The position numbers and the translations under genes were made by a program. From contig NZ_JADQTN010000001.1 in the NCBI RefSeq assembly GCF_017812015.1, forward strand, positions 660,501-724,500: a DNA stretch of 64,000 nucleotides, in the 5' to 3' direction. This document shows, piece after piece, positions 1 through 64,000 of this stretch. Numbering within the stretch: the first letter of the stretch is position 1; each line of letters begins with the position of its first letter. The notes beneath the pieces are model-generated. The model was not told the origin of the DNA and did no database searches. It saw only the letters and a program-made list of their open reading frames with translations. The stretch comes from Pontixanthobacter sp. CEM42. GTDB lineage: Bacteria; Pseudomonadota; Alphaproteobacteria; Sphingomonadales; Sphingomonadaceae.

Positions 1-30
1 CGGCTTGTTTGGATCGGTGCAACCGCCTAG

Positions 31-792
31 GTGAACGCCATGGCAGGTGAAATTCTCGACAATCAGGGGCGCGGTGAAGCGAATTGGCAATGGCCGTCGA
101 TTCATCCAGAGGGGCGCAAGTTCGGCGTTGCCGCGGCGGGTATCGCGCTCGTCACAATTTTCCTTTTCGATCTGGAATTGATTGGCTGGCCGCTGCTCGC
201 GCTGGCAGGCGGTATTTTCGCATTCTTCCGGGATCCAGAGCGGGTCGTACCGCAAGATGAAAACGCGATTGTCGCGCCTGCTGACGGATTGGTCTCTCAG
301 ATTATAACCGTTGAACCGCCGGCTGAACTGGTTGGCGATGACGGAGCGGGGCAGCTGGGACTGCCCGCCGGACCGGTGACGCGCATTTCCATCTTTATGA
401 GTGTATTTGATGTACACATTAACCGTACGCCGATTGGCGGTGTGGTGAAGCGCCTCGTCTATATGCCGGGCAAGTTTATGAGCGCAGATCTCGACAAGGC
501 GAGCGAAGAAAACGAACGGCAGCATATTCTGGTCGAACGGACCGACGGTATGCTGGTTGGATTTACGCAGATTGCCGGATTGGTCGCACGGCGGATTATT
601 CCGTTCGTAAAGCCCGGCGATATCGTTGCAACGGGGCAGCGCGTTGGACTTATCCGCTTTGGCAGCCGCGTAGATGTCTATCTGCCGGCCGGTACTGCAT
701 CTAAAGTGCTGCTTGGACAAAAAACCGTTGCGGGTGAGACGGTGCTTGCGGAACTTGGACAGCAGAACCTTATCGAAGGCGTTTCGCAATGA
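31..792 (+). CDS. psd: phosphatidylserine decarboxylase proenzyme
   Basis: Makes phosphatidylethanolamine from phosphatidylserine at the inner membrane. The 253-residue length fits the short alphaproteobacterial form of the family. After a hydrophobic N-terminal segment (about residues 30-60) come the conserved FFRDPER block and, near the C-terminus, [10 protein letters not shown], where the proenzyme is expected to cleave between Gly and Ser so that the Ser becomes the pyruvoyl group. The start is GTG at 31; an in-frame ATG lies at 40 and would lose only three residues. The stop overlaps the pssA start by 4 bases, so the two consecutive steps of PE synthesis are co-transcribed and probably translationally coupled. 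Confidence 0.95.
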
Positions 793-1604
793 GTGATGAT
801 CGCCCGCGCGTTGGACCGAAATCCGCCGAGGATGAACCTGTCGAAGCTGGAAGGTCAAACCGGGGGCTCGCGCTGCGAACAGTGGTCCCGAACGCAATTA
901 CTGCAGCGGCACTGTGTTCTGGGCTGACTGGTATCAAATTCGCGATCTCGGGCGACTGGTCGTTGGCGGTGTTTGCGATAATTCTCGCTGGTGTGCTCGA
1001 TGGAATTGACGGGCGGATTGCGCGTTTGCTCAAAGGGCAGTCGCGTTTCGGTGCGGAGCTAGACAGTTTGGCAGACTCTCTGTCCTTCGGCATGGCACCC
1101 GCGATCATATTCTATCTTTGGACGCTGCAGGACCTTCCGCGCCTAGGTTGGTTTGCTTCGCTTGCATTTGCAATTTGCTGCGCTTTGCGCCTCGCACGGT
1201 TCAATGCCCAGATCGATACTGACGAGCAGCCACATAAATCGGCTGGCTTTTTGACAGGTATTCCCGCGCCGGTTGGGGCGGGGCTGGCGTTCTTGCCGTT
1301 CTACCTATGGATGGCGACAGGTCTGGAAGAGTTCCGTCTGCCTTGGGTCAACGCGATATGGATGGTGGGAATTGCGTTTTTGATGATTTCCAACATTGCG
1401 ACGCTCAGTTGGACCTCGATCAGGCCGCGCCGTCAGTTCCGTTTGGAAGTGATTGCCTTTGTCGGATTGCTGTTTGCTGCGATGCTGTTGGAGCCGTGGT
1501 GGACGATTGCAGCAATCTCGATCGGTTATCTGGCACTCATGCCTTGGGGCCTAATCCGTTACAGCCGGATCAAGCGGCAACGGGCAGCGAACGCGAAACC
1601 TTAG
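789..1604 (+). CDS. pssA: CDP-diacylglycerol--serine O-phosphatidyltransferase
   Basis: Integral membrane enzyme that makes phosphatidylserine from CDP-diacylglycerol and serine, directly feeding Psd encoded just upstream. The CDP-alcohol phosphatidyltransferase signature is visible as DGIDGRIAR followed by [14 protein letters not shown], with all its aspartates present. Several hydrophobic segments follow. The 271-residue length is normal. It starts at an ATGA overlap with psd. Its last 35 bases overlap the 3' end of a small gene on the other strand. Confidence 0.95.
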
Positions 1605-1818
1605 TATAATTGCAGCGCGCCACAAGCTGGCGCGTGATCACGGTGCTTGGGCGCAAAGCTGCCGCTTGTACCGACTCAGCATAATCCCGATTCTCCAACT
1701 TCGCGGCGCGGCTCAATTGTTTGAATGCGCGCGCGCCGCGAATGAAACTGTCGCTAAGCGATATCACGACGACAGCCGACGTGATGGCAAATAGAGAGAT
1801 CAAAGCAAAGGCGAGCAT
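1570..1818 (-). CDS. small single-pass membrane protein, unknown function
   Basis: An 82-residue product that I do not recognise as a named family. The first 22 residues form a strong hydrophobic segment (LAFALISLFAITSAVVVISL), a signal anchor or signal peptide, followed by a basic, Ala- and Arg-rich tail. AGGACATACAAAA precedes the ATG, giving a plausible ribosome binding site. It converges on pssA and overlaps its end by 35 bases, which is tolerable for a real gene. A chance open frame remains possible. Confidence 0.6.
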   Translation of the reverse strand: MLAFALISLFAITSAVVVISLSDSFIRGARAFKQLSRAAKLENRDYAESVQAAALRPSTVITRQLVARCNYTKVSRSLPVAA

Positions 1819-2165
1819 TTTTGTATGTCCTAATCTTTTGCACAGGTGCCTGTTGGCATGCTGTGGATAAACTGAGTACGCTCCGACAACGGATTTGGTT
1901 TCACAATTGATCCGTTAAACGCACATGTTCACTATATGTTCTCGTCAGTCAAGTGCTATTTCACCTCGGTGAAGGGCGGAATTGTGATTTCTGGGTAGAT
2001 TTCTACATTTCGCCTCGCTAAAGGGCCGCATCCGCAACGAAGACGGTCGAATCATCGGTCGTTCGGACAGGCGGAAATTCACATGGGAAGCACTCATACC
2101 GGTGCCATTGCGGGATCTCCGCTCGGTTCCAGCTTCCCAGAGGAACAACCGGAAGGAATTTACTT
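1819..2165. other. intergenic region upstream of rpsB, probable promoter and S2 leader
   Basis: A 347-base stretch with no convincing gene. It should hold divergent promoters for the small leftward gene and for rpsB. An AT-richer part at 1905-1940 (TTGATC and TATATG, spaced about 20 bases apart) is a weak promoter candidate. A short hairpin with arms TTCAC and GTGAA sits at 1960-1973. Another stem, GTTCC with GGAAC, lies just before the strong GGAAGGAA ribosome binding site of rpsB. S2 often autoregulates through its leader, so these could be regulatory, but that is inference. Confidence 0.35.
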
Positions 2166-2909
2166 ATGGCGGCACCTACCGTCTCAATGCAGCAATTGAT
2201 CGAAGCCGGAGCGCATTTCGGTCACCAGACCCACCGTTGGAACCCGCGCATGAAGCCGTATATTTTCGGCGCGCGTAACGGTGTTCACATTATCGACCTG
2301 TCGCAGACTGTGCCTTTGTTCGCACGTGCGCTCGACTTTGTTGAATCGACTGTCCGTTCGGGCGGTAAGGTTCTGTTCGTTGGTACCAAGCGTCAGGCAC
2401 AAGAGCCTATCGCAGAGGCTGCCAAGGCATCGGGCCAGCACTTCGTCAACCACCGTTGGCTCGGCGGCATGCTGACCAACTGGAAGACCATCAGCCAGTC
2501 GATCAAGCGCCTCAAGACTCTTGAAGAGCAGCTTTCGGGCGAGACGTCTGGTCTGACCAAGAAAGAAGTTCTGCAGCTGACACGTGAGCGTGACAAGCTG
2601 GAACTCTCGCTTGGCGGTATTCGTGACATGAACGGCATCCCTGATGTCATGTTCGTGATCGACGCCAACAAGGAAGAGCTGGCGATTAAGGAAGCCAACG
2701 TTCTGGGTATTCCGGTTGTGGCCGTGCTCGACACTAATGTTGATCCTTCGGGCATCGCATTCCCCGTTCCGGCCAATGACGATGCAAGCCGCGCAGTACG
2801 CATGTATTGCGATGCGATTGCCGAAGCAGCTGTATCGGGCAAGGGCGGCAAAGTTGCTGACTCCGGTGTCGATGTTGGCGCAATGGCTGAGCCTCCAGCC
2901 GAAGCGTAA
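2166..2909 (+). CDS. rpsB: 30S ribosomal protein S2
   Basis: Small-subunit protein S2. The 247 residues begin with the family pattern [21 protein letters not shown] and contain [13 protein letters not shown] and [13 protein letters not shown], all conserved in S2. The C-terminal 20 residues form a variable acidic tail. GGAAGGAATTTACTT precedes the ATG at good spacing. It is followed by tsf after 155 bases, the universal bacterial rpsB-tsf order. Confidence 0.98.
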
Positions 2910-3064
2910 GACTTGAAGCCCGGGCACTTGAAGCTCTGGCTTTAATCACGATCTCAGCGTCACATTCCCGTAATGGACGCGAACTAGCGCGCCGGACATT
3001 CCGCATCCCGATCTTGGGTGAAACAAGCGGGTCCGGCAGCGCATATTTTTGAAAGGACAAAGCA

Positions 3065-3991
3065 ATGGCTGGAATTTCAGTCGCTGACGTTAAAACACTG
3101 CGTGAAAAAACCGGCGCGGGCATGATGGACGCAAAGAAGGCGCTGACCGAAGCTGGTGGCGACATCGAGGCTGCGGTTGACGCTCTGCGCGCCAAAGGCC
3201 TCGCGACCGCACAGAAGAAATCGAGCCGTACGGCTGCTGAAGGTCTTGTCGGCGTCGCTGTCGATGGCACCAAAGGCGTATCTGTTGAAGTGAACTCCGA
3301 AACGGATTTCGTTGCGAAGAACGAACAATTCCAGGACTTTGTCCGCAGCACGACCACTGCCGCGCTTGGCGTGGATGGTGATGATGTCGAAGCTCTCAAA
3401 GCGGCTGCATACCCTTCGGGCGGCACCGTTGGCGACAAGCTGACCGACAACATCGCAACCATTGGTGAGAACCAGCAGGTCCGCCGCATGAAGACCGTTT
3501 CGGTCGATAACGGCGTTGTCGTTCCTTACGTCCACAACGCTGCGGCTGACGGCCTCGGTAAGATCGGCGTTCTGGTCGCTCTGGAAAGCGAAGCCGGCGA
3601 AGACGTTCTTGCTCCATTGGGCAAGCAACTCGCCATGCACATCGCTGCGGCATTCCCGCAGGCGCTGAACGCAGACGGCCTCGACGCTGACATGCTCGAT
3701 CGTGAACGTTCGATTGCGGCAGAGAAAGCTGCCGAAAGCGGCAAGCCTGAAAACGTGCAGGAGAAAATGGTTGAAGGCGCGGTGAAGAAATTCGCCAAAG
3801 AAAACGCTCTGCTCAGCCAGCTGTTCGTGATGGACAACAAAACCCCGATCGCAGACGTTGTTGCCAAAGCTGGCAAAGACGCCGGTTCGGAAATCGTCCT
3901 GAAGGACTATGTCCGCTTCCAACTCGGTGAAGGCATCGAGAAAGAAGAAAGCGATTTCGCGGCAGAGGTTGCGGCTGCTGTCGGCGGGTAA
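3065..3991 (+). CDS. tsf: translation elongation factor Ts
   Basis: Nucleotide exchange factor for EF-Tu in the cytoplasm. The N-terminal UBA-like domain (about residues 1-50, with [16 protein letters not shown]) and the [10 protein letters not shown] motif that contacts EF-Tu are both clear. The 308-residue length is normal. The ribosome binding site is AAAGGACAAAGCAATG. A strong hairpin follows the stop, so transcription probably ends here rather than continuing into pyrH. Confidence 0.98.
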
Positions 3992-4013
3992 GCCCTTTCG
4001 CAAGATCGGCTAA

Positions 4014-4056
4014 CAATTACGGCCGTCGGACCTTCACGGGTTCGGCGGCCGAATTG
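4014..4056 (+). terminator. hairpin terminator after tsf
   Basis: A long stem joins CAATT-a-CGGCCGTCGGACC to GGTTCGGCGGCCGaATTG around a 6-base loop; the pairing is complete with two G-U wobbles apart from an A-A mismatch. The following T tract is poor (TATCTG), so it may be a weak or processing-type terminator. Confidence 0.6.
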
Positions 4057-4278
4057 TATCTGCCGTCCGAGTCGCACGAGTTAGTTGATGAAGTACATCC
4101 GGCGTTGAGCTCGTTCCATAGAACAAGCCTCTCATTGGGTTGGATGCGATTTTCAAAGAGCCGGATGCGACGCTAGCGCGGGTTTGCGATGTAGGAAAAT
4201 GATCGAGGCGTATTGTTTAAAATTCAAGTCTCGGCGAGTGTATCCATCTACTGATGCAAGGAGTGATAGATACGGTCC

Positions 4279-5235
4279 ATGCCGGATGAAAAGGTTACCG
4301 AAGCTCGAAGTGAAATTGGCCGTGTTCTATCGGTAGTAATGGCCATCGTCATTGTCGTCACCATCACGGCCGTTATCGCATTCGGGCAGGGCGTGGAACA
4401 AGAACGACGCTATAAGTTCACCAGTGCGCCGTCGAACGAGCAGCTTGTAGACGCAAGAGAACGTTGCAAAGCACAGCAGGCTCTAAACTTACCGACTTGC
4501 ATTGATGAAGCAATTCGAAATAGCCTCGACGATCGGCTGGGCCAAGAAGACTTGAAAGCCCAACAGGGTATGACGTTTTGGGCAGCTATCATGACGTTGG
4601 TTGCCGCTTTTACAGCGATAATCACAGCACTTGGTGTCTGGTTCGTAAAACGCACGTTAGATGCGACCTTAAAGGCTGTCGAGGATACAAGCGAGGCGAC
4701 AGCGGCAATGGTCGAGGCGAACAGGTTGACTGCATCCTCCCAACGCGCGTGGATCGATATTGAGCCAGAGTACAGGATCGAAGGTCGGCCTCAAGATCGA
4801 ATTTTCATTAGTACAAGCAGTCATTTTAGTAACATTGGCCGATCAATCGCCACCAAGGTCTACCGCATGTCGCGCCTGCGAAGCGGCACTGGGGCGAGTA
4901 TTACTGAAGACTTTAACGATCTGTTTCGAACCATGATAAAGTCCGGCGGCGGCTTGACGCTAATGCCTGGCCGTCAACTAAGCGGAGGTCAAACCGCAAG
5001 CGGACTGTCGTGTAGTTCGTTCAATTGGGACGAGAGTAGTCATACTAACCTCTGCCTCATTTCTATCGTCATCTATGAAATCGAGGGGGACACACGGAAG
5101 CACTATTCGCGTGCGATGTGGCACTTTCAACGCTCCGAGGATTTGTACGGGCCAGGCCAACGCGATCTATCTTGGGAAGATATTAGAAATGGCGATATTG
5201 AGATAGACTCGAATAGTTATTTGGATTGCACCTAG
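4279..5235 (+). CDS. two-TM hypothetical protein inserted between tsf and pyrH
   Basis: Not recognised as a characterised family. The 318 residues show one transmembrane helix at about 17-37, a soluble segment with two Cys (about 63-74), a second helix at about 97-122, a short coiled-coil-prone stretch, then an ASSQRAWIDIEPE block and a mainly beta C-terminal half. The TM plus SQRAW arrangement is common in uncharacterised proteobacterial proteins. Codon use is more AT-tolerant than in the neighbours. A perfect AAGGAG at 4258-4263 is 15 bases from the ATG but only 6 from an in-frame ATA at 4270, so the start is uncertain. It interrupts the usual tsf-pyrH junction and is probably a later insertion. 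Confidence 0.8.
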   Translation: MPDEKVTEARSEIGRVLSVVMAIVIVVTITAVIAFGQGVEQERRYKFTSAPSNEQLVDARERCKAQQALNLPTCIDEAIRNSLDDRLGQEDLKAQQGMTFWAAIMTLVAAFTAIITALGVWFVKRTLDATLKAVEDTSEATAAMVEANRLTASSQRAWIDIEPEYRIEGRPQDRIFISTSSHFSNIGRSIATKVYRMSRLRSGTGASITEDFNDLFRTMIKSGGGLTLMPGRQLSGGQTASGLSCSSFNWDESSHTNLCLISIVIYEIEGDTRKHYSRAMWHFQRSEDLYGPGQRDLSWEDIRNGDIEIDSNSYLDCT

Positions 5236-5243
5236 CGTAGCCT

Positions 5244-5269
5244 AGGGGTGCAACAGCCCCTTTCCCTTT
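5244..5269 (+). terminator. possible weak terminator
   Basis: A short stem, AGGGG with CCCCT around an 8-base loop, is followed by TTCCCTTT. It sits between the inserted gene and pyrH. The stem is only 5 bp, so the call is weak. Confidence 0.3.
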
Positions 5270-5333
5270 GCGCCCGTGGGCGCGTGCGTATAAGGACAGC
5301 GGCAACCTCACATCATTCGGATTCTTCTGACCT

Positions 5334-6056
5334 ATGTCTGACCAAAAATACAACCGTGTCCTGCTGAAACTTTCGGGCGAGGTGTTGATGGGGGATCAGG
5401 ATTACGGGATCGATCCGGCCTATGTCGCGCGGCTGGCTGAGGAAGTGAAGGCGGCCAAGAATACGGGTCTTGAAATCTGCCTGGTTATTGGCGGCGGGAA
5501 TATTTTCCGCGGGGTCGCGGGGGCTGCGCGCGGGCTCGACCGGACTACGGGCGATTACATGGGTATGCTGGCGACGGTGATGAATGCGCTGGCGATGCAG
5601 AATGCGTTGGAGCAAGCCGGTGTGCCTACACGTGTACAGTCAGCCATTCCGATGTCTTCGGTGTGCGAGCCCTACATTCGCCGCCGGGCAGAGCGTCACC
5701 TTGAAAAGGGACGTATCGTTATTTTTGCAGCGGGCACGGGCAACCCGTTCTTCACGACCGATACCGGCGCGGCGTTGCGCGCGGCTGAGATGAACTGCGA
5801 TGCTCTGCTCAAAGGAACCAGCGTTGACGGCGTGTATGACAGCGACCCGAAGAAAAACGCCGATGCCAAGCGCTTCGACGAAATTACCTTTAGCCGCGTG
5901 CTGAATGACAATTTGAAAGTGATGGATGCGACCGCCGTCGCGCTGTGCCGCGAAAACAGCATTCCCATTGTCGTCTTCTCGATTAGAGAGAAAGGCAACG
6001 TAGCAAAAGTGATCGATGGCAACGCCGTCCAGACAGTTGTGAGAGAGGAAGCCTAA
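5334..6056 (+). CDS. pyrH: UMP kinase
   Basis: Phosphorylates UMP to UDP in pyrimidine nucleotide synthesis. It is the bacterial amino-acid-kinase-fold type, 240 residues, with N-terminal [11 protein letters not shown], the glycine-rich IGGGNIFRG and the [17 protein letters not shown] block that binds nucleotide. It starts with ATG and has no strong ribosome binding site. frr follows after one base, so the two are co-translated. Confidence 0.97.
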
Positions 6057-6057
6057 G

Positions 6058-6615
6058 ATGGCAAAGTACGACAAAGCCGACATAGAGCGGCGCATGAATG
6101 GTGCGGTAGAGTCGCTGAAAAGCGATCTTGGCGGTCTGCGCACTGGCCGGGCAAATACGACATTGCTCGATCCGGTGGTGTGCGAAGTGTATGGCGCGAT
6201 GATGCCGCTTAATCAGGTCGCAACCGTGTCCGCGCCAGAACCCCGCTTGCTGACGGTGCAAGTGTGGGACAAGTCGAACATGGCAGCGGTTGAGAAGGGC
6301 ATTGCTCACGCTAATCTGGGCCTGAACCCGATGATCGATGGCCAGACATTGCGCCTGCCGATGCCCGATCTGACCGAGGAACGCCGTAAGGATCTGGCGA
6401 AACTCGCGGGCAAATATGCCGAGAACGCGAAGATCGCGATCCGGAATGTCCGCCGTGACGGCATGGAAGCGCTGAAAGAAGACGAGAAGAAGAAGGAAAT
6501 CTCCGAAGACGAGCGCAAGCGGTCCGAGGATGAGGTCCAGAAGCTGACCGACAAATTCGTCGCCGAATGCGACACCGCGGCTGAAGCCAAAGAAAAAGAA
6601 ATCATGACCCAGTGA
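6058..6615 (+). CDS. frr: ribosome recycling factor
   Basis: Splits post-termination ribosomes together with EF-G. The 185 residues have the usual three-helix-bundle composition and the conserved [11 protein letters not shown] and [10 protein letters not shown] segments. The charged helix around residues 135-165 ([14 protein letters not shown]) is typical. The ribosome binding site is GAGAGGAAG within the end of pyrH. Confidence 0.98.
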
Positions 6616-6640
6616 TCGGATCGCTCGGGGGATTTTCAAA

Positions 6641-7315
6641 GTGAGTACGCAGGCCAAACACGTCGCCATTATTATGGATGGCAATGGCCGCTGGGCGAAG
6701 CGCAAGATGTTGCCGCGCGCGATGGGCCACCGGCAAGGTGTCGAGGCCGTGCGCAAGCTGGTGCGCAGTGTCGAACCTATGGGGATCGATTGCCTGACGC
6801 TCTATGCATTCTCCTCCGAAAACTGGAAACGGCCCGAGGAAGAAGTCGGCGATTTGATGAATTTGCTGCGCAAGTTTGTCAAATCCGATCTGCCCGAATT
6901 TATCGCCAATGATGTGCGCCTCAAGATTGTCGGCGACTACAAGGCGCTCGCGCCCGACATCGTTGCGCAGCTTGAGGATGCGCTGGAGAAAACCTCCGGC
7001 GGCTCGCGTATTCTGGCGGTCGCACTGAATTACGGTTCGCAGCAGGAAATCGTGCAAGCTGCAGCCAAGGCTGCTGAGCAGGGCCCGGTGACTGAAGAGG
7101 GTATCGCCGCAAACCTCTACACCGCTGATCTTCCGCCGCTCGACCTGCTGATCCGCACCAGCGGAGAGGTTCGCCTGTCGAACTTCCTGCTGTGGCAATG
7201 CGCCTATTCGGAGATGGCGTTTGTCGATGTTCTGTGGCCTGATTTCACGCCTGACCATCTGCAACAAGCGCTCGACGATTTCGCCGACCGGGAGCGACGC
7301 TTTGGCGGACGGTGA
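6641..7315 (+). CDS. uppS: undecaprenyl diphosphate synthase (cis-prenyltransferase)
   Basis: Makes the C55 lipid carrier for peptidoglycan and other envelope polymers. Motifs are HVAIIMDGNGRWAKRK with the catalytic Asp, GHRQGVEAVR, TLYAFSSENW, and a C-terminal LLIRTSGEVRLSNFLLWQ block. The 224 residues are slightly short but complete. The start is GTG, 9 bases after GGGGGA. The 3' end overlaps the likely cdsA start. Confidence 0.96.
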   Translation: MSTQAKHVAIIMDGNGRWAKRKMLPRAMGHRQGVEAVRKLVRSVEPMGIDCLTLYAFSSENWKRPEEEVGDLMNLLRKFVKSDLPEFIANDVRLKIVGDYKALAPDIVAQLEDALEKTSGGSRILAVALNYGSQQEIVQAAAKAAEQGPVTEEGIAANLYTADLPPLDLLIRTSGEVRLSNFLLWQCAYSEMAFVDVLWPDFTPDHLQQALDDFADRERRFGGR

Positions 7316-7982
7316 GGCGATAGAAAAGAAGGTGTCTGACCTGCCAGTGCGGGTGGCGTCCGCGATTGTGATGGTTGCGATTGCCGGTGCAGCGTTATGG
7401 CTTGGTGGCTGGGTCTGGTACGCTTTTGTGGCACTTGTCGCCGGGATATGTTTGTTTGAGCTTATCCGTCTTGTTCGGGGTGCTTTTGGTTCGGGTACGG
7501 CGCAAACCATCGGAGTGGTGGGGGGCGCGGCCTATATCGGCTTGGCAGGCTTCTCTTTGGCGAATTTGCCACCTGCAGTGCTGCTGGGCGTTATCGCGGT
7601 GGTCATTGCCACCGACGTCGGTGCATATTTTAGCGGACGCGCCATTGGCGGTCCGAAGATTGCGCCGAAGATCAGCCCTTCCAAGACTTGGGCTGGATTG
7701 ATTGGCGGGATGATTCTGGCTGGAGTCGTTTCAGCCTCGTTCTTCTTATACAATGTCGGTGAAATACGGTTTTCACTCATGGTTGGTGTTGCTGCAGCCA
7801 TAGGTGCGACCTTGGCTATACTCGCTCAATGTGGTGACTTCTTCGAGAGTTGGCTCAAACGGAAAGCGGGAATGAAAGACAGTTCAAATCTAATTCCTGG
7901 CCATGGCGGTGTGTTTGACCGGATCGACGGGATGCTGCCCGTGGCCATTGCCGCTTTGCCACTGTGGGCGATGCATCCATGA
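7302..7982 (+). CDS. cdsA: phosphatidate cytidylyltransferase
   Basis: Forms CDP-diacylglycerol, the substrate of the PssA and PgsA enzymes encoded elsewhere in this window. It is a polytopic membrane protein whose family signature is visible as SPSKTWAGLIGG plus KRKAGMKDSSNLIPGHGGVFDRIDG near the C-terminus. The open frame extends upstream to 7221 inside uppS. I prefer TTG at 7302 because GGGAG lies 7 bases before it; a GTG at 7332 is the alternative. The stop overlaps the dxr start (ATGA). Confidence 0.93.
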   Translation: MADGEAIEKKVSDLPVRVASAIVMVAIAGAALWLGGWVWYAFVALVAGICLFELIRLVRGAFGSGTAQTIGVVGGAAYIGLAGFSLANLPPAVLLGVIAVVIATDVGAYFSGRAIGGPKIAPKISPSKTWAGLIGGMILAGVVSASFFLYNVGEIRFSLMVGVAAAIGATLAILAQCGDFFESWLKRKAGMKDSSNLIPGHGGVFDRIDGMLPVAIAALPLWAMHP

Positions 7983-9133
7983 CCCGAACAATTTCCATCC
8001 TCGGTGCAACCGGTTCAGTCGGCGCATCTACGCTTGATCTGATCCGGCGGGAGCGGGATAAGTGGCGGGTTGTGGCGCTTACTGCGAATTGCAGTGCAGC
8101 AGAGCTAGCGAAGCTGGCTATCGAGTTTGACGCTGAGATTGCGGTGGTGGGCGACGAAGCCTGCCTTGCCGATCTGCGCGAGGCTCTATCAGGCACTTCC
8201 ATCGAGGCAGCTGGCGGCGCGCAGACGCTGTGCGATGCGGCTGCACGTTCAGTTGATATGACCGTGGCGGCGATTGTCGGTTGCGCGGGTCTTGCGCCGG
8301 TAATGGCGGCGATAGAGCAGGGCGGCACCATCGCGCTCGCCAATAAGGAAGCACTGGTCTCGGCGGGCGATGTGATGACAGCTGCCGTCGCGAAACATGG
8401 TGCGACGCTGCTGCCGGTCGATTCCGAGCACAATGCGATTTTCCAATGCCTTCAGGGCAATAACATTGAGGAAGTCCGCTGGATCACGCTTACAGCCAGC
8501 GGCGGGCCGTTCCGCGAATGGACACAGGCGCAGCTTGAGGCAGCAACGCCCGAACAGGCTGTCGCGCATCCCAATTGGGATATGGGCGCGAAAATCAGCG
8601 TCGATTCGGCGACAATGATGAACAAAGGCCTCGAATTTATCGAGGCGCATCACCTTTTTCCCGTTGGCCTCGATCATTTGCGAATGGTGGTTCACCCGCA
8701 AAGCGTGATCCATTCGATGGTTGAGTACCGCGACGGATCGACACTCGCGCAACTTGGCCCGTCGGATATGAAAGTGCCTATTGCATCGTGCCTGGCATGG
8801 CCCAAACGTATGAGCACCGGCTGCGAACCGCTTGATTTGCCTGCGATTGGTGAGCTCAGCTTCTTTGCGCCCGACGAAGAACGCTTTCCCGCGACCAAGC
8901 TGGCGCGCGAGGCGGTTCATGCGGGTGGAGCAGCCCCGGCCACACTCAATGCCGCGAATGAAGTGGCGGTCGCGGCGTTTCTAGCTGGTCAGATAGGGTT
9001 CACGCAGATCGCGGCAATAGTGGCGGAAACCCTCAATAACGATATACAGGCCGCACCAAGCACCTTGGAAGAGGTGCTGACGGTCGATAGCGACGCAAGA
9101 ACGCGCGCTGCGGAAGTTCTGGAGAGAAGCTGA
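7979..9133 (+). CDS. dxr: 1-deoxy-D-xylulose 5-phosphate reductoisomerase
   Basis: Second step of the MEP isoprenoid pathway, converting DXP to MEP with NADPH. The N-terminal NADPH-binding GATGSVGASTLDL, the SEHNA metal-site region and the ASGGPFR substrate loop are intact. It has about 384 residues, normal for the family. An open frame begins 15 bases earlier (GTG at 7964), but ATG at 7979 overlaps the cdsA stop in the ATGA manner used throughout this cluster. With uppS and cdsA it groups isoprenoid and lipid precursor steps. Confidence 0.97.
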   Translation: MTRTISILGATGSVGASTLDLIRRERDKWRVVALTANCSAAELAKLAIEFDAEIAVVGDEACLADLREALSGTSIEAAGGAQTLCDAAARSVDMTVAAIVGCAGLAPVMAAIEQGGTIALANKEALVSAGDVMTAAVAKHGATLLPVDSEHNAIFQCLQGNNIEEVRWITLTASGGPFREWTQAQLEAATPEQAVAHPNWDMGAKISVDSATMMNKGLEFIEAHHLFPVGLDHLRMVVHPQSVIHSMVEYRDGSTLAQLGPSDMKVPIASCLAWPKRMSTGCEPLDLPAIGELSFFAPDEERFPATKLAREAVHAGGAAPATLNAANEVAVAAFLAGQIGFTQIAAIVAETLNNDIQAAPSTLEEVLTVDSDARTRAAEVLERS

Positions 9134-9134
9134 C

Positions 9135-10265
9135 TTGTTCGAATCTGTACCAATCTGGATGATGATCCTGGGCTTCCTGCTCGTTTTGGGACCACTGGTC
9201 ACCGTGCATGAGCTGGGTCACTATCTGGTCGGTCGCTGGTTCGGCGTGAAGGCGGACGCTTTTTCTGTTGGTTTCGGCAAAGAGTTGGTCGGCCGGACGG
9301 ACAAGCACGGCACCCGTTGGAAACTTTCTGCTCTACCGATTGGTGGTTATGTCCAGTTCCGAGGCGACATGAATCCCGCCAGCATTCCCGATGCGGATGC
9401 TCTGGAAGGATTGTCTCCCGAAGAACGCGACGGCAGTTTTCACCATGCAGCCTTGTGGAAGCGGGCATTGATTGTGCTGGCCGGTCCGGTGACGAACATT
9501 CTTGTGGCACTCGGCATATTTGCTGCATTCTCGATGATCTACGGAAAGGCTCTGCCAGCTGATCCCGCACAGCAAAATATTATCGCGAGTTTCGCCGAGG
9601 TCTCTGCTGCTCGCGAAGCTGGTCTCGAGGTTGGCGACAAAATCGTTGCAGTGAATGACGAAACATTGACTGACTTCCGCCACTTGCAGCGCAGCATCGC
9701 GCTGTATCCGGGCGAAACAGTCGATATCTCCTATTCGCGCGGCGGCGATGTCACCACGGTTCCCGTCACGATTGGCAGTTTCCAAGAGAAAGACCGTTTC
9801 GGCAACGAATCCAAGGTCGGCAGGATTGGCATTGCGCCGGAGCCTTTCGAACGTGTCTTTGAACCGGTCGGTCCAATCGAAGCGACTTCGCTAGCGGTCA
9901 CGCAAAGCTTGATGATCGCCGATATGATGGTCACGGGTATCAAGCAGATATTGACGGGTGCCAGATCGGTACGCGAACTTGGCGGTCCGATTAAGATTGC
10001 CAAATATTCTGGCGAGCAGCTCAGCCTAGGGATGTTCGAGTTCACCTTCTTCGTCGCACTGATCTCGCTTAATTTGGCATTCATCAACTTGCTGCCAATC
10101 CCCGCTCTCGACGGAGGGCACTTGGCTTTCTACGCGGCAGAGGCAATCCGGCGCAAACCGGTGGGTCCTGTCGGCACTGAATGGGCCTATCGCACAGGCG
10201 TCGCATTGGTATTGATGTTGATGATCTTTGTGACGGCAAACGATGTGGTGTCGCTGTTCATTTAG
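9135..10265 (+). CDS. rseP: RIP site-2 metalloprotease (M50)
   Basis: Inner-membrane zinc protease that cleaves transmembrane substrates, in the RseP family known to release envelope-stress sigma factors. HELGH at about residue 24 is the zinc motif. A PDZ domain spans roughly 125-205, and NLLPIPALDGGHL near residue 320 supplies the third ligand region. 376 residues. The start is TTG one base after the dxr stop, with GGAGAGAAG upstream. It sits directly before bamA, as in many proteobacteria. Confidence 0.95.
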   Translation: MFESVPIWMMILGFLLVLGPLVTVHELGHYLVGRWFGVKADAFSVGFGKELVGRTDKHGTRWKLSALPIGGYVQFRGDMNPASIPDADALEGLSPEERDGSFHHAALWKRALIVLAGPVTNILVALGIFAAFSMIYGKALPADPAQQNIIASFAEVSAAREAGLEVGDKIVAVNDETLTDFRHLQRSIALYPGETVDISYSRGGDVTTVPVTIGSFQEKDRFGNESKVGRIGIAPEPFERVFEPVGPIEATSLAVTQSLMIADMMVTGIKQILTGARSVRELGGPIKIAKYSGEQLSLGMFEFTFFVALISLNLAFINLLPIPALDGGHLAFYAAEAIRRKPVGPVGTEWAYRTGVALVLMLMIFVTANDVVSLFI

Positions 10266-10420
10266 GACTGAGGCGCAGATCGATGGATGTACGCAGGGGA
10301 GTGGGTTCTTACACCGCTTGATTGGGGGCACTGCATCGGGCAAGGGCGGCAACACGCATCTTGGCCGACAGGTCGAGTGATTTGAGAACGAAATTTTTAT
10401 TGGACGGGATATCCGTGTCT

Positions 10421-13099
10421 ATGAATGGACGTAACATGCGCGGCGATACAGCAATGACAAATGGTCGCCGGCTGGCGCTGGCTCTGCTTGGCGGAACTAT
10501 GCTGGGCGGAATGCCGAGTATCGCTTTGGCGCAAACAGCTGGAACGCAGGCCACAGAAGAGGGTGCTGGCGAACAGCCGGCTCCCGCTCCGCTGGCCGCA
10601 CCGAGCCCGGATACTATCCGGTCTATTGCGATTACCGGCTCACAGCGGCTCGAGCCGCAAACGATCCTGAGCTACATTACGCTGCGCCCGGGCCAGCCCT
10701 ATTCGCAGGCCGCAGCCGACCAAGCGTTGAAAGAGCTGTACGCAACCGAGTTGTTCTCCAACGCCAGCGTGCGAAACGATGGCGGTAATGTCATCATCGA
10801 GGTCGTCGAAAATCCGGTGATCAACCGTATCATTCTTGAAGGCAATAAGCGCATCAAGAATGACAAAATCGTCCCCGAAATCAAGCTGGCACCGCGGCAA
10901 ATTTTCACTCGTTCCAAAGTGCGTGCGGATACTGCCCGTATTGTCGAGCTGTACAAGCGCGGCGGTCGTTTCGCGGCTACGGTTGAGCCGAAGATTGTCG
11001 AGTTGAGCCAGAACCGCGTCGATGTGGTCTACGAGATCAGCGAAGGACCGAAATCCAAAGTTCGCCAGATCAATATCATCGGCAACGAAATTTTCTCCGA
11101 TGGCACGTTGCGCGGCGAGATGGTGACCAAGCAATCGCGCTTCACCACCTTCTTCAGTTCCAACACCAGCTATGACCCTGACCGTCTGGCATTCGACCAG
11201 CAAAAGCTGCGTCAGTTCTATTTGACCGAAGGCTATGCCGATTTCCGCGTTGTTTCGGCGGTGGCGGAACTTACGCCGGACAAAAAAGACTTCATCATCA
11301 CTTATGTGGTCGAGGAAGGCGAACGCTACAAATTCGGCGAAGTGGCGGTCGACAGTCAGATCCGCGATTTCGACAGCGATTTGATGAGCGACCGGCTGCC
11401 TATGAAAACCGGCGATTTTTATGACGCGAAGCTGATCGAAGATACGGTTGAGCAACTTAGCGAACTGGCCGGTACATTCGGCTACGCATTCGCTGATGTG
11501 CGCCCGCAATTCCAGCGGAGCAAAGAAGATCTCACAATGGGCATCACCTTTGTCCTAAACGAAGCACCGCGCGTTTATGTCGAGCGGATTGATGTGAACG
11601 GCAATACGCTGACGCAGGACAAGGTTTTGCGCCGCGAATTCCGTATCTCCGAAGGTGATGCGTTCAACTCCATTGGTGTGAAGCGTTCGACCAACCGGAT
11701 TAAGTCGCTTGGCTTCTTCCAAGAAAATTTCGAAATTGAGCAGAAAGACGGCAGTGCGCCTGACCGGATTGTTCTTGAGGCTAACGTCGAAGAGAACCCG
11801 ACGGGCGAATTGCAGCTTTCGGCCGGCTTCTCCTCGATTGAAAGCTTCATTCTGTCGGCTTCGATCCGTCAGCGGAACTTCCGCGGACGTGGTCAGACCG
11901 TTGGCGCAAGCGTCAACTATTCGCGCTTCTCACGCTCGTTCAATCTGAGCTTCACAGAGCCTTATGTGTTTGACCGCAACATCTCAGCCGGTGTCGATTT
12001 GTACCGCCGCGATTTCAACAGCTTCAACTTTACCGGTAGCGATCGGAATACAACGTTTCGGCAATCGACCACGGGTGCTTCGCTTCGCGTCGGTGTTCCG
12101 TTGTCAGAGTACATGTCGCTGGTTGGCAGCTATACGTTCAATTATGATGACGTTACGCTCGATGAGAACCAGTTCTTCGCCGATCTGGACGGCGACGGGG
12201 TACGTACCTGTGAACCACTGATTGCAGGCCGCTTCTTGTGCGAAGCGATTGGTCAGCGTGTCAGTTCAATTCTCGGTGTGACACTGGCATACGACAATTT
12301 GGACAGCCGGTTCCGTCCGACGCGCGGCTCCAGTGTATCTTTGACTACCGAAATTGCCGGATTGGGCGGTTCGGTGAAATATATTCGTAACCGCGCCAAT
12401 GCGAAACGTTATTGGAATGTGTTCAACGGCTTCATCTTCTCGGTTTCGGCCGAAGGTGGTGCGATCAACGCTTGGGGCGGTGCGGATGTTCTTCTGACCG
12501 ACCGTTTTTTCCTTGGTGAGCCGCAGATTCGCGGGTTCGATATTCGCGGCGTCGGTCCGCGCGTTTTGCGCCAGCCAATTCGCGATGACGGCAATGGCAA
12601 TCCATTGCTTATCACCGATCGCGACCAGATTTCTGACGATGCGATTGGTGGTAACGCTTACTATCTTGGCCGCGCAGAGCTTGAAATTCCGCTCGGCACA
12701 GGGGCTCGTGAGTTGGGCTTGCGTCCGTCGATCTTTATGGATGTAGGTGCGTTGTTCAACGTGACCACACCGCAATTGCAACAGAGCCCGTTCCCAGGCG
12801 GACTGGCATTCCAACTGCGTGACAATAGCGGTAATCCGCTGTTTGTGACCGCTGCAGGCTTGCCGACCACAGATACGGTAGATGACATGGGCAATGCCCT
12901 TTCGCCGCTCAACCGGACTATTGCACCGTTCCAAGAAGTGTTCTTGGGCGACTCCGCTTCACCTCGCGTCACGATTGGCGTCGGGGTTAACTGGAACTCT
13001 CCGTTTGGACCGTTCCGGATCGATTTCGCCCACGCGTTGCGTAAGCAACCGGGCGACGACACCAAAAAATTCTCCTTCAATGTAGGAACTCAATTCTAA
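10421..13099 (+). CDS. bamA: outer membrane protein assembly factor BamA
   Basis: Central subunit of the machine that inserts beta-barrel proteins into the outer membrane. After a signal peptide ending near IALAQ come five POTRA repeats (roughly residues 65-440 here) and a C-terminal 16-strand Omp85 barrel ending in the typical aromatic Phe (FNVGTQF). The RGFDIRGVGPR block holds the conserved lid-loop RGF. The start is uncertain: ATG 10421, 10436 and 10454 are all possible, and 10454 gives the most standard signal peptide length. The frame is open back to 10322 without a good start. The stop overlaps the next ATG (TAATG). Confidence 0.95.
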   Translation: MNGRNMRGDTAMTNGRRLALALLGGTMLGGMPSIALAQTAGTQATEEGAGEQPAPAPLAAPSPDTIRSIAITGSQRLEPQTILSYITLRPGQPYSQAAADQALKELYATELFSNASVRNDGGNVIIEVVENPVINRIILEGNKRIKNDKIVPEIKLAPRQIFTRSKVRADTARIVELYKRGGRFAATVEPKIVELSQNRVDVVYEISEGPKSKVRQINIIGNEIFSDGTLRGEMVTKQSRFTTFFSSNTSYDPDRLAFDQQKLRQFYLTEGYADFRVVSAVAELTPDKKDFIITYVVEEGERYKFGEVAVDSQIRDFDSDLMSDRLPMKTGDFYDAKLIEDTVEQLSELAGTFGYAFADVRPQFQRSKEDLTMGITFVLNEAPRVYVERIDVNGNTLTQDKVLRREFRISEGDAFNSIGVKRSTNRIKSLGFFQENFEIEQKDGSAPDRIVLEANVEENPTGELQLSAGFSSIESFILSASIRQRNFRGRGQTVGASVNYSRFSRSFNLSFTEPYVFDRNISAGVDLYRRDFNSFNFTGSDRNTTFRQSTTGASLRVGVPLSEYMSLVGSYTFNYDDVTLDENQFFADLDGDGVRTCEPLIAGRFLCEAIGQRVSSILGVTLAYDNLDSRFRPTRGSSVSLTTEIAGLGGSVKYIRNRANAKRYWNVFNGFIFSVSAEGGAINAWGGADVLLTDRFFLGEPQIRGFDIRGVGPRVLRQPIRDDGNGNPLLITDRDQISDDAIGGNAYYLGRAELEIPLGTGARELGLRPSIFMDVGALFNVTTPQLQQSPFPGGLAFQLRDNSGNPLFVTAAGLPTTDTVDDMGNALSPLNRTIAPFQEVFLGDSASPRVTIGVGVNWNSPFGPFRIDFAHALRKQPGDDTKKFSFNVGTQF

Positions 13100-13791
13100 T
13101 GAAAACTCTTATTAAACCGGCACTTGCTGCTGGTCTCGCTATGGCCGTCATGGCTCCTATGGCAGCGCCCGTTCAGGCACAAGTAGCTGGAATCGCAACG
13201 AGTACGCCAGAAATCGTAATGGTTCGCTCCGCCGCGCGTATCGCTGGTTACTCGGCGATCAACACAACTTATGCGACCCAGATCCAGCAGATCAGCACAT
13301 TGCGTCAGCAGATTGCTACACAAACGCAGAGTCTCGACACGAATAGCGATGGTCAGCTGACACAGGCTGAAGTAGATGCAAACCCGACGGTTCGTGATCA
13401 AATTCAGGCTAACCAAACCACCGTTGATACGCTCAGCGCACCGATTGCTTTGGCACAATATTACGTGATCGAGCAGTTGATCAATGATTACGGCAATGCC
13501 CAAACGCAGGTCATCCAAGCGAAGAACATTCAAGTGATGCTCGCGCCGGAAGCATTCCAATATGCCGCCGAAGGTATCGACGTAACCGATGATATTCTGG
13601 CTGTCGTCAATCAGCGTCTGCCAGCGGTCGCTACTACGCCGCCACAAGGCTACCGTCCGCGTCAGAATACTGTCGATACGCATCAGGCGGTTCAGCAGAT
13701 TATCCTTGCCGCAGCGCAGCGTCAGGCAATTCAGCAAGCGCAGCAGCAACAGCAAGCCGCACCGGCGCAGCCAGCGCCGACTGGCCGTTAA
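13099..13791 (+). CDS. OmpH/Skp-family periplasmic chaperone with an EF-hand-like loop
   Basis: Likely periplasmic holdase for unfolded outer membrane proteins, judging by its position between bamA and fabZ and its helical, Gln-rich body. The signal peptide (about 1-27) ends APVQAQ. Residues 80-91 read DTNSDGQLTQAE, a perfect 12-residue EF-hand loop pattern with ligands at 1, 3, 5, 7, 9 and 12, which is not part of classical Skp. The C-terminus is a QQ- and PA-rich low-complexity tail. It starts at a TAATG overlap with bamA. Sequence conservation to Skp is low, so context carries much of this call. Confidence 0.85.
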   Translation: MKTLIKPALAAGLAMAVMAPMAAPVQAQVAGIATSTPEIVMVRSAARIAGYSAINTTYATQIQQISTLRQQIATQTQSLDTNSDGQLTQAEVDANPTVRDQIQANQTTVDTLSAPIALAQYYVIEQLINDYGNAQTQVIQAKNIQVMLAPEAFQYAAEGIDVTDDILAVVNQRLPAVATTPPQGYRPRQNTVDTHQAVQQIILAAAQRQAIQQAQQQQQAAPAQPAPTGR

Positions 13792-13821
13792 GACACACGA
13801 TAGATCCTTGGGGGCAGGGCT

Positions 13822-14304
13822 ATGAGTACCGACAATGGCGCCAACGAAAATGCTGGGGCCGCTTATGACATTCAAAAGATACTCAAGGCTCTGCCGCACC
13901 GCTATCCGCTACTTCTGGTAGATCGCGTCAAGTCACTGGAACTGGGCGAGAAAATTCACGCGGTGAAGGCTGTGTCCTTCAATGAGGAATTTTTCCAGGG
14001 GCATTTCCCCGGTGCGCCAATTATGCCCGGCGTACTTCAGATCGAAGCGATGGCGCAAGCCGCTGCGATTTTGGGGATCGAAACCCTGGAATTGGCGGGC
14101 ACAGGCAAGCTGGTGTTTTTCATGGGAATCGAGAACGCCAAGTTCCGTTCACCTGTAACGCCGGGCTGTCTGCTCGATATGCATGTCGAATTCGTCCAAA
14201 AACGCAGCCGTGTCTATAAATTCAAAGGTGTGGCTAGTGTGGAGGGCAAGGTGACCTGCCAGGTCGAATTTACCGCGATGATCGCTGATCCACCCACCGC
14301 GTAA
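13822..14304 (+). CDS. fabZ: 3-hydroxyacyl-ACP dehydratase FabZ
   Basis: Dehydrates beta-hydroxyacyl-ACP in fatty acid elongation. It is a hot-dog fold protein of 160 residues with [13 protein letters not shown], catalytic His in [11 protein letters not shown] and catalytic Glu in [10 protein letters not shown]. Its place after the OmpH gene matches the usual bamA-skp-fabZ neighbourhood linking outer membrane assembly with lipid A and fatty acid supply; the lpx genes normally nearby are absent here. Confidence 0.97.
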
Positions 14305-14320
14305 TTTTCTTGCCAAACAC

Positions 14321-14352
14321 TCGCGCCACCGTTACTGGCGCGCATCTTATTT
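14321..14352 (+). terminator. hairpin after fabZ
   Basis: GCGCCA and TGGCGC pair perfectly around a 7-base loop, followed by a loose T-rich stretch (CATCTTATTTC). A plausible but weak terminator between fabZ and rpmE. Confidence 0.4.
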
Positions 14353-14402
14353 CAATTGCAGCTCCGGTCGGAACCGGGGCGAATGCATAAAGGACATATG
14401 CC

Positions 14403-14630
14403 ATGAAGGCCGAAGGACATCCCGATTACCACATGATCACGGTCAAAATGACCGATGGTACCGAGTTTCAAACGCGCTCCACATGGGGCAGCGAAGGTGA
14501 CACTTTGTCGCTCGAAATCGACCCGACCAGCCACCCTGCGTGGACCGGCGGTAAACAACAGCTGCAAGAAGGCGGCCGCGTTGCCAAATTCAACCAGCGC
14601 TTTGGCGGTCTGTCACTCAAAAAGAAGTAA
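14403..14630 (+). CDS. rpmE: 50S ribosomal protein L31
   Basis: Large-subunit protein of 75 residues containing the family core [31 protein letters not shown] and HPAWTGG. It has no cysteine at all, so it is the zinc-free form common in alphaproteobacteria. AAAGGACATATGCC precedes the ATG. A clear intrinsic terminator follows. Confidence 0.95.
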
Positions 14631-14651
14631 ATCGTACTTCGATCGAAATAG

Positions 14652-14683
14652 AAAAGGGCGGTCCTGCGGGATCGCCTTTTTTC
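14652..14683 (+). terminator. intrinsic terminator of rpmE
   Basis: GGCGGTCC pairs with GGATCGCC (one G-U) around a 4-base loop, flanked by AAAAG and a run of six T. A textbook Rho-independent terminator. Confidence 0.85.
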
Positions 14684-14778
14684 GTTTGGGGGTTTGCGAG
14701 TGATCAGAGACGCTGATTAGCGGGGTTGGCAAATCGATCAAACCGGTCATAACTGGTTCCGGTTTTGGGGGCTTCTTG

Positions 14779-16533
14779 ATGCATTTATCGCACCGATTGT
14801 TGGCTTTGGGCATGTCCGCGCTTGTCCTTCATGGCTGCGGTGGATCCGATGGTAGCCCCAGCGTTTCGACGCCTATTACTGGGGGCACACCAACGCCGTC
14901 TCCCACGCCAACCCCCACACCAACGCCAACAACAAGCGGTTTTCAGTTTGGTCGCGCGGTTAATACGGATGCGGGCGCACCGCTTGCCAGCCTTGATCCG
15001 CAAACCGGTGCTTTGCACTACGCGCTCTATGCCAATCACACTCAAGCCAACGCAGACAATATGCTGCCTGATTTTTCCCATGCAGGATATGGCGGTGGCG
15101 GTGTCGCTTTGCCGAGCTATGCCAGTGTTGCCGTACAGCAGACGCTTAGTCCGCAAGCTGGTGACAATCGTGCGGCAATTCAGGCTGCGATTGATGCAGT
15201 CGCTGCTTTGCCCGCCGATGGCCGCGGTATTCGCGGGGCGGTGTTGTTGTTGGCGGGGGAATATCAGGTCAGTGGACCGATAGAAATCACAACCGGCGGA
15301 GTAGTTCTGCGCGGCGAAGGGCAGGGTGCCAATGGTACCGTGCTCACCGCGACCACGACGACACCGCAATCCACACTGATCGTGGTTCGCGGACAAGGGT
15401 CAGGCCGGCGTCCGACCGCTGCAGCGAACCCAGCCCAAACCGACATAACGCAGAGCTTTGTCCCGGTAGGCACGGTCAGCGTGGACGTTGCAGATGCGAG
15501 CGGCTTCGCCTCCGGTGATCCGATTGCGATTGTGCGGACGCCAAACGACACGTGGCTGGGTGCGAGCGGCGTCAATATGGCGCAATATGGATGGGATACG
15601 GGCAGCTACGCACTTGCGATCGAGCGCACGGTTACGGGTGTTTCCGGGAACACAATCACCTTCGATGCGCCGGTTACTGATGCGATCGAGACGCAATTTG
15701 GCGGCGGCTATGTCTATCGGACGGATACCACCGCCCGATTGCAGCAAGTTGGTGTTGAAAATCTACGGCTTCAAACGCTCGATTATGCGGATGTAACACG
15801 CGAAGATCGGGCATTCTTCGCGATCGCTTTCGCGGAAGTCGAGAACAGCTGGGTGCGCGATGTGACATCACGTTTTTTCTCCCAGGCATTCAATTTCTAC
15901 GACGGTGCGCGGTTCAACACGATGCAGGATGTGGCTTTCATTGATCCCGATTTTGAAGTGGTCGGCGGGCAGCATTATGCGTTTGATTTCAAAGACGCTG
16001 GGCAGAATTTTTTCCAGCGCTGCTACAGCCGTGAAGGGCGCCACAGCTTCACTTCCGGATCGCGCGCGACTGGTCCCAATGTGTTCCTCGATTGCCTCGC
16101 CGAAAACAGCACCAATGATAGCGGGCCTCATCATCGTTGGGCGACAGGAACGCTTTTCGACAATGTGAAGGACAGTTTGCTCCGTGTTCAAAACCGTACG
16201 ACCTCGGGCTCGGGTCACGGATGGGCGGGCGCGCAGCAATTACTGTGGAACAGCGAGCTTGATGAGTATGTGCTGCAAACACCGCCCTTCGCTATGAATT
16301 GGGCGGTTGGAATTGTCGGCAACCGGATCGATGGCAGTTTTTCACCGGGCGAAGCAGACGGAATGATCCAAAACGCCGGATCACGTGTCGCGGTGCGCAG
16401 CCTTTATCTACAGCAGCTTGAGGACCGTCTTGGGGTACAGGCGGTGACGAATATCACCTTACCTGCACAGCGCAGTGGCCCCATCTGGACTGAGCTGGCA
16501 GCGTGGGCGGGTGAAGGAAAGTTCAGCCCGTAG
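14779..16533 (+). CDS. lipoprotein with predicted right-handed beta-helix (pectate-lyase-like) domain
   Basis: An envelope lipoprotein: hydrophobic signal of about 20 residues ending in a lipobox LHGC, then a linker of about 25 residues made of repeated Thr-Pro, then a 530-residue domain. The domain has DNRAAIQAAIDAV and GAVLLLAGEYQVSGPIEI, typical of the N-cap of pectate-lyase-superfamily helices, and later motifs such as HRWATGTLFDNVKD resembling polysaccharide-acting beta-helix proteins. I infer glycan binding or cleavage at the cell surface; substrate and catalytic residues cannot be read off. The start is ATG 14779; TTG 14776 directly before it is less likely. It stands alone after a terminator. 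Confidence 0.85.
   Translation: MHLSHRLLALGMSALVLHGCGGSDGSPSVSTPITGGTPTPSPTPTPTPTPTTSGFQFGRAVNTDAGAPLASLDPQTGALHYALYANHTQANADNMLPDFSHAGYGGGGVALPSYASVAVQQTLSPQAGDNRAAIQAAIDAVAALPADGRGIRGAVLLLAGEYQVSGPIEITTGGVVLRGEGQGANGTVLTATTTTPQSTLIVVRGQGSGRRPTAAANPAQTDITQSFVPVGTVSVDVADASGFASGDPIAIVRTPNDTWLGASGVNMAQYGWDTGSYALAIERTVTGVSGNTITFDAPVTDAIETQFGGGYVYRTDTTARLQQVGVENLRLQTLDYADVTREDRAFFAIAFAEVENSWVRDVTSRFFSQAFNFYDGARFNTMQDVAFIDPDFEVVGGQHYAFDFKDAGQNFFQRCYSREGRHSFTSGSRATGPNVFLDCLAENSTNDSGPHHRWATGTLFDNVKDSLLRVQNRTTSGSGHGWAGAQQLLWNSELDEYVLQTPPFAMNWAVGIVGNRIDGSFSPGEADGMIQNAGSRVAVRSLYLQQLEDRLGVQAVTNITLPAQRSGPIWTELAAWAGEGKFSP
14881..14934 (+). repeat. Thr-Pro coding low-complexity repeat
   Basis: Short tandem codons for Thr-Pro and Ser-Pro (ACGCCAACC-like units) that encode the flexible linker between the lipobox and the beta-helix domain. 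Such tracts can vary in length by slippage. Confidence 0.7.
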
Positions 16534-16550
16534 TTTGGGGGGCTAATTCT

Positions 16551-17099
16551 TCAAACGCGTTCTAGCGGTATATGTGGACCGTCGGGTTGTTCAATCCGGA
16601 TGACGTCTTTGGCGCGCACGACACCGCCGTCAATCGCAACGGTCATGATTCCGGCCTTGCGAATGAGACCATCGGGCGATTTCTCGATCACTTCGCTTAG
16701 CAACCCTGATCGGAAGTTCTCGATCTGCTTGCACGGGTTGCGCAGGCCAGTGACTCGAAGAACTGCGCTCCCGCCGATATGGAGCAACGTTCCGCGCGAT
16801 AGGTCGAGCAGATCTATTCCGCGCGTCGTGATGTTTTCGCCCAGATCAGCGGGAGCGATTGTATAGCCTTTCCGGCCAAGTTCCTCGAACAGTTCGGAAT
16901 GGATCAGGTGGACTTGGCGTAAATTGGGTTGATCGGGATTTGCTACGACGCGCGAGAGGTGTTGAACCCGGTCACCCGCATGCGCATCCCCTTCGACGCC
17001 GTAGCCCGCACGAATCGTAATCGCGTCGACCACCTGTTTAGAGAATCGATGAGTCCCATCTTTAGCCACGGCGAGGACATGCGCCGCAGTCATCCCCAT
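16551..17099 (-). CDS. MOSC domain-containing protein
   Basis: A stand-alone MOSC domain (residues about 25-165 of 182), related to the C-terminal domain of molybdenum cofactor sulfurases. Visible are GVEGDAHAGD near the start, the GENITTRGIDLLDL block and the conserved Cys in LRNPCKQIENF that is expected to handle sulfur. The substrate is unknown; family members YiiM and YcbX reduce N-hydroxylated compounds with Mo cofactor. Its ATG overlaps the end of the upstream oxygenase gene by 10 bases. Confidence 0.9.
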   Translation of the reverse strand: MGMTAAHVLAVAKDGTHRFSKQVVDAITIRAGYGVEGDAHAGDRVQHLSRVVANPDQPNLRQVHLIHSELFEELGRKGYTIAPADLGENITTRGIDLLDLSRGTLLHIGGSAVLRVTGLRNPCKQIENFRSGLLSEVIEKSPDGLIRKAGIMTVAIDGGVVRAKDVIRIEQPDGPHIPLERV

Positions 17100-17722
17100 T
17101 CCCGCTCACGGTACCACTTGGTCAGGACATATTTCAGGCCCTTACGCACTTTCATCCCGTGGTGCAGCGTATTGGGATTGACCCGGCCATCAGAGCGGCG
17201 ATTGTTCCAGCAAAGCAGCTTCCCCGCCTCCGGCTTGAAAATCTTGTTGATCGCTTTGAATCGGGTGCCGCCGCCAGCATCGACATCGTTGAGATAGATC
17301 ATGAAAGTCCAGGTGCGCTGCCCGGCGACCGAGCAGTATTTTTGGAAATCCTGTCCATCGGGCGCAAAATAATCGGTGTGCGGTTTGAATTCCTGCCCGA
17401 CATCATAGCGTTGGCCTTGCAGCGGTTCGCCATGTTTGGGGTCTATTCCTGATAACTCGGCGAGCAGCGCCTCCATCTCAACCACGGCAGGCGCATCGGG
17501 CGCTAGGTCGCAGGTTTCGCTGGTACGGAAATATTGATCGCCATTGTCATCGGCGATGGTTGAGGGGCGGCGCTCTGCATCAATCCGTGCGATCAGGCGC
17601 TTGCATAGGTCTGGTGTAACGAAATCGCGCAATTGGAATATCTCGACCTTGGGCGAGGGGACGCGCTGGATACCACTACGCATAAGCAGCTTCTCTGCCG
17701 AAGATTCGCCCGCCAATCCCAT
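17090..17722 (-). CDS. 2-oxoglutarate/Fe(II) dioxygenase, prolyl 4-hydroxylase-like
   Basis: The C-terminal two thirds is a P4Hc domain. Fe ligands are HTDYF (His and Asp) and a distal His in TLHHGMKV, and the following Lys in VRKGLKYVLTKWYRER fits the 2-oxoglutarate-binding position. The protein substrate is unknown. I place the start at ATG 17722 (MGLAGESS); the frame stays open to a TTG at 17758 with no ribosome binding site. Transcribed with the MOSC gene. Confidence 0.87.
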   Translation of the reverse strand: MGLAGESSAEKLLMRSGIQRVPSPKVEIFQLRDFVTPDLCKRLIARIDAERRPSTIADDNGDQYFRTSETCDLAPDAPAVVEMEALLAELSGIDPKHGEPLQGQRYDVGQEFKPHTDYFAPDGQDFQKYCSVAGQRTWTFMIYLNDVDAGGGTRFKAINKIFKPEAGKLLCWNNRRSDGRVNPNTLHHGMKVRKGLKYVLTKWYREREWG

Positions 17723-17926
17723 GCTACGGAGTGTTACCCAGCCAGAGCGACTTCGCAAGCCGCGTAATAATGTTGCGCGAAGCGTCCCGGAATGCAGTTT
17801 TCGCTTCCCAAATTACAAAACCTATGCAATTGGCTCGCGCCCGCATCGGAAGCGGCTTGACCGCGCGGCGTGCAGGGCTAACAGGCCCGACAGCACGGCT
17901 TCAAAAGACGATGCGGACAGAATTGT

Positions 17927-18004
17927 GGCGACCGTAGCTCAGTTGGTTAGAGCGCCGGTTTGTGGTACCGGAGGTCGGGGATTCGAGCTCCCTCGGTCGC
18001 CCCA
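17927..18004 (+). tRNA. tRNA-His (GTG)
   Basis: A complete cloverleaf with the extra 5' G(-1) facing C73 that marks tRNA-His, anticodon GTG in the loop TTTGTGGTA, D-loop AGCTCAGTTGGTTAGAGC and encoded CCA (18002-18004). The last T-stem pair is A-T (GGGGA with TCCCT) instead of the near-universal G53-C61, a compensated change. Confidence 0.97.
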
Positions 18005-18068
18005 TTCTTTCCCTTTTTGGCCGTCAAAACCAGCGCGGATACACCGCTGCGCAATTGGGGCAATGCAG

Positions 18069-19136
18069 ATGACGGCATTCTGGACCGAAGCAGATTTTGA
18101 TGATCACGAGCACGTTCAGCTCGTGCGCGATCGCAATTCCGGTCTGACAGCTATTATTGCGCTCCATTCAACGCATCTTGGCCCCGGCGCGGGTGGCACA
18201 CGCTTCTGGCACTACGCCGAACCCAAAGACGCAATCCGTGACGCACTGCGACTGAGCCGCGGTATGAGCTACAAGAATGCGATGGCCGGCCTGCCTATGG
18301 GCGGCGGCAAAGCAGTGATCTTGGCTGACAAGGACCGCACAAAGACGCCCGAAATGCTGGCAGCATTCGGCGATGCGGTGAATGCGCTTGGTGGTCGTTA
18401 TGTAACGGCGGAAGATGTTGGCATCAGCGAAGCCGATATGGTCGCTGTGTCCAAGCGCACAGATTATGTTTCCGGGCTGCCAGTTACCGGCGATGACGCC
18501 GCTGGCGGCGATCCCGGGCCATTTACTGCCATGGGCATCTATCACGGCATCAAAGCCGCTGTGCAGCACAAGCTCGGCAAAGATACTGTTAAAGGCGTCC
18601 ACATCGCTATTCAGGGTATCGGCAGCGTTGGCGGCGGCGTTGCCCGTCTGCTAGCTCATGATGGCGCGAAGCTGACACTTTCGGACATCAATGAAGATCG
18701 CGCAAAGGCCTTGGCAAGCGAGTTGGGTGGCGAATTCGCAGCGTCTGACGGAATAATGAGCGTCTCGTGCGACGTGTTCAGCCCCAATGCACTGGGCGCA
18801 ATTTTGGACGACGAGGGAATTGCCCGGTTGGACACGCCGATTGTTGCGGGCGGGGCGAACAACCAGCTCGCGCGTCAGGGGCATGGCCAACAGCTTGCGG
18901 ATCGGGGTATTCTCTATGCGCCAGATTACGTCATCAATGCAGGCGGTATCATCAGCGTTGCGATGGAATATCTGTGCAAGCAGCACGGCGAACCCTGCGA
19001 TATCAACGAGGTACGCAAGCGGATCGCGCAGATCCCGGGGCGACTCGAAGAGATATGGCAGGAAAGCGCCAGCACTGGCGTTTCATCTGATGCAGTTGCC
19101 GACCGGATGGCGCAAAAACTGATCGGGCGCGGCTGA
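18069..19136 (+). CDS. Glu/Leu/Phe/Val dehydrogenase family protein (leucine dehydrogenase-like)
   Basis: Oxidative deamination of a branched-chain or aromatic amino acid with NAD. The N-terminal catalytic domain has GPGAGGTRFWHY and GMSYKNAMAGLPMGGGKAVI with the catalytic Lys; the NAD domain has IQGIGSVGGGVARLL. About 355 residues, matching leucine dehydrogenase rather than the longer glutamate enzymes. I choose ATG 18069, which lies 8 bases after GGGG; ATG 18063 is the alternative. The frame is open upstream through the tRNA, but that part is not coding. Exact substrate cannot be told. Confidence 0.9.
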   Translation: MTAFWTEADFDDHEHVQLVRDRNSGLTAIIALHSTHLGPGAGGTRFWHYAEPKDAIRDALRLSRGMSYKNAMAGLPMGGGKAVILADKDRTKTPEMLAAFGDAVNALGGRYVTAEDVGISEADMVAVSKRTDYVSGLPVTGDDAAGGDPGPFTAMGIYHGIKAAVQHKLGKDTVKGVHIAIQGIGSVGGGVARLLAHDGAKLTLSDINEDRAKALASELGGEFAASDGIMSVSCDVFSPNALGAILDDEGIARLDTPIVAGGANNQLARQGHGQQLADRGILYAPDYVINAGGIISVAMEYLCKQHGEPCDINEVRKRIAQIPGRLEEIWQESASTGVSSDAVADRMAQKLIGRG

Positions 19137-19218
19137 CGGGGGATTCGACCATTGAGCATACTGGTCGATCATTGCTTGCTACCCCTAGCATCACCTGTAA
19201 AAGCTAGTGCTTGAAATC

Positions 19219-19941
19219 ATGCACGGCTTTGCGAATCCCAAACGTTTTCTAGCTCTGGCGAAGTGGCTCACGCCGCTTCTGCTGGTCAGTGGACTTGCCT
19301 TGGCGACAATTGCCTTGGTTTGGGGCCTATTCTTTGTTCCGCCTGACCGCCTGATGGGGGAGACCGTACGCATCTTATTCATCCACGTGCCGGCCGCTTG
19401 GCTGGGTATGGGCGGTTGGACTGCGATTGCGATTTCCAGCCTGGTATTGCTGGTGTGGAAGCACCCGCTGGCGAGCCTTGCGGCGCGCGCTGCGGCGGTG
19501 CCCGGCGCGGTATTTACCGCATTATGCCTGATCACTGGCTCAATTTGGGGACGACCCACGTGGGGAACATGGTGGGAATGGGATGGCCGGCTCACGTCGA
19601 TGCTCGTCCTGCTGTTCCTTTACTTCGGATATATTGCACTGGCGCAGGCGGTTAGCCGCGAAGGCGGGTCGAGCCGTATCCCGGCAATCTTTGGTCTTGT
19701 CGGTGCGATCAATATTCCGATCATCAACCGCTCGGTAGTGTGGTGGAATTCGATCCATCAACCGCCGAGCATTACCGTTGGCAAAAGCGCAATTGACCCG
19801 GCATTCCTCATTCCGCTTGGAGTGGCCGTTCTCGGCTTCTCGCTGCTGTTTGGCGGAGTAGTATTGGCCCGGATGCGCGCACTGCTTGCGGAAATTCAAA
19901 CCGAGGCGCGTCTTCGCCGCAAAGCGTCAGGGAGCGAATAA
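19219..19941 (+). CDS. ccmC: cytochrome c maturation heme exporter subunit CcmC
   Basis: Inner-membrane heme handling protein that loads heme onto CcmE. Six hydrophobic segments and the periplasmic tryptophan-rich WGTWWEWDGRLTS motif identify it, together with His residues in LFIHVPAAW and NSIHQPPSI. About 240 residues. The start is uncertain: GTG 19207 or ATG 19219, neither with a clear ribosome binding site. First gene of an overlapping ccm operon; ccmA and ccmB, normally upstream, are not in this window. Confidence 0.94.
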   Translation: MHGFANPKRFLALAKWLTPLLLVSGLALATIALVWGLFFVPPDRLMGETVRILFIHVPAAWLGMGGWTAIAISSLVLLVWKHPLASLAARAAAVPGAVFTALCLITGSIWGRPTWGTWWEWDGRLTSMLVLLFLYFGYIALAQAVSREGGSSRIPAIFGLVGAINIPIINRSVVWWNSIHQPPSITVGKSAIDPAFLIPLGVAVLGFSLLFGGVVLARMRALLAEIQTEARLRRKASGSE

Positions 19942-20081
19942 TGCGCGAGAATTTGCCGCAATGGGATTTCGTGATTGCGTCATATGCTGTCGGTATTGTG
20001 GCAGTGCTCGCTCTGGTCGCCTGGAGTTGGGCGTCGATGCGCAAGGCCGAGAAACGCCGTGAAGAGGTGAAACGCAAGTGA
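19941..20081 (+). CDS. ccmD: heme exporter protein CcmD
   Basis: A 46-residue protein with one hydrophobic helix (FVIASYAVGIVAVLALVAW) followed by a highly basic tail (RKAEKRREEVKRK), the CcmD pattern. It stabilises the CcmABC-CcmE complex in the inner membrane. It starts at a TAATG overlap with ccmC and ends at a GTGA overlap with ccmE. Confidence 0.9.
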   Translation: MRENLPQWDFVIASYAVGIVAVLALVAWSWASMRKAEKRREEVKRK

Positions 20082-20548
20082 GTTCTGTTCTGAAGGCAAA
20101 GCATCAGCGTCTGGTGCTGATCATTATTGCGCTGATTGCCATTATTGGGGCGGGTCTGCTCGCATCTTATGCACTGCGTAACGAAGCGAGCCTGTTCTAT
20201 ACGCCGGATCAGATTGCCGCCAATCCGCCTGCACCGGGTCAGGCCATTCGCCTGGGCGGAATGGTACAAGAAGGATCACTCTCGACAATGGCAGACGGGA
20301 TCACTGTGTCGTTCACGGTGACTGACAAAGAAAGCTCGACCGTGCCGGTGCGCTATACCGGCATTCTACCCGATCTGTTTGTTGAGGGGTCGGGTGTCGT
20401 CGCCGATGGCCGCATGGATCCGGACGGCACATTTATTGCTGATGAGCTGCTCGCTAAGCATGACGAGAATTACGTTCCGCGCGAATTGCAGGACATGGAC
20501 CAGCATTCGCCCGACAAGACACTCGAGACGCTGGAGTCTGTGACTTGA
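20078..20548 (+). CDS. ccmE: cytochrome c-type biogenesis heme chaperone CcmE
   Basis: Periplasmic heme carrier anchored by an N-terminal helix (about residues 10-32). The heme-binding motif is intact as LLAKHDENYVPRE, in which His binds heme covalently. The OB-fold core has RLGGMVQEGS. 156 residues. GTG start within a GTGA overlap with ccmD. Confidence 0.96.
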   Translation: MSSVLKAKHQRLVLIIIALIAIIGAGLLASYALRNEASLFYTPDQIAANPPAPGQAIRLGGMVQEGSLSTMADGITVSFTVTDKESSTVPVRYTGILPDLFVEGSGVVADGRMDPDGTFIADELLAKHDENYVPRELQDMDQHSPDKTLETLESVT

Positions 20549-22494
20549 TCGCAGAGCTGGGCCTTGCTGCTCTTTGGCTGGCGGCGGCTTTGTCCGCGCT
20601 GCAATTGCTGGGCGGCGTCTTAGCGCAGCGCAAAGAAGCGAGTGAGATCGCGCGTCTCGTTCGTCCTGCCGCGATTATGCAGGGGGTGTTGGCCGGTTTC
20701 GCATTCCTGATGCTGCTGTGGCTGTTTTATGTGACCGATCTCTCGGTCAAACTGGTCGCAACAAACTCTCACTCGGCGAAACCATTGGTGTTCAAGCTGG
20801 CTGGTGCATGGGGCAATCATGAAGGTTCGATGCTTTTGTGGGTGACCGTTATGGCACTCGCAGGTGGACTGATTGCACTGGTTGAACGACGGCTACCCGA
20901 AAAGACGATGTTGGCCACGCTTTCTGCGCAAGCCTTTGTCGGTCTTGGTTTTTATGCGTTCTTGTTGCTGAGCTCGAATCCCTTTGAACGCCTGCCACAG
21001 CCCGCGTTGGAAGGAATTGGACTTAACCCGCTGCTGCAGGATATCGGGCTCGCCTTCCATCCGCCGACTTTGTATTTTGGCTATGTTGGCCTGTCAGTGG
21101 CGTTTAGTTTTGCTGTTGGCGCGCTGCTGACGCGGCAAGTCAACCCGAACTTTGCCCGCGCGATGCGGCCATGGGTATTGGGCGCGTGGATATTCCTAAC
21201 GTTGGGCATCACCGCAGGCAGTTATTGGGCGTATTACGAGCTGGGCTGGGGTGGCTGGTGGTTCTGGGACCCGGTTGAAAACGCATCGCTGATGCCATGG
21301 CTGGCAGCGACGGCGTTGTTGCATTCGGTCGGAGTGTTGGCAGCGCGTGATGCGCTCAGGACGTGGACGATTATGCTCGGCGTAATCGCGTTCTCGATGT
21401 CGATGCTGGGCACATTCCTTGTCCGTTCCGGTATTCTGACTTCGGTTCACGCGTTCGCTGTGGATCCGGAGCGTGGGTCATTTATTCTAGTGCTGCTGCT
21501 GCTCTACATTGGCGGTTCGTTGCTGCTGTTTGCATTGCGCGCAAATACCGTTTCCGAGGGCGAACGGTTCTCCGTAACAAGCCGCGAAGGGGCGCTGGTG
21601 TTCAACAATGTGATGCTGAGCGCGCTGCTTGGCATTGTGCTGCTCGGCACGCTCTATCCGTTGCTGACCGAGGCATTTGACGTTCGCGTTTCGGTCGGAC
21701 CTCCATATTTCAATCCTGTCGGTGCGATCTTCACCATCCCGATGCTTCTGATTATGGCGGTCGGCCCGCTGCTGCGCTGGCGCGGTGACAGTTTCGCGCG
21801 GATCAAAAACTCGGTTGCGATAGTCGCGGCGATTATGCTGGCAGTTTTGGCACTGGTCCTGATCCTTGGGTCATATGGATTGCTGCCGGTCCTTGGCCTC
21901 GCCGTTGCAGCGGGACTGGCCGTGGGAAGCTTCCTACCGCTCAGAGGGCGCAATTTGATGCGTGCGCCGCTCTCCCTGTGGGGCATGGTGATCGCGCATT
22001 TCGGCATTGCCGTCGCGCTCTTCGGCATGGCGAGTGAGACTGCATTCTCTGAGGAGAAACTGGCGGCTGTACCTGTCGGCGAAAGCGCTCAGGTAGGTCC
22101 ATGGAATGTCAACTTGGAGCAAGTTGCTCCGGTCGCTGGCCCGAACTGGACCGCTATTCAAGGGCGTTTGGCGGCGAGCTATGATGGCGGTGATCCGGTG
22201 ATACTCACTCCGGAATCGCGCAACTTCTGGGCTCCGCCGCAGGAAACAACCGAAAGCACGCTTGCAACCCGTTGGAACGGACAGCTTTATGCTGTGATTG
22301 GTAACCAAGCCGCTGATGGCCGTTGGCAGTTACGCCTGTGGTGGAAGCCGTTTGTGACCTTCATCTGGTATGGCGGCATTCTGATCGCACTGGGCGGTTT
22401 GCTCGCTTTGATAGGAAGGCTCCGCACTGACCTTAAGCGGCGCTATGTCAAATCGCGTCAGGCAGACCGGGCGAAGGAGGCCGCCGCGCTATGA
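20545..22494 (+). CDS. ccmF: heme lyase subunit CcmF
   Basis: Large polytopic protein that passes heme from CcmE to apocytochrome c. The WWD domain reads GWGGWWFWDPVENASLMPWL, followed by TFLVRSGILTSVHAF with a conserved His. 649 residues, about 15 hydrophobic segments, normal length. The TTG start overlaps the ccmE stop (TTGA), and the stop overlaps the next gene (ATGA). Confidence 0.97.
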   Translation: MIAELGLAALWLAAALSALQLLGGVLAQRKEASEIARLVRPAAIMQGVLAGFAFLMLLWLFYVTDLSVKLVATNSHSAKPLVFKLAGAWGNHEGSMLLWVTVMALAGGLIALVERRLPEKTMLATLSAQAFVGLGFYAFLLLSSNPFERLPQPALEGIGLNPLLQDIGLAFHPPTLYFGYVGLSVAFSFAVGALLTRQVNPNFARAMRPWVLGAWIFLTLGITAGSYWAYYELGWGGWWFWDPVENASLMPWLAATALLHSVGVLAARDALRTWTIMLGVIAFSMSMLGTFLVRSGILTSVHAFAVDPERGSFILVLLLLYIGGSLLLFALRANTVSEGERFSVTSREGALVFNNVMLSALLGIVLLGTLYPLLTEAFDVRVSVGPPYFNPVGAIFTIPMLLIMAVGPLLRWRGDSFARIKNSVAIVAAIMLAVLALVLILGSYGLLPVLGLAVAAGLAVGSFLPLRGRNLMRAPLSLWGMVIAHFGIAVALFGMASETAFSEEKLAAVPVGESAQVGPWNVNLEQVAPVAGPNWTAIQGRLAASYDGGDPVILTPESRNFWAPPQETTESTLATRWNGQLYAVIGNQAADGRWQLRLWWKPFVTFIWYGGILIALGGLLALIGRLRTDLKRRYVKSRQADRAKEAAAL

Positions 22495-23027
22495 CCAGTC
22501 TGAAAGTCTGGATTCCGCTTGCGATTTTCCTGCTGTTCTGCGGAGTGGCGGCATATCAGCTGACTCAACCCAAGGATGAATTTGTCGAGAGCACTATGGT
22601 TGGTAAACCGGTGCCCGATTTTGAACTGCGTCCAGCTTTGGCTGAGCTTCCAGGGGTGTCGATCGCTGATCTGAAGGACGGCAAGCCGAAACTGCTCAAC
22701 ATTTGGGCGAGTTGGTGCGTGCCCTGCATTGCAGAGGCACCGCATCTGGACGTTCTCAAGCGGCAAGGCGTGGAGATCGTCGGCGTCGCAATCCGTGACC
22801 GTCCTGAAGATGTTGCGCGGTTCCTCAATCAGTATGGCAATCCGTACACCAAAATCGGCGCCGATGATCTGTCGGAAATCCAACTGAGCATTGGTTCGTC
22901 TGGCGTACCAGAGACTTTCGTGGTCGATGGAAATGGCATCATCAGGCACCAGCATCTCGGCGATGTTCGGGCGGAGCATGTTCCAGTGCTTCTGCAGAAA
23001 TTGGCGGAGGCCGGGGCCGGGGCATGA
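22491..23027 (+). CDS. ccmG: thiol:disulfide interchange protein CcmG/DsbE
   Basis: Membrane-anchored periplasmic thioredoxin-like protein that keeps the CxxCH cysteines of apocytochromes reduced. N-terminal anchor (about 5-23), active site WASWCVPC near residue 75, and the family GVAIRDRPEDVARFL and GVPETFVVDGNG segments with the cis-Pro region. 178 residues. ATGA overlaps on both sides. Confidence 0.95.
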   Translation: MTSLKVWIPLAIFLLFCGVAAYQLTQPKDEFVESTMVGKPVPDFELRPALAELPGVSIADLKDGKPKLLNIWASWCVPCIAEAPHLDVLKRQGVEIVGVAIRDRPEDVARFLNQYGNPYTKIGADDLSEIQLSIGSSGVPETFVVDGNGIIRHQHLGDVRAEHVPVLLQKLAEAGAGA

Positions 23028-23437
23028 ACCGTGCAATTGCCTCAATATTGGCTGTGTTGTCCCTGTTCGCGCTTCCATTAGCCGCACAGCAATCACTTCC
23101 GCCCGCGCCACTTGCATACGAACAACTGGAAGACCCGGCGCAGGAGGAGGCTGCTCAGGCGCTCATGGAAACGCTGCGCTGTCTCAAATGTCAAAGCCAA
23201 TCGATTGCCGATAGCGACGCCCCGATGGCTGGCGATATGCGTCATCAAGTCCGCAGCCGTATTCAAGCGGGTGAGGAGCCTGAGGCGATCCGCGCATGGC
23301 TGGTGGAGCGCTATGGCGATTATGTCAGCTACGCCCCAACGGTTAGCGAAACTACGTGGCCATTATTTGCTGTACCGGTTCTGCTGCTGCTGGTTGCTGG
23401 CCTGATCCTGTGGCGTCGTTTGAGGAAAGCATCATGA
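23024..23437 (+). CDS. ccmH: cytochrome c maturation protein CcmH
   Basis: Periplasmic redox protein of the heme lyase. Signal peptide ending PLAAQ, redox motif LRCLKCQSQSI, conserved DMRHQVRSRI and ERYGDYVSY segments, and one C-terminal transmembrane helix. 137 residues, the short CcmH (CcmL) form; the TPR part is the separate next gene. Confidence 0.95.
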   Translation: MNRAIASILAVLSLFALPLAAQQSLPPAPLAYEQLEDPAQEEAAQALMETLRCLKCQSQSIADSDAPMAGDMRHQVRSRIQAGEEPEAIRAWLVERYGDYVSYAPTVSETTWPLFAVPVLLLLVAGLILWRRLRKAS

Positions 23438-24087
23438 GCTGGCTCCCGGTTATCGCGCTGGCTTTGGCTGCATTTCTAGTGGCAGCGTTCGTCCTAAAAC
23501 TGCCAAAAAGCGGCTGGGCTTTATTCGGCGCTGCGCTACTCTTCGGGTTGGCAGGTTACGCTATGCACGGTTCGCCCGGTTATGCAGGTTCACCGACCGA
23601 GAACGTCCCGGAAGCCAATCCCAACAACGCGGCGATGGTCGATGCACGGCGGGAATTCTTCGGCATGGATAGCTTGCCCAGCCGGTATGTCATTTCCTCC
23701 GATGGATTTGCGCGCAACGGGCAGTTCGAGGATGCTGCAGGATGGATGCGCAATGCGATCAGCGAAAACCCGAATGATGTCGAGGCATGGGTAGGTCTAG
23801 GCAATGCACTGGTTGAACACGCCGACGGCTCGCTGACGCCGGCCGCGCTTTATGCCTACTCACAAGCGGAGCAGATCGCCCCGCAGAACCCCGCCTCGGC
23901 CTATTTCCTTGGGATTGGCCTATTGCGGTCGGGCCGGGCAACAGAGGCGCGTGGCGTTTGGGCTCAACTGATCGAGAACGCGCCTGAGGACGCAGAATGG
24001 GTCGAGCCAATGAAGCTACGCTTGGAGCGGCTCGATGCGATGCTTGCACAAATGGGCGGGCAACAACAGGTGACGCCGGGACAGTAG
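23434..24087 (+). CDS. ccmI: CcmI-like TPR protein of cytochrome c maturation
   Basis: Two N-terminal hydrophobic helices (about 1-45), then TPR-like repeats in the periplasm (GQFEDAAGWMRNAISENPNDVEAWVGLGNAL and the region after). In related operons this protein presents apocytochrome c to the heme lyase. About 217 residues. ATG 23434 overlaps the ccmH stop (ATGA); the frame also runs upstream to 23356 but inside ccmH. Confidence 0.87.
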   Translation: MSWLPVIALALAAFLVAAFVLKLPKSGWALFGAALLFGLAGYAMHGSPGYAGSPTENVPEANPNNAAMVDARREFFGMDSLPSRYVISSDGFARNGQFEDAAGWMRNAISENPNDVEAWVGLGNALVEHADGSLTPAALYAYSQAEQIAPQNPASAYFLGIGLLRSGRATEARGVWAQLIENAPEDAEWVEPMKLRLERLDAMLAQMGGQQQVTPGQ

Positions 24088-24189
24088 CCAACTGCGTGTT
24101 GCGGTGCACAAGCGTAGCTGCTAGTGGCCGCCGCCTTTCGACTGGTGATTGATTGCGCGCCGTTTAGACGCAATCGGGATACCTGATTT

Positions 24190-26115
24190 ATGGCAGAAGC
24201 CTCGACACATAGTGTTCAACCGCCGCCGGGCTCGCAAACGGGGCATAGCGCCTCGAAAGCTGCGCTTGCCGTTGGTGCGATCGGTATTGTGTTCGGTGAT
24301 ATCGGCACCAGTCCGCTTTACGCCTTTCGTGAGACATTTGTTGGCCCGCACCCGCTGGCGCTCGACACCGCGCATGTGCTCGGCGTTATCAGTCTGATTT
24401 TCTGGTCGATGACCCTGGTTGTGGCGATCCAATATGTCACCATCCTGATGCGTGCCGATAATAAGGGGCAGGGCGGTAGCCTCGCCTTGGTCGCGCTGAT
24501 TTCGAGCCATATTAGCGGCAAGAAATATGGCTGGGTCGCGGTGCTGCTCGGCGTATTTGCGACATCGCTGTTTTATGGCGACAGCATGATCACGCCGGCG
24601 ATTTCGGTGCTGTCCGCTGTTGAAGGTCTGACAGTGGTCGATGAAGGCCTGTCCGACTACGTGATACCGATTGCACTGGTCCTGCTGATCTTCCTGTTCG
24701 TGCTGCAAAAGCGGGGTACAGCGAAGGTCGGTGCGCTGTTTGCGCCGGTGATGATCGTCTATTTTACCGTTATCGCCAGCATGGGCGCGTGGCAGATTGT
24801 GCAAACACCTGACATCCTATGGGCGCTAAACCCGTATTACGCGGTGAATTTCTTCATTATCGACGGCTTCACGGCGTTTCTGGCGCTCGGTTCGGTGGTA
24901 TTGGCGGTTACCGGTTCAGAGGCGCTCTACTCCGATATGGGGCACTTCGGGCGCGGTCCGATGCGGTTATCATGGTTTGGCTTTGTGATGCCGTGTTTGC
25001 TGCTCAATTATTTCGGGCAGGGCGCGATGATTATCGGCCTACCGAATGAGTTGGCAGTAGAAGCGATCCAGAGCCCGTTCTTCTTCCTGGCAAGCGAGGA
25101 ATGGCGCTTGCCGCTGGTTTTCCTCGCCACCTTCGCGACCTTTATCGCCAGCCAAGCGGTTATCTCGGGCGCATTCTCGATCACTCACCAAGCGATGCAA
25201 ATGGGCTATATTCCCCGCCTGTCGATCCGCCACACCAGTGAGACCGAAGGCGGCCAGATTTACATCCCTATCGTGAACTGGGCGCTGATGATTGCTGTCA
25301 TCGTGCTGGTCCTGACGTTCCAGAACAGTTCCAACCTTGCCTCGGCATACGGCATCGCGGTGACCGGTGCGGTCACCATCGATACGTTGCTGATGGCGGT
25401 GCTGCTGGTAGGCGTGTGGAAATGGAAGTGGTGGTATGCCGCGCCGGTCGTACTGCTGTTCCTGATCGTTGACGGAGCCTACTTTGCCGCGAACCTCGCG
25501 AAAGTACCCGATGGCGGTTGGTTCCCGCTAATGGTTGGTGCAGTCGCCTTTACATTGCTCACCACATGGGCACGTGGTCGCAAGCTGATGCGCGAACGTA
25601 TGAGCGAAGTTGCGTTGCCGATGGAAATCTTCGCCAAATCGGCCAAAAACAGCGCAACTCGCGTTCCTGGCACCGCGATCTTTATGGCGTCTGCCAAGGG
25701 CGGGGTGCCCTCCGCATTGCTGCACAATATCAAGCACAACAAAGTGCTGCACGAGCGGGTGGTGATCCTGACGATCCAGATCGCCGAGATACCCTATGTC
25801 GATCCGGACGGACGCTGCGAGTATTACGATCTTGGCGACGGCTTCTTCCGGGCCGTGTTGCATTACGGCTTTATGGAAGCGACCGATGTGCCCGAAGGCT
25901 TGAAAAGCATGGCGGTATGCGGCGGTGAATTCGACATGATGCACACCAGCTTCTTCCTGTCGCGCCAAACGCTGCTGCCGTCCGACAAGCCGGGCATGCC
26001 GATCTGGCGGGAGAAGATCTTCGCGTGGATGCTGCGCAATTCAGCGACCGCGATGGAGTTCTTCAGACTGCCGACGAACAGGGTTGTGGAGCTAGGAAGC
26101 CAGGTGCGAATTTAG
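24190..26115 (+). CDS. kup: low-affinity potassium transporter Kup
   Basis: Proton-coupled K+ uptake. The KUP signature [17 protein letters not shown] lies near residue 35. About 12 transmembrane segments occupy the first 430 residues and are followed by a cytoplasmic domain. 641 residues, full length. A monocistronic gene whose 3' end faces yciB across an inverted repeat. Confidence 0.96.
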
Positions 26116-26134
26116 ATCTGGTTTACCTGGTGTT

Positions 26135-26212
26135 CGTCATTCCCGCGAAAGCGGGAATCCAGAGAAGTCGATCGCTGAGCCACCCTGGATTCCCGCTTTC
26201 GCGGGAATGACG
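26135..26212. repeat. 28-bp perfect inverted repeat pair, REPIN-like element
   Basis: Two arms of 28 bases, 26135-26162 and 26185-26212, are exact reverse complements separated by 22 bases. Each arm is itself nearly palindromic (ATTCCCGC-GAAA-GCGGGAAT). The core TTCCCGCGAAAGCGGGAA is a widespread proteobacterial extragenic palindrome. It lies between the convergent kup and yciB genes and may also act as a bidirectional terminator or RNA-stabilising hairpin. Confidence 0.85.
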
Positions 26213-26225
26213 TCGGTTGGAAGTA

Positions 26226-26894
26226 TTAAGCCGTCGGTGGCTCGTCCTTCACCACATCATCCTCAGCGCCAACATCCAGGCCATGCTTCATCAGCATCGG
26301 GATTTGGGTGAAGGTAAAGATGAAGGTCAGCGGCATAAACACCCAGAACTTGGCCCATAGCCATGTCTCGAATGTGCCGTTTTCGACATTGTAGAGATAG
26401 CGCAAAACTTCATTCAGCCCGGCAAGGGCGAAGAAGAAAAAGCCCCAGTTGCGCGACAGTTTCAGCCAGCCTTCATCGCTCAGCCCCTCGAATGCGGCCT
26501 CTAGCAGAATTTTGAGCAGAGCCTTCCCCTTCCATGCCCAGCCAATGACCAGTGCGGCGCCGAACAGCGAGTAGATGATTGTCGGTTTGAGCTGCACGAA
26601 TGTCGGATCGCCGAAGAAGATCGTCAAACCGCCAAAACCGACAATCAAGGCGGTCGAGAACCATAACATTGGCGACACTTTGCCTAGCTTAACCTTGGAA
26701 AAGACCAGCGCAATCACGGCGGCCACCATAAAGGCGAGAGTGCCTTTGATGACTGCAGCAATTTCGCCGACAGCATCGCTTTCTTCGGGCGCGAAGTATT
26801 TGTAGACTGCCAAGAACACGACTAACGGGCCGTAATCGACTGCGACGTTGAGCCAACCAGAACTCTGTTTCTTTGGCGCTTCTGCTTCAGCCAT
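26226..26894 (-). CDS. yciB: inner membrane septation protein A family (YciB/IspZ)
   Basis: About five transmembrane segments with the family features DYGPLVVFLAVY at the N-terminus, DPTFVQLKPTIIY in the middle and NEVLRYLY further on. Members are inner-membrane proteins linked to septation and envelope integrity. 222 residues with an acidic C-terminal tail. Its ATG overlaps the ftsY stop (TGATG). Last gene of a leftward overlapping operon. Confidence 0.92.
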   Translation of the reverse strand: MAEAEAPKKQSSGWLNVAVDYGPLVVFLAVYKYFAPEESDAVGEIAAVIKGTLAFMVAAVIALVFSKVKLGKVSPMLWFSTALIVGFGGLTIFFGDPTFVQLKPTIIYSLFGAALVIGWAWKGKALLKILLEAAFEGLSDEGWLKLSRNWGFFFFALAGLNEVLRYLYNVENGTFETWLWAKFWVFMPLTFIFTFTQIPMLMKHGLDVGAEDDVVKDEPPTA

Positions 26895-27817
26895 CAGGCC
26901 ACCCCCGCAATCACTTTGGCGACCAGATCGGGATCGAATGGTCGCAAATCATCAATTTTCTCGCCGACACCAATCGCGTGAATCGGCAAGCCATATTGCT
27001 CTGCTGCTGCGACCAGAACACCGCCGCGTGCGGTTCCGTCCAGCTTGGTCATAATCAGGCCGGTAACGCCTGCGACTTCCTTGAACGTCTCAATCTGGGC
27101 GAGGGCGTTTTGGCCGTTTGTGGCGTCGAGCACGAGCACCACATCATGCGGCGCTTCTGGGTTCAGGCGGCCGAGGACCTTGCGGATTTTGGCGAGCTCA
27201 TCCATCAACTCGCGCTTGTTCTGCAGGCGGCCAGCGGTGTCGACCACCAGCGCGTCGATTCCTTGATCGGTCGCAGCTTTGACGCCGTCAAACACGATGC
27301 TCGCGGGATCACCGCCTTCCGGGCCGCGAATGATCGGTACATCGATACGCTCTGCCCATGTCGCCAGCTGTCCGATGGCTGCGGCGCGGAACGTGTCACC
27401 CGCCGCCAGCATCACGCCGTAATCGTCTTCCTGAAACAGGTGTGCCATTTTCGCGATGGTAGTTGTTTTGCCGCTGCCATTGACGCCGATCACAAGGAGG
27501 ACTTGCGGGCGCGGAAAGGCGGTGATTTCGATAGGAACCGCAACAGGACGCAAAATCTCGGCGATTTCTTCGGCGACAGCTTCTTTCAACTCGGTCTCGG
27601 TGATGTTCAGGCCGAACTTCTTCTCGGAAAGCTTTGCGCGAATACGTGCGGCTGCCGATGGACCTAGGTCCGACATAATCAACGCATCTTCGACATCATC
27701 CAGTGTAGAGTCGTCGAGCTTCGCCGTGCCCACGACTTCGGTCAGATTGGTCGACAAGCGTTCCGACGTTTTGCGGAAGCCGCCGAATAGCCGGTCTTTC
27801 CAGCTCGTTTCGCTCAT
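26894..27817 (-). CDS. ftsY: signal recognition particle receptor FtsY
   Basis: SRP receptor GTPase for co-translational membrane targeting. The N helical domain is followed by GVNGSGKTTTIAKMA (P-loop), DTAGR and TKLDGTARGG. At about 307 residues it lacks the long acidic A domain of the E. coli protein. Start ATG 27817 (MSETSWKD) overlaps the mtaB stop in ATGA form; the frame runs further upstream to 27994 but inside mtaB. Confidence 0.96.
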   Translation of the reverse strand: MSETSWKDRLFGGFRKTSERLSTNLTEVVGTAKLDDSTLDDVEDALIMSDLGPSAAARIRAKLSEKKFGLNITETELKEAVAEEIAEILRPVAVPIEITAFPRPQVLLVIGVNGSGKTTTIAKMAHLFQEDDYGVMLAAGDTFRAAAIGQLATWAERIDVPIIRGPEGGDPASIVFDGVKAATDQGIDALVVDTAGRLQNKRELMDELAKIRKVLGRLNPEAPHDVVLVLDATNGQNALAQIETFKEVAGVTGLIMTKLDGTARGGVLVAAAEQYGLPIHAIGVGEKIDDLRPFDPDLVAKVIAGVA

Positions 27818-29016
27818 CGTTGCAAGCCCCCATCTCTTAACAAACCAGCGTCCAAGGCGGTCGGTGTGATTGTGAGAATAGTGCCCGGCGCAGTGCCTTC
27901 GGGAACCGCCACTCTCGCGAAATTGGGCGCATAGCCTGTCTCGTCGCGTTCGGCGAGGACTGATAGTGGTTTGCCGACTTGCTCCGCGAGCCACGCATCG
28001 CGTTGGTGGGCCACATCGCTGCGGAGTTCAGCCGCGCGTTGCTTGATCAGAGAGCGCTCCAACTGCGGCATCCGCGCGGCGGGCGTGTTGGGGCGGGGCG
28101 AGTACGGGAAGATGTGGCCATGCACGATATCGACCGCTTCGATGATCGAACGGTTCTCCGCGTGCATTGCGGCATCTTCGGTCGGAAAACCGGCGATCAA
28201 ATCAGCACCAATGGCGATTTCCGGGCGGCGCGCTTTCAGCCGCTCGACCAAAGCAACGGCGTCGGCGCGCAAATGTCGGCGTTTCATGCGCTTTAGCATC
28301 ATATCATGGCCATGCTGCAGCGAGAGATGCAGATGTGGCATCAGCCGCTGTTCCTGCGCAAACAGTTCCTCCAGTAGTGGATCGATTTCGATCCCGTCGA
28401 GCGAGGACATCCGCAGACGTTGCAATTGCGGGAAGGCATTAAGCACCGCCTCGACCATTGTGCCCAATTCAGGCGTGTCAGGAAGGTCATGTCCCCACGA
28501 TGTGACATCGACGCCGGTGAGTACGACTTCAGGGGCGCCTTGCTCCAGATGCTTTTCGACTTGTGCGAGCACTTGCGGGATTGTCATTGACCGGCTTTTG
28601 CCGCGCCCCTGCGGAATAACGCAGAAGGTGCAGGCATGGTCGCAACCGTTCTGAACGGTGACGAAGGCGCGGGTGCGGCTCGGGACAATCGGTGTTGTTT
28701 CGACCGGCACATTCCATGCGCGGGGATCAAGTTTGGTGGTGTTGGCGATTAAACCGTCAACTTCGGGCATCGCGCTTAGCTGATCGCGTTCGATATCGGC
28801 TGCGCATCCGGTTACCAGCAGACGCGCATCTGGTCGTGCTTTGCGGGTTTTGCGAATGGTCTGCCGCGTTTGCCGAACCGCTTCCATCGTCACGGCGCAG
28901 CTATTAATGACGACAATATCGTCCTCGTCCGCCAGCATGGCCTTGATCTGCTCGCTCTCGGAAATATTGAGCCGGCAACCGAGAGAGATCACTTCTGCAG
29001 TGGCGGCTTTTGTCAC
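27814..29016 (-). CDS. mtaB: tRNA t6A37 methylthiotransferase MtaB
   Basis: Radical SAM enzyme converting t6A37 to ms2t6A37 in ANN-decoding tRNAs. The N-terminal UPF0004 domain has three cysteines (LGCRLN, NSCAVT, TGCAAD) and the radical SAM core has CDHACTFC. About 400 residues. GTG at 29016 overlaps the dapF stop (GTGA) and is preceded by GGGCGGA; an upstream GTG at 29031 lacks a ribosome binding site. The C-terminal TRAM region is short. Confidence 0.93.
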   Translation of the reverse strand: MTKAATAEVISLGCRLNISESEQIKAMLADEDDIVVINSCAVTMEAVRQTRQTIRKTRKARPDARLLVTGCAADIERDQLSAMPEVDGLIANTTKLDPRAWNVPVETTPIVPSRTRAFVTVQNGCDHACTFCVIPQGRGKSRSMTIPQVLAQVEKHLEQGAPEVVLTGVDVTSWGHDLPDTPELGTMVEAVLNAFPQLQRLRMSSLDGIEIDPLLEELFAQEQRLMPHLHLSLQHGHDMMLKRMKRRHLRADAVALVERLKARRPEIAIGADLIAGFPTEDAAMHAENRSIIEAVDIVHGHIFPYSPRPNTPAARMPQLERSLIKQRAAELRSDVAHQRDAWLAEQVGKPLSVLAERDETGYAPNFARVAVPEGTAPGTILTITPTALDAGLLRDGGLQR

Positions 29017-29831
29017 GCGTAATCCGCCCACTCGAATGAGCCACGGAAAGCTTCGGTTGCGGGGCCTTCCATAATGATCGATTCACCGTCTGCCCATTCA
29101 ATGTTCAGCTCCCCGCCGGGCAGTCGGACGCGCACCGGGGAGGTCACTAAGCCCTTCCGGATCGCGGCAACCGCCGTCGCGCAGGCGCCGGTTCCGCAAG
29201 CTTTGGTGAGACCCGCACCGCGCTCCCACACGCGCAAATTAATCGCGCCGTCACGAACATCAGCGACGTTCACGTTAATCCGCTCTGGAAATAGCGGGTC
29301 ATTCTCGATCTCTGGCCCGAGCCGATCGAGCGGTATCTCTTCGCAATCACGTACAAAGAAGATCACATGCGGGTTGCCAACATTTACAGCGGAGGGATTG
29401 TTCAGCATTTCCCATGACACGGGCATCGCTCCGGTGTCCATCGCATAGTCGAGCGGGATGCTGTCCCACTCAAACCTAGGAAATCCCATATCGACCCGCG
29501 CACCGCCTTGTGTGGGCGATAATTCGATGATCCCACCGCCAGTTTCTACCTTGGCAGGTTCTCCGTGGAGTAGGGCGACGGCCCGCGCGGCATTACCGCA
29601 AGCTTCCACCTCTCCGCCATCCGAGTTGAATATCCGCATACGGAAATCGGCGCTGCTTGATCGTTCCAGCAGGATAAGTTGATCGCATCCGACACCCGAG
29701 CGCCGATTGGCAAGCGCAGCTGCGCTTTGCTCGCTCAGGGTTGGCAATTCTGCCTCACGCGCATCGAGCATGATAAAATCATTGCCGAGGCCGTGCATCT
29801 TGATGAAGGGAATGCGCATTACCCAGCGCAT
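29013..29831 (-). CDS. dapF: diaminopimelate epimerase
   Basis: Interconverts LL- and meso-diaminopimelate for lysine and peptidoglycan synthesis. KMHGLGNDF at the N-terminus and the two catalytic cysteines in EACGNAARA and TKACGTGACA are intact. 272 residues from ATG 29831; ATG 29819 would remove four residues and suits family alignments about as well. First gene of the dapF-mtaB-ftsY-yciB chain, each joined by a short overlap. Confidence 0.96.
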   Translation of the reverse strand: MRWVMRIPFIKMHGLGNDFIMLDAREAELPTLSEQSAAALANRRSGVGCDQLILLERSSSADFRMRIFNSDGGEVEACGNAARAVALLHGEPAKVETGGGIIELSPTQGGARVDMGFPRFEWDSIPLDYAMDTGAMPVSWEMLNNPSAVNVGNPHVIFFVRDCEEIPLDRLGPEIENDPLFPERINVNVADVRDGAINLRVWERGAGLTKACGTGACATAVAAIRKGLVTSPVRVRLPGGELNIEWADGESIIMEGPATEAFRGSFEWADYA

Positions 29832-29891
29832 TTATGCATCGCCGGGGCTGCCGTCTAGTGGTGCGGTGTAGCCGGTGACCGGCTGAGGCGA

Positions 29892-31559
29892 TTAAGCGCG
29901 GTTGCGCTGTTGATCGATGGACTGCTCTTCGGTCGGGACATCATCGGCGCTATCTTCGGCAATTCCCAGCACTGCGAGCAGTCCGTGCGCGGCCAATCGC
30001 TTGCGCACATCGTCGGCGCTTTCCGGACGGCCATAGTGATATCCTTGGCCCTTCATCGCGCCTTTGCCGCGCAGGGCCTCGAGTATCCGCTCATCTTCGA
30101 TGCCTTCGGCAGTGACCGGCATCTCGAGCCCATCACCGAGCGAAATGATCGCAGTAACGATCTTCTCGCTCGCATCTTCCTCGTTCAGCTCTCCAACAAA
30201 ACTGCGGTCGATTTTCAGTCGATCGAACGGCAGCGAACGAAGCTGCGCCAGGCTGGAATAGCCAGTGCCGAAATCGTCCAAACTTATCTTCACACCCTGG
30301 TTTTTCAGGCTGGTAATCATCGAGCGGACGATACCAACATTTTCGTGAATGCAGCTCTCGGTAATTTCGATCTCAAGCCTGTTCGCCGGGAAGTTATGTT
30401 TGACCAGCATTTTGAGCAATTTCTGCGAGAACCACGGATCGCGCAATTGCACAGGGGATATGTTGACCGACAGCGTCAGCTTGGGGTCCCATTCCTTGGC
30501 GTCGGCGAAAGCTTGCTCGATGAGCTGCTCGGAGAGTTGAGCGATAACGCCAATCTCTTCTGCTACCGGGATAAAAATTGCCGGATTCACTAGGCCGAGA
30601 TCCGGTGATTTCCACCGTGCAAGCATTTCGAAACCGACGATCTCGCCGGTGTCCAGATCAATTTGTTGCTCGTAGAATGGCACGAATTCACCGGCATCAA
30701 CACCGCGGCGGATGCCGGTTTCGAGTTCGTTGCGAAAACGCAGTTCGTTTTCCATGGACGCTTCGAACCAGAAGTAGCGGTTTTTGCCGTGACCTTTTGC
30801 GTGGTACATCGCAATGTCGCTGCGATGCATCAGCAATTGACCGTCAGGTACTTCCTTGTCGCGCAATTGCGTGGCGACAGTGGTTGTTATCCCAACCGAC
30901 ATGGTAATCTCAACAGAAACACCGTCGATGTCCTGTGGCTTTGAAACTTTTGCGATTAGTTGCGATGCGATTTGATCGACTTTGTCCGGTGCGCGTTGAT
31001 CGAATGTCACGACACACGCAAACTCATCACCGCCCAACCGTGCGAGCAATGCGCCAGCAGGCAGCGTTGAGCGCATCCTCTCAGCGGCGGTTTTCAGTAC
31101 CTGATCGCCAACTTTATGACCGTTCAAATCATTGACTTGTTTGAAGTTATCAAGATCAATCATCAGGAACGCGACAGCTTCATGGCCGTCCGCAGCTCCG
31201 GCAATGAGGTCGTCGGTGGCTGGCATAATGCTGCGCCGATTGAGGCATCCGGTTAGCGGATCCGTCTCTGCCAGCGTCTGCGCTGTTTCTTCCGCTTTAC
31301 GGCGCTGCTCGATCTCGGAAACTAACTCACGATAGCGGCGCATGCCGAATATGATCAGGGCGATATTGAGGAGCAATGCGTTGATAATGAAGTTGTCCGG
31401 GCCTTCAGATCCCGACATCCAATTGCGCACGATTTGCGGGAGTACCGCACTGCCTGTGCCGATGAACATCAAGATCGCGGCGACAGCTATGCCGAGTGCG
31501 ACAATATCACGCTCTATACGCCGTTTAGCGTTGCTGAGATTGGTGCTCTTTTCCGACAT
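29892..31559 (-). CDS. membrane-anchored GGDEF-EAL bifunctional c-di-GMP protein
   Basis: Two transmembrane helices (about 18-45 and 55-73), a diguanylate cyclase domain with intact GGDEF at 176-180, and a full EAL phosphodiesterase domain. The EAL motif itself is EML (FEMLARW). The other catalytic positions are present: NISPVQL, EIEITES, DDFGTGYSS, LKIDRSF and TAEGIE. No RxxD inhibitory site precedes GGDEF (LPAG is found there). ATG 31559 (MSEKST) is preferred over TTG 31574. Net activity cannot be told. Confidence 0.93.
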   Translation of the reverse strand: MSEKSTNLSNAKRRIERDIVALGIAVAAILMFIGTGSAVLPQIVRNWMSGSEGPDNFIINALLLNIALIIFGMRRYRELVSEIEQRRKAEETAQTLAETDPLTGCLNRRSIMPATDDLIAGAADGHEAVAFLMIDLDNFKQVNDLNGHKVGDQVLKTAAERMRSTLPAGALLARLGGDEFACVVTFDQRAPDKVDQIASQLIAKVSKPQDIDGVSVEITMSVGITTTVATQLRDKEVPDGQLLMHRSDIAMYHAKGHGKNRYFWFEASMENELRFRNELETGIRRGVDAGEFVPFYEQQIDLDTGEIVGFEMLARWKSPDLGLVNPAIFIPVAEEIGVIAQLSEQLIEQAFADAKEWDPKLTLSVNISPVQLRDPWFSQKLLKMLVKHNFPANRLEIEITESCIHENVGIVRSMITSLKNQGVKISLDDFGTGYSSLAQLRSLPFDRLKIDRSFVGELNEEDASEKIVTAIISLGDGLEMPVTAEGIEDERILEALRGKGAMKGQGYHYGRPESADDVRKRLAAHGLLAVLGIAEDSADDVPTEEQSIDQQRNRA

Positions 31560-31733
31560 ATGTGATCCGGACAAAGTAATGCCCAGAATTCCCCCTTACG
31601 GCGCGACAACCCGAGCCTTATGTCGCAGGGCATTGAAGAAGTGGTTAATATGGCCAATGAGGTACCCTAAGGACTTGTACGGAGCGCTGTTGGAACTGCG
31701 ATCCGCAAATCGATAATCGACAGGAGCAATGCC

Positions 31734-32144
31734 ATGCCGCGATACTGGCTGATGAAATCCGAACCCGATGCATATAGCTGGGACGATTTGGTAGATGAGA
31801 AGGAAGGTACTTGGGACGGGGTTCGCAACCACCGGGCCAAGAATAATTTGGCGGCGATGGAAGTCGGCGATCAGGTTTTCTTTTACCATTCCAATGTTGG
31901 ATTGGAGATCGTCGGTATTGCCGAGGTGAGCGTGGCCGGGATCACTGATCCGACCGATCCGACTGGTAAGTGGGCCGCTGTAAAAATCGTCCCGAAGCAG
32001 AAATTACCTAAAGCGGTGACGCTAAAACAAGTCAAAGCCGATCCGAAACTCGCCGATATGGAACTGGTCAAATTGATGCGCTTGTCGGTTAGCGAAGTTC
32101 GCCCGGCCGAGTGGAAGCATATTCTCAAAATGGCCGGAGCCTGA
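31734..32144 (+). CDS. EVE domain-containing protein
   Basis: A single EVE domain of 136 residues: YWLMKSEPDAYSWDDL, GTWDGVRNHRAKNNL, MEVGDQVFFYHSN and EIVGIAEV. EVE domains have a PUA-like fold and are thought to bind modified bases in nucleic acids. AGGAGCAATGCC precedes the ATG. Alone on its strand here. Confidence 0.92.
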   Translation: MPRYWLMKSEPDAYSWDDLVDEKEGTWDGVRNHRAKNNLAAMEVGDQVFFYHSNVGLEIVGIAEVSVAGITDPTDPTGKWAAVKIVPKQKLPKAVTLKQVKADPKLADMELVKLMRLSVSEVRPAEWKHILKMAGA

Positions 32145-32251
32145 CTGCAGAGTAGCCGAATTTTGCATAATCGGGATGCTTAATGTCCCATCGTGCGACG
32201 GTCACAATTCCAGCACAGCGTGAAGGTTAGCGATGCGTTAACGCGCTTGGT

Positions 32252-32443
32252 ATGAGAAGATCACTAGTCCTCACTGATGAAACTGCGGGTCACCCGTTCC
32301 TTGCATCTTTAGCGCCACATATTCGGAAGGAAGTGCCGCCGGTTAAGGCGCGTGAAGGGCTGAGACTGACGCGCGATGATATTCGGGGTTTCGTCGCCGC
32401 TTATCTTGGATGCTTTGTCGCGGTGTCGATCTTTATCAGTTAG
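32252..32443 (+). CDS. small membrane protein, unknown function
   Basis: 63 residues, not recognised as a named family. A polar N-terminal half containing LTRDDIRGF is followed by a C-terminal hydrophobic helix (VAAYLGCFVAVSIFIS) that ends the protein, suggesting a tail anchor. No clear ribosome binding site. Its last 8 bases overlap the end of the converging MFS gene. Coding status is probable, not certain. Confidence 0.55.
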   Translation: MRRSLVLTDETAGHPFLASLAPHIRKEVPPVKAREGLRLTRDDIRGFVAAYLGCFVAVSIFIS

Positions 32444-33767
32444 CTTCCGCTTCGACGGCAGCTGCTGCTTCAAGCTCAGCTTTGTATAGTCGGCGACCTA
32501 ACCAAGCCGAGAACAGGCACATAAACGCGCTCATCAGCAGTTGTTCAGTGATCGAAATACCAGCCATATTGAGGCCCATCGCGGCAAGCGAACCAACAAC
32601 CATCGCGCCGGAATTTACGATGTTGTTAGCCGCAATTGTACGCGCAGCATGTTCGGGCGCTGCTCGGGTGGTCAAAAACGCGTAAAGCGGTACCACGAAC
32701 ATTCCGCCGGCCACGGCAATGCCCAGCAGGCTCAGCAACAAAAACGTTGCCATCGGCCAAGCGAGAAACTCGGTCACGCCGAGCATTTCTGTCGGCTTTT
32801 CCGCTCCCCATAAGACCGATACAAAATAGAACGCGACGACAAACAGTCCCATGAAGATGACCGAGATCGGTGAGTAACGGGCTGACACTTTGCCTTTCAG
32901 TAGAGCGTTGATAGCGACCGATCCGATGGCAACACCAACCGAGAAAACAACCAAGAATAAGCTAGCCACTGCAGGCTCTGCCATAATAACATTCTTGGCG
33001 AGCGGCACAAACTGGATGAACAGCACTGCGCCGATGGTCCAAAAGAAACTGATCGCCAAAATGGCGTAGTAGACTTCACGGTTGTGCATCGTTTCGCGGA
33101 TCAGATGGACCGATGCGCGAAAGATGTTCCAATCGAGCTTTTCCGGATGTCCCTCCTGAGGTGGTGCATCGGGCACTTGGCGGCTCACGAAATAGCCAAT
33201 GATCGCTGTAACGATGATCCCGGCCGCCGCATATTCGACTGCGATCCACCCGGCCAGAATAGTCCCGGCAAGAATGGCGATGTAGGTTCCTGCCTCGACC
33301 AGGCCGGTGCCGGCCAGCACTTCACCCTTCTTCAAATGTTGCGGCAGGATCGCATATTTGATCGGCCCTAAGAACGTCGATTGAACGCCTGTTAAAAACA
33401 AGGCGAGCAGCAGTAGAGGTATGGCGATTGCAGTAACTGCGATCCCTTTCCACGCCAGATACAGGCCGGTTGCGCCGATCAGCATCAGCAATATCTCGCA
33501 GGCTTTCACGGTGCGGATGATCTTCGCCTTGTCACGCATATCGGCCAATTGCCCGGCGAGGGCTGACAGTAGAAAGAAGGGCAGGATAAACAGTCCCGAC
33601 GCGACGGCACTGAATGTGCCCTCAGAACTGGGAGAATTATACACCTGATAGACCACAAACAGGACCATCGCGTTCTTGTAGAGATTGTCGTTGAAAGCGT
33701 TGAAAAGCTGAGTCACAAATAGCGGCAAAAAGCGCCGTTTACGCAGAAGATGCGTTGTTGTGGTCAT
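32436..33767 (-). CDS. MFS transporter, LplT-like
   Basis: Major facilitator protein of 443 residues with 12 predicted helices. The N-terminal LFVTQLFNAFNDNLYKNA and the GPIKYAILPQHLKKGEVLAGTGLVEAGTY block resemble LplT, the lysophospholipid flippase found fused to or beside acyltransferase Aas. No acyltransferase gene lies beside it here, so the substrate is inferred. GGGGATCC precedes the ATG. Divergent from pgsA. Confidence 0.88.
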   Translation of the reverse strand: MTTTTHLLRKRRFLPLFVTQLFNAFNDNLYKNAMVLFVVYQVYNSPSSEGTFSAVASGLFILPFFLLSALAGQLADMRDKAKIIRTVKACEILLMLIGATGLYLAWKGIAVTAIAIPLLLLALFLTGVQSTFLGPIKYAILPQHLKKGEVLAGTGLVEAGTYIAILAGTILAGWIAVEYAAAGIIVTAIIGYFVSRQVPDAPPQEGHPEKLDWNIFRASVHLIRETMHNREVYYAILAISFFWTIGAVLFIQFVPLAKNVIMAEPAVASLFLVVFSVGVAIGSVAINALLKGKVSARYSPISVIFMGLFVVAFYFVSVLWGAEKPTEMLGVTEFLAWPMATFLLLSLLGIAVAGGMFVVPLYAFLTTRAAPEHAARTIAANNIVNSGAMVVGSLAAMGLNMAGISITEQLLMSAFMCLFSAWLGRRLYKAELEAAAAVEAEAN

Positions 33768-33909
33768 GGATCCCCGCGCAAAAGCTTCTGGTCTGAAACC
33801 AGTAATTTGGCCGGTCTAAAGGTTTGCGGCGCTCGAACAAGGGCTAAGAGCGTGAACAAGATCAAACATGTGCTTTTGCGCTGTGCGATACTGCGGTAAG
33901 GGCGGCGTA

Positions 33910-34518
33910 ATGTTGACCCTGCCAAACATTCTGACTCTATCGCGTATCGTGGCGGTTCCGCTGCTCGCGGGACTGTTATGGTGGCCTGAATGGCGGCTCG
34001 GATACGCGCTGGCTACTGTGCTCTATGGCCTGATGGCGATCACCGACTATTTTGACGGCTATCTGGCGCGTTCGAGTGGGACAGTGTCCAAATTGGGCAT
34101 CTTCCTCGATCCTATTGCGGACAAGATCATGGTTGCTGCAGTAATTTTGGTGCTGACCGCGCAGGGCTATCTGCGTGGACCATATGTAGGCGATCTCCAT
34201 ATTATCGCCGGACTGATCATCTTGATGCGTGAGATCGCGGTGTCCGGACTACGCGAATTCCTCGCTGGTTTGCAGGTCTCGGTTCCGGTCACAAAACTCG
34301 CGAAATGGAAGACCACGCTGCAACTTATGGCGCTCGGGGCGCTAATATTGGGGGGCGCTGTGCATGGCCCACCACCGGTTCTGCTTGAAAATGCGGCGCG
34401 GCCGTTATCTGAGCAATGGATTCATTTGGTCGGGCTAGGCAGCCTGTGGGGTGCTGCCATCCTAACGGTGATTACAGGTTGGGATTATTTGCGGGTCGGC
34501 CTCAAACATATGGATTGA
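33910..34518 (+). CDS. pgsA: CDP-diacylglycerol--glycerol-3-phosphate 3-phosphatidyltransferase
   Basis: Makes phosphatidylglycerophosphate. The CDP-alcohol phosphatidyltransferase signature DYFDGYLARSS...GIFLDPIADK is complete. N-terminal LTLPNILTLSRI is typical. About 202 residues with several membrane helices. Start ATG 33910 follows AAGGGCGGCGTA; upstream codons from 33868 are unlikely to be translated. Confidence 0.95.
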   Translation: MLTLPNILTLSRIVAVPLLAGLLWWPEWRLGYALATVLYGLMAITDYFDGYLARSSGTVSKLGIFLDPIADKIMVAAVILVLTAQGYLRGPYVGDLHIIAGLIILMREIAVSGLREFLAGLQVSVPVTKLAKWKTTLQLMALGALILGGAVHGPPPVLLENAARPLSEQWIHLVGLGSLWGAAILTVITGWDYLRVGLKHMD

Positions 34519-34537
34519 GTGCCGGTGTAGAACGCCC

Positions 34538-34900
34538 TTACTCGATCATTCCTGCGGCTTGCTCGCGAATTTCAACCAGCGGAATGCCGAAGCGGTCACG
34601 CGGATCGTCGCGATCAAACTCTTCATCGTCGCTATAGCCGAAATGCTCGACAACTTTTTGATGTAACGGCAGATCGAACTTGATTCCGGCATTCTTGCCG
34701 AGGCGCCAAACAATCCGACCGGGCATGGCCACTTTATTGGTCAGCTTGATTTCGATTTCTGCGCCCTCTTGGGCATGCTCCTCTACAGTTTCGATCATGC
34801 AACCGCCGCTGGAGAGATTGTATAGCGAGGCGACAACGCCTTTGCCGTCAATCCGACAGTCGATTTCCTGATCAACTCTGAAGCGATTATATGAACGCAT
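34538..34900 (-). CDS. PilZ domain protein, likely c-di-GMP receptor
   Basis: 120 residues. The two halves of the c-di-GMP-binding signature are present: RSYNR (RxxxR) at residues 2-6 and NLSSGG ([D/N]xSxxG) at about 28-33. The beta barrel core with GRIVWRLGKNAGIKF follows, then an acidic tail. Convergent with pgsA. It could sense c-di-GMP made or degraded by the GGDEF-EAL protein 3 kb upstream, but no direct link is visible. Confidence 0.9.
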   Translation of the reverse strand: MRSYNRFRVDQEIDCRIDGKGVVASLYNLSSGGCMIETVEEHAQEGAEIEIKLTNKVAMPGRIVWRLGKNAGIKFDLPLHQKVVEHFGYSDDEEFDRDDPRDRFGIPLVEIREQAAGMIE

Positions 34901-35001
34901 GTCCCGACCCTGCTTTTTGTTTTTCTAGCCGGTAACGCGTAGCGCAGTATTCACAAATAAAGAGTAAATAGCGAACTTACGCGAAGCGCAGGCGGGCTCG
35001 T

Positions 35002-35898
35002 CTAACCTGCCTTTAATTCCTGTGCCAACAGCTTGAATTCATCCGCACGCGGTGAATTTTTGCGCCATATAAGTGCGATCTCGCGGCTGGGGTTTACTGC
35101 TTTCAACGGTCGGACAATGACATCGGTGCCCGTCAGAATCCCGGAATCGATAGCCATTTCGGGCAGCATGGTCATACCAAGATGATTATCGACCATTTGC
35201 ACTAGCGTATGCAGACTGGTGCCGATCATTGTCGCACTGGAACCAAGCTCCGGGCGGTTGCAAGCGGCGAGCGCGTGTTCCTTCAGGCAATGGCCATCTT
35301 CAAGCAGGAGCAGCTGGCCTTCGTCGATCATCGAGGCCGGTATTTCTTTTGGAGGATCGCGCGGATCGTCTTTCGGGAAGGCCACGAATAATTGATCGTT
35401 GGCGATATGCTCGGAATCGATCTCGCCCGCCGGGAAAGGCAGTGCCAACAGCACACAGTCTGCACGGCCATGATGAAGAGATTCAATCGCATCCGCGCTG
35501 GTTTCCTCGCGGAGAAACAACTTCAGGGCAGGGCGCTCTTTGCGAAGACGAGGCAAGATGCGCGGCAAGAAGAACGGTGCGATAGTCGGGATAACGCTCA
35601 TGCGTAGCTCTCCTGACAGGGGCTTGCCCGAAGCCTGAACGAGTTCGCTCAGCTCTTCCGCTTCCCGAAGCAGACGATGCGCTTTTTCGACAACCGAATT
35701 GCCGAGCGGTGTGAACCGCACCACGCGACGGCTGCGTTCCACCAGCGTTACACCAAGCAGCGTCTCCAGTTCGCGGATGCCAGCAGATAGCGTCGATTGT
35801 GAGACAAAACTTGCCTCCGCCGCACGCCCGAAATGGCCGTGCTCATGCAGGGCAACCAGATATTGCAACTGCTTGATTGTGGGGAGGTAGGTGCTCAC
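35002..35898 (-). CDS. oxyR: OxyR-type LysR peroxide sensor/regulator
   Basis: LysR-family activator of peroxide defence. N-terminal winged helix (about 5-65, with FGRAAEASFVSQSTLSAGIRELE). The redox cysteines are Cys204 and Cys213 in EDGHCLKEHALAAC, with the same 9-residue spacing as E. coli Cys199 and Cys208. 298 residues. Its GTG start overlaps the rnd stop (GTGA), so it is translated from the rnd transcript rather than standing divergent to a catalase gene. Confidence 0.92.
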   Translation of the reverse strand: MSTYLPTIKQLQYLVALHEHGHFGRAAEASFVSQSTLSAGIRELETLLGVTLVERSRRVVRFTPLGNSVVEKAHRLLREAEELSELVQASGKPLSGELRMSVIPTIAPFFLPRILPRLRKERPALKLFLREETSADAIESLHHGRADCVLLALPFPAGEIDSEHIANDQLFVAFPKDDPRDPPKEIPASMIDEGQLLLLEDGHCLKEHALAACNRPELGSSATMIGTSLHTLVQMVDNHLGMTMLPEMAIDSGILTGTDVIVRPLKAVNPSREIALIWRKNSPRADEFKLLAQELKAG

Positions 35899-37130
35899 TC
35901 TTCAGCAGCTGCACCGGCCTCTTCCGCCGAGGCCTCTTCTGCCGCATCTATCATATCGGCGCGCATATCGTCGACGCTGCTCATTACCAGCTTGCCGTCG
36001 ACCACCGCGAAACCAGTTTTTCCCTCGACCAGTGCGAGCGCGTCTTTGCCGAACACTTCGTAGCGCCAGCCATTCAGGATCGGCAGGTCGCGAATTCCAG
36101 CCGCAAGCGCTTCCATCTCATCGGACTTGGTTAGCAGGCGGCTGGCGACGTCAATTTCGCGCGCGCGGATTTTGAGTAGCAATTTTAGCAGGTCAGCAAC
36201 TAACGCGCCTTCTTTGCCGAGTGGGGCGCCGCGCTTGTTCTTAACCGGCATCTCTTCTTTCGGGAGCGGTTCCGCATCCGTCAGAATCTTCATCAGCCGC
36301 TTGCCAATGTCATTTTCGCGCCATGCATTGGAAAGCCCGCGAACTTTGGCCAGATCGGACTGCTTTTTTGGCGGATGAGCGGCGATATCTGCCAGCGTTT
36401 CGTCGCGCATGATGCGGCCGCGCGGGATATCCTTGTGTTGTGCTTCGCCCTCGCGCCACGCGGCCAGCCCTTTGAGGCGGCCAAGCACTTGCGGATTGCG
36501 GCCCTGCGAGCGGATGCGACGCCAGGCATTGTTCGGATCGTTGCGGTAATTCTCAGGATCCGCGAGCTTTTCCATCTCCGCATTGAGCCAGCCGCCGCGA
36601 CCTGTCTTGATCAGCTTTTTCAGCATCAGCGGGAAAATTTCGGACAGATAGGTAACATCACCAATAGCATATTCGATTTGGCGGTCGGTCAGCGGGCGGC
36701 GGCTCCAATCGGTGAAGCGTGCGCCTTTATCGACTGTGGTGCCGAGCCAACTCTCGACCAGATTGGCATATCCGATCTGCTCGCTCTGGCTGATTGCCAT
36801 CATCGCGATCTGGGTGTCGAAGATAGGGTGCGGGGTTTTGCCGGTGAGATTGTAGATAATCTCCACATCCTGTCCGCCAGCGTGGAAGATTTTCAGCACC
36901 TCCTCATTGTCGCACATCAGATCGAGCAGGCTGGTCAGATCAATGCCATCGGCCAGCGGATCAACAGCCGCCGCCTCTTTATCATTGGCGATCTGGACGA
37001 GGCACAGTTCGGGGTAATAGGTGTTCTCGCGCATGAATTCCGTATCGACGGTAACGAATTCGGATTGTGCAAGGCGGGCGACCAAATCATCGAGAGCTTC
37101 GGTCGTGGTAATCAAATCATGTATTTTCAT
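35895..37130 (-). CDS. rnd: ribonuclease D
   Basis: 3'-5' exoribonuclease for tRNA and structured RNA maturation. DEDDy catalytic residues appear in VDTEFMRE, FHAGGQDVEI and YAIGDVTYL. An HRDC domain (about 205-290) follows, then a second helical part and an Ala- and Glu-rich acidic tail. 411 residues. Divergent from aspS and coupled to oxyR downstream. Confidence 0.95.
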   Translation of the reverse strand: MKIHDLITTTEALDDLVARLAQSEFVTVDTEFMRENTYYPELCLVQIANDKEAAAVDPLADGIDLTSLLDLMCDNEEVLKIFHAGGQDVEIIYNLTGKTPHPIFDTQIAMMAISQSEQIGYANLVESWLGTTVDKGARFTDWSRRPLTDRQIEYAIGDVTYLSEIFPLMLKKLIKTGRGGWLNAEMEKLADPENYRNDPNNAWRRIRSQGRNPQVLGRLKGLAAWREGEAQHKDIPRGRIMRDETLADIAAHPPKKQSDLAKVRGLSNAWRENDIGKRLMKILTDAEPLPKEEMPVKNKRGAPLGKEGALVADLLKLLLKIRAREIDVASRLLTKSDEMEALAAGIRDLPILNGWRYEVFGKDALALVEGKTGFAVVDGKLVMSSVDDMRADMIDAAEEASAEEAGAAAEE

Positions 37131-37192
37131 GTCATTCTTTACTATGCGGGCGGAGTACCGCCACTCGGGACCCGCATCAGCGTTCTGTCACC

Positions 37193-37221
37193 TTGACAAA
37201 ACACCGCGGTTCCCCTGTTAG
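37193..37221 (+). promoter_or_regulatory. possible sigma70-type promoter of aspS
   Basis: A consensus -35 TTGACA is followed after 17 bases by TGTTAG, a weak -10. A start near 37228 would give a leader of about 70 bases before aspS. Confidence 0.4.
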
Positions 37222-37296
37222 CCCGCCCAGAGTTTAGAGCGAGAGCGCGAACGACGCGCCCTTAGCGCCATAGCGGCGAAATTGGAAAGATATTAG

Positions 37297-39090
37297 ATGC
37301 ACGCTTATCGTACCCACAACTGCGCAGCCCTTACCAAGGCAAATGTCGGCGAAACTGTCCGTTTGTCGGGCTGGATTCACCGCAAACGCGACCATGGCGG
37401 CGTTCTGTTCGTCGATTTGCGTGACCATTTCGGGCTGACCCAGATCGTTGCCGATGAAGATTCGCCTGCTTTGCCTATTCTCGATGGTTTGAAGCTGGAA
37501 AGCGTTGTCACCATCGATGGCGAAGTAAAAGCCCGCGCCGAAGGCACGACCAATGACAATCTGCCAACCGGCGACATTGAAGTGTTCGCACGTGCAGTCT
37601 CGGTTCAGTCCAAAGCAAACGAATTGCCGCTGCCGGTTGCGGGCGAGCAGGATTATCCCGAGGATATTCGCCTGAAATACCGCTTCATCGATCTCCGGCG
37701 TGAGACGATGCACAACAACATTATGCTGCGTAGCCAAGTGATCTCTTCGATCCGCCGCCGTATGACCGATCAGGGTTTCAATGAAATCCAGACACCTATT
37801 CTGGCGGCATCGAGCCCTGAAGGCGCACGCGACTATCTGGTGCCAAGCCGTCTGCACCCCGGCAGTTTCTATGCGCTTCCACAAGCGCCACAGATGTTCA
37901 AGCAGCTGCTAATGGTTGCCGGTTTCGACCGCTACTTCCAGATTGCGCCGTGTTTCCGTGACGAAGATCTGCGTGCCGATCGCAGCCCCGAATTCTACCA
38001 GCTAGACCTCGAGATGAGCTTCGTCACACAGGAAGACGTTTTCCAAGCGCTTGAGCCTGTGCTCGCTGGTGTGTTTGAGGAATTCGCTGACGGCAAAAGC
38101 GTAACGCCCGCAGGCGAGTTTCCGCGCATCCCTTATAAGGAAGCGATGTTGAAATATGGATCGGATAAGCCCGATCTGCGCAACCCGCTGTTGATCAGCG
38201 ACGTCACCAGCCATTTCACGAAATCAGGCTTCGGTTTGTTTGAGAAAATCGTTGGCGGGGGCGGGGTGGTCCGTGTGGTCCCTGCGCCCAAGACCAACGA
38301 GAAGAGCCGCAAGTTCTTCGACGATATGAACAATTGGGCCCGCGGTGAGGGTTTCGCTGGTCTTGGCTATGTCACCCGCAAAGGCGGCGAGTTCGGCGGT
38401 CCGATTGCCAAGAACCACGGCCCTGATCTTATGGCGAAGCTCTATGACGAGCTCGGCCTTGGTGACGATGACGGCCTGTTCTTCGCGGCTGGCAAAGAGA
38501 AAGAAGCGGCCAAGCTGGCTGGTGCTGCGCGGACTCGTGTTGCCGAAGAGCTCGACCTGATCGAGGAAGGCTGCTTCAAATTTTGCTGGATCGTCGACTT
38601 CCCCATGTTCGAATATGACGAAGAGCAGAAAAAGGTCGATTTCAGCCACAACCCGTTCTCTATGCCGCAAGGCGAGATGGAGGCGTTGGAAACGCAAGAC
38701 CCGCTGGATATCCTCGCTTGGCAATATGACATCGTCTGCAACGGCTATGAGCTGTCCAGCGGTGCTATCCGGAACCACAAGCCCGAAATCATGTACAAAG
38801 CCTTTGAGCTTGCTGGCTACGACAATGCGACCGTCGACAAAGAATTTGGCGGCATGATCGAGGCATTCAAACTGGGCGCACCGCCGCATGGCGGTTCTGC
38901 CCCAGGCATCGACCGCATCGTGATGCTGCTCGCCGATGAGCCGAACATTCGCGAAGTTATCGCGTTCCCGCTCAACCAAAAGGCACAAGACCTGATGATG
39001 GGCGCGCCGAGCGGCGTATCAAACGCTCAGCTGCGCGATGTACATATCCGCGTTGTCGAACCGCCAAAGCCCCAAAGCGAACAAGGCTAA
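37297..39090 (+). CDS. aspS: aspartyl-tRNA synthetase
   Basis: Class II synthetase, 597 residues. N-terminal anticodon-binding OB fold (about 1-110), class II motif 2 in [14 protein letters not shown], the bacterial GAD insertion in the middle, and motif 3 in [12 protein letters not shown]. Alphaproteobacterial AspRS is often non-discriminating, also making Asp-tRNA(Asn); the sequence alone does not settle this. TTGGAAAGATATTAG precedes the ATG. Confidence 0.97.
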
Positions 39091-39174
39091 CTGAACAAGG
39101 TTGAACGAAACATTCAGCGGTGATTAAAACGCCCGAGGCTCATTTGATGGAACTGAGCACTTAGGGGGTTTTTG

Positions 39175-40158
39175 ATGACAGTTAGTTTTGCGCGCCGTTT
39201 ATCGGCTGGTTTTCTAGCGATTGCTTGCGCGGGCCTGTCGGCTGGTGCTGCCAATGCCGAAACTCTGCCAGTGGCAGGTATCTATCCAGCTGGAAATGAC
39301 GCCGCTGCGTCTGTAAACTCTATCGCGATCGAAAATTTCGGCGGCGACAAGGGCTCCTCGCTCAGCTTTGCCATATCCGACGCGCTTGAGGGTGCGGTGC
39401 TCTATGGCGAGCCGTACTTCCAAATCTTCGCCAGTGATGATGGGAATGCCGATGCAATATTGCGCGGAGAAGCCAATGGCGAGGCAGTCGAAACCGAATT
39501 GGATGACCGCAAAGTCACCAAATGCGAGAAGAAGGACAAGGACAAGAAGTGCATCAAGGAGAAGGTAACATATTACGCCTGTTCACGGCTTGATGTCCGT
39601 CTCTATCCACAAATCCGCTTGATCGGGGCCGATGGCCGCGAGATTTATCGCAAGCGTGATAGTTTGTCCGCTTCGGAAGATTATTGCGCGGATGATAGCT
39701 CCACACCTTCTATCGAGGAAATGCTCGACGGGATGGTGAACAGTTTCGCCCGAACGGTGCGTTATGATCTAGCGCCAGTCTATCGCAACCAAGACATCCG
39801 TGTTCTCGAGAGCCGCAAGGGCATGACGGGAGACGCCAAGAATGCGTTTCGCAGTGCGGTCAAGCTGACCAAAACCGATATCAAGGCCTCCTGCGACGGG
39901 TTCAGGGCTCTGGAATCCAGCGATCCGGAGCATGTGTCGGTGTTGTTCAATATTGGTCTGTGCGCGGAGGGAGAAGGCGAGCTTGATCTGGCGGCCGACT
40001 ATTACCGGCGCACTTTGGCGGCTGAGCCGGGCAAAGACTATGCCGAGAGTGGATTGCGCAGAATTGGCCGGCGCGAGCGTGCAAATACACAGTTAGATGC
40101 GCATTATGGTCCGGAATTAGAGGACGGCGCTGCCGAAGTTGGCTCACCAAATTCCTGA
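39175..40158 (+). CDS. exported protein with TPR-like C-terminus, unknown function
   Basis: Signal peptide of about 28 residues ending AANA, then about 100 residues resembling domains that define lipoprotein or curli-related assembly factors (AIENFGGDKGSSLSFAISDAL), a Lys-rich segment containing two of the protein's Cys (KCEKKDKDKKCIKEK) and a C-terminal TPR-like pair (VSVLFNIGLCAEGEGELDLAADYYRRTL). I do not recognise a named family. ATG 39175 has AGGGGG 8 bases upstream; TTG 39172 is discounted. Periplasmic location is inferred. Confidence 0.8.
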   Translation: MTVSFARRLSAGFLAIACAGLSAGAANAETLPVAGIYPAGNDAAASVNSIAIENFGGDKGSSLSFAISDALEGAVLYGEPYFQIFASDDGNADAILRGEANGEAVETELDDRKVTKCEKKDKDKKCIKEKVTYYACSRLDVRLYPQIRLIGADGREIYRKRDSLSASEDYCADDSSTPSIEEMLDGMVNSFARTVRYDLAPVYRNQDIRVLESRKGMTGDAKNAFRSAVKLTKTDIKASCDGFRALESSDPEHVSVLFNIGLCAEGEGELDLAADYYRRTLAAEPGKDYAESGLRRIGRRERANTQLDAHYGPELEDGAAEVGSPNS

Positions 40159-40299
40159 ACTGGTTTTGCCGAACCCTTGAGTATGTGCGGTGCGATACCC
40201 ACATCTCATCCAAGCCTGCAGGAAGACCCCCTTGCCAGCAAGGCCGCCGTTCATTAGGGCGACAGGTGAAAGTTTAACCCCCAAATTGAGAGGGAAATT

Positions 40300-40536
40300 A
40301 TGAGCGATAGTGCTGACCGCGTACAGAAGATTGTTGTTGAGCATCTTGGTGTTGAGGCCGACAAGGTAACTCAAGAGGCCAGCTTCATCGATGATCTCGG
40401 CGCAGACAGCCTCGACATTGTCGAGCTGGTGATGGCGTTTGAAGAAGAATTCGGTGTGGAAATTCCTGACGATGCGGCTGAGAAAATCGCCACCGTTGGT
40501 GATGCCACCAAATATATTGATGAGCACAAGGGCTAA
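40300..40536 (+). CDS. acpP: acyl carrier protein
   Basis: 78 residues, highly acidic, with the 4'-phosphopantetheine attachment Ser in [18 protein letters not shown]. Central carrier of fatty acid synthesis. GAGAGGGAAATT precedes the ATG. Followed by a terminator-like hairpin and then fabF, its usual partner. Confidence 0.98.
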
Positions 40537-40612
40537 GCGCCTATCCCGCTGTGCTCGCTTAGTGGCCTGACCCCAAAACTTTTGAGTGGGCCGGGTGGCC
40601 AGCGGGAAATTG

Positions 40613-40652
40613 ACAGGCTCGCCCCTTAACTGGGTCGGGCCTGTTGTTTTTT
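40613..40652 (+). terminator. terminator/attenuator between acpP and fabF
   Basis: ACAGGC pairs with GCCTGT as part of an imperfect stem (ACAGGCTCGCCC with GGGTCGGGCCTGT, loop CTTAACT), followed by TGTTTTTT. Partial read-through here would make acpP more abundant than fabF. Confidence 0.65.
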
Positions 40653-40680
40653 GGAGCTGAACGCTCTGTTGGAGAATGCA

Positions 40681-41940
40681 ATGCGTCGTGTTGTCGTAAC
40701 CGGACTTGGTCTTGTCACGCCTTTGGGTGGTGATGTCGAAACGTCATGGGCGAATATCCTTGCTGGCAAGAGCGGGGCAGGCCAGATCACGCACTTCGAT
40801 ACCGAAGGGCACAAATGCACCATCGCATGCGAAGTTAAGTCGAAAGACCACGAATACGGCTTCGATCCCGATAAACGCGTCGATCATAAGGTTCAGCGCC
40901 AAGTCGATCCGTTTATAGTGTTCGGCATCGATGCCGCGGGACAGGCTTTGGAAGACGCAGGTCTGGAAGAGATGTCTGACGCGATGAAATTGCGCGCTGG
41001 TTGCTCAATTGGCTCAGGTATTGGCGGGCTTCCGGGGATCGAAAGCGAATCTCATGTTCTGCGCGATCGCGGCCCAGGCCGGGTTAGCCCTCATTTTGTC
41101 CACGGACGGCTGATTAATCTGATTTCCGGCCAGGTTTCGATCAAATACGGCCTGATGGGCCCAAACCACGCGGTCGTGACTGCGTGTTCGACCGGTGCAC
41201 ACTCGATTGGCGATGCCGCGCGGATGATCCGCGACGATGATGCGGATATCATGCTCGCTGGCGGTGCTGAGGCGACAATTTGCCCGATTGGCATCGCAGG
41301 CTTTGCACAGGCGCGTGCGCTCAATATGAGCATGAATGACCGCCCGGAAGAAGCCAGCCGCCCCTATGACAAGGACCGCGACGGTTTTGTGATGGGCGAG
41401 GGCGCCGGTGTGGTCGTTCTCGAGGAATTTGAGCACGCCAAGGCGCGCGGAGCGACAATTTACGCTGAAGTGGTCGGATACGGCCTCTCAGGCGACGCTC
41501 ACCACGTTACTGCTCCGCATCCTGAGGGTTCCGGTGCTTATCGCTCGATGGAAATGGCGCTCAAGAAGGCAGGCCTGACCCCGTCAGACATCGATTACAT
41601 CAACGCGCACGGTACATCGACCATGGCGGATACTATCGAGCTAGGGTCGGTTAAGAACCTGTTTGGCGACGCAATCGGCAATGTATCGATGAGTTCTACC
41701 AAGTCAGCGATCGGCCATCTTTTGGGCGGTGCAGGGGCCGTAGAGGCGATTTTCTGCATTCTGGCGCTGCGCGACCAGATTGTGCCGCCGACGCTCAATC
41801 TTCACAATCCGGATGACGGCACTGACGGTGTCGATCTGGTGCCGCTGACTGCGAAAAAGCGTGAGGTAAAGGCAGTACTGAACAATAGCTTCGGCTTTGG
41901 CGGAACCAACGCCAGTCTGGTGATGAAGAAGGCTGACTGA
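40681..41940 (+). CDS. fabF: beta-ketoacyl-ACP synthase II
   Basis: Condensing enzyme for fatty acid elongation. The catalytic Cys lies in TACSTGAHSIG, with His residues in NAHGTSTMAD and IGHLLGGAGAVEA, completing the Cys-His-His triad. About 419 residues. ATG 40681 (MRRVVVTGLG) follows GGAG; codons upstream to 40651 overlap the terminator and are not used. Confidence 0.97.
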   Translation: MRRVVVTGLGLVTPLGGDVETSWANILAGKSGAGQITHFDTEGHKCTIACEVKSKDHEYGFDPDKRVDHKVQRQVDPFIVFGIDAAGQALEDAGLEEMSDAMKLRAGCSIGSGIGGLPGIESESHVLRDRGPGRVSPHFVHGRLINLISGQVSIKYGLMGPNHAVVTACSTGAHSIGDAARMIRDDDADIMLAGGAEATICPIGIAGFAQARALNMSMNDRPEEASRPYDKDRDGFVMGEGAGVVVLEEFEHAKARGATIYAEVVGYGLSGDAHHVTAPHPEGSGAYRSMEMALKKAGLTPSDIDYINAHGTSTMADTIELGSVKNLFGDAIGNVSMSSTKSAIGHLLGGAGAVEAIFCILALRDQIVPPTLNLHNPDDGTDGVDLVPLTAKKREVKAVLNNSFGFGGTNASLVMKKAD

Positions 41941-41942
41941 CC

Positions 41943-42914
41943 ATGCGTAAGCTAGGCTGCGCCTTAGTCGCGATTGTGGCGCTGCTAGGCCTTGCTGCGG
42001 GTGGGTGGTTTACCGCCGGGTGGTATGGCTCTTCAGAAGTTAGCGAAGATACGCAGTTCGTTGTCTCTTCCGGCTCTAGCCTAACATCGGTCGCGCGCCA
42101 GCTAGAAGCTGATGGCCACATCGCCTCAGCCGACGCATTCTTGCTCAGAGCCAAGATATTGGGCGGCGGGGACCCGGTGCAGGCGGGCGAGTTTATGCTG
42201 TCTGCCGGGGTCAGCCCCGCACGCATTCTTGAGACATTTCAGAAGGGCGATGTGATCCGCCGTTTCGTTACCATTCCAGAAGGAATGCCATCGATCATGG
42301 TGCATGAAAGATTGATGGCTGAACCACTGCTGACGGGAGAAATTCCCGTTCCAGAAGAAGGCTCTATTCTGCCTGATACATATGATTTCGAGCGTGGTGA
42401 GGAGCGCACCAAAGTGCTTGCGCGGATGCAGGTTGCAATGCGCAATTTCCTCGCTGAAGCTTGGCCGAAACGGCAGCAAGACATTGCCGTTAGTTCTCCC
42501 GAAGAAGCAGTGACGTTAGCTGCGATTGTCGAGAAAGAAACCGGTATTTCATCGGAAAGACAACAGGTTGCAGGGCTTTATTCAAATAGAGTCAAGGAAG
42601 GTATGCTACTTCAGGCAGACCCGACGATTATCTATCCGATAACTAAAGGAAAACCACTTGGTCGGCGTATTAGGCAATCTGAAATACGTGCTTTAAATGA
42701 TTATAATACATACACAATGACTGGTTTGCCTAAGGGGCCGATCACCAATCCGGGAAAAGCCTCGATTGAGGCTGTACTAAACCCTGCCAAAACAACGTCG
42801 CTCTACATGGTCGCGGATGGTACCGGCGGGCATGTATTTTCGGATACTCTGGCAGAACACAATGCCAATGTTGAACGTTGGCGCGCGGTGCAGCGCGAAC
42901 GCGGCGAGAGGTGA
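41943..42914 (+). CDS. mltG: endolytic murein transglycosylase MltG
   Basis: Inner-membrane enzyme that cuts nascent glycan strands and so sets chain length. One N-terminal helix (about 5-25), LysM-like segment, then the YceG catalytic domain with the catalytic Glu in AAIVEKETG and QADPTIIYPI. 323 residues. Starts 2 bases after fabF, matching the acpP-fabF-mltG order of other proteobacteria. A patch at about 42535-42735 uses clearly more AT-rich codons than the rest. Confidence 0.94.
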   Translation: MRKLGCALVAIVALLGLAAGGWFTAGWYGSSEVSEDTQFVVSSGSSLTSVARQLEADGHIASADAFLLRAKILGGGDPVQAGEFMLSAGVSPARILETFQKGDVIRRFVTIPEGMPSIMVHERLMAEPLLTGEIPVPEEGSILPDTYDFERGEERTKVLARMQVAMRNFLAEAWPKRQQDIAVSSPEEAVTLAAIVEKETGISSERQQVAGLYSNRVKEGMLLQADPTIIYPITKGKPLGRRIRQSEIRALNDYNTYTMTGLPKGPITNPGKASIEAVLNPAKTTSLYMVADGTGGHVFSDTLAEHNANVERWRAVQRERGER

Positions 42915-42920
42915 TCCTCA

Positions 42921-43433
42921 ATCGCTAGCGCAGCGTTCATAATCACTGCGGAACTGCCGCCTGATCTGGCGAAATGGGCGACTGCGCTTCGCACCGAGCA
43001 TTTCCCGCCAGAGCGTAATTATCTTTCGGCGCATGTCACCCTGTTCCACGCATTGCCCCCATCATGCGCAAGCGAGGTAAAGACCGCACTTGCGACAGAA
43101 GCGGCTGAAAATGCGCCTGTTTACGGTCAGCTTGAAGGCGTGATGCCGCTGGGCCGCGGAACCGCGCTGAAGCTCGTGAGTCCGGCGATGATCGATATCT
43201 GGCGCAATTTGGCCGACCGGTTCCACGGTCTGCTCATCCCGCAAGACGGGCATAAACCCCGTCTTCACGTGACTGTTCAGAATAAAGTCCATCCCAAGGA
43301 GGCAAAGGCGCTGCAGGTGGAGTTGGCGCCGGTTATCGATCCGCGGGCGTTTCATTTCACCGGATTGTCGCTCCATATCTACCGCGATGGCCCATGGGAA
43401 TTCGTTCGAACCTATCCGTTTCGCGGGCGCTGA
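42921..43433 (+). CDS. 2'-5' RNA ligase family protein (start codon non-canonical)
   Basis: 2H phosphoesterase-type protein. Both HxT motifs are present, HVTLFH and LHVTVQNKV, about 80 residues apart. The frame is open from immediately after the mltG stop (same frame), yet contains no ATG, GTG or TTG before TTG 43053, which lies after the first HxT motif. I place the start at ATC 42921, preceded by GAGAGGTGA at good spacing, because the product (ASAAFIITAELPPDLAKW) then fits the usual family N-terminus. A start at ATA 42939 or CTG 42954 is also possible. About 170 residues. Substrate unknown. Confidence 0.75.
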   Translation: MASAAFIITAELPPDLAKWATALRTEHFPPERNYLSAHVTLFHALPPSCASEVKTALATEAAENAPVYGQLEGVMPLGRGTALKLVSPAMIDIWRNLADRFHGLLIPQDGHKPRLHVTVQNKVHPKEAKALQVELAPVIDPRAFHFTGLSLHIYRDGPWEFVRTYPFRGR

Positions 43434-43558
43434 GAAGTTTTCCCGCCGCGTGCGCGTTTGCTGTTGACCGAGCGACACGGCAGCCCTAAATGCGCCGCCT
43501 GCGCAGGCACACCGGTTGAACTGGGGCCGCGCTGGCCCGAAATCGGGGCCCTGAAAGG

Positions 43559-43635
43559 GGCGGAGTAGCTCAGCTGGTTAGAGCAGCGGAATCATAATCC
43601 GCGTGTCGGGGGTTCGAGTCCCTCCTCCGCTACCA
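43559..43635 (+). tRNA. tRNA-Met (CAT), elongator type
   Basis: Complete 77-base cloverleaf: acceptor GGCGGAG with CTCCGCT (one G-U), AGCTCAGCTGGTTAGAGC D-arm, anticodon CAT in AATCATAAT, T-arm GGGGGTTCGAGTCCCT and encoded CCA. The G1-U72 end and lack of initiator features favour elongator Met over initiator; an Ile2 tRNA with modified CAT is a less likely alternative. Confidence 0.93.
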
Positions 43636-43930
43636 ACTTCCTCAACAGTTCGTCCCTCAGGTGAGCAGTCTCTCAACGCCGAGAACTGCACTCAGTCTTG
43701 CGAACGTTCTCAAAACAGTGTGCCTCGATGCCGAAAATCGGCCTGCCATTAACCAATTGGAAATGATGGAAATCGTGGGGAAATACCGAGGTTGACGCTA
43801 CGGTGAGCAGCACTTTCTTGGCAGTGCGTCGACCTGAACACCGAATTAACCGCGAAATACGGCGGTATTCTGCCGTATTTTCACGTACCCGCTAACTGCT
43901 TGGTAACCCTTTTTCTCCATAAATCGCGGC
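43636..43930. other. intergenic region upstream of the DUF11 operon
   Basis: 295 bases without a gene, more AT-rich than its surroundings. It should contain the promoter of the five-gene cluster. A TTGACG at 43792 is a possible -35 but has no good -10 at standard spacing. A 9-bp inverted repeat lies at 43855-43880. Confidence 0.5.
43855..43880 (+). promoter_or_regulatory. 9-bp perfect inverted repeat, possible operator or leader hairpin
   Basis: AAATACGGC and GCCGTATTT flank an 8-base centre, 50 bases before the first gene of the DUF11 cluster. The centre repeats part of the arm (GGTATT). It could be a dimeric regulator site or a 5' leader stem. Confidence 0.45.
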
Positions 43931-44911
43931 ATGAAAAATGCACGTAGAACATACTCCGTCCTTACAGCCGCGCTCGCTGTCCCGTTTTTCGCGACACCCG
44001 TCCTCGCTGGAGGAGTGCCTGCCGGCACGCTGATCGAGAACACGGCGAAAGCCACCTATGACGCGGGCGATGGTCCGGAGACGATTGACTCCAACACTGT
44101 CGTTCTCCGCGTTGATGAGCTTCTCGACGTTGCTGTGGCATCGCTCAATGCGGGGCCGGTCGCTACATCGTCTGGCGGTGCAGTGCTCACTTATTCGGTG
44201 ACCAACACCGGCAATGGCCCTGAAGCGTTCACGCTCACGGTGAACCCGGCAGTCGGCGGCAATGACTTTGATCCGACAGTCGATGGCATTGCGGTCGATA
44301 CCAATGGCAACGGGGTTTATGATCCGGGCGTCGATGACATCCTGACATCACCCGAGACCACCGAAATTCTCGATCCGGATGAAGCACTGACAGTATTCGT
44401 GCTGCTCAGCGTTCCACCGGCAGCCGTCGACGAGGACGAAGCGCAGGTCGATCTGCTCGCAGAAGCTGTTACCGGCACCGGTACGCCTGGCACCACCTTT
44501 GCGGGAGCGGGTGTAGATGGCGGTGATGCTATCGTTGGCCCCGATGGTGCTGACGACAACGCACTGGGCACGATCATAGTCGGCATTACGACAGTTGATC
44601 TGGTCAAATCAGCCATCGTGCGCGATCCGTTCGGCGGCACCAGTGTGGTTCCCGGCTCGGTCATTCAATACACGATCCGTGCTGACGTTACCGGCTCCGG
44701 TTCGGTTGATGATCTGCTGATCACCGACCCTATTCCAACAGACACAACATACGTGCTGACCAGCCTCACGCTCGACAGCGGTGCTCTTACCGACGCCGCT
44801 GATGGCGACGCTGGCGAAGCATCGGACGCGGCCGGAATTACGGTCGATCTGGGCACCGTCAATGGCGGCACATCCCATTCCATCACCTTCGACGTCACAG
44901 TCGATCAGTAA
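43931..44911 (+). CDS. exported DUF11-type surface protein A of five-gene cluster
   Basis: 326 residues. Signal peptide to about residue 26 (ATPVLA), then a module opening GTLIENTAKATYDAG, a second beta module with a calcium-type loop VDTNGNGVYDPGVDD at 122, and a C-terminal DUF11-like module (VDLVKSAIVRDP...VVPGSVIQYTIRADV) that ends at ITFDVTVDQ. It is acidic and nearly free of Lys, Arg and Cys in the mature part, like other secreted beta-repeat proteins. Architecture parallels the gene at 45474. No good ribosome binding site before the ATG. Function unknown; surface fibre or coat subunit is inference. Confidence 0.85.
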   Translation: MKNARRTYSVLTAALAVPFFATPVLAGGVPAGTLIENTAKATYDAGDGPETIDSNTVVLRVDELLDVAVASLNAGPVATSSGGAVLTYSVTNTGNGPEAFTLTVNPAVGGNDFDPTVDGIAVDTNGNGVYDPGVDDILTSPETTEILDPDEALTVFVLLSVPPAAVDEDEAQVDLLAEAVTGTGTPGTTFAGAGVDGGDAIVGPDGADDNALGTIIVGITTVDLVKSAIVRDPFGGTSVVPGSVIQYTIRADVTGSGSVDDLLITDPIPTDTTYVLTSLTLDSGALTDAADGDAGEASDAAGITVDLGTVNGGTSHSITFDVTVDQ

Positions 44912-44922
44912 GGACTAAAGCA

Positions 44923-45402
44923 ATGAAAAAAGGTCGCATTTTTGGAATTTTTGCAGCGCTGGCAGCGCTCGTTTCCGCGCCTGCCATGGCGCAAAATGGC
45001 CAGTCTGTCGCGCTGAACGGCGACGTGATGGTTGTCAAAACGATTAATGAAGACGGCGCAGAACCGCGAACAGAACTGGTTGAACCAGATCTGGTCGTTC
45101 CTGGCGACCGCCTTTTGTTTCGCACGAACTACGAAAACACCAGCGCCGAGTTGGTTGAGAATTTCGTTGTCACCAATCCGCTCAGCTCCGCCGTGCAACT
45201 GGCGCCCGACACATCGGGCGACCAAGTCGTTTCGGTCGACGGAGGTAAGAATTTCGGCGCTCTGAGTGCGCTGACTGTGACTGAAGAAAGCGGAACCGTC
45301 CGTTCTGCCTTGGCATCGGATGTCACACATCTTCGTTGGACGCTCGCCAGCCTTGAGCCGGGCGAAAGCGGCCAAATCACTTTTTACGCAATCGTTCGCT
45401 GA
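44923..45402 (+). CDS. small exported DUF11-like protein B
   Basis: 159 residues: signal peptide ending PAMAQ (about 1-23) and one DUF11-like module (VMVVKTINEDG, VPGDRLLFRTNYENTSAE, VVTNPLSSAVQL, ending GQITFYAIVR). It is effectively a single-module version of its neighbours. AAGGACTAAAGCA precedes the ATG, 11 bases after the previous stop, so it is co-transcribed. A chain cap or initiator role is conceivable but unsupported. Confidence 0.85.
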   Translation: MKKGRIFGIFAALAALVSAPAMAQNGQSVALNGDVMVVKTINEDGAEPRTELVEPDLVVPGDRLLFRTNYENTSAELVENFVVTNPLSSAVQLAPDTSGDQVVSVDGGKNFGALSALTVTEESGTVRSALASDVTHLRWTLASLEPGESGQITFYAIVR

Positions 45403-45473
45403 GAGGCGAATGGTAACTGTCTGGTCTCGTGGGCAGTCGGGGAAGCATGAGACATTGTAGAAGGACCAATAAT

Positions 45474-46568
45474 ATGAAACGCACTAAGCAATTGCTTGGG
45501 GCGGTGAGTAGCGTAGCTCTCATTGCCTTCAGCACAGCTCCGGCCTACGCGGCCGGAACTCAGGCGGGTCAGCCGATTACCAACGAAGTTTTCGTTGATT
45601 ATCAAGTCGGTGGATTCGACCAAACCCAAGTCAGCGATACTGACACGATCACCGTCGACCGCAAGATCGACCTGACCGTGGCAGAGACCGGCAACATCGG
45701 CCGGACGCAAGTATCGCCAAACCAAACGCAAGCTGTCATCGAGTTCGAGGTTACCAACCTGTCGAACGACGTGGCTGACTTCGTACTGACGGCAACACCG
45801 GCAGCAGGTAATGACTTTACGCTCACCAACATCATCATCTTTGTCGATGCCGACGCCGATGGTGAATATGATGTTGGCGAAGAAGTCACCTATCTTGACG
45901 AACTGGCAGCCGATGGCGTCCAGCAAGTTCTGGTAGCAGCCGATATTCCGGTTACTGCAACAGCTGGTCAAACTGCTGATATCGTCCTGACTGCTCAGGC
46001 GGCAGAAGGTGGTACTATTGGTGTCGAAGGCGACATCTATGATGCAACCAACACGTCTGACGACACTGAAGCAAATACCGAAGACGGAACCGTTAACGCG
46101 GCCAACGTTGATACGGTTCTTGCAGATGGTGCAGGTGATGATGATGCTGTCGAAGACGGCGCATTCTCTGACACCGACGGCTATGTCGTTGCTGCTGCGG
46201 ACGTTAGCGTCTCGAAAGCAAGCACGATCATTAGCGATCCGGTAAATGGTACTTCGAATCCGAAGCCAATTCCGGGTGCGGTTGTCGAGTATTGTATCGC
46301 GGTAACGAACGGTCCAGGTGCAGCTCTTGCGACTGCCGTAAACGTGGCCGATACGCTGCCTGTCGATCTCGAGATTGACGATGTGTTCGGTGTGTTCATC
46401 GACGGTACCGTAGACGGAACCGGAGACTGTAACGCCGATGGTACCGACAATGCGAACAGCAACTTTGTCGACAACGCCTTAGGCACACCTGATGAGGTTT
46501 CGGGCACGCTTAGCGATCTTCCTGCTAGCACGACCCGCACCCTCTACTTCCGTGCGACGATTAACTGA
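45474..46568 (+). CDS. exported DUF11-type surface protein C
   Basis: 364 residues and a paralogue of the product at 43931: signal peptide ending PAYAA, N-terminal module (QPITNEVFVDYQVGG), middle module with loop VDADADGEYDVGEE at residue 124, acidic Asp- and Glu-rich stretch, and a C-terminal DUF11 module (VSVSKASTIISDP, IPGAVVEYCIAVTN) ending LYFRATIN. Cys274 and Cys319 of this module match a Cys pair in the product at 51713 and may form a disulfide. ATG 45474 follows AAGGACC; the frame is open from 45429 without a ribosome binding site. Confidence 0.87.
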   Translation: MKRTKQLLGAVSSVALIAFSTAPAYAAGTQAGQPITNEVFVDYQVGGFDQTQVSDTDTITVDRKIDLTVAETGNIGRTQVSPNQTQAVIEFEVTNLSNDVADFVLTATPAAGNDFTLTNIIIFVDADADGEYDVGEEVTYLDELAADGVQQVLVAADIPVTATAGQTADIVLTAQAAEGGTIGVEGDIYDATNTSDDTEANTEDGTVNAANVDTVLADGAGDDDAVEDGAFSDTDGYVVAAADVSVSKASTIISDPVNGTSNPKPIPGAVVEYCIAVTNGPGAALATAVNVADTLPVDLEIDDVFGVFIDGTVDGTGDCNADGTDNANSNFVDNALGTPDEVSGTLSDLPASTTRTLYFRATIN

Positions 46569-46595
46569 TCATCTGATTAGTTAGGATCTACGCTA

Positions 46596-49500
46596 GTGCG
46601 TTTCACTTCCTCTCTGCGCGATTGTGCAGCAGTGCTCTTGGTAGCACTGCTGCATTTCATCGTGCTTGGAGGGGTGGCGCACGCGCAGACCATAACCAAC
46701 GTTGCCCGGGCCGACTGGACCGATCCGACTGGAGCCAAGCTAACGCTCTCCAACCAGATCGATCTGGATGTTGTTCAGGCACCGACGACTATCGTTACTT
46801 TTGCGCCGTCACCCGGTTCGGGTTCGGTGCTGACATTCCAATCATCCTTGTGTGGGTCGCAGTCCACGCAGCCCGGTGGTGGTGGAACGTCGACAATCAG
46901 CGCTGGCGTGACGCCAACGTCTGAAATTCGCGTGGGTCAGGACCTCCTCTTCCAAGTGGATGTGCCGACCGCCAATATCGATCCCGCTGCGGTTGATAGC
47001 CTCAACGCTATCATTGAAACCAGCACTGGCGATCGGGAAGAAATTACGATCTTTGAAACCGGCGCAAATACCGGAATTTTCGTGGGTCAAATCCCAACAA
47101 TCGGTATTCCGCCTTCAGTAGAGCAGGGCGATTGCCGTCTGAGCCTTGTTGATGGCGCGACAATCCAGATTGGCATTACCCGTGTCGGACAGACCGACAT
47201 TGTGATCTCCACTTCGGTGAATGTGCTCGCAGATCCGTTCGGCCTTGTGTTCGACAGCGAAACCGGTGAGCCAGTAACTGGCGCACGTGTATCGCTGGTT
47301 GATGCGGTGACCGGACAGCCTGCTACCGTATTTGCTGAGGACGGTGTAACACCTTGGCCTAACTCGGTTATTTCGGGTCAGCCGATCACTGATGCGGCAG
47401 GCAATGTTTATATTATGGAGCCGGGCGAGTACTGGTTCCCGTTGGCGCCGCTGGGGCAATATCGCCTCGTGATCGAGCCGCCTTCGCCGTACACAGCGCC
47501 TTCCACCGCAACACCGGCACAGCTCGCACAACTCGTGCGTCCTGATGGTGGTAGCTTTATCATCGTCGATGGATCCTATGGTGGAGACTTCGCGCTCGTC
47601 GATCCAACGCCTGTGCGAATTGATATTCCGCTCGACCGGCCCAGCGTTGCTGTCAGTCTCACAAAAACTGCGTCGCGCAACACCGCGCAGCCCGGTGATG
47701 CTGTGTTCTATACCATAACCGCACGAAATCAGGACCAGACCCGCGTCAAACGCGATGTCACTCTGGTCGATACACCGTCTTCTTGGCTGCGCCTGAGGCA
47801 GGATTCGATCCGCCTCAATGGACAGGCTGCGCCGGATGCCGTTGATGTAACTGCTGATGGTCGGCAATTGACGATCCGCTTGGGTGACCTTGCTGGCGGA
47901 GCGGAAGCACGCGTGACATACGCGATGGTTGTCCGCGCCGACGCACCGCCGGGGCAAGCTGAAAACCGCGTAGTAGCAACCGATTCCAGAGGGAACAGCT
48001 CGACTGCTAGCGCTTTCGTGGACATCGAGCGCGATACGATCGCCGGCCGTATGACGATCATTGGACGGATTACCGCCGGAACCTGCGATATTCGCGATCC
48101 ACGTGTCGGAATTCCCGGCGTTCGCGTGATGATGGAAGACGGCAGCTTCGCACTTACCGATGCTGACGGTCGCTATCACTTCGAGGGCGTAGTCCCCGGT
48201 ACGCACGTCGTTCAGGCGGCTGAGCAAACCTTGCCAGAAGGCAGCGAATTCATCGATTGCTACCGCTCGACCCGTAGCGCAGGCAGCACAACGTCACGCT
48301 TCGTGATTGGCCAGGGTGGTTCGCTGCTCGTGGCAGACTTCCACGCGGTGGTTCCTGAGGGTGTTCTCGAGCCCATCGTCGAGGATGCCAACGCGGGCAC
48401 ACCGGAAGCGGGGATCGTATCTCGCGAGCGCGGTGAAAGTGAAGAGCCTGCCAAGCCTGCCGAGACAGAAGTATCCCAGGCCGACAAGGAAGCTATCGGC
48501 GACATCGATTGGCTCGCGCTGGGCGACGGTGAAGACGGCTGGTTGTTCCCGACTGCAGAACACAACCCACGTGCGCCTTCTATTCGTGTCGCGATCCGCC
48601 ATCGCAAAGGACAGAAGGCTGATCTGTTCGTCAACGGCGAGCCCGCCAGCAATCTTGCTTTTGAAGGTATCAAAACGGCGTCTGACGGGCACTATGCGGT
48701 AAGTGTATGGCGCGGTGTCCCGCTGAAGAACGAAAAAACCGTTCTCACTGCAAACATCCTCAATTCATTCGGTGGTGTCTCGAAAGAGCTTGAGCGCGAA
48801 GTGTTCTTCGTATCGCAAGCAGATCGCGTCGAGTTCGTGCCCGAGCAATCGAAACTGGTTGCGGATGGCAAAACACGTCCGGTGATCGCTGTTCGCGTGA
48901 CCGACCGCAATGGTCGCCCGGTCCGTGGCGGTATCTCGGGCAATTTCTCGATCAACGCACCGTATCAGAGCGCTTCGCAAATCGAACAACAGCAATTGCT
49001 TCAGCTGACCGGTAGCGGTGCCAGCAGCAGTGTTCGCTGGACGGTTGAAGGTTCTGACGGCATCGCGCTGATCGAGCTCGCACCAACGCTCATCAGTGGC
49101 TCCGTCCGTCTCGACTTCAGCTTCACAGACGGGGAAATCAGCCGCGAACAGGAGCTTGAGACATGGCTTGAGCCTGGCGATGTCGAGTGGACTGTCGTTG
49201 GCCTCGCAGAAGGTTCAATCGGTGCTCGCACCGTTGCAGACAACATGGAACGCGCTGGCCGCTTCGATAGCGATCTGGGCGACAATGCCCGTGTCGCTCT
49301 CTACGCCAAAGGCCGCGTGCTCGGTAAATATCTGCTGACGCTAGCCTATGACAGCGCGAAGCAGAGTGACGACCAACGCCTGCTCGGCGCACTGGATCCA
49401 AACGCATACTACACCGTGTTTGCAGACGGTTCGAGCCGCCGGTTCGATGCAGCATCGCGCGAAAAGCTCTATGTTCGGATCGAAACCGCGACTTTCTATG

Positions 49501-51716
49501 CGCTGTATGGCGATTTCCAGACAGGCTTCGACCAGACACAGCTCGCACGCTACAACCGCACCGCAACTGGTGTTAAGGCGGAAGCACGCATCGGCGCGAT
49601 CCAAGCACAAGCATTCGCTGCTGAAATCGAAACACGCTTCCGCCGTGATGAAATTCAAGGGCAGGGCATCTCTGGCCCATACCGTCTCAGCAGCCGCGCA
49701 ATCATCGCCAATAGCGAGCGTATCACGATTGAAACACGCGACCGCTTGCGTTCGGAAGTGATCGTGAACAGCCGTGAACTGGTACGCTTCATCGATTATG
49801 ATATCGATCTGCTTTCAGGCACGGTCACATTCAGCGAGCCAGTCCTGAGCCGCGATTTCGACCTCAACCCGCAGTTCATTGTGATTGATTACGAAGTCGA
49901 TGCGCTGAGCGGCGGTGAACTGAACGCCGGTGTGCGTGCAACTTGGACTGACAAGTCGGGCAAAATCCGCATCGGTGCAACGGCGATCACGGACAAGGGC
50001 GAGGAAGCCCGTACCAATATTGGTGCACTCGATCTGCGTGCCCGGATCGGTGAGAGCACCGAAGTACGCGCCGAAGTCGCGATGAGCCGCAGCGAAGGCA
50101 ACAGCGCTGGCGGGTACATCCTAGAAGTTGAGCACCGTGCGGGTCCCGTTGATCTGCTCGCATATGTCCGCTCGCTCGACGCCGATTATGGTGTCGGCCA
50201 GCAGAGCGGTGCGGAACGCGGTCGCCGGAAAATCGGTGTCGATGCACGTTACGCATTCAACGAAAAGCTGTCGGTCGTCACGAGCTTCTGGCGCGATGAC
50301 AGTTTGACGGACGGCAACCGCCGCAATGCAGCGCAGCTTCACGCCAATTACCGGACAAACAACACCGATCTGCAGCTCGGCATCTCGCACCTCAATGATC
50401 GTCTTGAAGATGGCACGACCAACAAGTCGACCGTCCTCGAAGGCGGCGTTACTCAGCGTCTGTTCGATAACAAGCTTGAGCTAAGCGCGACCAGCGCGAT
50501 TGCGCTGGACCAGGCTGAGTCGGTTGATTTGCCTGCGCAGCATCGCTTCGCCGCGCGCTATGCCATTACGCCGGGTATCAAGCTGGTTGGTCTGTATGAA
50601 ATCGCCAATGGTGAAAATATCGACGCGCGCACTGTTCGCGGCGGTATCGAAGTTTCGCCATGGCAGGGTGGCCGTTTCACAAGCACAGTCGGCCAGCAGC
50701 GGATCAATGAGAACGGCAATCGCAGCTTTGCAGCTTTCGGCCTTGCGCAAACGCTGCAAGTTTCATCAACGCTGACACTCGATGCAACTTTAGACGGCAG
50801 CCGCACACTCGGCGGAAACGATCCAGTGTCCGATATCGTCAACACTGCGCAGCCTGTCGCGAGCGGCGGCCAGCTTGGTCAGGATGGTAGCCTGTTCGAA
50901 GACTTCACAGCTTTCACACTGGGCGCTGCTTACCGCAAGGATCGCTGGAGCGCGACTGTTCGCGGTGAATATCGCGATGGCGAATTCGCTGACCGCAAAG
51001 GCGTAACATTCGGCGCGGTTCGCCAGTTGGGTGAGGGCAGCATTGTCGGCTCCGGCTTCACCTGGACCGAAGCAACCGGCCAGAATGGCGCGACTACCGA
51101 AATCTTCGACGGCGCGATTGCTTTCGCTCATCGTCCCGATGCATCCGAAATTGCGATGCTCGGTAAACTCGAATTCCGCAGTGACTCCGTCACAGGCGCT
51201 GTCGCTGGCGAAACCGGTGCAGCTGGCCGTACCGCACTGACCGTAACCGGCGATGCACAATCACGCCGCGTCATCGGTAGCCTGTCGACCAACTGGTCGC
51301 CGCGCGGATATGAAGAGCTCGATGGTATCGAGGGCATCGAATATCAGAGCCGTCGTGACGAATTTGGCGTGTTCGTCGGTGCTCGCTACAATTTCGATAG
51401 CTTCGAAGGGTTTGATCTTGCTGGATTTACTGCGCTGGGTGGTGTTGATGCCCGGATCGGTATCGGCGAGCAATTCGAAGTGGGTGCTACTGCAACCGTT
51501 CGCGCCAACCTTAGCGACAACACGACCAGCTTCGCCTTCGGTCCGAATATCGGTTTCGTACCTGCTGATGGAATGCTGCTGACCGTTGGTTACAATATCG
51601 AAGGTTTCCGCGACGAAGATTTCTCTGCCGCACGCAACACCGACAAAGGCATTTACGCCAGCGTTCGGGTCAAATTCGACGCCGATACATTTGGCTTCTT
51701 GGGTCTTGGGCGATGA
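46596..51716 (+). CDS. giant modular outer-membrane protein with DUF11, SdrD-B-like and Ig-like domains and inferred beta barrel
   Basis: 1706 residues from GTG 46596. Signal peptide to about 31, then an N-terminal strand module (TITNVARADWTD) like that of the small neighbours. A carboxypeptidase-regulatory/SdrD-B-like fold starts near 215 (SETGEPVTGARVSLV), a DUF11 module near 353 (VSLTKTASRNTAQPGD), a second SdrD-B-like fold near 490 (DADGRYHFEGVVPGTHVV), an E- and P-rich linker near 620, and a Big/invasin-like domain near 745 (VADGKTRPVIAVRVTDRNGRPV). From about 870 to the end, alternating amphipathic strands with GLAEGSIGAR, YALYGDFQTG and a final GIYASVRVKFD strand suggest a large outer-membrane barrel. 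Family function unknown; exporter, anchor or adhesin are options. Confidence 0.88.
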   Translation: MRFTSSLRDCAAVLLVALLHFIVLGGVAHAQTITNVARADWTDPTGAKLTLSNQIDLDVVQAPTTIVTFAPSPGSGSVLTFQSSLCGSQSTQPGGGGTSTISAGVTPTSEIRVGQDLLFQVDVPTANIDPAAVDSLNAIIETSTGDREEITIFETGANTGIFVGQIPTIGIPPSVEQGDCRLSLVDGATIQIGITRVGQTDIVISTSVNVLADPFGLVFDSETGEPVTGARVSLVDAVTGQPATVFAEDGVTPWPNSVISGQPITDAAGNVYIMEPGEYWFPLAPLGQYRLVIEPPSPYTAPSTATPAQLAQLVRPDGGSFIIVDGSYGGDFALVDPTPVRIDIPLDRPSVAVSLTKTASRNTAQPGDAVFYTITARNQDQTRVKRDVTLVDTPSSWLRLRQDSIRLNGQAAPDAVDVTADGRQLTIRLGDLAGGAEARVTYAMVVRADAPPGQAENRVVATDSRGNSSTASAFVDIERDTIAGRMTIIGRITAGTCDIRDPRVGIPGVRVMMEDGSFALTDADGRYHFEGVVPGTHVVQAAEQTLPEGSEFIDCYRSTRSAGSTTSRFVIGQGGSLLVADFHAVVPEGVLEPIVEDANAGTPEAGIVSRERGESEEPAKPAETEVSQADKEAIGDIDWLALGDGEDGWLFPTAEHNPRAPSIRVAIRHRKGQKADLFVNGEPASNLAFEGIKTASDGHYAVSVWRGVPLKNEKTVLTANILNSFGGVSKELEREVFFVSQADRVEFVPEQSKLVADGKTRPVIAVRVTDRNGRPVRGGISGNFSINAPYQSASQIEQQQLLQLTGSGASSSVRWTVEGSDGIALIELAPTLISGSVRLDFSFTDGEISREQELETWLEPGDVEWTVVGLAEGSIGARTVADNMERAGRFDSDLGDNARVALYAKGRVLGKYLLTLAYDSAKQSDDQRLLGALDPNAYYTVFADGSSRRFDAASREKLYVRIETATFYALYGDFQTGFDQTQLARYNRTATGVKAEARIGAIQAQAFAAEIETRFRRDEIQGQGISGPYRLSSRAIIANSERITIETRDRLRSEVIVNSRELVRFIDYDIDLLSGTVTFSEPVLSRDFDLNPQFIVIDYEVDALSGGELNAGVRATWTDKSGKIRIGATAITDKGEEARTNIGALDLRARIGESTEVRAEVAMSRSEGNSAGGYILEVEHRAGPVDLLAYVRSLDADYGVGQQSGAERGRRKIGVDARYAFNEKLSVVTSFWRDDSLTDGNRRNAAQLHANYRTNNTDLQLGISHLNDRLEDGTTNKSTVLEGGVTQRLFDNKLELSATSAIALDQAESVDLPAQHRFAARYAITPGIKLVGLYEIANGENIDARTVRGGIEVSPWQGGRFTSTVGQQRINENGNRSFAAFGLAQTLQVSSTLTLDATLDGSRTLGGNDPVSDIVNTAQPVASGGQLGQDGSLFEDFTAFTLGAAYRKDRWSATVRGEYRDGEFADRKGVTFGAVRQLGEGSIVGSGFTWTEATGQNGATTEIFDGAIAFAHRPDASEIAMLGKLEFRSDSVTGAVAGETGAAGRTALTVTGDAQSRRVIGSLSTNWSPRGYEELDGIEGIEYQSRRDEFGVFVGARYNFDSFEGFDLAGFTALGGVDARIGIGEQFEVGATATVRANLSDNTTSFAFGPNIGFVPADGMLLTVGYNIEGFRDEDFSAARNTDKGIYASVRVKFDADTFGFLGLGR

Positions 51717-53737
51717 ACGAAAAATCGAACGCGCAAGCGCCAGATGTTAGCGCACGGTTAACCATGTTTGGCTATTCCAAACTCATGCGTTGTATGCCGT
51801 CCAAAGATCGGATTTTGACTGTGTTCTCGGTGATGTGGCGACTGATCGTTGCTGCATTTGCAATAGGCTTTGCGCAGGTTGCTAGTGCGCAGACAACAAC
51901 GACTTACGTGAACGGCACCGACGGTACGATCAATGGCTCGACCACCTGCGCGGCGCCGCTGGTTCGCAACTTTGTGGTAAGCGGAACGAGTTTTACCGTC
52001 GCGGATGTCGATCTTGGCTTCTTTGCTACGCATACTTGGCGCGGCGATATTCGGATTACCTTGGAATCGCCTGATGGCACGCGCGTGCAATTGGTCGATG
52101 GTGATGCAAACAGTACAAGTGGCGATCATCTCAATGTATTGCTCGACGATGCGCATGGAACCACGGTCAATACAGATTCCGCTACGGGTGATCACGATAC
52201 AACTGCGCCGCCGCCTTTTGACAATGATTTCAGTCCGAACGCACCCTTGTCAGCGTTTAACGGTGTTGCCAGTGCTGGTACCTGGCGTCTCGAAATCTGC
52301 GATATCTTCACCGGTTCTGACGATGGTATTTTCCGTCATGCCGAACTGTATCTGACGTCGGCGCCGCCATACGCAGATCTCTCGCTAACCAAGAATGTGA
52401 GCGCAGCTCCCTATGTTAATGGTAATGCAGTCAGTTACACATTGAGAGTTACCAATGCCCCGTCGTCGCCACTTGGTGCAACGGGCGTTCAAGTCAGCGA
52501 TGTACTTCCAGCGGGTTTTGACTTCGACAATGCGAGCGGTGACGGGCTCTACGATGATGTAACCGGTGTATGGACAGTCGGGAACGTTCCGGTCGGAACC
52601 TTCAGGGAAATCGTGATAAATGGCACGGTCGATGCGACGTCTGGCGCAACAGTTACCAATGTTGCTGAAATTATTGCGAGCTCTGTGCCAGACATCGATT
52701 CGACTGTGAATAATGGCAATGCAAGTGAGGATGACTACGCCACTGCCAGTTTTACGGTTTCCGGCACACGCGTGGCCGGAACGCCGCCGAATCTCAACGC
52801 ATTCTGCTCGGCAACCGATCAGATATTATTCGATTGGCAAGGGCGGCCGTGGACCAACGCGACCAACAATGATTTTACCCAGATCGGCATCGGCTCGATC
52901 AACTATGATCTGACCACCGACACGGCGTTCGTCGCTGGCTCACCTGCAATCAACTCAACCAACACAGGTGGAGTCGGAGCTGGAGAGCAGGGCCTGTTTG
53001 TCAATCTCAACAACAACCTGCAAACGGATGAAGCAACAATTGTGATGACGCTTCCCACAGCAGTGCCAGGCATGCAATTCACGGTGTTTGATATCGACTT
53101 CGGCAATAACAGCTTTGCCGACAAGTTGACCGTGACCGGATCGTTTGACGGCACACCTGTTACGCCCACATTGACGAACGGAATTGCCAATTACGTTGTT
53201 GGAAACATTGCAATTGGCGATGCCGGCTCCGGCAGCGCCAGCGCCGATGGTAATGTTGTCGTCACATTCCTCGCGCCAGTCGACACCGTAACGATTAAAT
53301 ACGGTAACCATACGACCGCACCGACCAATCCGGGCAACCAGTTTATGACGATTGCCGACGTCAATCATTGCGGTCCTGAGACCAATCTCAGCGTTACAAA
53401 AGTTAGTTCTATCGTCGGCGGTGCGAATGCCAAAGCGCTTCCGGATGCGACAGTTCGCTACTGTATTCTGGTCAACAATTCTGGCTCAGCCACAGCGACG
53501 TCGGTTGTTGCGACCGACAATATTCCGTCCGATCTCACATACACGCCAGGCACAATTAGAAGTGGAACCAGTTGCGGCACGGCAACAACGATCGAAGACG
53601 ACAACAACGTCGACAACTCAGGCGATGAAGATGACCCGTTTGGCGCATCAATAACGGGTTCTACTCTTACGATGACCGCAGCCTCTCTCGGTCCGGCGGA
53701 TAATATGGCGATCACGTTCGAGGCAACGATCAATTGA
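51713..53737 (+). CDS. exported protein with proprotein-convertase P-domain and DUF11 modules
   Basis: 674 residues. An unusually long N-terminus precedes a hydrophobic signal (about 43-60, ending VASAQ). Residues about 70-225 form a P/Homo B domain (VADVDLGFFATHTWRGDIRITLESPDGTRV...GTWRLEICDIFTGSDDG) without any protease domain. Then come a DUF11 module (DLSLTKNVSAAPYVNG), a middle beta domain (about 360-555) and a C-terminal DUF11 module (NLSVTKVSSIVGG, VRYCILVNNSG) ending ITFEATIN, with Cys584 and Cys621. ATG 51713 overlaps the stop of the giant gene (ATGA); a later start near 51755 would shorten the odd N-terminus. Last gene of the cluster. Confidence 0.87.
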   Translation: MNEKSNAQAPDVSARLTMFGYSKLMRCMPSKDRILTVFSVMWRLIVAAFAIGFAQVASAQTTTTYVNGTDGTINGSTTCAAPLVRNFVVSGTSFTVADVDLGFFATHTWRGDIRITLESPDGTRVQLVDGDANSTSGDHLNVLLDDAHGTTVNTDSATGDHDTTAPPPFDNDFSPNAPLSAFNGVASAGTWRLEICDIFTGSDDGIFRHAELYLTSAPPYADLSLTKNVSAAPYVNGNAVSYTLRVTNAPSSPLGATGVQVSDVLPAGFDFDNASGDGLYDDVTGVWTVGNVPVGTFREIVINGTVDATSGATVTNVAEIIASSVPDIDSTVNNGNASEDDYATASFTVSGTRVAGTPPNLNAFCSATDQILFDWQGRPWTNATNNDFTQIGIGSINYDLTTDTAFVAGSPAINSTNTGGVGAGEQGLFVNLNNNLQTDEATIVMTLPTAVPGMQFTVFDIDFGNNSFADKLTVTGSFDGTPVTPTLTNGIANYVVGNIAIGDAGSGSASADGNVVVTFLAPVDTVTIKYGNHTTAPTNPGNQFMTIADVNHCGPETNLSVTKVSSIVGGANAKALPDATVRYCILVNNSGSATATSVVATDNIPSDLTYTPGTIRSGTSCGTATTIEDDNNVDNSGDEDDPFGASITGSTLTMTAASLGPADNMAITFEATIN

Positions 53738-53833
53738 TCTGACCTTGCGCGTGCAGGTCTGAATTCGAATTCTACGCTGCGCTGCACAAAAGCTGTTTGA
53801 CCGTTACAATCGCGCGTCTAAGGTCTTCTGTGG

Positions 53834-54577
53834 ATGGAGACTTCGCAAAACCTGCCGGAACCGCCAAGCATGGCCGATCTTTTGGAGCAGGAACCGATTG
53901 CGCTTTTCCTCGATTTCGACGGTACGCTGGTCGAGATTGCACCCACTCCAGATTCAATCTCGGTACCCAGCGATTTGACGCAGCGCCTTGCTAACCTTTC
54001 AGCTCGATTTGATGGTCGCTTTGCGCTTGTTAGCGGGCGTGCGCCTGCCAATCTTGAGAAGCATCTCGGCGGCCTGCCGTTTGCAGTGGCCGGATCGCAT
54101 GGAGCGTCGCGCTTTCGAGCCGATGGTTCGGCTCTAGGGAGGGCTGCGGATGCTCTACCCAAGGTGGTTGTTTTGGCACTGAGCGAGTTTGCTGAGAGCA
54201 ACGGTATCTCTTACGAAGCGAAGAGCCATGGCGGCGCGTTGCATTTTCGCGCGAAGCCTGAGCTAGAGAAAGCGGCAGTTGAATTCGCTCACGAGTTGGC
54301 TGCCCAGCAGGGTCTCGCACTAAAGACCGGCAAATGCGTCGTCGAGATTGTAGGTAGAGGCGCAGACAAGGCCTCAGCCGTGAAAGCCTTTATGGCTGAA
54401 CATGATTTCGTCGGAGCGACGCCGATCTTTGTTGGCGATGACCTAACTGACGAGGATGGTTTCACCGCCGCGGCCGAATTTGGCGGCTTCGGCGTTGCCG
54501 TTGGCGATCGCCCCTCTCAAAACGCGCAATATAAACTCAATTCTGTGAAGGATGTGCATGAATGGCTGATGCTGTGA
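53834..54577 (+). CDS. otsB: trehalose-6-phosphate phosphatase
   Basis: HAD-superfamily enzyme releasing trehalose from trehalose 6-phosphate. Motif I is LFLDFDGTLVEIAPTP with the nucleophilic Asp, and motif IV is VGDDLTDEDGF. 247 residues, normal. Its last 16 bases overlap the start of the GH15 gene, making a three-gene otsB-GH15-otsA operon for compatible-solute metabolism. Confidence 0.95.
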   Translation: METSQNLPEPPSMADLLEQEPIALFLDFDGTLVEIAPTPDSISVPSDLTQRLANLSARFDGRFALVSGRAPANLEKHLGGLPFAVAGSHGASRFRADGSALGRAADALPKVVVLALSEFAESNGISYEAKSHGGALHFRAKPELEKAAVEFAHELAAQQGLALKTGKCVVEIVGRGADKASAVKAFMAEHDFVGATPIFVGDDLTDEDGFTAAAEFGGFGVAVGDRPSQNAQYKLNSVKDVHEWLML

Positions 54578-56370
54578 CCGACCCCAATCTGGAACTCTGG
54601 CCGATTGGAAATTGTCAGGTGAGCGGATTGATTGACCAGTCGGCTTCGCTGGTGTGGGGCTGCGTCCCGCGCGTTGATGGCGATCCGGTATTCTGCGCAC
54701 TGCTCAATGGTGAGAAGCGGGATTCGGGCGTCTGGCGGTTCGAGTTAGAAAACCAGACTTCAGTCACTCAGCATTACGAACGTAACACCGCCATTCTTGT
54801 GACACGGCTAGAGTCTGAAGATGGCAGCGCGGTTGAAATTCGCGATTTCTGTCCGCGTTATGAGCGGTCCGGAAGGATGTACCGTCCGGTCGCTTTCGCT
54901 CGCATTGTGCGCCCGGTTTCCGGTGTGCCGCGCCTGAAAGTCACGCTCAATCCGATGCGCGATTATGGCGCGACGATTGCTGAAAAAACTAACGGCACCA
55001 ACCACATCCGCTATCTGGTCGGGCCGCAGGCGATGCGGCTGAGTACCGATGCGCCGGTCGGTTATGTGCTGGAATCGCGTTATTACCGGGTGGAAGCAGA
55101 CCAGCATTTCTTCCTCGGGCCTGATGAGCCATTCGTTGGCAATGTCCGCTCCGAACTTCGCCGGATGGAGCAATCGACCGCGCGCTATTGGAAGCTTTGG
55201 GTGCGCGGCCTTCACATCCCGCTGGAATGGCAGGATGAGGTCATTCGTTGCGCAATCACGCTGAAGCTGTGCCAGCACGAAGAAACCGGCGCGATTGTCG
55301 CTGCTTTGACCACGTCGATTCCCGAGGCTGCGCATAGCGAGCGCAATTGGGACTACCGTTTTTGCTGGATCCGCGATTCTTACTACACTGTGCAAGCGCT
55401 CAACCGGTTGGGCGCTTTGGACGTGTTAGAGAAGTATCTCGGGTACCTGCGCAACATTGTGGACTCCGCACGGGGCGGGCAAATTCAGCCGCTCTATTCA
55501 GTAATGGGTCAGGGCGAGCTCGACGAAACGACCGCTGCGCATTTGGCTGGATATCGCGGGATGGGGCCGGTCCGCAAAGGCAACGCGGCGTACAAGCAAA
55601 TCCAGCATGATTGTTACGGGCAGATCGTGCTTCCGACTGCTCAGGCATTCTTTGATCACCGGTTGCTCCGCATGGCGGACGACAATGATTTTGAGAGCTT
55701 GGAAGAAGTCGGCGAAATGGCGTGGAAGATGCACGACCAGCCTGATGCCGGCCTATGGGAATTCCGCACGCGGCAGGAAGTGCACACCTATTCTGCGGTG
55801 ATGAGCTGGGCAGCGTGTGACCGCTTGGCCAAAGTCGCGGCGAACATCGACAAAGCTGACCGCCAGCAGATTTGGCAGGAACGCGCCGATGCCATCCGCG
55901 CCAAGATCGAGCAGGAAGCCTGGGTCGAGAATAGCGAGGAAGGCGGCCATTATGGCGCATCCTTCGAAAGCGACTATCTCGACGCCAGCTTGCTGCAGAT
56001 GGTCGAACTGCGCTTTCTGCAGCCTGATAATCCGCGTTTCCAATCCACATTCACCGCTATCGAGAAAACCTTGCGGCGCGGCGAGCATATGCTCCGCTAT
56101 GCGTCAGAGGATGATTTCGGCCTGCCCGAGACGGCGTTCAACGTCTGCACGTTCTGGCTGATTGAAGCCCTGCATTTGGCGGGCCGCGACGAAGAAGCAC
56201 GAACATTGTTTACTGCGATGCTCAGCCACACAACCGAATCCGGCCTGCTGTCGGAGGACCTCGACTTCGAAACCGGGGAGCTGTGGGGGAACTTCCCGCA
56301 GACTTACTCGCTGGTAGGAGTGATAAACTGTGCCGGGCTGCTGTCCCGGCCATGGAGCGAAATGCGATGA
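54562..56370 (+). CDS. glycoside hydrolase family 15 protein (trehalase/glucoamylase-like)
   Basis: 602 residues. The N-terminal beta-sandwich part (IGNCQVSGLIDQSASLVWGC) and the (alpha/alpha)6 catalytic part with RNWDYRFCWIRDSYYT are typical of GH15. Bacterial relatives include trehalases, and the position between otsB and otsA favours trehalose as substrate, but glucoamylase-type activity cannot be excluded. The ATG overlaps otsB by 16 bases and the stop overlaps otsA (ATGA). Synthesis and probable breakdown are thus encoded on one transcript. Confidence 0.92.
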   Translation: MADAVTDPNLELWPIGNCQVSGLIDQSASLVWGCVPRVDGDPVFCALLNGEKRDSGVWRFELENQTSVTQHYERNTAILVTRLESEDGSAVEIRDFCPRYERSGRMYRPVAFARIVRPVSGVPRLKVTLNPMRDYGATIAEKTNGTNHIRYLVGPQAMRLSTDAPVGYVLESRYYRVEADQHFFLGPDEPFVGNVRSELRRMEQSTARYWKLWVRGLHIPLEWQDEVIRCAITLKLCQHEETGAIVAALTTSIPEAAHSERNWDYRFCWIRDSYYTVQALNRLGALDVLEKYLGYLRNIVDSARGGQIQPLYSVMGQGELDETTAAHLAGYRGMGPVRKGNAAYKQIQHDCYGQIVLPTAQAFFDHRLLRMADDNDFESLEEVGEMAWKMHDQPDAGLWEFRTRQEVHTYSAVMSWAACDRLAKVAANIDKADRQQIWQERADAIRAKIEQEAWVENSEEGGHYGASFESDYLDASLLQMVELRFLQPDNPRFQSTFTAIEKTLRRGEHMLRYASEDDFGLPETAFNVCTFWLIEALHLAGRDEEARTLFTAMLSHTTESGLLSEDLDFETGELWGNFPQTYSLVGVINCAGLLSRPWSEMR

Positions 56371-57755
56371 GCAAGCTGGTAGTCATATCCAACCGCGTGG
56401 CGGTTCCCAAAGCGCGCGGCGTCGCGGGGGCACAAGGTGGATTGGCTGGCGCGCTCAATTCCGCACTGAAAGAACATCGCGGTATCTGGTTCGGCTGGTC
56501 CGGCGAGGAGTGCGAGGAATATACCGGCAGCATCAACATCCAGCGCACCGATGGCGTGACCACCGCGACGATGGATCTGCCCAAGCAGGACGTTGATGAA
56601 TATTACAACGGTTACGCCAATTCGACGCTGTGGCCGTTGTTTCACTACCGGATAGATCTCACCGAATATGAGCGTGAATTTGGCAAAGGATATGAGCGGG
56701 TTAACGAGCGCTTCGCAGAAAGTGCCGCGCCGCTAATCGAGCCGGACGATCTGGTTTGGGTGCATGATTATCACTTGCTACCATTGGGCGAGCGACTTCG
56801 TGCGCGTGGCCTCAACAACCGGATTGGCTTCTTCCTGCATATCCCATGGCCGCCGACGCGGCTGTTCGTCTCGCTACCGTTTCATGAGCGGTTGGTAGAG
56901 ACGATGCTGCACTATGATGTGTTGGGCTTCCAAACCGGCGAATGGCTGGAGAGCTTCCTGCATTACTGCCGAAAAGAGCTGGGCGCGACGGTCGATGAGG
57001 TAACCGGCCGTGTCGAATATGGCGGACGCGTGACTTACGCGAAAGCCTACCCCATCGGTATCGATTTCGCCCATTTGACCGAGCAAGGTAAGACCGAAGA
57101 AGCGAAGATCGCGGGTGAGAAACTTCTCGCCAGTACGCGCCACCGGACTGCGGCAATCGGCGTCGACCGGCTCGACTATTCCAAGGGCTTGCCTGAGCGG
57201 ATCGACGGGATTGCGCGGTTCTTTGATCAGAACCCAGAACGGGTGCGCGACCTCATCTATATACAGATCGCGCCGCCAAGTCGTGAGGATGTCGAATCCT
57301 ACCAGAAAATCCGTAAGGAACTCGAACAGAAGACTGGCGAGATCAACGGCGCCCGGTCCGAAGTGGACATCGTGCCGATCCGCTATGTGAACCGCGGGCA
57401 TTCATTGGCTGAACTGTGCGGCTTTTACCGGACGGCCAAGATTTGCCTCGTCACGCCGCTGCGTGATGGGATGAACTTGGTCGCGAAGGAATATATCGCG
57501 GCACAAGATCCCGAGGATCCGGGAGTGCTCGTACTGTCGCGCTTTGCTGGTGCGGCACAGCAGATGGAAGAGGCGGTGCTGGTCAATCCGCATAGCCCCG
57601 ATGATCTGAGCCATGCGATCAAGACGGCACTCGATATGCCGCTCAAGGAACGCAAGCGCCGTTATGAAGCGCTTATAAAAACTGTGCGCGATGACAACGT
57701 GCAGGACTGGACCAAGAATTTCGCAGACGATCTGGCTTTGCTCGGTAAGGAATGA
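56367..57755 (+). CDS. otsA: trehalose-6-phosphate synthase
   Basis: GT20 glycosyltransferase joining UDP-glucose and glucose 6-phosphate. Visible motifs are VISNRVAVP at the N-terminus, WVHDYHLLPLG, HIPWPP, VDRLDYSKGLPERI and the nucleotide-sugar-binding RDGMNLVAKEYIAAQ. About 462 residues. ATG 56367 overlaps the GH15 stop; the frame also runs upstream to 56283 inside that gene. It ends one base from the converging regulator pseudogene. Confidence 0.96.
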   Translation: MSKLVVISNRVAVPKARGVAGAQGGLAGALNSALKEHRGIWFGWSGEECEEYTGSINIQRTDGVTTATMDLPKQDVDEYYNGYANSTLWPLFHYRIDLTEYEREFGKGYERVNERFAESAAPLIEPDDLVWVHDYHLLPLGERLRARGLNNRIGFFLHIPWPPTRLFVSLPFHERLVETMLHYDVLGFQTGEWLESFLHYCRKELGATVDEVTGRVEYGGRVTYAKAYPIGIDFAHLTEQGKTEEAKIAGEKLLASTRHRTAAIGVDRLDYSKGLPERIDGIARFFDQNPERVRDLIYIQIAPPSREDVESYQKIRKELEQKTGEINGARSEVDIVPIRYVNRGHSLAELCGFYRTAKICLVTPLRDGMNLVAKEYIAAQDPEDPGVLVLSRFAGAAQQMEEAVLVNPHSPDDLSHAIKTALDMPLKERKRRYEALIKTVRDDNVQDWTKNFADDLALLGKE

Positions 57756-57756
57756 T

Positions 57757-58219
57757 CTACAGCGTTCGACCGTCCTCTTGAACCGGCTCATCGAACCGTC
57801 CTGCATTGCGCTCCATCAGTTCTTGCAATTCCATATGCTTCGGGCGTTCAGCGCGTGATTTCAGTACTTGATTGACGCGCCAGACCAGAAATTTCTCGTC
57901 AAACGGTTTGCGGATGTAATCCTGCGCTCCTTGATAGCGCAGCCTGCTGCTCATCCTTTGCACCCGTTGTCGCGGTAAACATAATGACTGGCAGATCGTA
58001 TAGTTTCGGCGATGTCCGCATCGCTCTTAGCACACTGGCACCCGAAAGCTGGGGCATGTCCTGATCGAGTAACATCAGGTCTGGCCGTCGCCACCGCAGC
58101 AGTTCCAGAGCTTTCTTGCCATCGGTCACCCAACCGCAGGCATGGCCAGCATTGATCAATATTTCAGACGCCATTCCGGCGATCATTTCATCATCATCGG
58201 CTATCAGAATATGCGCCAT
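57757..58219 (-). pseudogene. response regulator receiver domain, frameshifted
   Basis: Starts MAHILIADDDE with the acidic pair, phosphoacceptor Asp in LMLLDQDMPQLSG and Thr in IMFTATTG, all in one frame. The remaining receiver signature, GAQDYIRKPFDEKF with the conserved Lys, continues in another frame. Removing one C at 57943 or 57944 (+ strand) restores a continuous product reading DEQQLRYQGAQDYIRKPF, followed by about 45 residues with no output domain. The ATG at 58219 has GGAG 8 bases upstream. As it stands the protein lacks the last helix and catalytic Lys. Real mutation or sequencing error cannot be told apart here. Confidence 0.8.
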
Positions 58220-58364
58220 GCCTGTCACTCCAAACGGTTCTTGGTCGGGTGATCTGGATAGGCGTGCAGCAGCCAAGGCCTAATGAAATGAAGGGCTGGG
58301 ACGAATACCTAGTCAAATGGTCACTTTGCTTGTGATTATTGCAAGGGAATGGCAGGCGAGGCGC

Positions 58365-59141
58365 ATGAGCTTTGACAGAGTATTGCCGCTCAGCGGCGTT
58401 CACAATTTTCGCGATTATGGCGGGTATGCGGTTGCTGGCGGAGGCAGGGTAAAACGCGGTTTGCTGTTCCGCTCGGGCGAGCATGGCAAAGCGACTGACG
58501 ACGACTTAGCGGCGATCGATGCGCTTGATCTGCGTCATGTCATCGATCTTCGGGGCAATAGCGAACGGCGCGCCAATCCCTGTAAGCGTGGACCTGCGTT
58601 TGAGGCTCAAGTGCTATTCTTTGATGGCGAAACTGCTGGCTTGGCTCCGCATGTTGAGGCGGCAAAAGATGCAATTGATGCCGATGCGGCACATTCGGCA
58701 ATGGAGCAACTCTATTCGCAGCTTCCGACGCGCGACAAGCTCAATTGGATATTGAAGCGTTACTTTGCTGCGCTAGCCAACGGCGAGGGGGCGAGTGTCG
58801 TGCATTGCCTTGCTGGCAAAGACCGCACCGGCATGGCGGTCGATCTGCTGCACCATGTTCTTGGCGTACACCCTGACGATGCGATGGAAGACTATCTGCT
58901 GACGAACACCGCTGGTGATCTTGACGCCCGCGTTGCAGCTGGCGCGAAGGCAGTGCGTGCGAAATATGGCAATATTGATGATGCGACCATCAAGGTGCTG
59001 ATGGGAGTCGACGCCCGTTATCTGACTGCCTCGCGAAACGCGGTTGTCGATCACTTCGGCACTGTCGACGCGTTTCTGGAGCAAGTGCTGGATGTCGACG
59101 CAGCACGCCGCGATGCATTGCGCGCGCATCTGATTGAGTAA
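58365..59141 (+). CDS. tyrosine-protein phosphatase (DUF/Y_phosphatase3 type)
   Basis: About 258 residues with the P-loop VHCLAGKDRTGMAVD containing the nucleophilic Cys and Arg. The N-terminal GVHNFRDYGGY and VIDLRGNSERR segments place it with bacterial tyrosine/lipid phosphatases of the MptpB-like group. Start ATG 58365 (MSFDRVLPLSG) follows GGCGAGGC; upstream frame to 58317 is unlikely to be translated. Substrate unknown. Confidence 0.9.
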   Translation: MSFDRVLPLSGVHNFRDYGGYAVAGGGRVKRGLLFRSGEHGKATDDDLAAIDALDLRHVIDLRGNSERRANPCKRGPAFEAQVLFFDGETAGLAPHVEAAKDAIDADAAHSAMEQLYSQLPTRDKLNWILKRYFAALANGEGASVVHCLAGKDRTGMAVDLLHHVLGVHPDDAMEDYLLTNTAGDLDARVAAGAKAVRAKYGNIDDATIKVLMGVDARYLTASRNAVVDHFGTVDAFLEQVLDVDAARRDALRAHLIE

Positions 59142-59250
59142 CGATATCCACGCTATCCACGGCGAAGCGTCGACGGTGGTTGGACCGCAGCCTTGTCATG
59201 GCTAAGAGCGGGGCCATATTGGTTTCGACAATCTCTAGACGGATAAACAC

Positions 59251-60216
59251 ATGGCAACGCATCACACGAAAATGCTCATTATCGGCTCGGGTCCTGCGGG
59301 ATATTCTGCCGCTATTTATGGCGCGCGTGCGATGTTGGAGCCGATTGTGGTGCAGGGCCTGCAGCCCGGTGGTCAGCTGACCATCACCACTGATGTCGAG
59401 AATTATCCCGGCTTCAAGGATGTAATCCAAGGCCCGTGGCTGATGGAGCAAATGCAAGCGCAAGCCGAGCATGTCGGCACACGGATGATGTGGGATACGA
59501 TTGTCGAGGTTGATCTCGCCAATGGGTCGCCTTTCAGGGCGGTAGGCGATAGCGGTGATGAGTATATTGGCGAGACGTTGGTGATCGCCACTGGCGCACA
59601 AGCCAAATGGCTCGGCGTTGACGGTGAGCAGGAACTTGGCGGGAAGGGCGTTTCAGCCTGCGCAACCTGCGACGGTTTCTTCTATCGCGGTAAGAAGGTT
59701 GTTGTGATCGGCGGCGGCAATACGGCTGTCGAAGAAGCTCTGTACCTGACCAATCACTCCGATGATGTGACTCTGATCCACCGACGCGATGAACTGCGGT
59801 CGGAGAAAATTCTGCAAGAGCGCCTGTTTGCTAGCGACAAGATTACGCCGCTTTGGAACAAGACTGTGTCTGCCTTCGTGGCGGGTGAGAATGGTGCGCT
59901 TGGCCACCTCGATCTGGTCGATACCGTTTCTGGTGAACAGTCCACGATCGAAGCGGACGGAGCGTTTGTGGCTATCGGTCATGCTCCGGCGACCGAGTTG
60001 TTCAAAGGCAAGCTGCCGATGGATGATGGCGGCTATCTGCAAGTCGAAGCGGGTACACCGAAGACCGAAATCCCCGGTGTGTTTGCGTGCGGCGATGTGA
60101 TGGATCACACCTATCGCCAGGCGGTCACCGCCGCTGGCACTGGCTGTATGGCTGCCTTGGACGCAGAGCGATTCCTAGCGACCCAACAGCACGCACAAAA
60201 AGAAGCGGCCGAGTAA
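59251..60216 (+). CDS. trxB: thioredoxin-disulfide reductase
   Basis: Flavoenzyme reducing thioredoxin with NADPH. FAD site GSGPAGYSAAIYGARA, redox motif CATCDG, NADPH site GGGNTAVEEALYL and the C-terminal FACGDVMDHTYRQ. 321 residues, full length. Its last codons encode the arm of a hairpin that can end transcription of the converging MAPEG genes. Confidence 0.97.
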   Translation: MATHHTKMLIIGSGPAGYSAAIYGARAMLEPIVVQGLQPGGQLTITTDVENYPGFKDVIQGPWLMEQMQAQAEHVGTRMMWDTIVEVDLANGSPFRAVGDSGDEYIGETLVIATGAQAKWLGVDGEQELGGKGVSACATCDGFFYRGKKVVVIGGGNTAVEEALYLTNHSDDVTLIHRRDELRSEKILQERLFASDKITPLWNKTVSAFVAGENGALGHLDLVDTVSGEQSTIEADGAFVAIGHAPATELFKGKLPMDDGGYLQVEAGTPKTEIPGVFACGDVMDHTYRQAVTAAGTGCMAALDAERFLATQQHAQKEAAE

Positions 60217-60233
60217 CCAGCCGCTTCTTGTGC
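60193..60233 (-). terminator. terminator of the MAPEG operon, embedded in the trxB 3' end
   Basis: Read on the minus strand, AAGAAGCGGC pairs perfectly with GCCGCTTCTT around a 10-base loop and is followed by TTTTTG. The outer bases GCAC/GTGC extend the stem past a 3-base bulge. On the plus strand it may also serve trxB. Confidence 0.55.
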
Positions 60234-60268
60234 TTGCCAGTTCCGGTACTTACCGGAGCGGTAATCTG

Positions 60269-60712
60269 CTACATATGAATGTCGAACACCTTGATCGCAG
60301 CGTGGAATATCAGCGCGATCAGGACGAGGCTCGACAACGCGAACAGTACAAACCGCACCATCACCTTGTTGGCAGTTGCTTGTACGAGTGAATGGATGAT
60401 CCGCAAGCCGACATAGATCCACGCCAATAGCGCGTTCATCCCGTCGCCCTGACCGACCATCGCAAGGACAATTGCGACTGCGTAGAAGACCGTCGGTTGC
60501 TCGTGCAAGTGGTTGTAATTGTGCGCTTTCGATTGAACGTTGGAGGGCAGAGTCTTATCCAAAGTGCCCGTTACGGCAGCGTCGTCGGGACTGATCCCCG
60601 CTTTCGACATTGCCGGAATGCGCGTGACGTACATCCACGCCCACATCACCATGGTCCACGCCATGAGAATGACGACGGGTTTGAGAATTGCTGCTTCTAC
60701 AATCACGGGCAT
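60269..60712 (-). CDS. MAPEG family membrane protein (second copy)
   Basis: About 147 residues with four hydrophobic helices and the motif AHNYNHLHEQPTVFYAVAIVLA typical of bacterial MAPEG proteins (relatives of microsomal glutathione transferase). The reaction is unknown. Paralogue of the next gene upstream. ATG 60712 is preferred; a TTG at 60718 that overlaps the previous stop is also possible, with AGGAG upstream of both. Confidence 0.88.
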   Translation of the reverse strand: MPVIVEAAILKPVVILMAWTMVMWAWMYVTRIPAMSKAGISPDDAAVTGTLDKTLPSNVQSKAHNYNHLHEQPTVFYAVAIVLAMVGQGDGMNALLAWIYVGLRIIHSLVQATANKVMVRFVLFALSSLVLIALIFHAAIKVFDIHM

Positions 60713-60714
60713 AA

Positions 60715-61161
60715 TCAAAGTACTCCTGGATCAGCGAAGAGGGTAACCATGACGGCGCGCACTGCAAGAACCAGTAGTGCGATTGTCGATGTTACAAAGA
60801 TCAGGAAACGGATCGACACTTTGTTGACCGTTGCCTGCCAGATTGAATGAACGATACGCAGGGCGACATAGACCCACGCCAACGTCACATCGATCGCCCC
60901 GGCGCCCATGATCGCGAGGATCGCTATCGTCGCATAGAAGATGGTTGGCTGTTCCATTAAATGCGCGTAGTTGTGGGCTTTCCAATTGATGCTGTCGGGG
61001 ATTACCCCTTCAAGATCTTGGCCACGGCCACCGGGTTTCGCGTCACCGAGCCCGCTGCCAGCCTTGCTGATCGCGGGCAAGCGGGTGCCGGCCATCCAGA
61101 ACAGCATTACGATTGACCACAGCACCAGCACGGCTGCGGGGGCGAGAATTTGCGCTTGCAT
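60715..61161 (-). CDS. MAPEG family membrane protein (first copy)
   Basis: About 148 residues, four helices, motif AHNYAHLMEQPTIFYATIAILA nearly identical in plan to the copy downstream, so a tandem duplication. Both contain RxPAxSKAG after the first helix. ATG 61161 follows GAGGGGACTTTCA. The pair forms a two-gene operon converging on trxB. Confidence 0.88.
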   Translation of the reverse strand: MQAQILAPAAVLVLWSIVMLFWMAGTRLPAISKAGSGLGDAKPGGRGQDLEGVIPDSINWKAHNYAHLMEQPTIFYATIAILAIMGAGAIDVTLAWVYVALRIVHSIWQATVNKVSIRFLIFVTSTIALLVLAVRAVMVTLFADPGVL

Positions 61162-61221
61162 TGAAAGTCCCCTCAAAATTTCGGTGACCCTGCTTTCAGG
61201 TCTTTAGATTGTCAATTGCAA

Positions 61222-62190
61222 CTAGCCTGCGTGACTGCGCTTGGCAGTGATTGTGCGGGCAAAACTCTCGGCATCGGTGTTACCGCCGGTAAGCATGATG
61301 ACCGTGTTTCCATCGAGCTGGACTTTGCCAGCGAGCGCTGCTGCGAGGGCGGCGGCGCCGCCTGGTTCGAGCACCAATTGTAGTTTCGAGAAGGCGAAGC
61401 GTTGTGCTTCGCGCACTTCTTCATCTGTAACCGCGATGCCCGGTTCGGAGCGGTCTTGAAGAACCCATAAGTTGATCTCGGCTGTTGCAGGTGGCTGCAA
61501 TGCGTCGCAGATTGTCTTTGGCGCATCGTCTGCCGCGCGAACAACTTTGCCTGCTTTCAGCGCTTGCCCGACCATGTCCCAACCGACAGGTTCGACGGGA
61601 ACGATCTCTGCATCAGGACACGCGAGTGACAGCCCGGCTGCCAATCCGCCGCCGCCACAACAGGCGACAATACGAGAAGGCTCGCAGCCCAATTGCTGAG
61701 CGATTTCGATACCAGCGCTGCCTTGTCCTTCGATCACCCACGGATCTGCAAAGGCATGGACCAGCACCGCGCCAGTTTCGGCGATGATACCCGCGGCAAC
61801 TTCGTCTCGGTTTTCGCCTGGTCGGTTATAGAGAACGATTTCCGCGCCCAGTGCCCGCGTGGCGTCGAGTTTCACTTGCGGTGCATCACGCGGCATCACG
61901 ATGGTTGCCTTGATACCAAGTCGTCGCGCGGCCCAAGCCACGCCTTGCGCATGGTTGCCGCTCGATACCGCGACAACCCCGCGCGCTTTTTCGTCATCCG
62001 TGAGATTGCTCAACCGGTGCCAACCGCCGCGGATTTTAAACGCGCCGATGGGTTGCAGGTTCTCGGCCTTTACCCAGCACCGAATGTCACCGATCTCGAC
62101 TGGCAGCAGCGGCGTTGGCGGTAGAATAGCGGCGATCTCGCGGGCTGCTTCGATCACGCCTTCGCGGCTCGGATTACAGGTCTCGCTCAT
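61222..62190 (-). CDS. threonine/serine dehydratase, PLP-dependent
   Basis: Fold-type II PLP enzyme of 322 residues. The Schiff-base Lys is in IGAFKIRGG, with SSGNHAQGVAWAARRLG and the glycine loop CCGGGGLAAGLS for PLP phosphate. There is no C-terminal ACT domain, so it is the catabolic or biodegradative length; serine racemase activity is also possible. Single gene, ATG start. Confidence 0.88.
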   Translation of the reverse strand: MSETCNPSREGVIEAAREIAAILPPTPLLPVEIGDIRCWVKAENLQPIGAFKIRGGWHRLSNLTDDEKARGVVAVSSGNHAQGVAWAARRLGIKATIVMPRDAPQVKLDATRALGAEIVLYNRPGENRDEVAAGIIAETGAVLVHAFADPWVIEGQGSAGIEIAQQLGCEPSRIVACCGGGGLAAGLSLACPDAEIVPVEPVGWDMVGQALKAGKVVRAADDAPKTICDALQPPATAEINLWVLQDRSEPGIAVTDEEVREAQRFAFSKLQLVLEPGGAAALAAALAGKVQLDGNTVIMLTGGNTDAESFARTITAKRSHAG

Positions 62191-62379
62191 TCGGCAAGTC
62201 CTACACGATGGAACACATGGAACACAGTCCTGTGACTCGAATCATCCGCAGTTTCGAAAGGATGCCGGCTCATGCGCTCAGACTACGTTCGCGGCGTGTT
62301 GTAGGAAAATCGCGGATCGTTTGCGGCGGCCATACATTGCCCTAAAGAGCGCGCAAGATTCGAATTCGGAGAAATTACT

Positions 62380-63603
62380 ATGTCGACAGTCCTAGTCATC
62401 GGTGCCGGCGGCGTCAGCTCGGTCTGCGTCCACAAGATGGGCATGAACGCCGGGATATTCTCGGACATCCATCTGGCCAGCCGCACCAAGAGCAAAAGCG
62501 ATGCGATTGCCGCTTCGGTTAAAGAGCGCACCGGCCAGAACGTAGCGACTTACGAGATCGACGCAGAGGAAGTGCCTGCGATGGTCAATCTGATCCGCAA
62601 GGTTCAGCCATCGCTCGTCGTCAATCTAGCGCTACCGTATCAGGATTTGCCGATCATGGATGCGTGTCTGGAAACAGGCGTGCATTATCTCGACACCGCG
62701 AATTACGAACCGAAGGACGAGGCCAAGTTCGAATATCACTGGCAGTGGGCCTATCACGACCGTTTCAAAGAAGCGGGAATCATGGCGCTGTTGGGATCAG
62801 GTTTTGATCCAGGCGTGACCAGCGTGTTCACTATGTGGCTGAAGAAGCACAAGCTGAAGACCATCCGGCAGCTCGATATCCTCGACTGCAATGGTGGCGA
62901 TCACGGACAGGCTTTTGCGACCAATTTCAACCCAGAGATCAACATTCGCGAGATCACCGCGAATGCGCGCCACTGGGAAAACGGCGAATTCGTTGAAACG
63001 CCAGCGCTCAGCACAAAAGTCGAGTTCGACTTTGATCAGGTCGGCCCGAAGAACATGTACATGATGTATCACGAGGAGCTCGAAAGCCTCTCGAAATTCA
63101 TCCCCGAATTGGAACGCGCGCGCTTCTGGATGACCTTTGGCGATGAGTACATCAAGCATCTGACCGTGCTGCAAAATGTCGGTATGACCGGTATCGAACC
63201 GATCAAGTATCAGGGGCAGGATATTATCCCGCTGCAATTCCTCGCTGCTGTCTTGCCGAAGCCCGAAACTTTGGGTGAGACCACAACCGGCAACACCAAT
63301 ATCGGCGTAATCGCGACCGGCGAGGCTCTGGATGGATCAGGCGAGAAGACATTCTACATCAACAATATCTGCAGCCACGAAGCCGCGTTTGAAGAAACCG
63401 GCAATCAGGGCGTCAGCTACACAACTGGCGTTCCCGCAATGATCGGCAGCGCTATGATGCTCAGCGGGACGTGGGCTGGAGCCAATGGACAAGGGGGCGT
63501 GTTCAACATGGAGCAAATGAACCCCGATCCATTCATGGAGATGCTGAACGAGCACGGCTTGCCTTGGCAAGTAAAAGAGTTAGGATCCCCTGTATCGTTC
63601 TAA
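62380..63603 (+). CDS. saccharopine dehydrogenase-like, probable carboxynorspermidine synthase
   Basis: 407 residues. Rossmann motif VIGAGGVSSVCVHKM at the N-terminus, LALPYQDLPIMDACLETGVHYLDTANYE, and SGFDPGVTSVF. This subgroup of LYS1-like enzymes usually makes carboxy(nor)spermidine for polyamine synthesis and is followed by the decarboxylase nspC. Here the next gene is an unrelated membrane protein, so the decarboxylase must lie elsewhere. GGAGAAATTACT precedes the ATG. Confidence 0.88.
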   Translation: MSTVLVIGAGGVSSVCVHKMGMNAGIFSDIHLASRTKSKSDAIAASVKERTGQNVATYEIDAEEVPAMVNLIRKVQPSLVVNLALPYQDLPIMDACLETGVHYLDTANYEPKDEAKFEYHWQWAYHDRFKEAGIMALLGSGFDPGVTSVFTMWLKKHKLKTIRQLDILDCNGGDHGQAFATNFNPEINIREITANARHWENGEFVETPALSTKVEFDFDQVGPKNMYMMYHEELESLSKFIPELERARFWMTFGDEYIKHLTVLQNVGMTGIEPIKYQGQDIIPLQFLAAVLPKPETLGETTTGNTNIGVIATGEALDGSGEKTFYINNICSHEAAFEETGNQGVSYTTGVPAMIGSAMMLSGTWAGANGQGGVFNMEQMNPDPFMEMLNEHGLPWQVKELGSPVSF

Positions 63604-63618
63604 AGTTGGGGGACCATT

Positions 63619-64000
63619 ATGCAAATCAGAGGCACGTTGCGGCCGCCGATGACTACAAAAAGTGTTGTGACACAAGAAGTTGGCCAAGCCAGAGGGGCGG
63701 AAAATTCTAAAGAGAAAGAAAAGCCAGGTTACATTGATAAATTGACCAGGTTGTTTCCGGTGGAGGGTGTTACACTATACCCTTTGGCCGTCGGAATTGC
63801 AGACAAAGACAAGTCTATATTGGTCGGCTTGATCATCTTTATCGCTCTTTTCGTTGGTGTTTTGCGATATTTTGCGACGCAGCCCGAGTCCGGTGGCAGC
63901 CCTAAGATACCCGCGATTGCCGTTTCTGTGTTTGCATTTCTACTCTATGCCTTCACTTTGGGCGGCTTCGGCTATGTTTTCGGCGACGTTGGCCGTCACA
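63619..64000 (+). CDS. membrane protein, unknown, truncated by window end
   Basis: Open from ATG 63619 (after GGGGGACC) to the window edge, at least 127 residues. A polar, Lys- and Glu-rich N-terminus of about 50 residues is followed by two or three hydrophobic segments (YPLAVGIADKDKSILVGLIIFIALFVGVL and IPAIAVSVFAFLLYAFTLGGFGYVFG). No family recognised. Codon use is more AT-tolerant than in the adjoining genes, as for the gene inserted after tsf. Confidence 0.65.
   Translation, partial: MQIRGTLRPPMTTKSVVTQEVGQARGAENSKEKEKPGYIDKLTRLFPVEGVTLYPLAVGIADKDKSILVGLIIFIALFVGVLRYFATQPESGGSPKIPAIAVSVFAFLLYAFTLGGFGYVFGDVGRH

Follow-up and report, generated by a model that had tools for sequence, protein, structure and literature searches.

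Bacterial genes with starts other than ATG, GTG, and TTG are already known, including infC, pcnB, sigR, and ccpN. Expression of pcnB in Escherichia coli is reportedly limited by an inefficient AUU start. The infC gene starts with ATC in Streptomyces and with ATT in E. coli (PMC5472188), and in Xanthomonas, an ATT start of this gene was inferred from peptides (PMC5559785). Streptomyces sigR has a conserved GTC start that is repressed by IF3 and an extensive ribosome-binding site (PMC5472188), and in Staphylococcus aureus, the conserved starts of ccpN (AUA) and cvfC1 (AUU) combine extended Shine-Dalgarno pairing with reduced expression (PMC13009471). Weak third-base pairs and non-canonical starts are discriminated against by IF3 (PMC10158994, PMC5472188), which, at higher levels, also reduces re-initiation in E. 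coli (PMC2268962). The accessible part of the open-licence literature yielded only two ATC starts for prokaryote genes, those of Streptomyces infC and of the ribosomal protein L12ae gene of the archaeon Staphylothermus marinus, which has no valid start and for which ATC was proposed from an alignment (PMC2678158); an ATG-to-ATC change is also on record for a gene of Neisseria, but solely in a copy described as disrupted and unclear in function (PMC10210955). Because ATG, GTG, and TTG are the starts that gene callers assume, proteins of such kind would be shortened or overlooked; misannotation of both sigR and infC has been reported (PMC5472188).

The ligT-like gene behind mltG

A gene of this kind appears to be present in the 64,000-nucleotide stretch of the Pontixanthobacter sp. 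CEM42 genome analyzed here (the window), where a frame encoding a 2'-5' RNA ligase-like protein follows mltG (Table 1). The mltG stop is TGA at 42912-42914, and the sequence from 42915 to 43433 is open, free of stops, and in phase directly downstream of it. Inspection of the sequence and of the open frames of the window detected no ATG, GTG, or TTG in this frame ahead of TTG 43053, and the family sequence FIITAELPP...HVTLFH is located upstream of this TTG. Both observations, the direct in-frame succession of the two genes and the conserved sequence preceding the first canonical start, had been made in an earlier sequence-only reading and held up here; that reading offered three options, namely, a rare ATC or ATA start, read-through from mltG yielding a fusion, and a sequence error. 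Directly downstream of the ligT-like gene, at 43559-43635, there is a tRNA-Met (cat); the Sphingopyxis contig L085 has a tRNA-Met sequence, identical as judged by eye, in the same place downstream of its ligT-like gene.

Table 1. Features of the mltG and ligT-like genes, in window coordinates
Feature	Position	Strand	Evidence
mltG (endolytic transglycosylase, YceG family), upstream gene	41943..42914	+	PF02618, 252.9 bits; TIGR00247, 207.1 bits
Putative Shine-Dalgarno core GAGAGG, within the 3' end of mltG	42906..42911	+	9 bases 5' of ATC 42921
2'-5' RNA ligase-like (LigT/2H phosphoesterase) gene	42921..43433	+	170 codons and stop; PF13563
Proposed ATC start codon	42921..42923	+	ATC in 5/5 genus members without ATG/GTG/TTG, codon -5 from the conserved strand
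First HxT motif (H38-V-T40), 5' of TTG 43053	43032..43040	+	H38 and T40 invariant in 33 sequences
TTG, first in-frame canonical start	43053..43055	+	Rejected start; 17 of 38 invariant columns precede it
Second HxT motif (H116-V-T118)	43266..43274	+	H116 and T118 invariant in 33 sequences

The whole frame matched the PF13563 profile with 60.2 bits, above the family cut-off of 27, and PF02834 (LigT_PEase) with 21.9 bits, under the cut-off of 23.3; searches with the protein produced no match among NCBIfam profiles at E<=0.001 and none in PDB by sequence at E<=1. The AlphaFold2 model, built from the window protein together with 32 relatives, has a mean pLDDT of 94, and its top PDB matches in Foldseek were YjcG, cyclic phosphodiesterases, and LigT, for example, Bacillus subtilis YjcG (2d4g, TM 0.79) and E. 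coli LigT (5ldm_A, TM 0.62). The 2H phosphoesterases are defined by two HxT motifs. In the window protein, these motifs are represented by H38/T40 and H116/T118, which are invariant among the 33 sequences. The protein shares both the motifs and the fold with LigT and YjcG; its identity to YjcG 2d4g_A, the best structural match, is 16%, and that to E. coli LigT 5ldm_A is 15%. We consider it probable that the gene encodes a functional 2H phosphoesterase of the LigT-like kind, which would be produced as a protein in its own right from ATC 42921.

A conserved ATC in sister species

The ligT-like gene is present in all eight genus genomes examined. In five of these (the window genome, G001, G002, G005, and G007), the interval from the upstream in-frame stop to the conserved strand is devoid of ATG, GTG, and TTG, and in all five, ATC is found exactly five codons before the F of the F-I-I/V-T-A motif (codon -5). 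Counted from this ATC, the frames are intact and 169-170 codons long. The remaining three genomes (G003, G004, and G006) have an in-frame GTG overlapping the mltG TGA; G004 has, besides its GTG start, ATT at codon -5 (the start region of Pontixanthobacter luteolus, L010, is the same as that of G004, and the two were merged in the locus count). No conservation is seen in the codons that separate ATC from the last in-frame stop (TCC TCA, TCA GCC, TCG CGC, GGC CGG ACT, and GAA ACC CTT), and codon -5 encodes Ile in only 3 of the 142 other loci where it is internal to the gene. Four columns are Ile in all five ATC species, and a single codon is kept only in the -5 column. By itself, codon identity would be weak evidence for a selected ATC start; among the 104 columns with identical amino acids, 18 show one codon across all five species. 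ATC may instead be an ancestral internal Ile codon, comparable to the ATT under the GTG start of G004. Nevertheless, among the three options for the start, ATC 42921, with the same codon in the same place in five species, is the best supported and most likely one. The ATA option of the sequence-only reading did not withstand the comparison: ATA 42939 is not conserved (ATA, ATC, ATA, ATC, and ATT in the five species) and lies 27 bases past GAGAGG. Likewise rejected as a mechanism was the start-stop ATGTGA that is present in G001, G002, and G007; the window has AGGTGA there.

The complete absence of a usual start could also signify that the start has been lost, that the gene is a young pseudogene, or that the window sequence contains an error, but given that the frames counted from ATC are intact (169-170 codons) and pN/pS is low across the five species, we regard this group of explanations as highly improbable. 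A sequence error, the third option of the earlier reading, appears very unlikely: a usual start is missing from five separate genomes, so that the same fault would have had to recur in each.

The least probable of the explanations considered is a start at TTG 43053, yielding a truncated protein of 126 residues. Each of the five ATC species has a TTG at this codon, and with 32.8 bits, the truncated protein remains above the PF13563 cut-off of 27, but this TTG is residue 45, and a start there would deprive the protein of the first HxT motif, of 17 of the 38 invariant columns, and of almost the entire first two strands in the fold prediction (residues 5-11 and 39-45 of the model), which are located inside the segment between ATC and TTG. 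Moreover, pN/pS is lower in this segment than in the rest of the gene: the pooled values, taken at near-saturated synonymous sites (pooled pS about 0.7), are 0.165 between ATC and TTG (0.219 over the first 20 codons) and 0.255 downstream of TTG. By this measure, the segment is under purifying selection. In G002 and G007, internal TTG or ATG codons occur earlier in the gene.

In the window, the putative Shine-Dalgarno core GAGAGG precedes ATC 42921 by nine bases, and GAGGTGATCC (42908-42917) could extend the pairing with the presumed 3' end of 16S rRNA. The anti-Shine-Dalgarno sequence was assumed because the 16S 3' end was not found in the genome; a pattern search and Rfam RF00177 produced no 16S rRNA match in the window's genome. 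With this sequence, the pairing energies are -7.1 kcal/mol in the window, -3.6 in both G001 and G002, -5.6 in G007, and -5.5 in G005, compared to the mean of -4.8 for the GTG starts of relatives (n = 92) and -2.8 for internal controls (n = 2250). The window value corresponds to the 5th percentile of the internal controls, whereas those of G001 and G002 fall within the controls (25th percentile, -4.0). The last mltG codon is AGG in the window and ATG in G001 and G002, which fits the stronger pairing in the window. Altogether, we consider the Shine-Dalgarno evidence to be fair in the case of the window and weak in that of G001 and G002. Four of the ATC species have this codon 6 or 9 bases past the mltG stop, and G005 has it at 29 bases; efficiency of re-initiation coupling falls steeply with distance, and 29 bases appears to be too far for efficient coupling (PMC10666635). 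The distances in the four species fit coupling to mltG, whereas that in G005 does not.

Starts across the wider family

Matches to the ligT-like protein were detected in 333 of the 397 family genomes, and the junctions were inspected in 110 of them (30 loci and the 80 next best matches, the eight genus genomes included) as well as in 80 contigs. After merging loci with an identical junction and 300 bases of the gene, 170 distinct loci were obtained, counting the window; in 32 of these, mltG was not adjacent or not found, and these were kept outside the count of 138 mltG-adjacent loci. The scan for usual starts (in-frame ATG, GTG, or TTG) began 60 bases upstream of the mltG stop and ran up to the conserved strand. 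In-frame overlap of the start with the mltG stop (GTGA, TTGA, or CTGA) is found in 99 of the 138 loci, with GTG in 87, TTG in 3, and CTG in 9; another 34 loci have a usual start in some other arrangement (in one of these, L069, the sole usual start is an ATG inside mltG). This leaves 5 loci with neither a CTGA overlap nor a usual start, which are exactly the five ATC species, including the window.

These junctions bear on the possibility that the mltG TGA is read through, producing an MltG-LigT fusion that needs no separate start. Four of the five ATC species (the window, G001, G002, and G007) have this TGA in phase with ligT. However, in G005 (L008), the mltG stop is a TAA in another frame, and an in-frame TGA separates this TAA from the ATC, which is still retained. 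Read-through can thus be excluded as the common mechanism because mltG of G005 ends in a different frame, so that a fusion in all members is precluded. Furthermore, neither the base that follows the stop (T, T, T, G) nor the codons beyond it are constant, and 133 of the 138 mltG-adjacent loci have a usual start or the CTGA overlap. MltG is a membrane protein with a periplasmic domain, and the fusion would place an RNA enzyme on the wrong side of the membrane. As an explanation for the window gene, the read-through suggested in the sequence-only reading is therefore very doubtful.

Slightly less improbable, but still quite unlikely, is translation that begins at GTG 42911, overlapping the mltG stop, and enters the ligT frame via a +1 frameshift. 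A GTG overlaps the stop in four of the five ATC species, the in-frame version of such an overlap is the arrangement in 87 of the 138 loci, and no stop interrupts the GTG frame for 20 codons in G001 and for at least 50 in G002. Yet, the window has a stop in this frame after 5 codons and G007 after 6, G005 has GTA in this position, and inspection by eye did not reveal a common slippery stretch.

Apart from the identity of the codon, the preferred ATC start is embedded in what seems to be an ordinary locus geometry, with ATC standing where other loci have ATG. Six loci (L028, L057, L162, L172, L175, and L190) have ATG at codon -5, with a 24- or 27-base distance to the mltG stop, matching four of the ATC species. 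The ATC option of the sequence-only reading is strengthened by this correspondence, although ATG in the place of codon 42921 in relatives, which that reading would have counted against it, does occur, but only outside the genus: within it, five members have ATC, and the other three have GTG further upstream.

Some other members of the family also appear to tolerate weak starts. The CTGA overlap is present in L100, L124, L136, L140, L150, L154, L158, L160, and L185, many of them from one genus (g47). Six of these nine loci have no ATG, GTG, or TTG within 15 codons, and four of the six carry a canonical codon within mltG, at a distance of 20-25 codons upstream; in L136 and L160, CTG is the likely start because the open frame contains no ATG, GTG, or TTG ahead of the domain. 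The ligT-like gene is probably a coupled gene that is tolerant of weak starts, mostly an overlapping GTG and, in a few cases, apparently CTG. In the Sphingopyxis group, for which 30 of the 38 matches were taken as loci in the comparison, 7 of 33 distinct loci lack an upstream in-frame ATG, GTG, or TTG. Codon -17 in this group is ATA in 8 loci, ATT in 1, and TTG in 2 (L205, L206, L211, L219, L222, L225, L226, L230, and L231 are the loci recorded for this codon), which looks like a second AUH start in ligT-like genes, although some of the loci have GTG at -2. In L085 and in L214, the latter among the 7 loci, the start region is a poly-C run (Sphingopyxis metagenome contig), probably, an assembly fault.

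A candidate route to the ATC start and its known counterparts

By comparison of these genomes, the ligT-like gene has a conserved, intact frame with no usual start, ATC at one fixed place, and no common read-through. We infer that the initiator tRNA would read ATC 42921 as formyl-methionine, with a third-base mismatch, at a site held by the Shine-Dalgarno sequence in the end of mltG and probably also by ribosomes that complete mltG six bases upstream; low, IF3-limited expression would be the likely outcome. The simplest history would involve an ancestral GTGA start with an Ile codon (ATT or ATC) at -5 and the loss of GTG from the frame in two lineages: a small length change would have displaced the overlapping GTG from the frame, with its role passing to the ATC five codons ahead of the first strand. 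In the tree of mltG and ligT, the window genome, G001, G002, and G005 group together (96/90), and G007 groups with G004 (97/90), placing ATC on two branches, with at least two changes; the outgroup is not cleanly separated in this tree, the five ATC species are related, and rejection of a single ATC clade is marginal (p-AU 0.038). The tree of the ligT protein only is mostly unresolved.

A likely precedent for non-canonical initiation in the same genus is infC, as judged from family knowledge and conservation. In all seven genus genomes that yielded a full copy (only a fragment was recovered from the eighth, G006), ATA is found at the expected start, with no canonical in-frame start upstream and an in-frame ATG seven codons downstream; the context is GGAGA...CCCC-ATA-GC(C/T)-CGT (loci L197-L203; in the window genome, G000:C1:1903410-1903901). 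The window gene resembles infC in having an AUH start without a canonical alternative upstream; however, infC regulates itself through IF3, whereas the window gene is a relative of 2H phosphoesterases located behind mltG and is not known to be subject to such feedback. A broader and rather unlikely conjecture is that the ligT-like gene is kept weakly started throughout the family, as part of an IF3-controlled set, with the mltG-overlapping GTG in the majority, CTG mainly in one genus, ATC, and ATA or ATT at a single Sphingopyxis site as its variants. If so, cells would couple the amount of an RNA-end-processing enzyme with both IF3 and the translation of mltG.

Compared to the other systems, the window gene shares a conserved non-canonical start with sigR, but the latter is GTC with demonstrated repression; the ccpN and cvfC1 starts were identified by ribosome profiling and tested with reporters, whereas the ATC start is proposed from sequence comparison. 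Different from the window gene in both the gene and the codon (AUU) is pcnB. The argument for S. marinus L12ae is of the same type as ours but pertains to one genome of an archaeon, in contrast to the five species and the series of related starts here. Unusual in the present case are the occurrence of ATC outside infC among bacterial genes and a clear evolutionary series. This sister series, from the overlapping GTG through GTG with an internal ATT to ATC alone, with ATG elsewhere, amounts to a natural test of how a start codon moves and weakens without loss of the gene.
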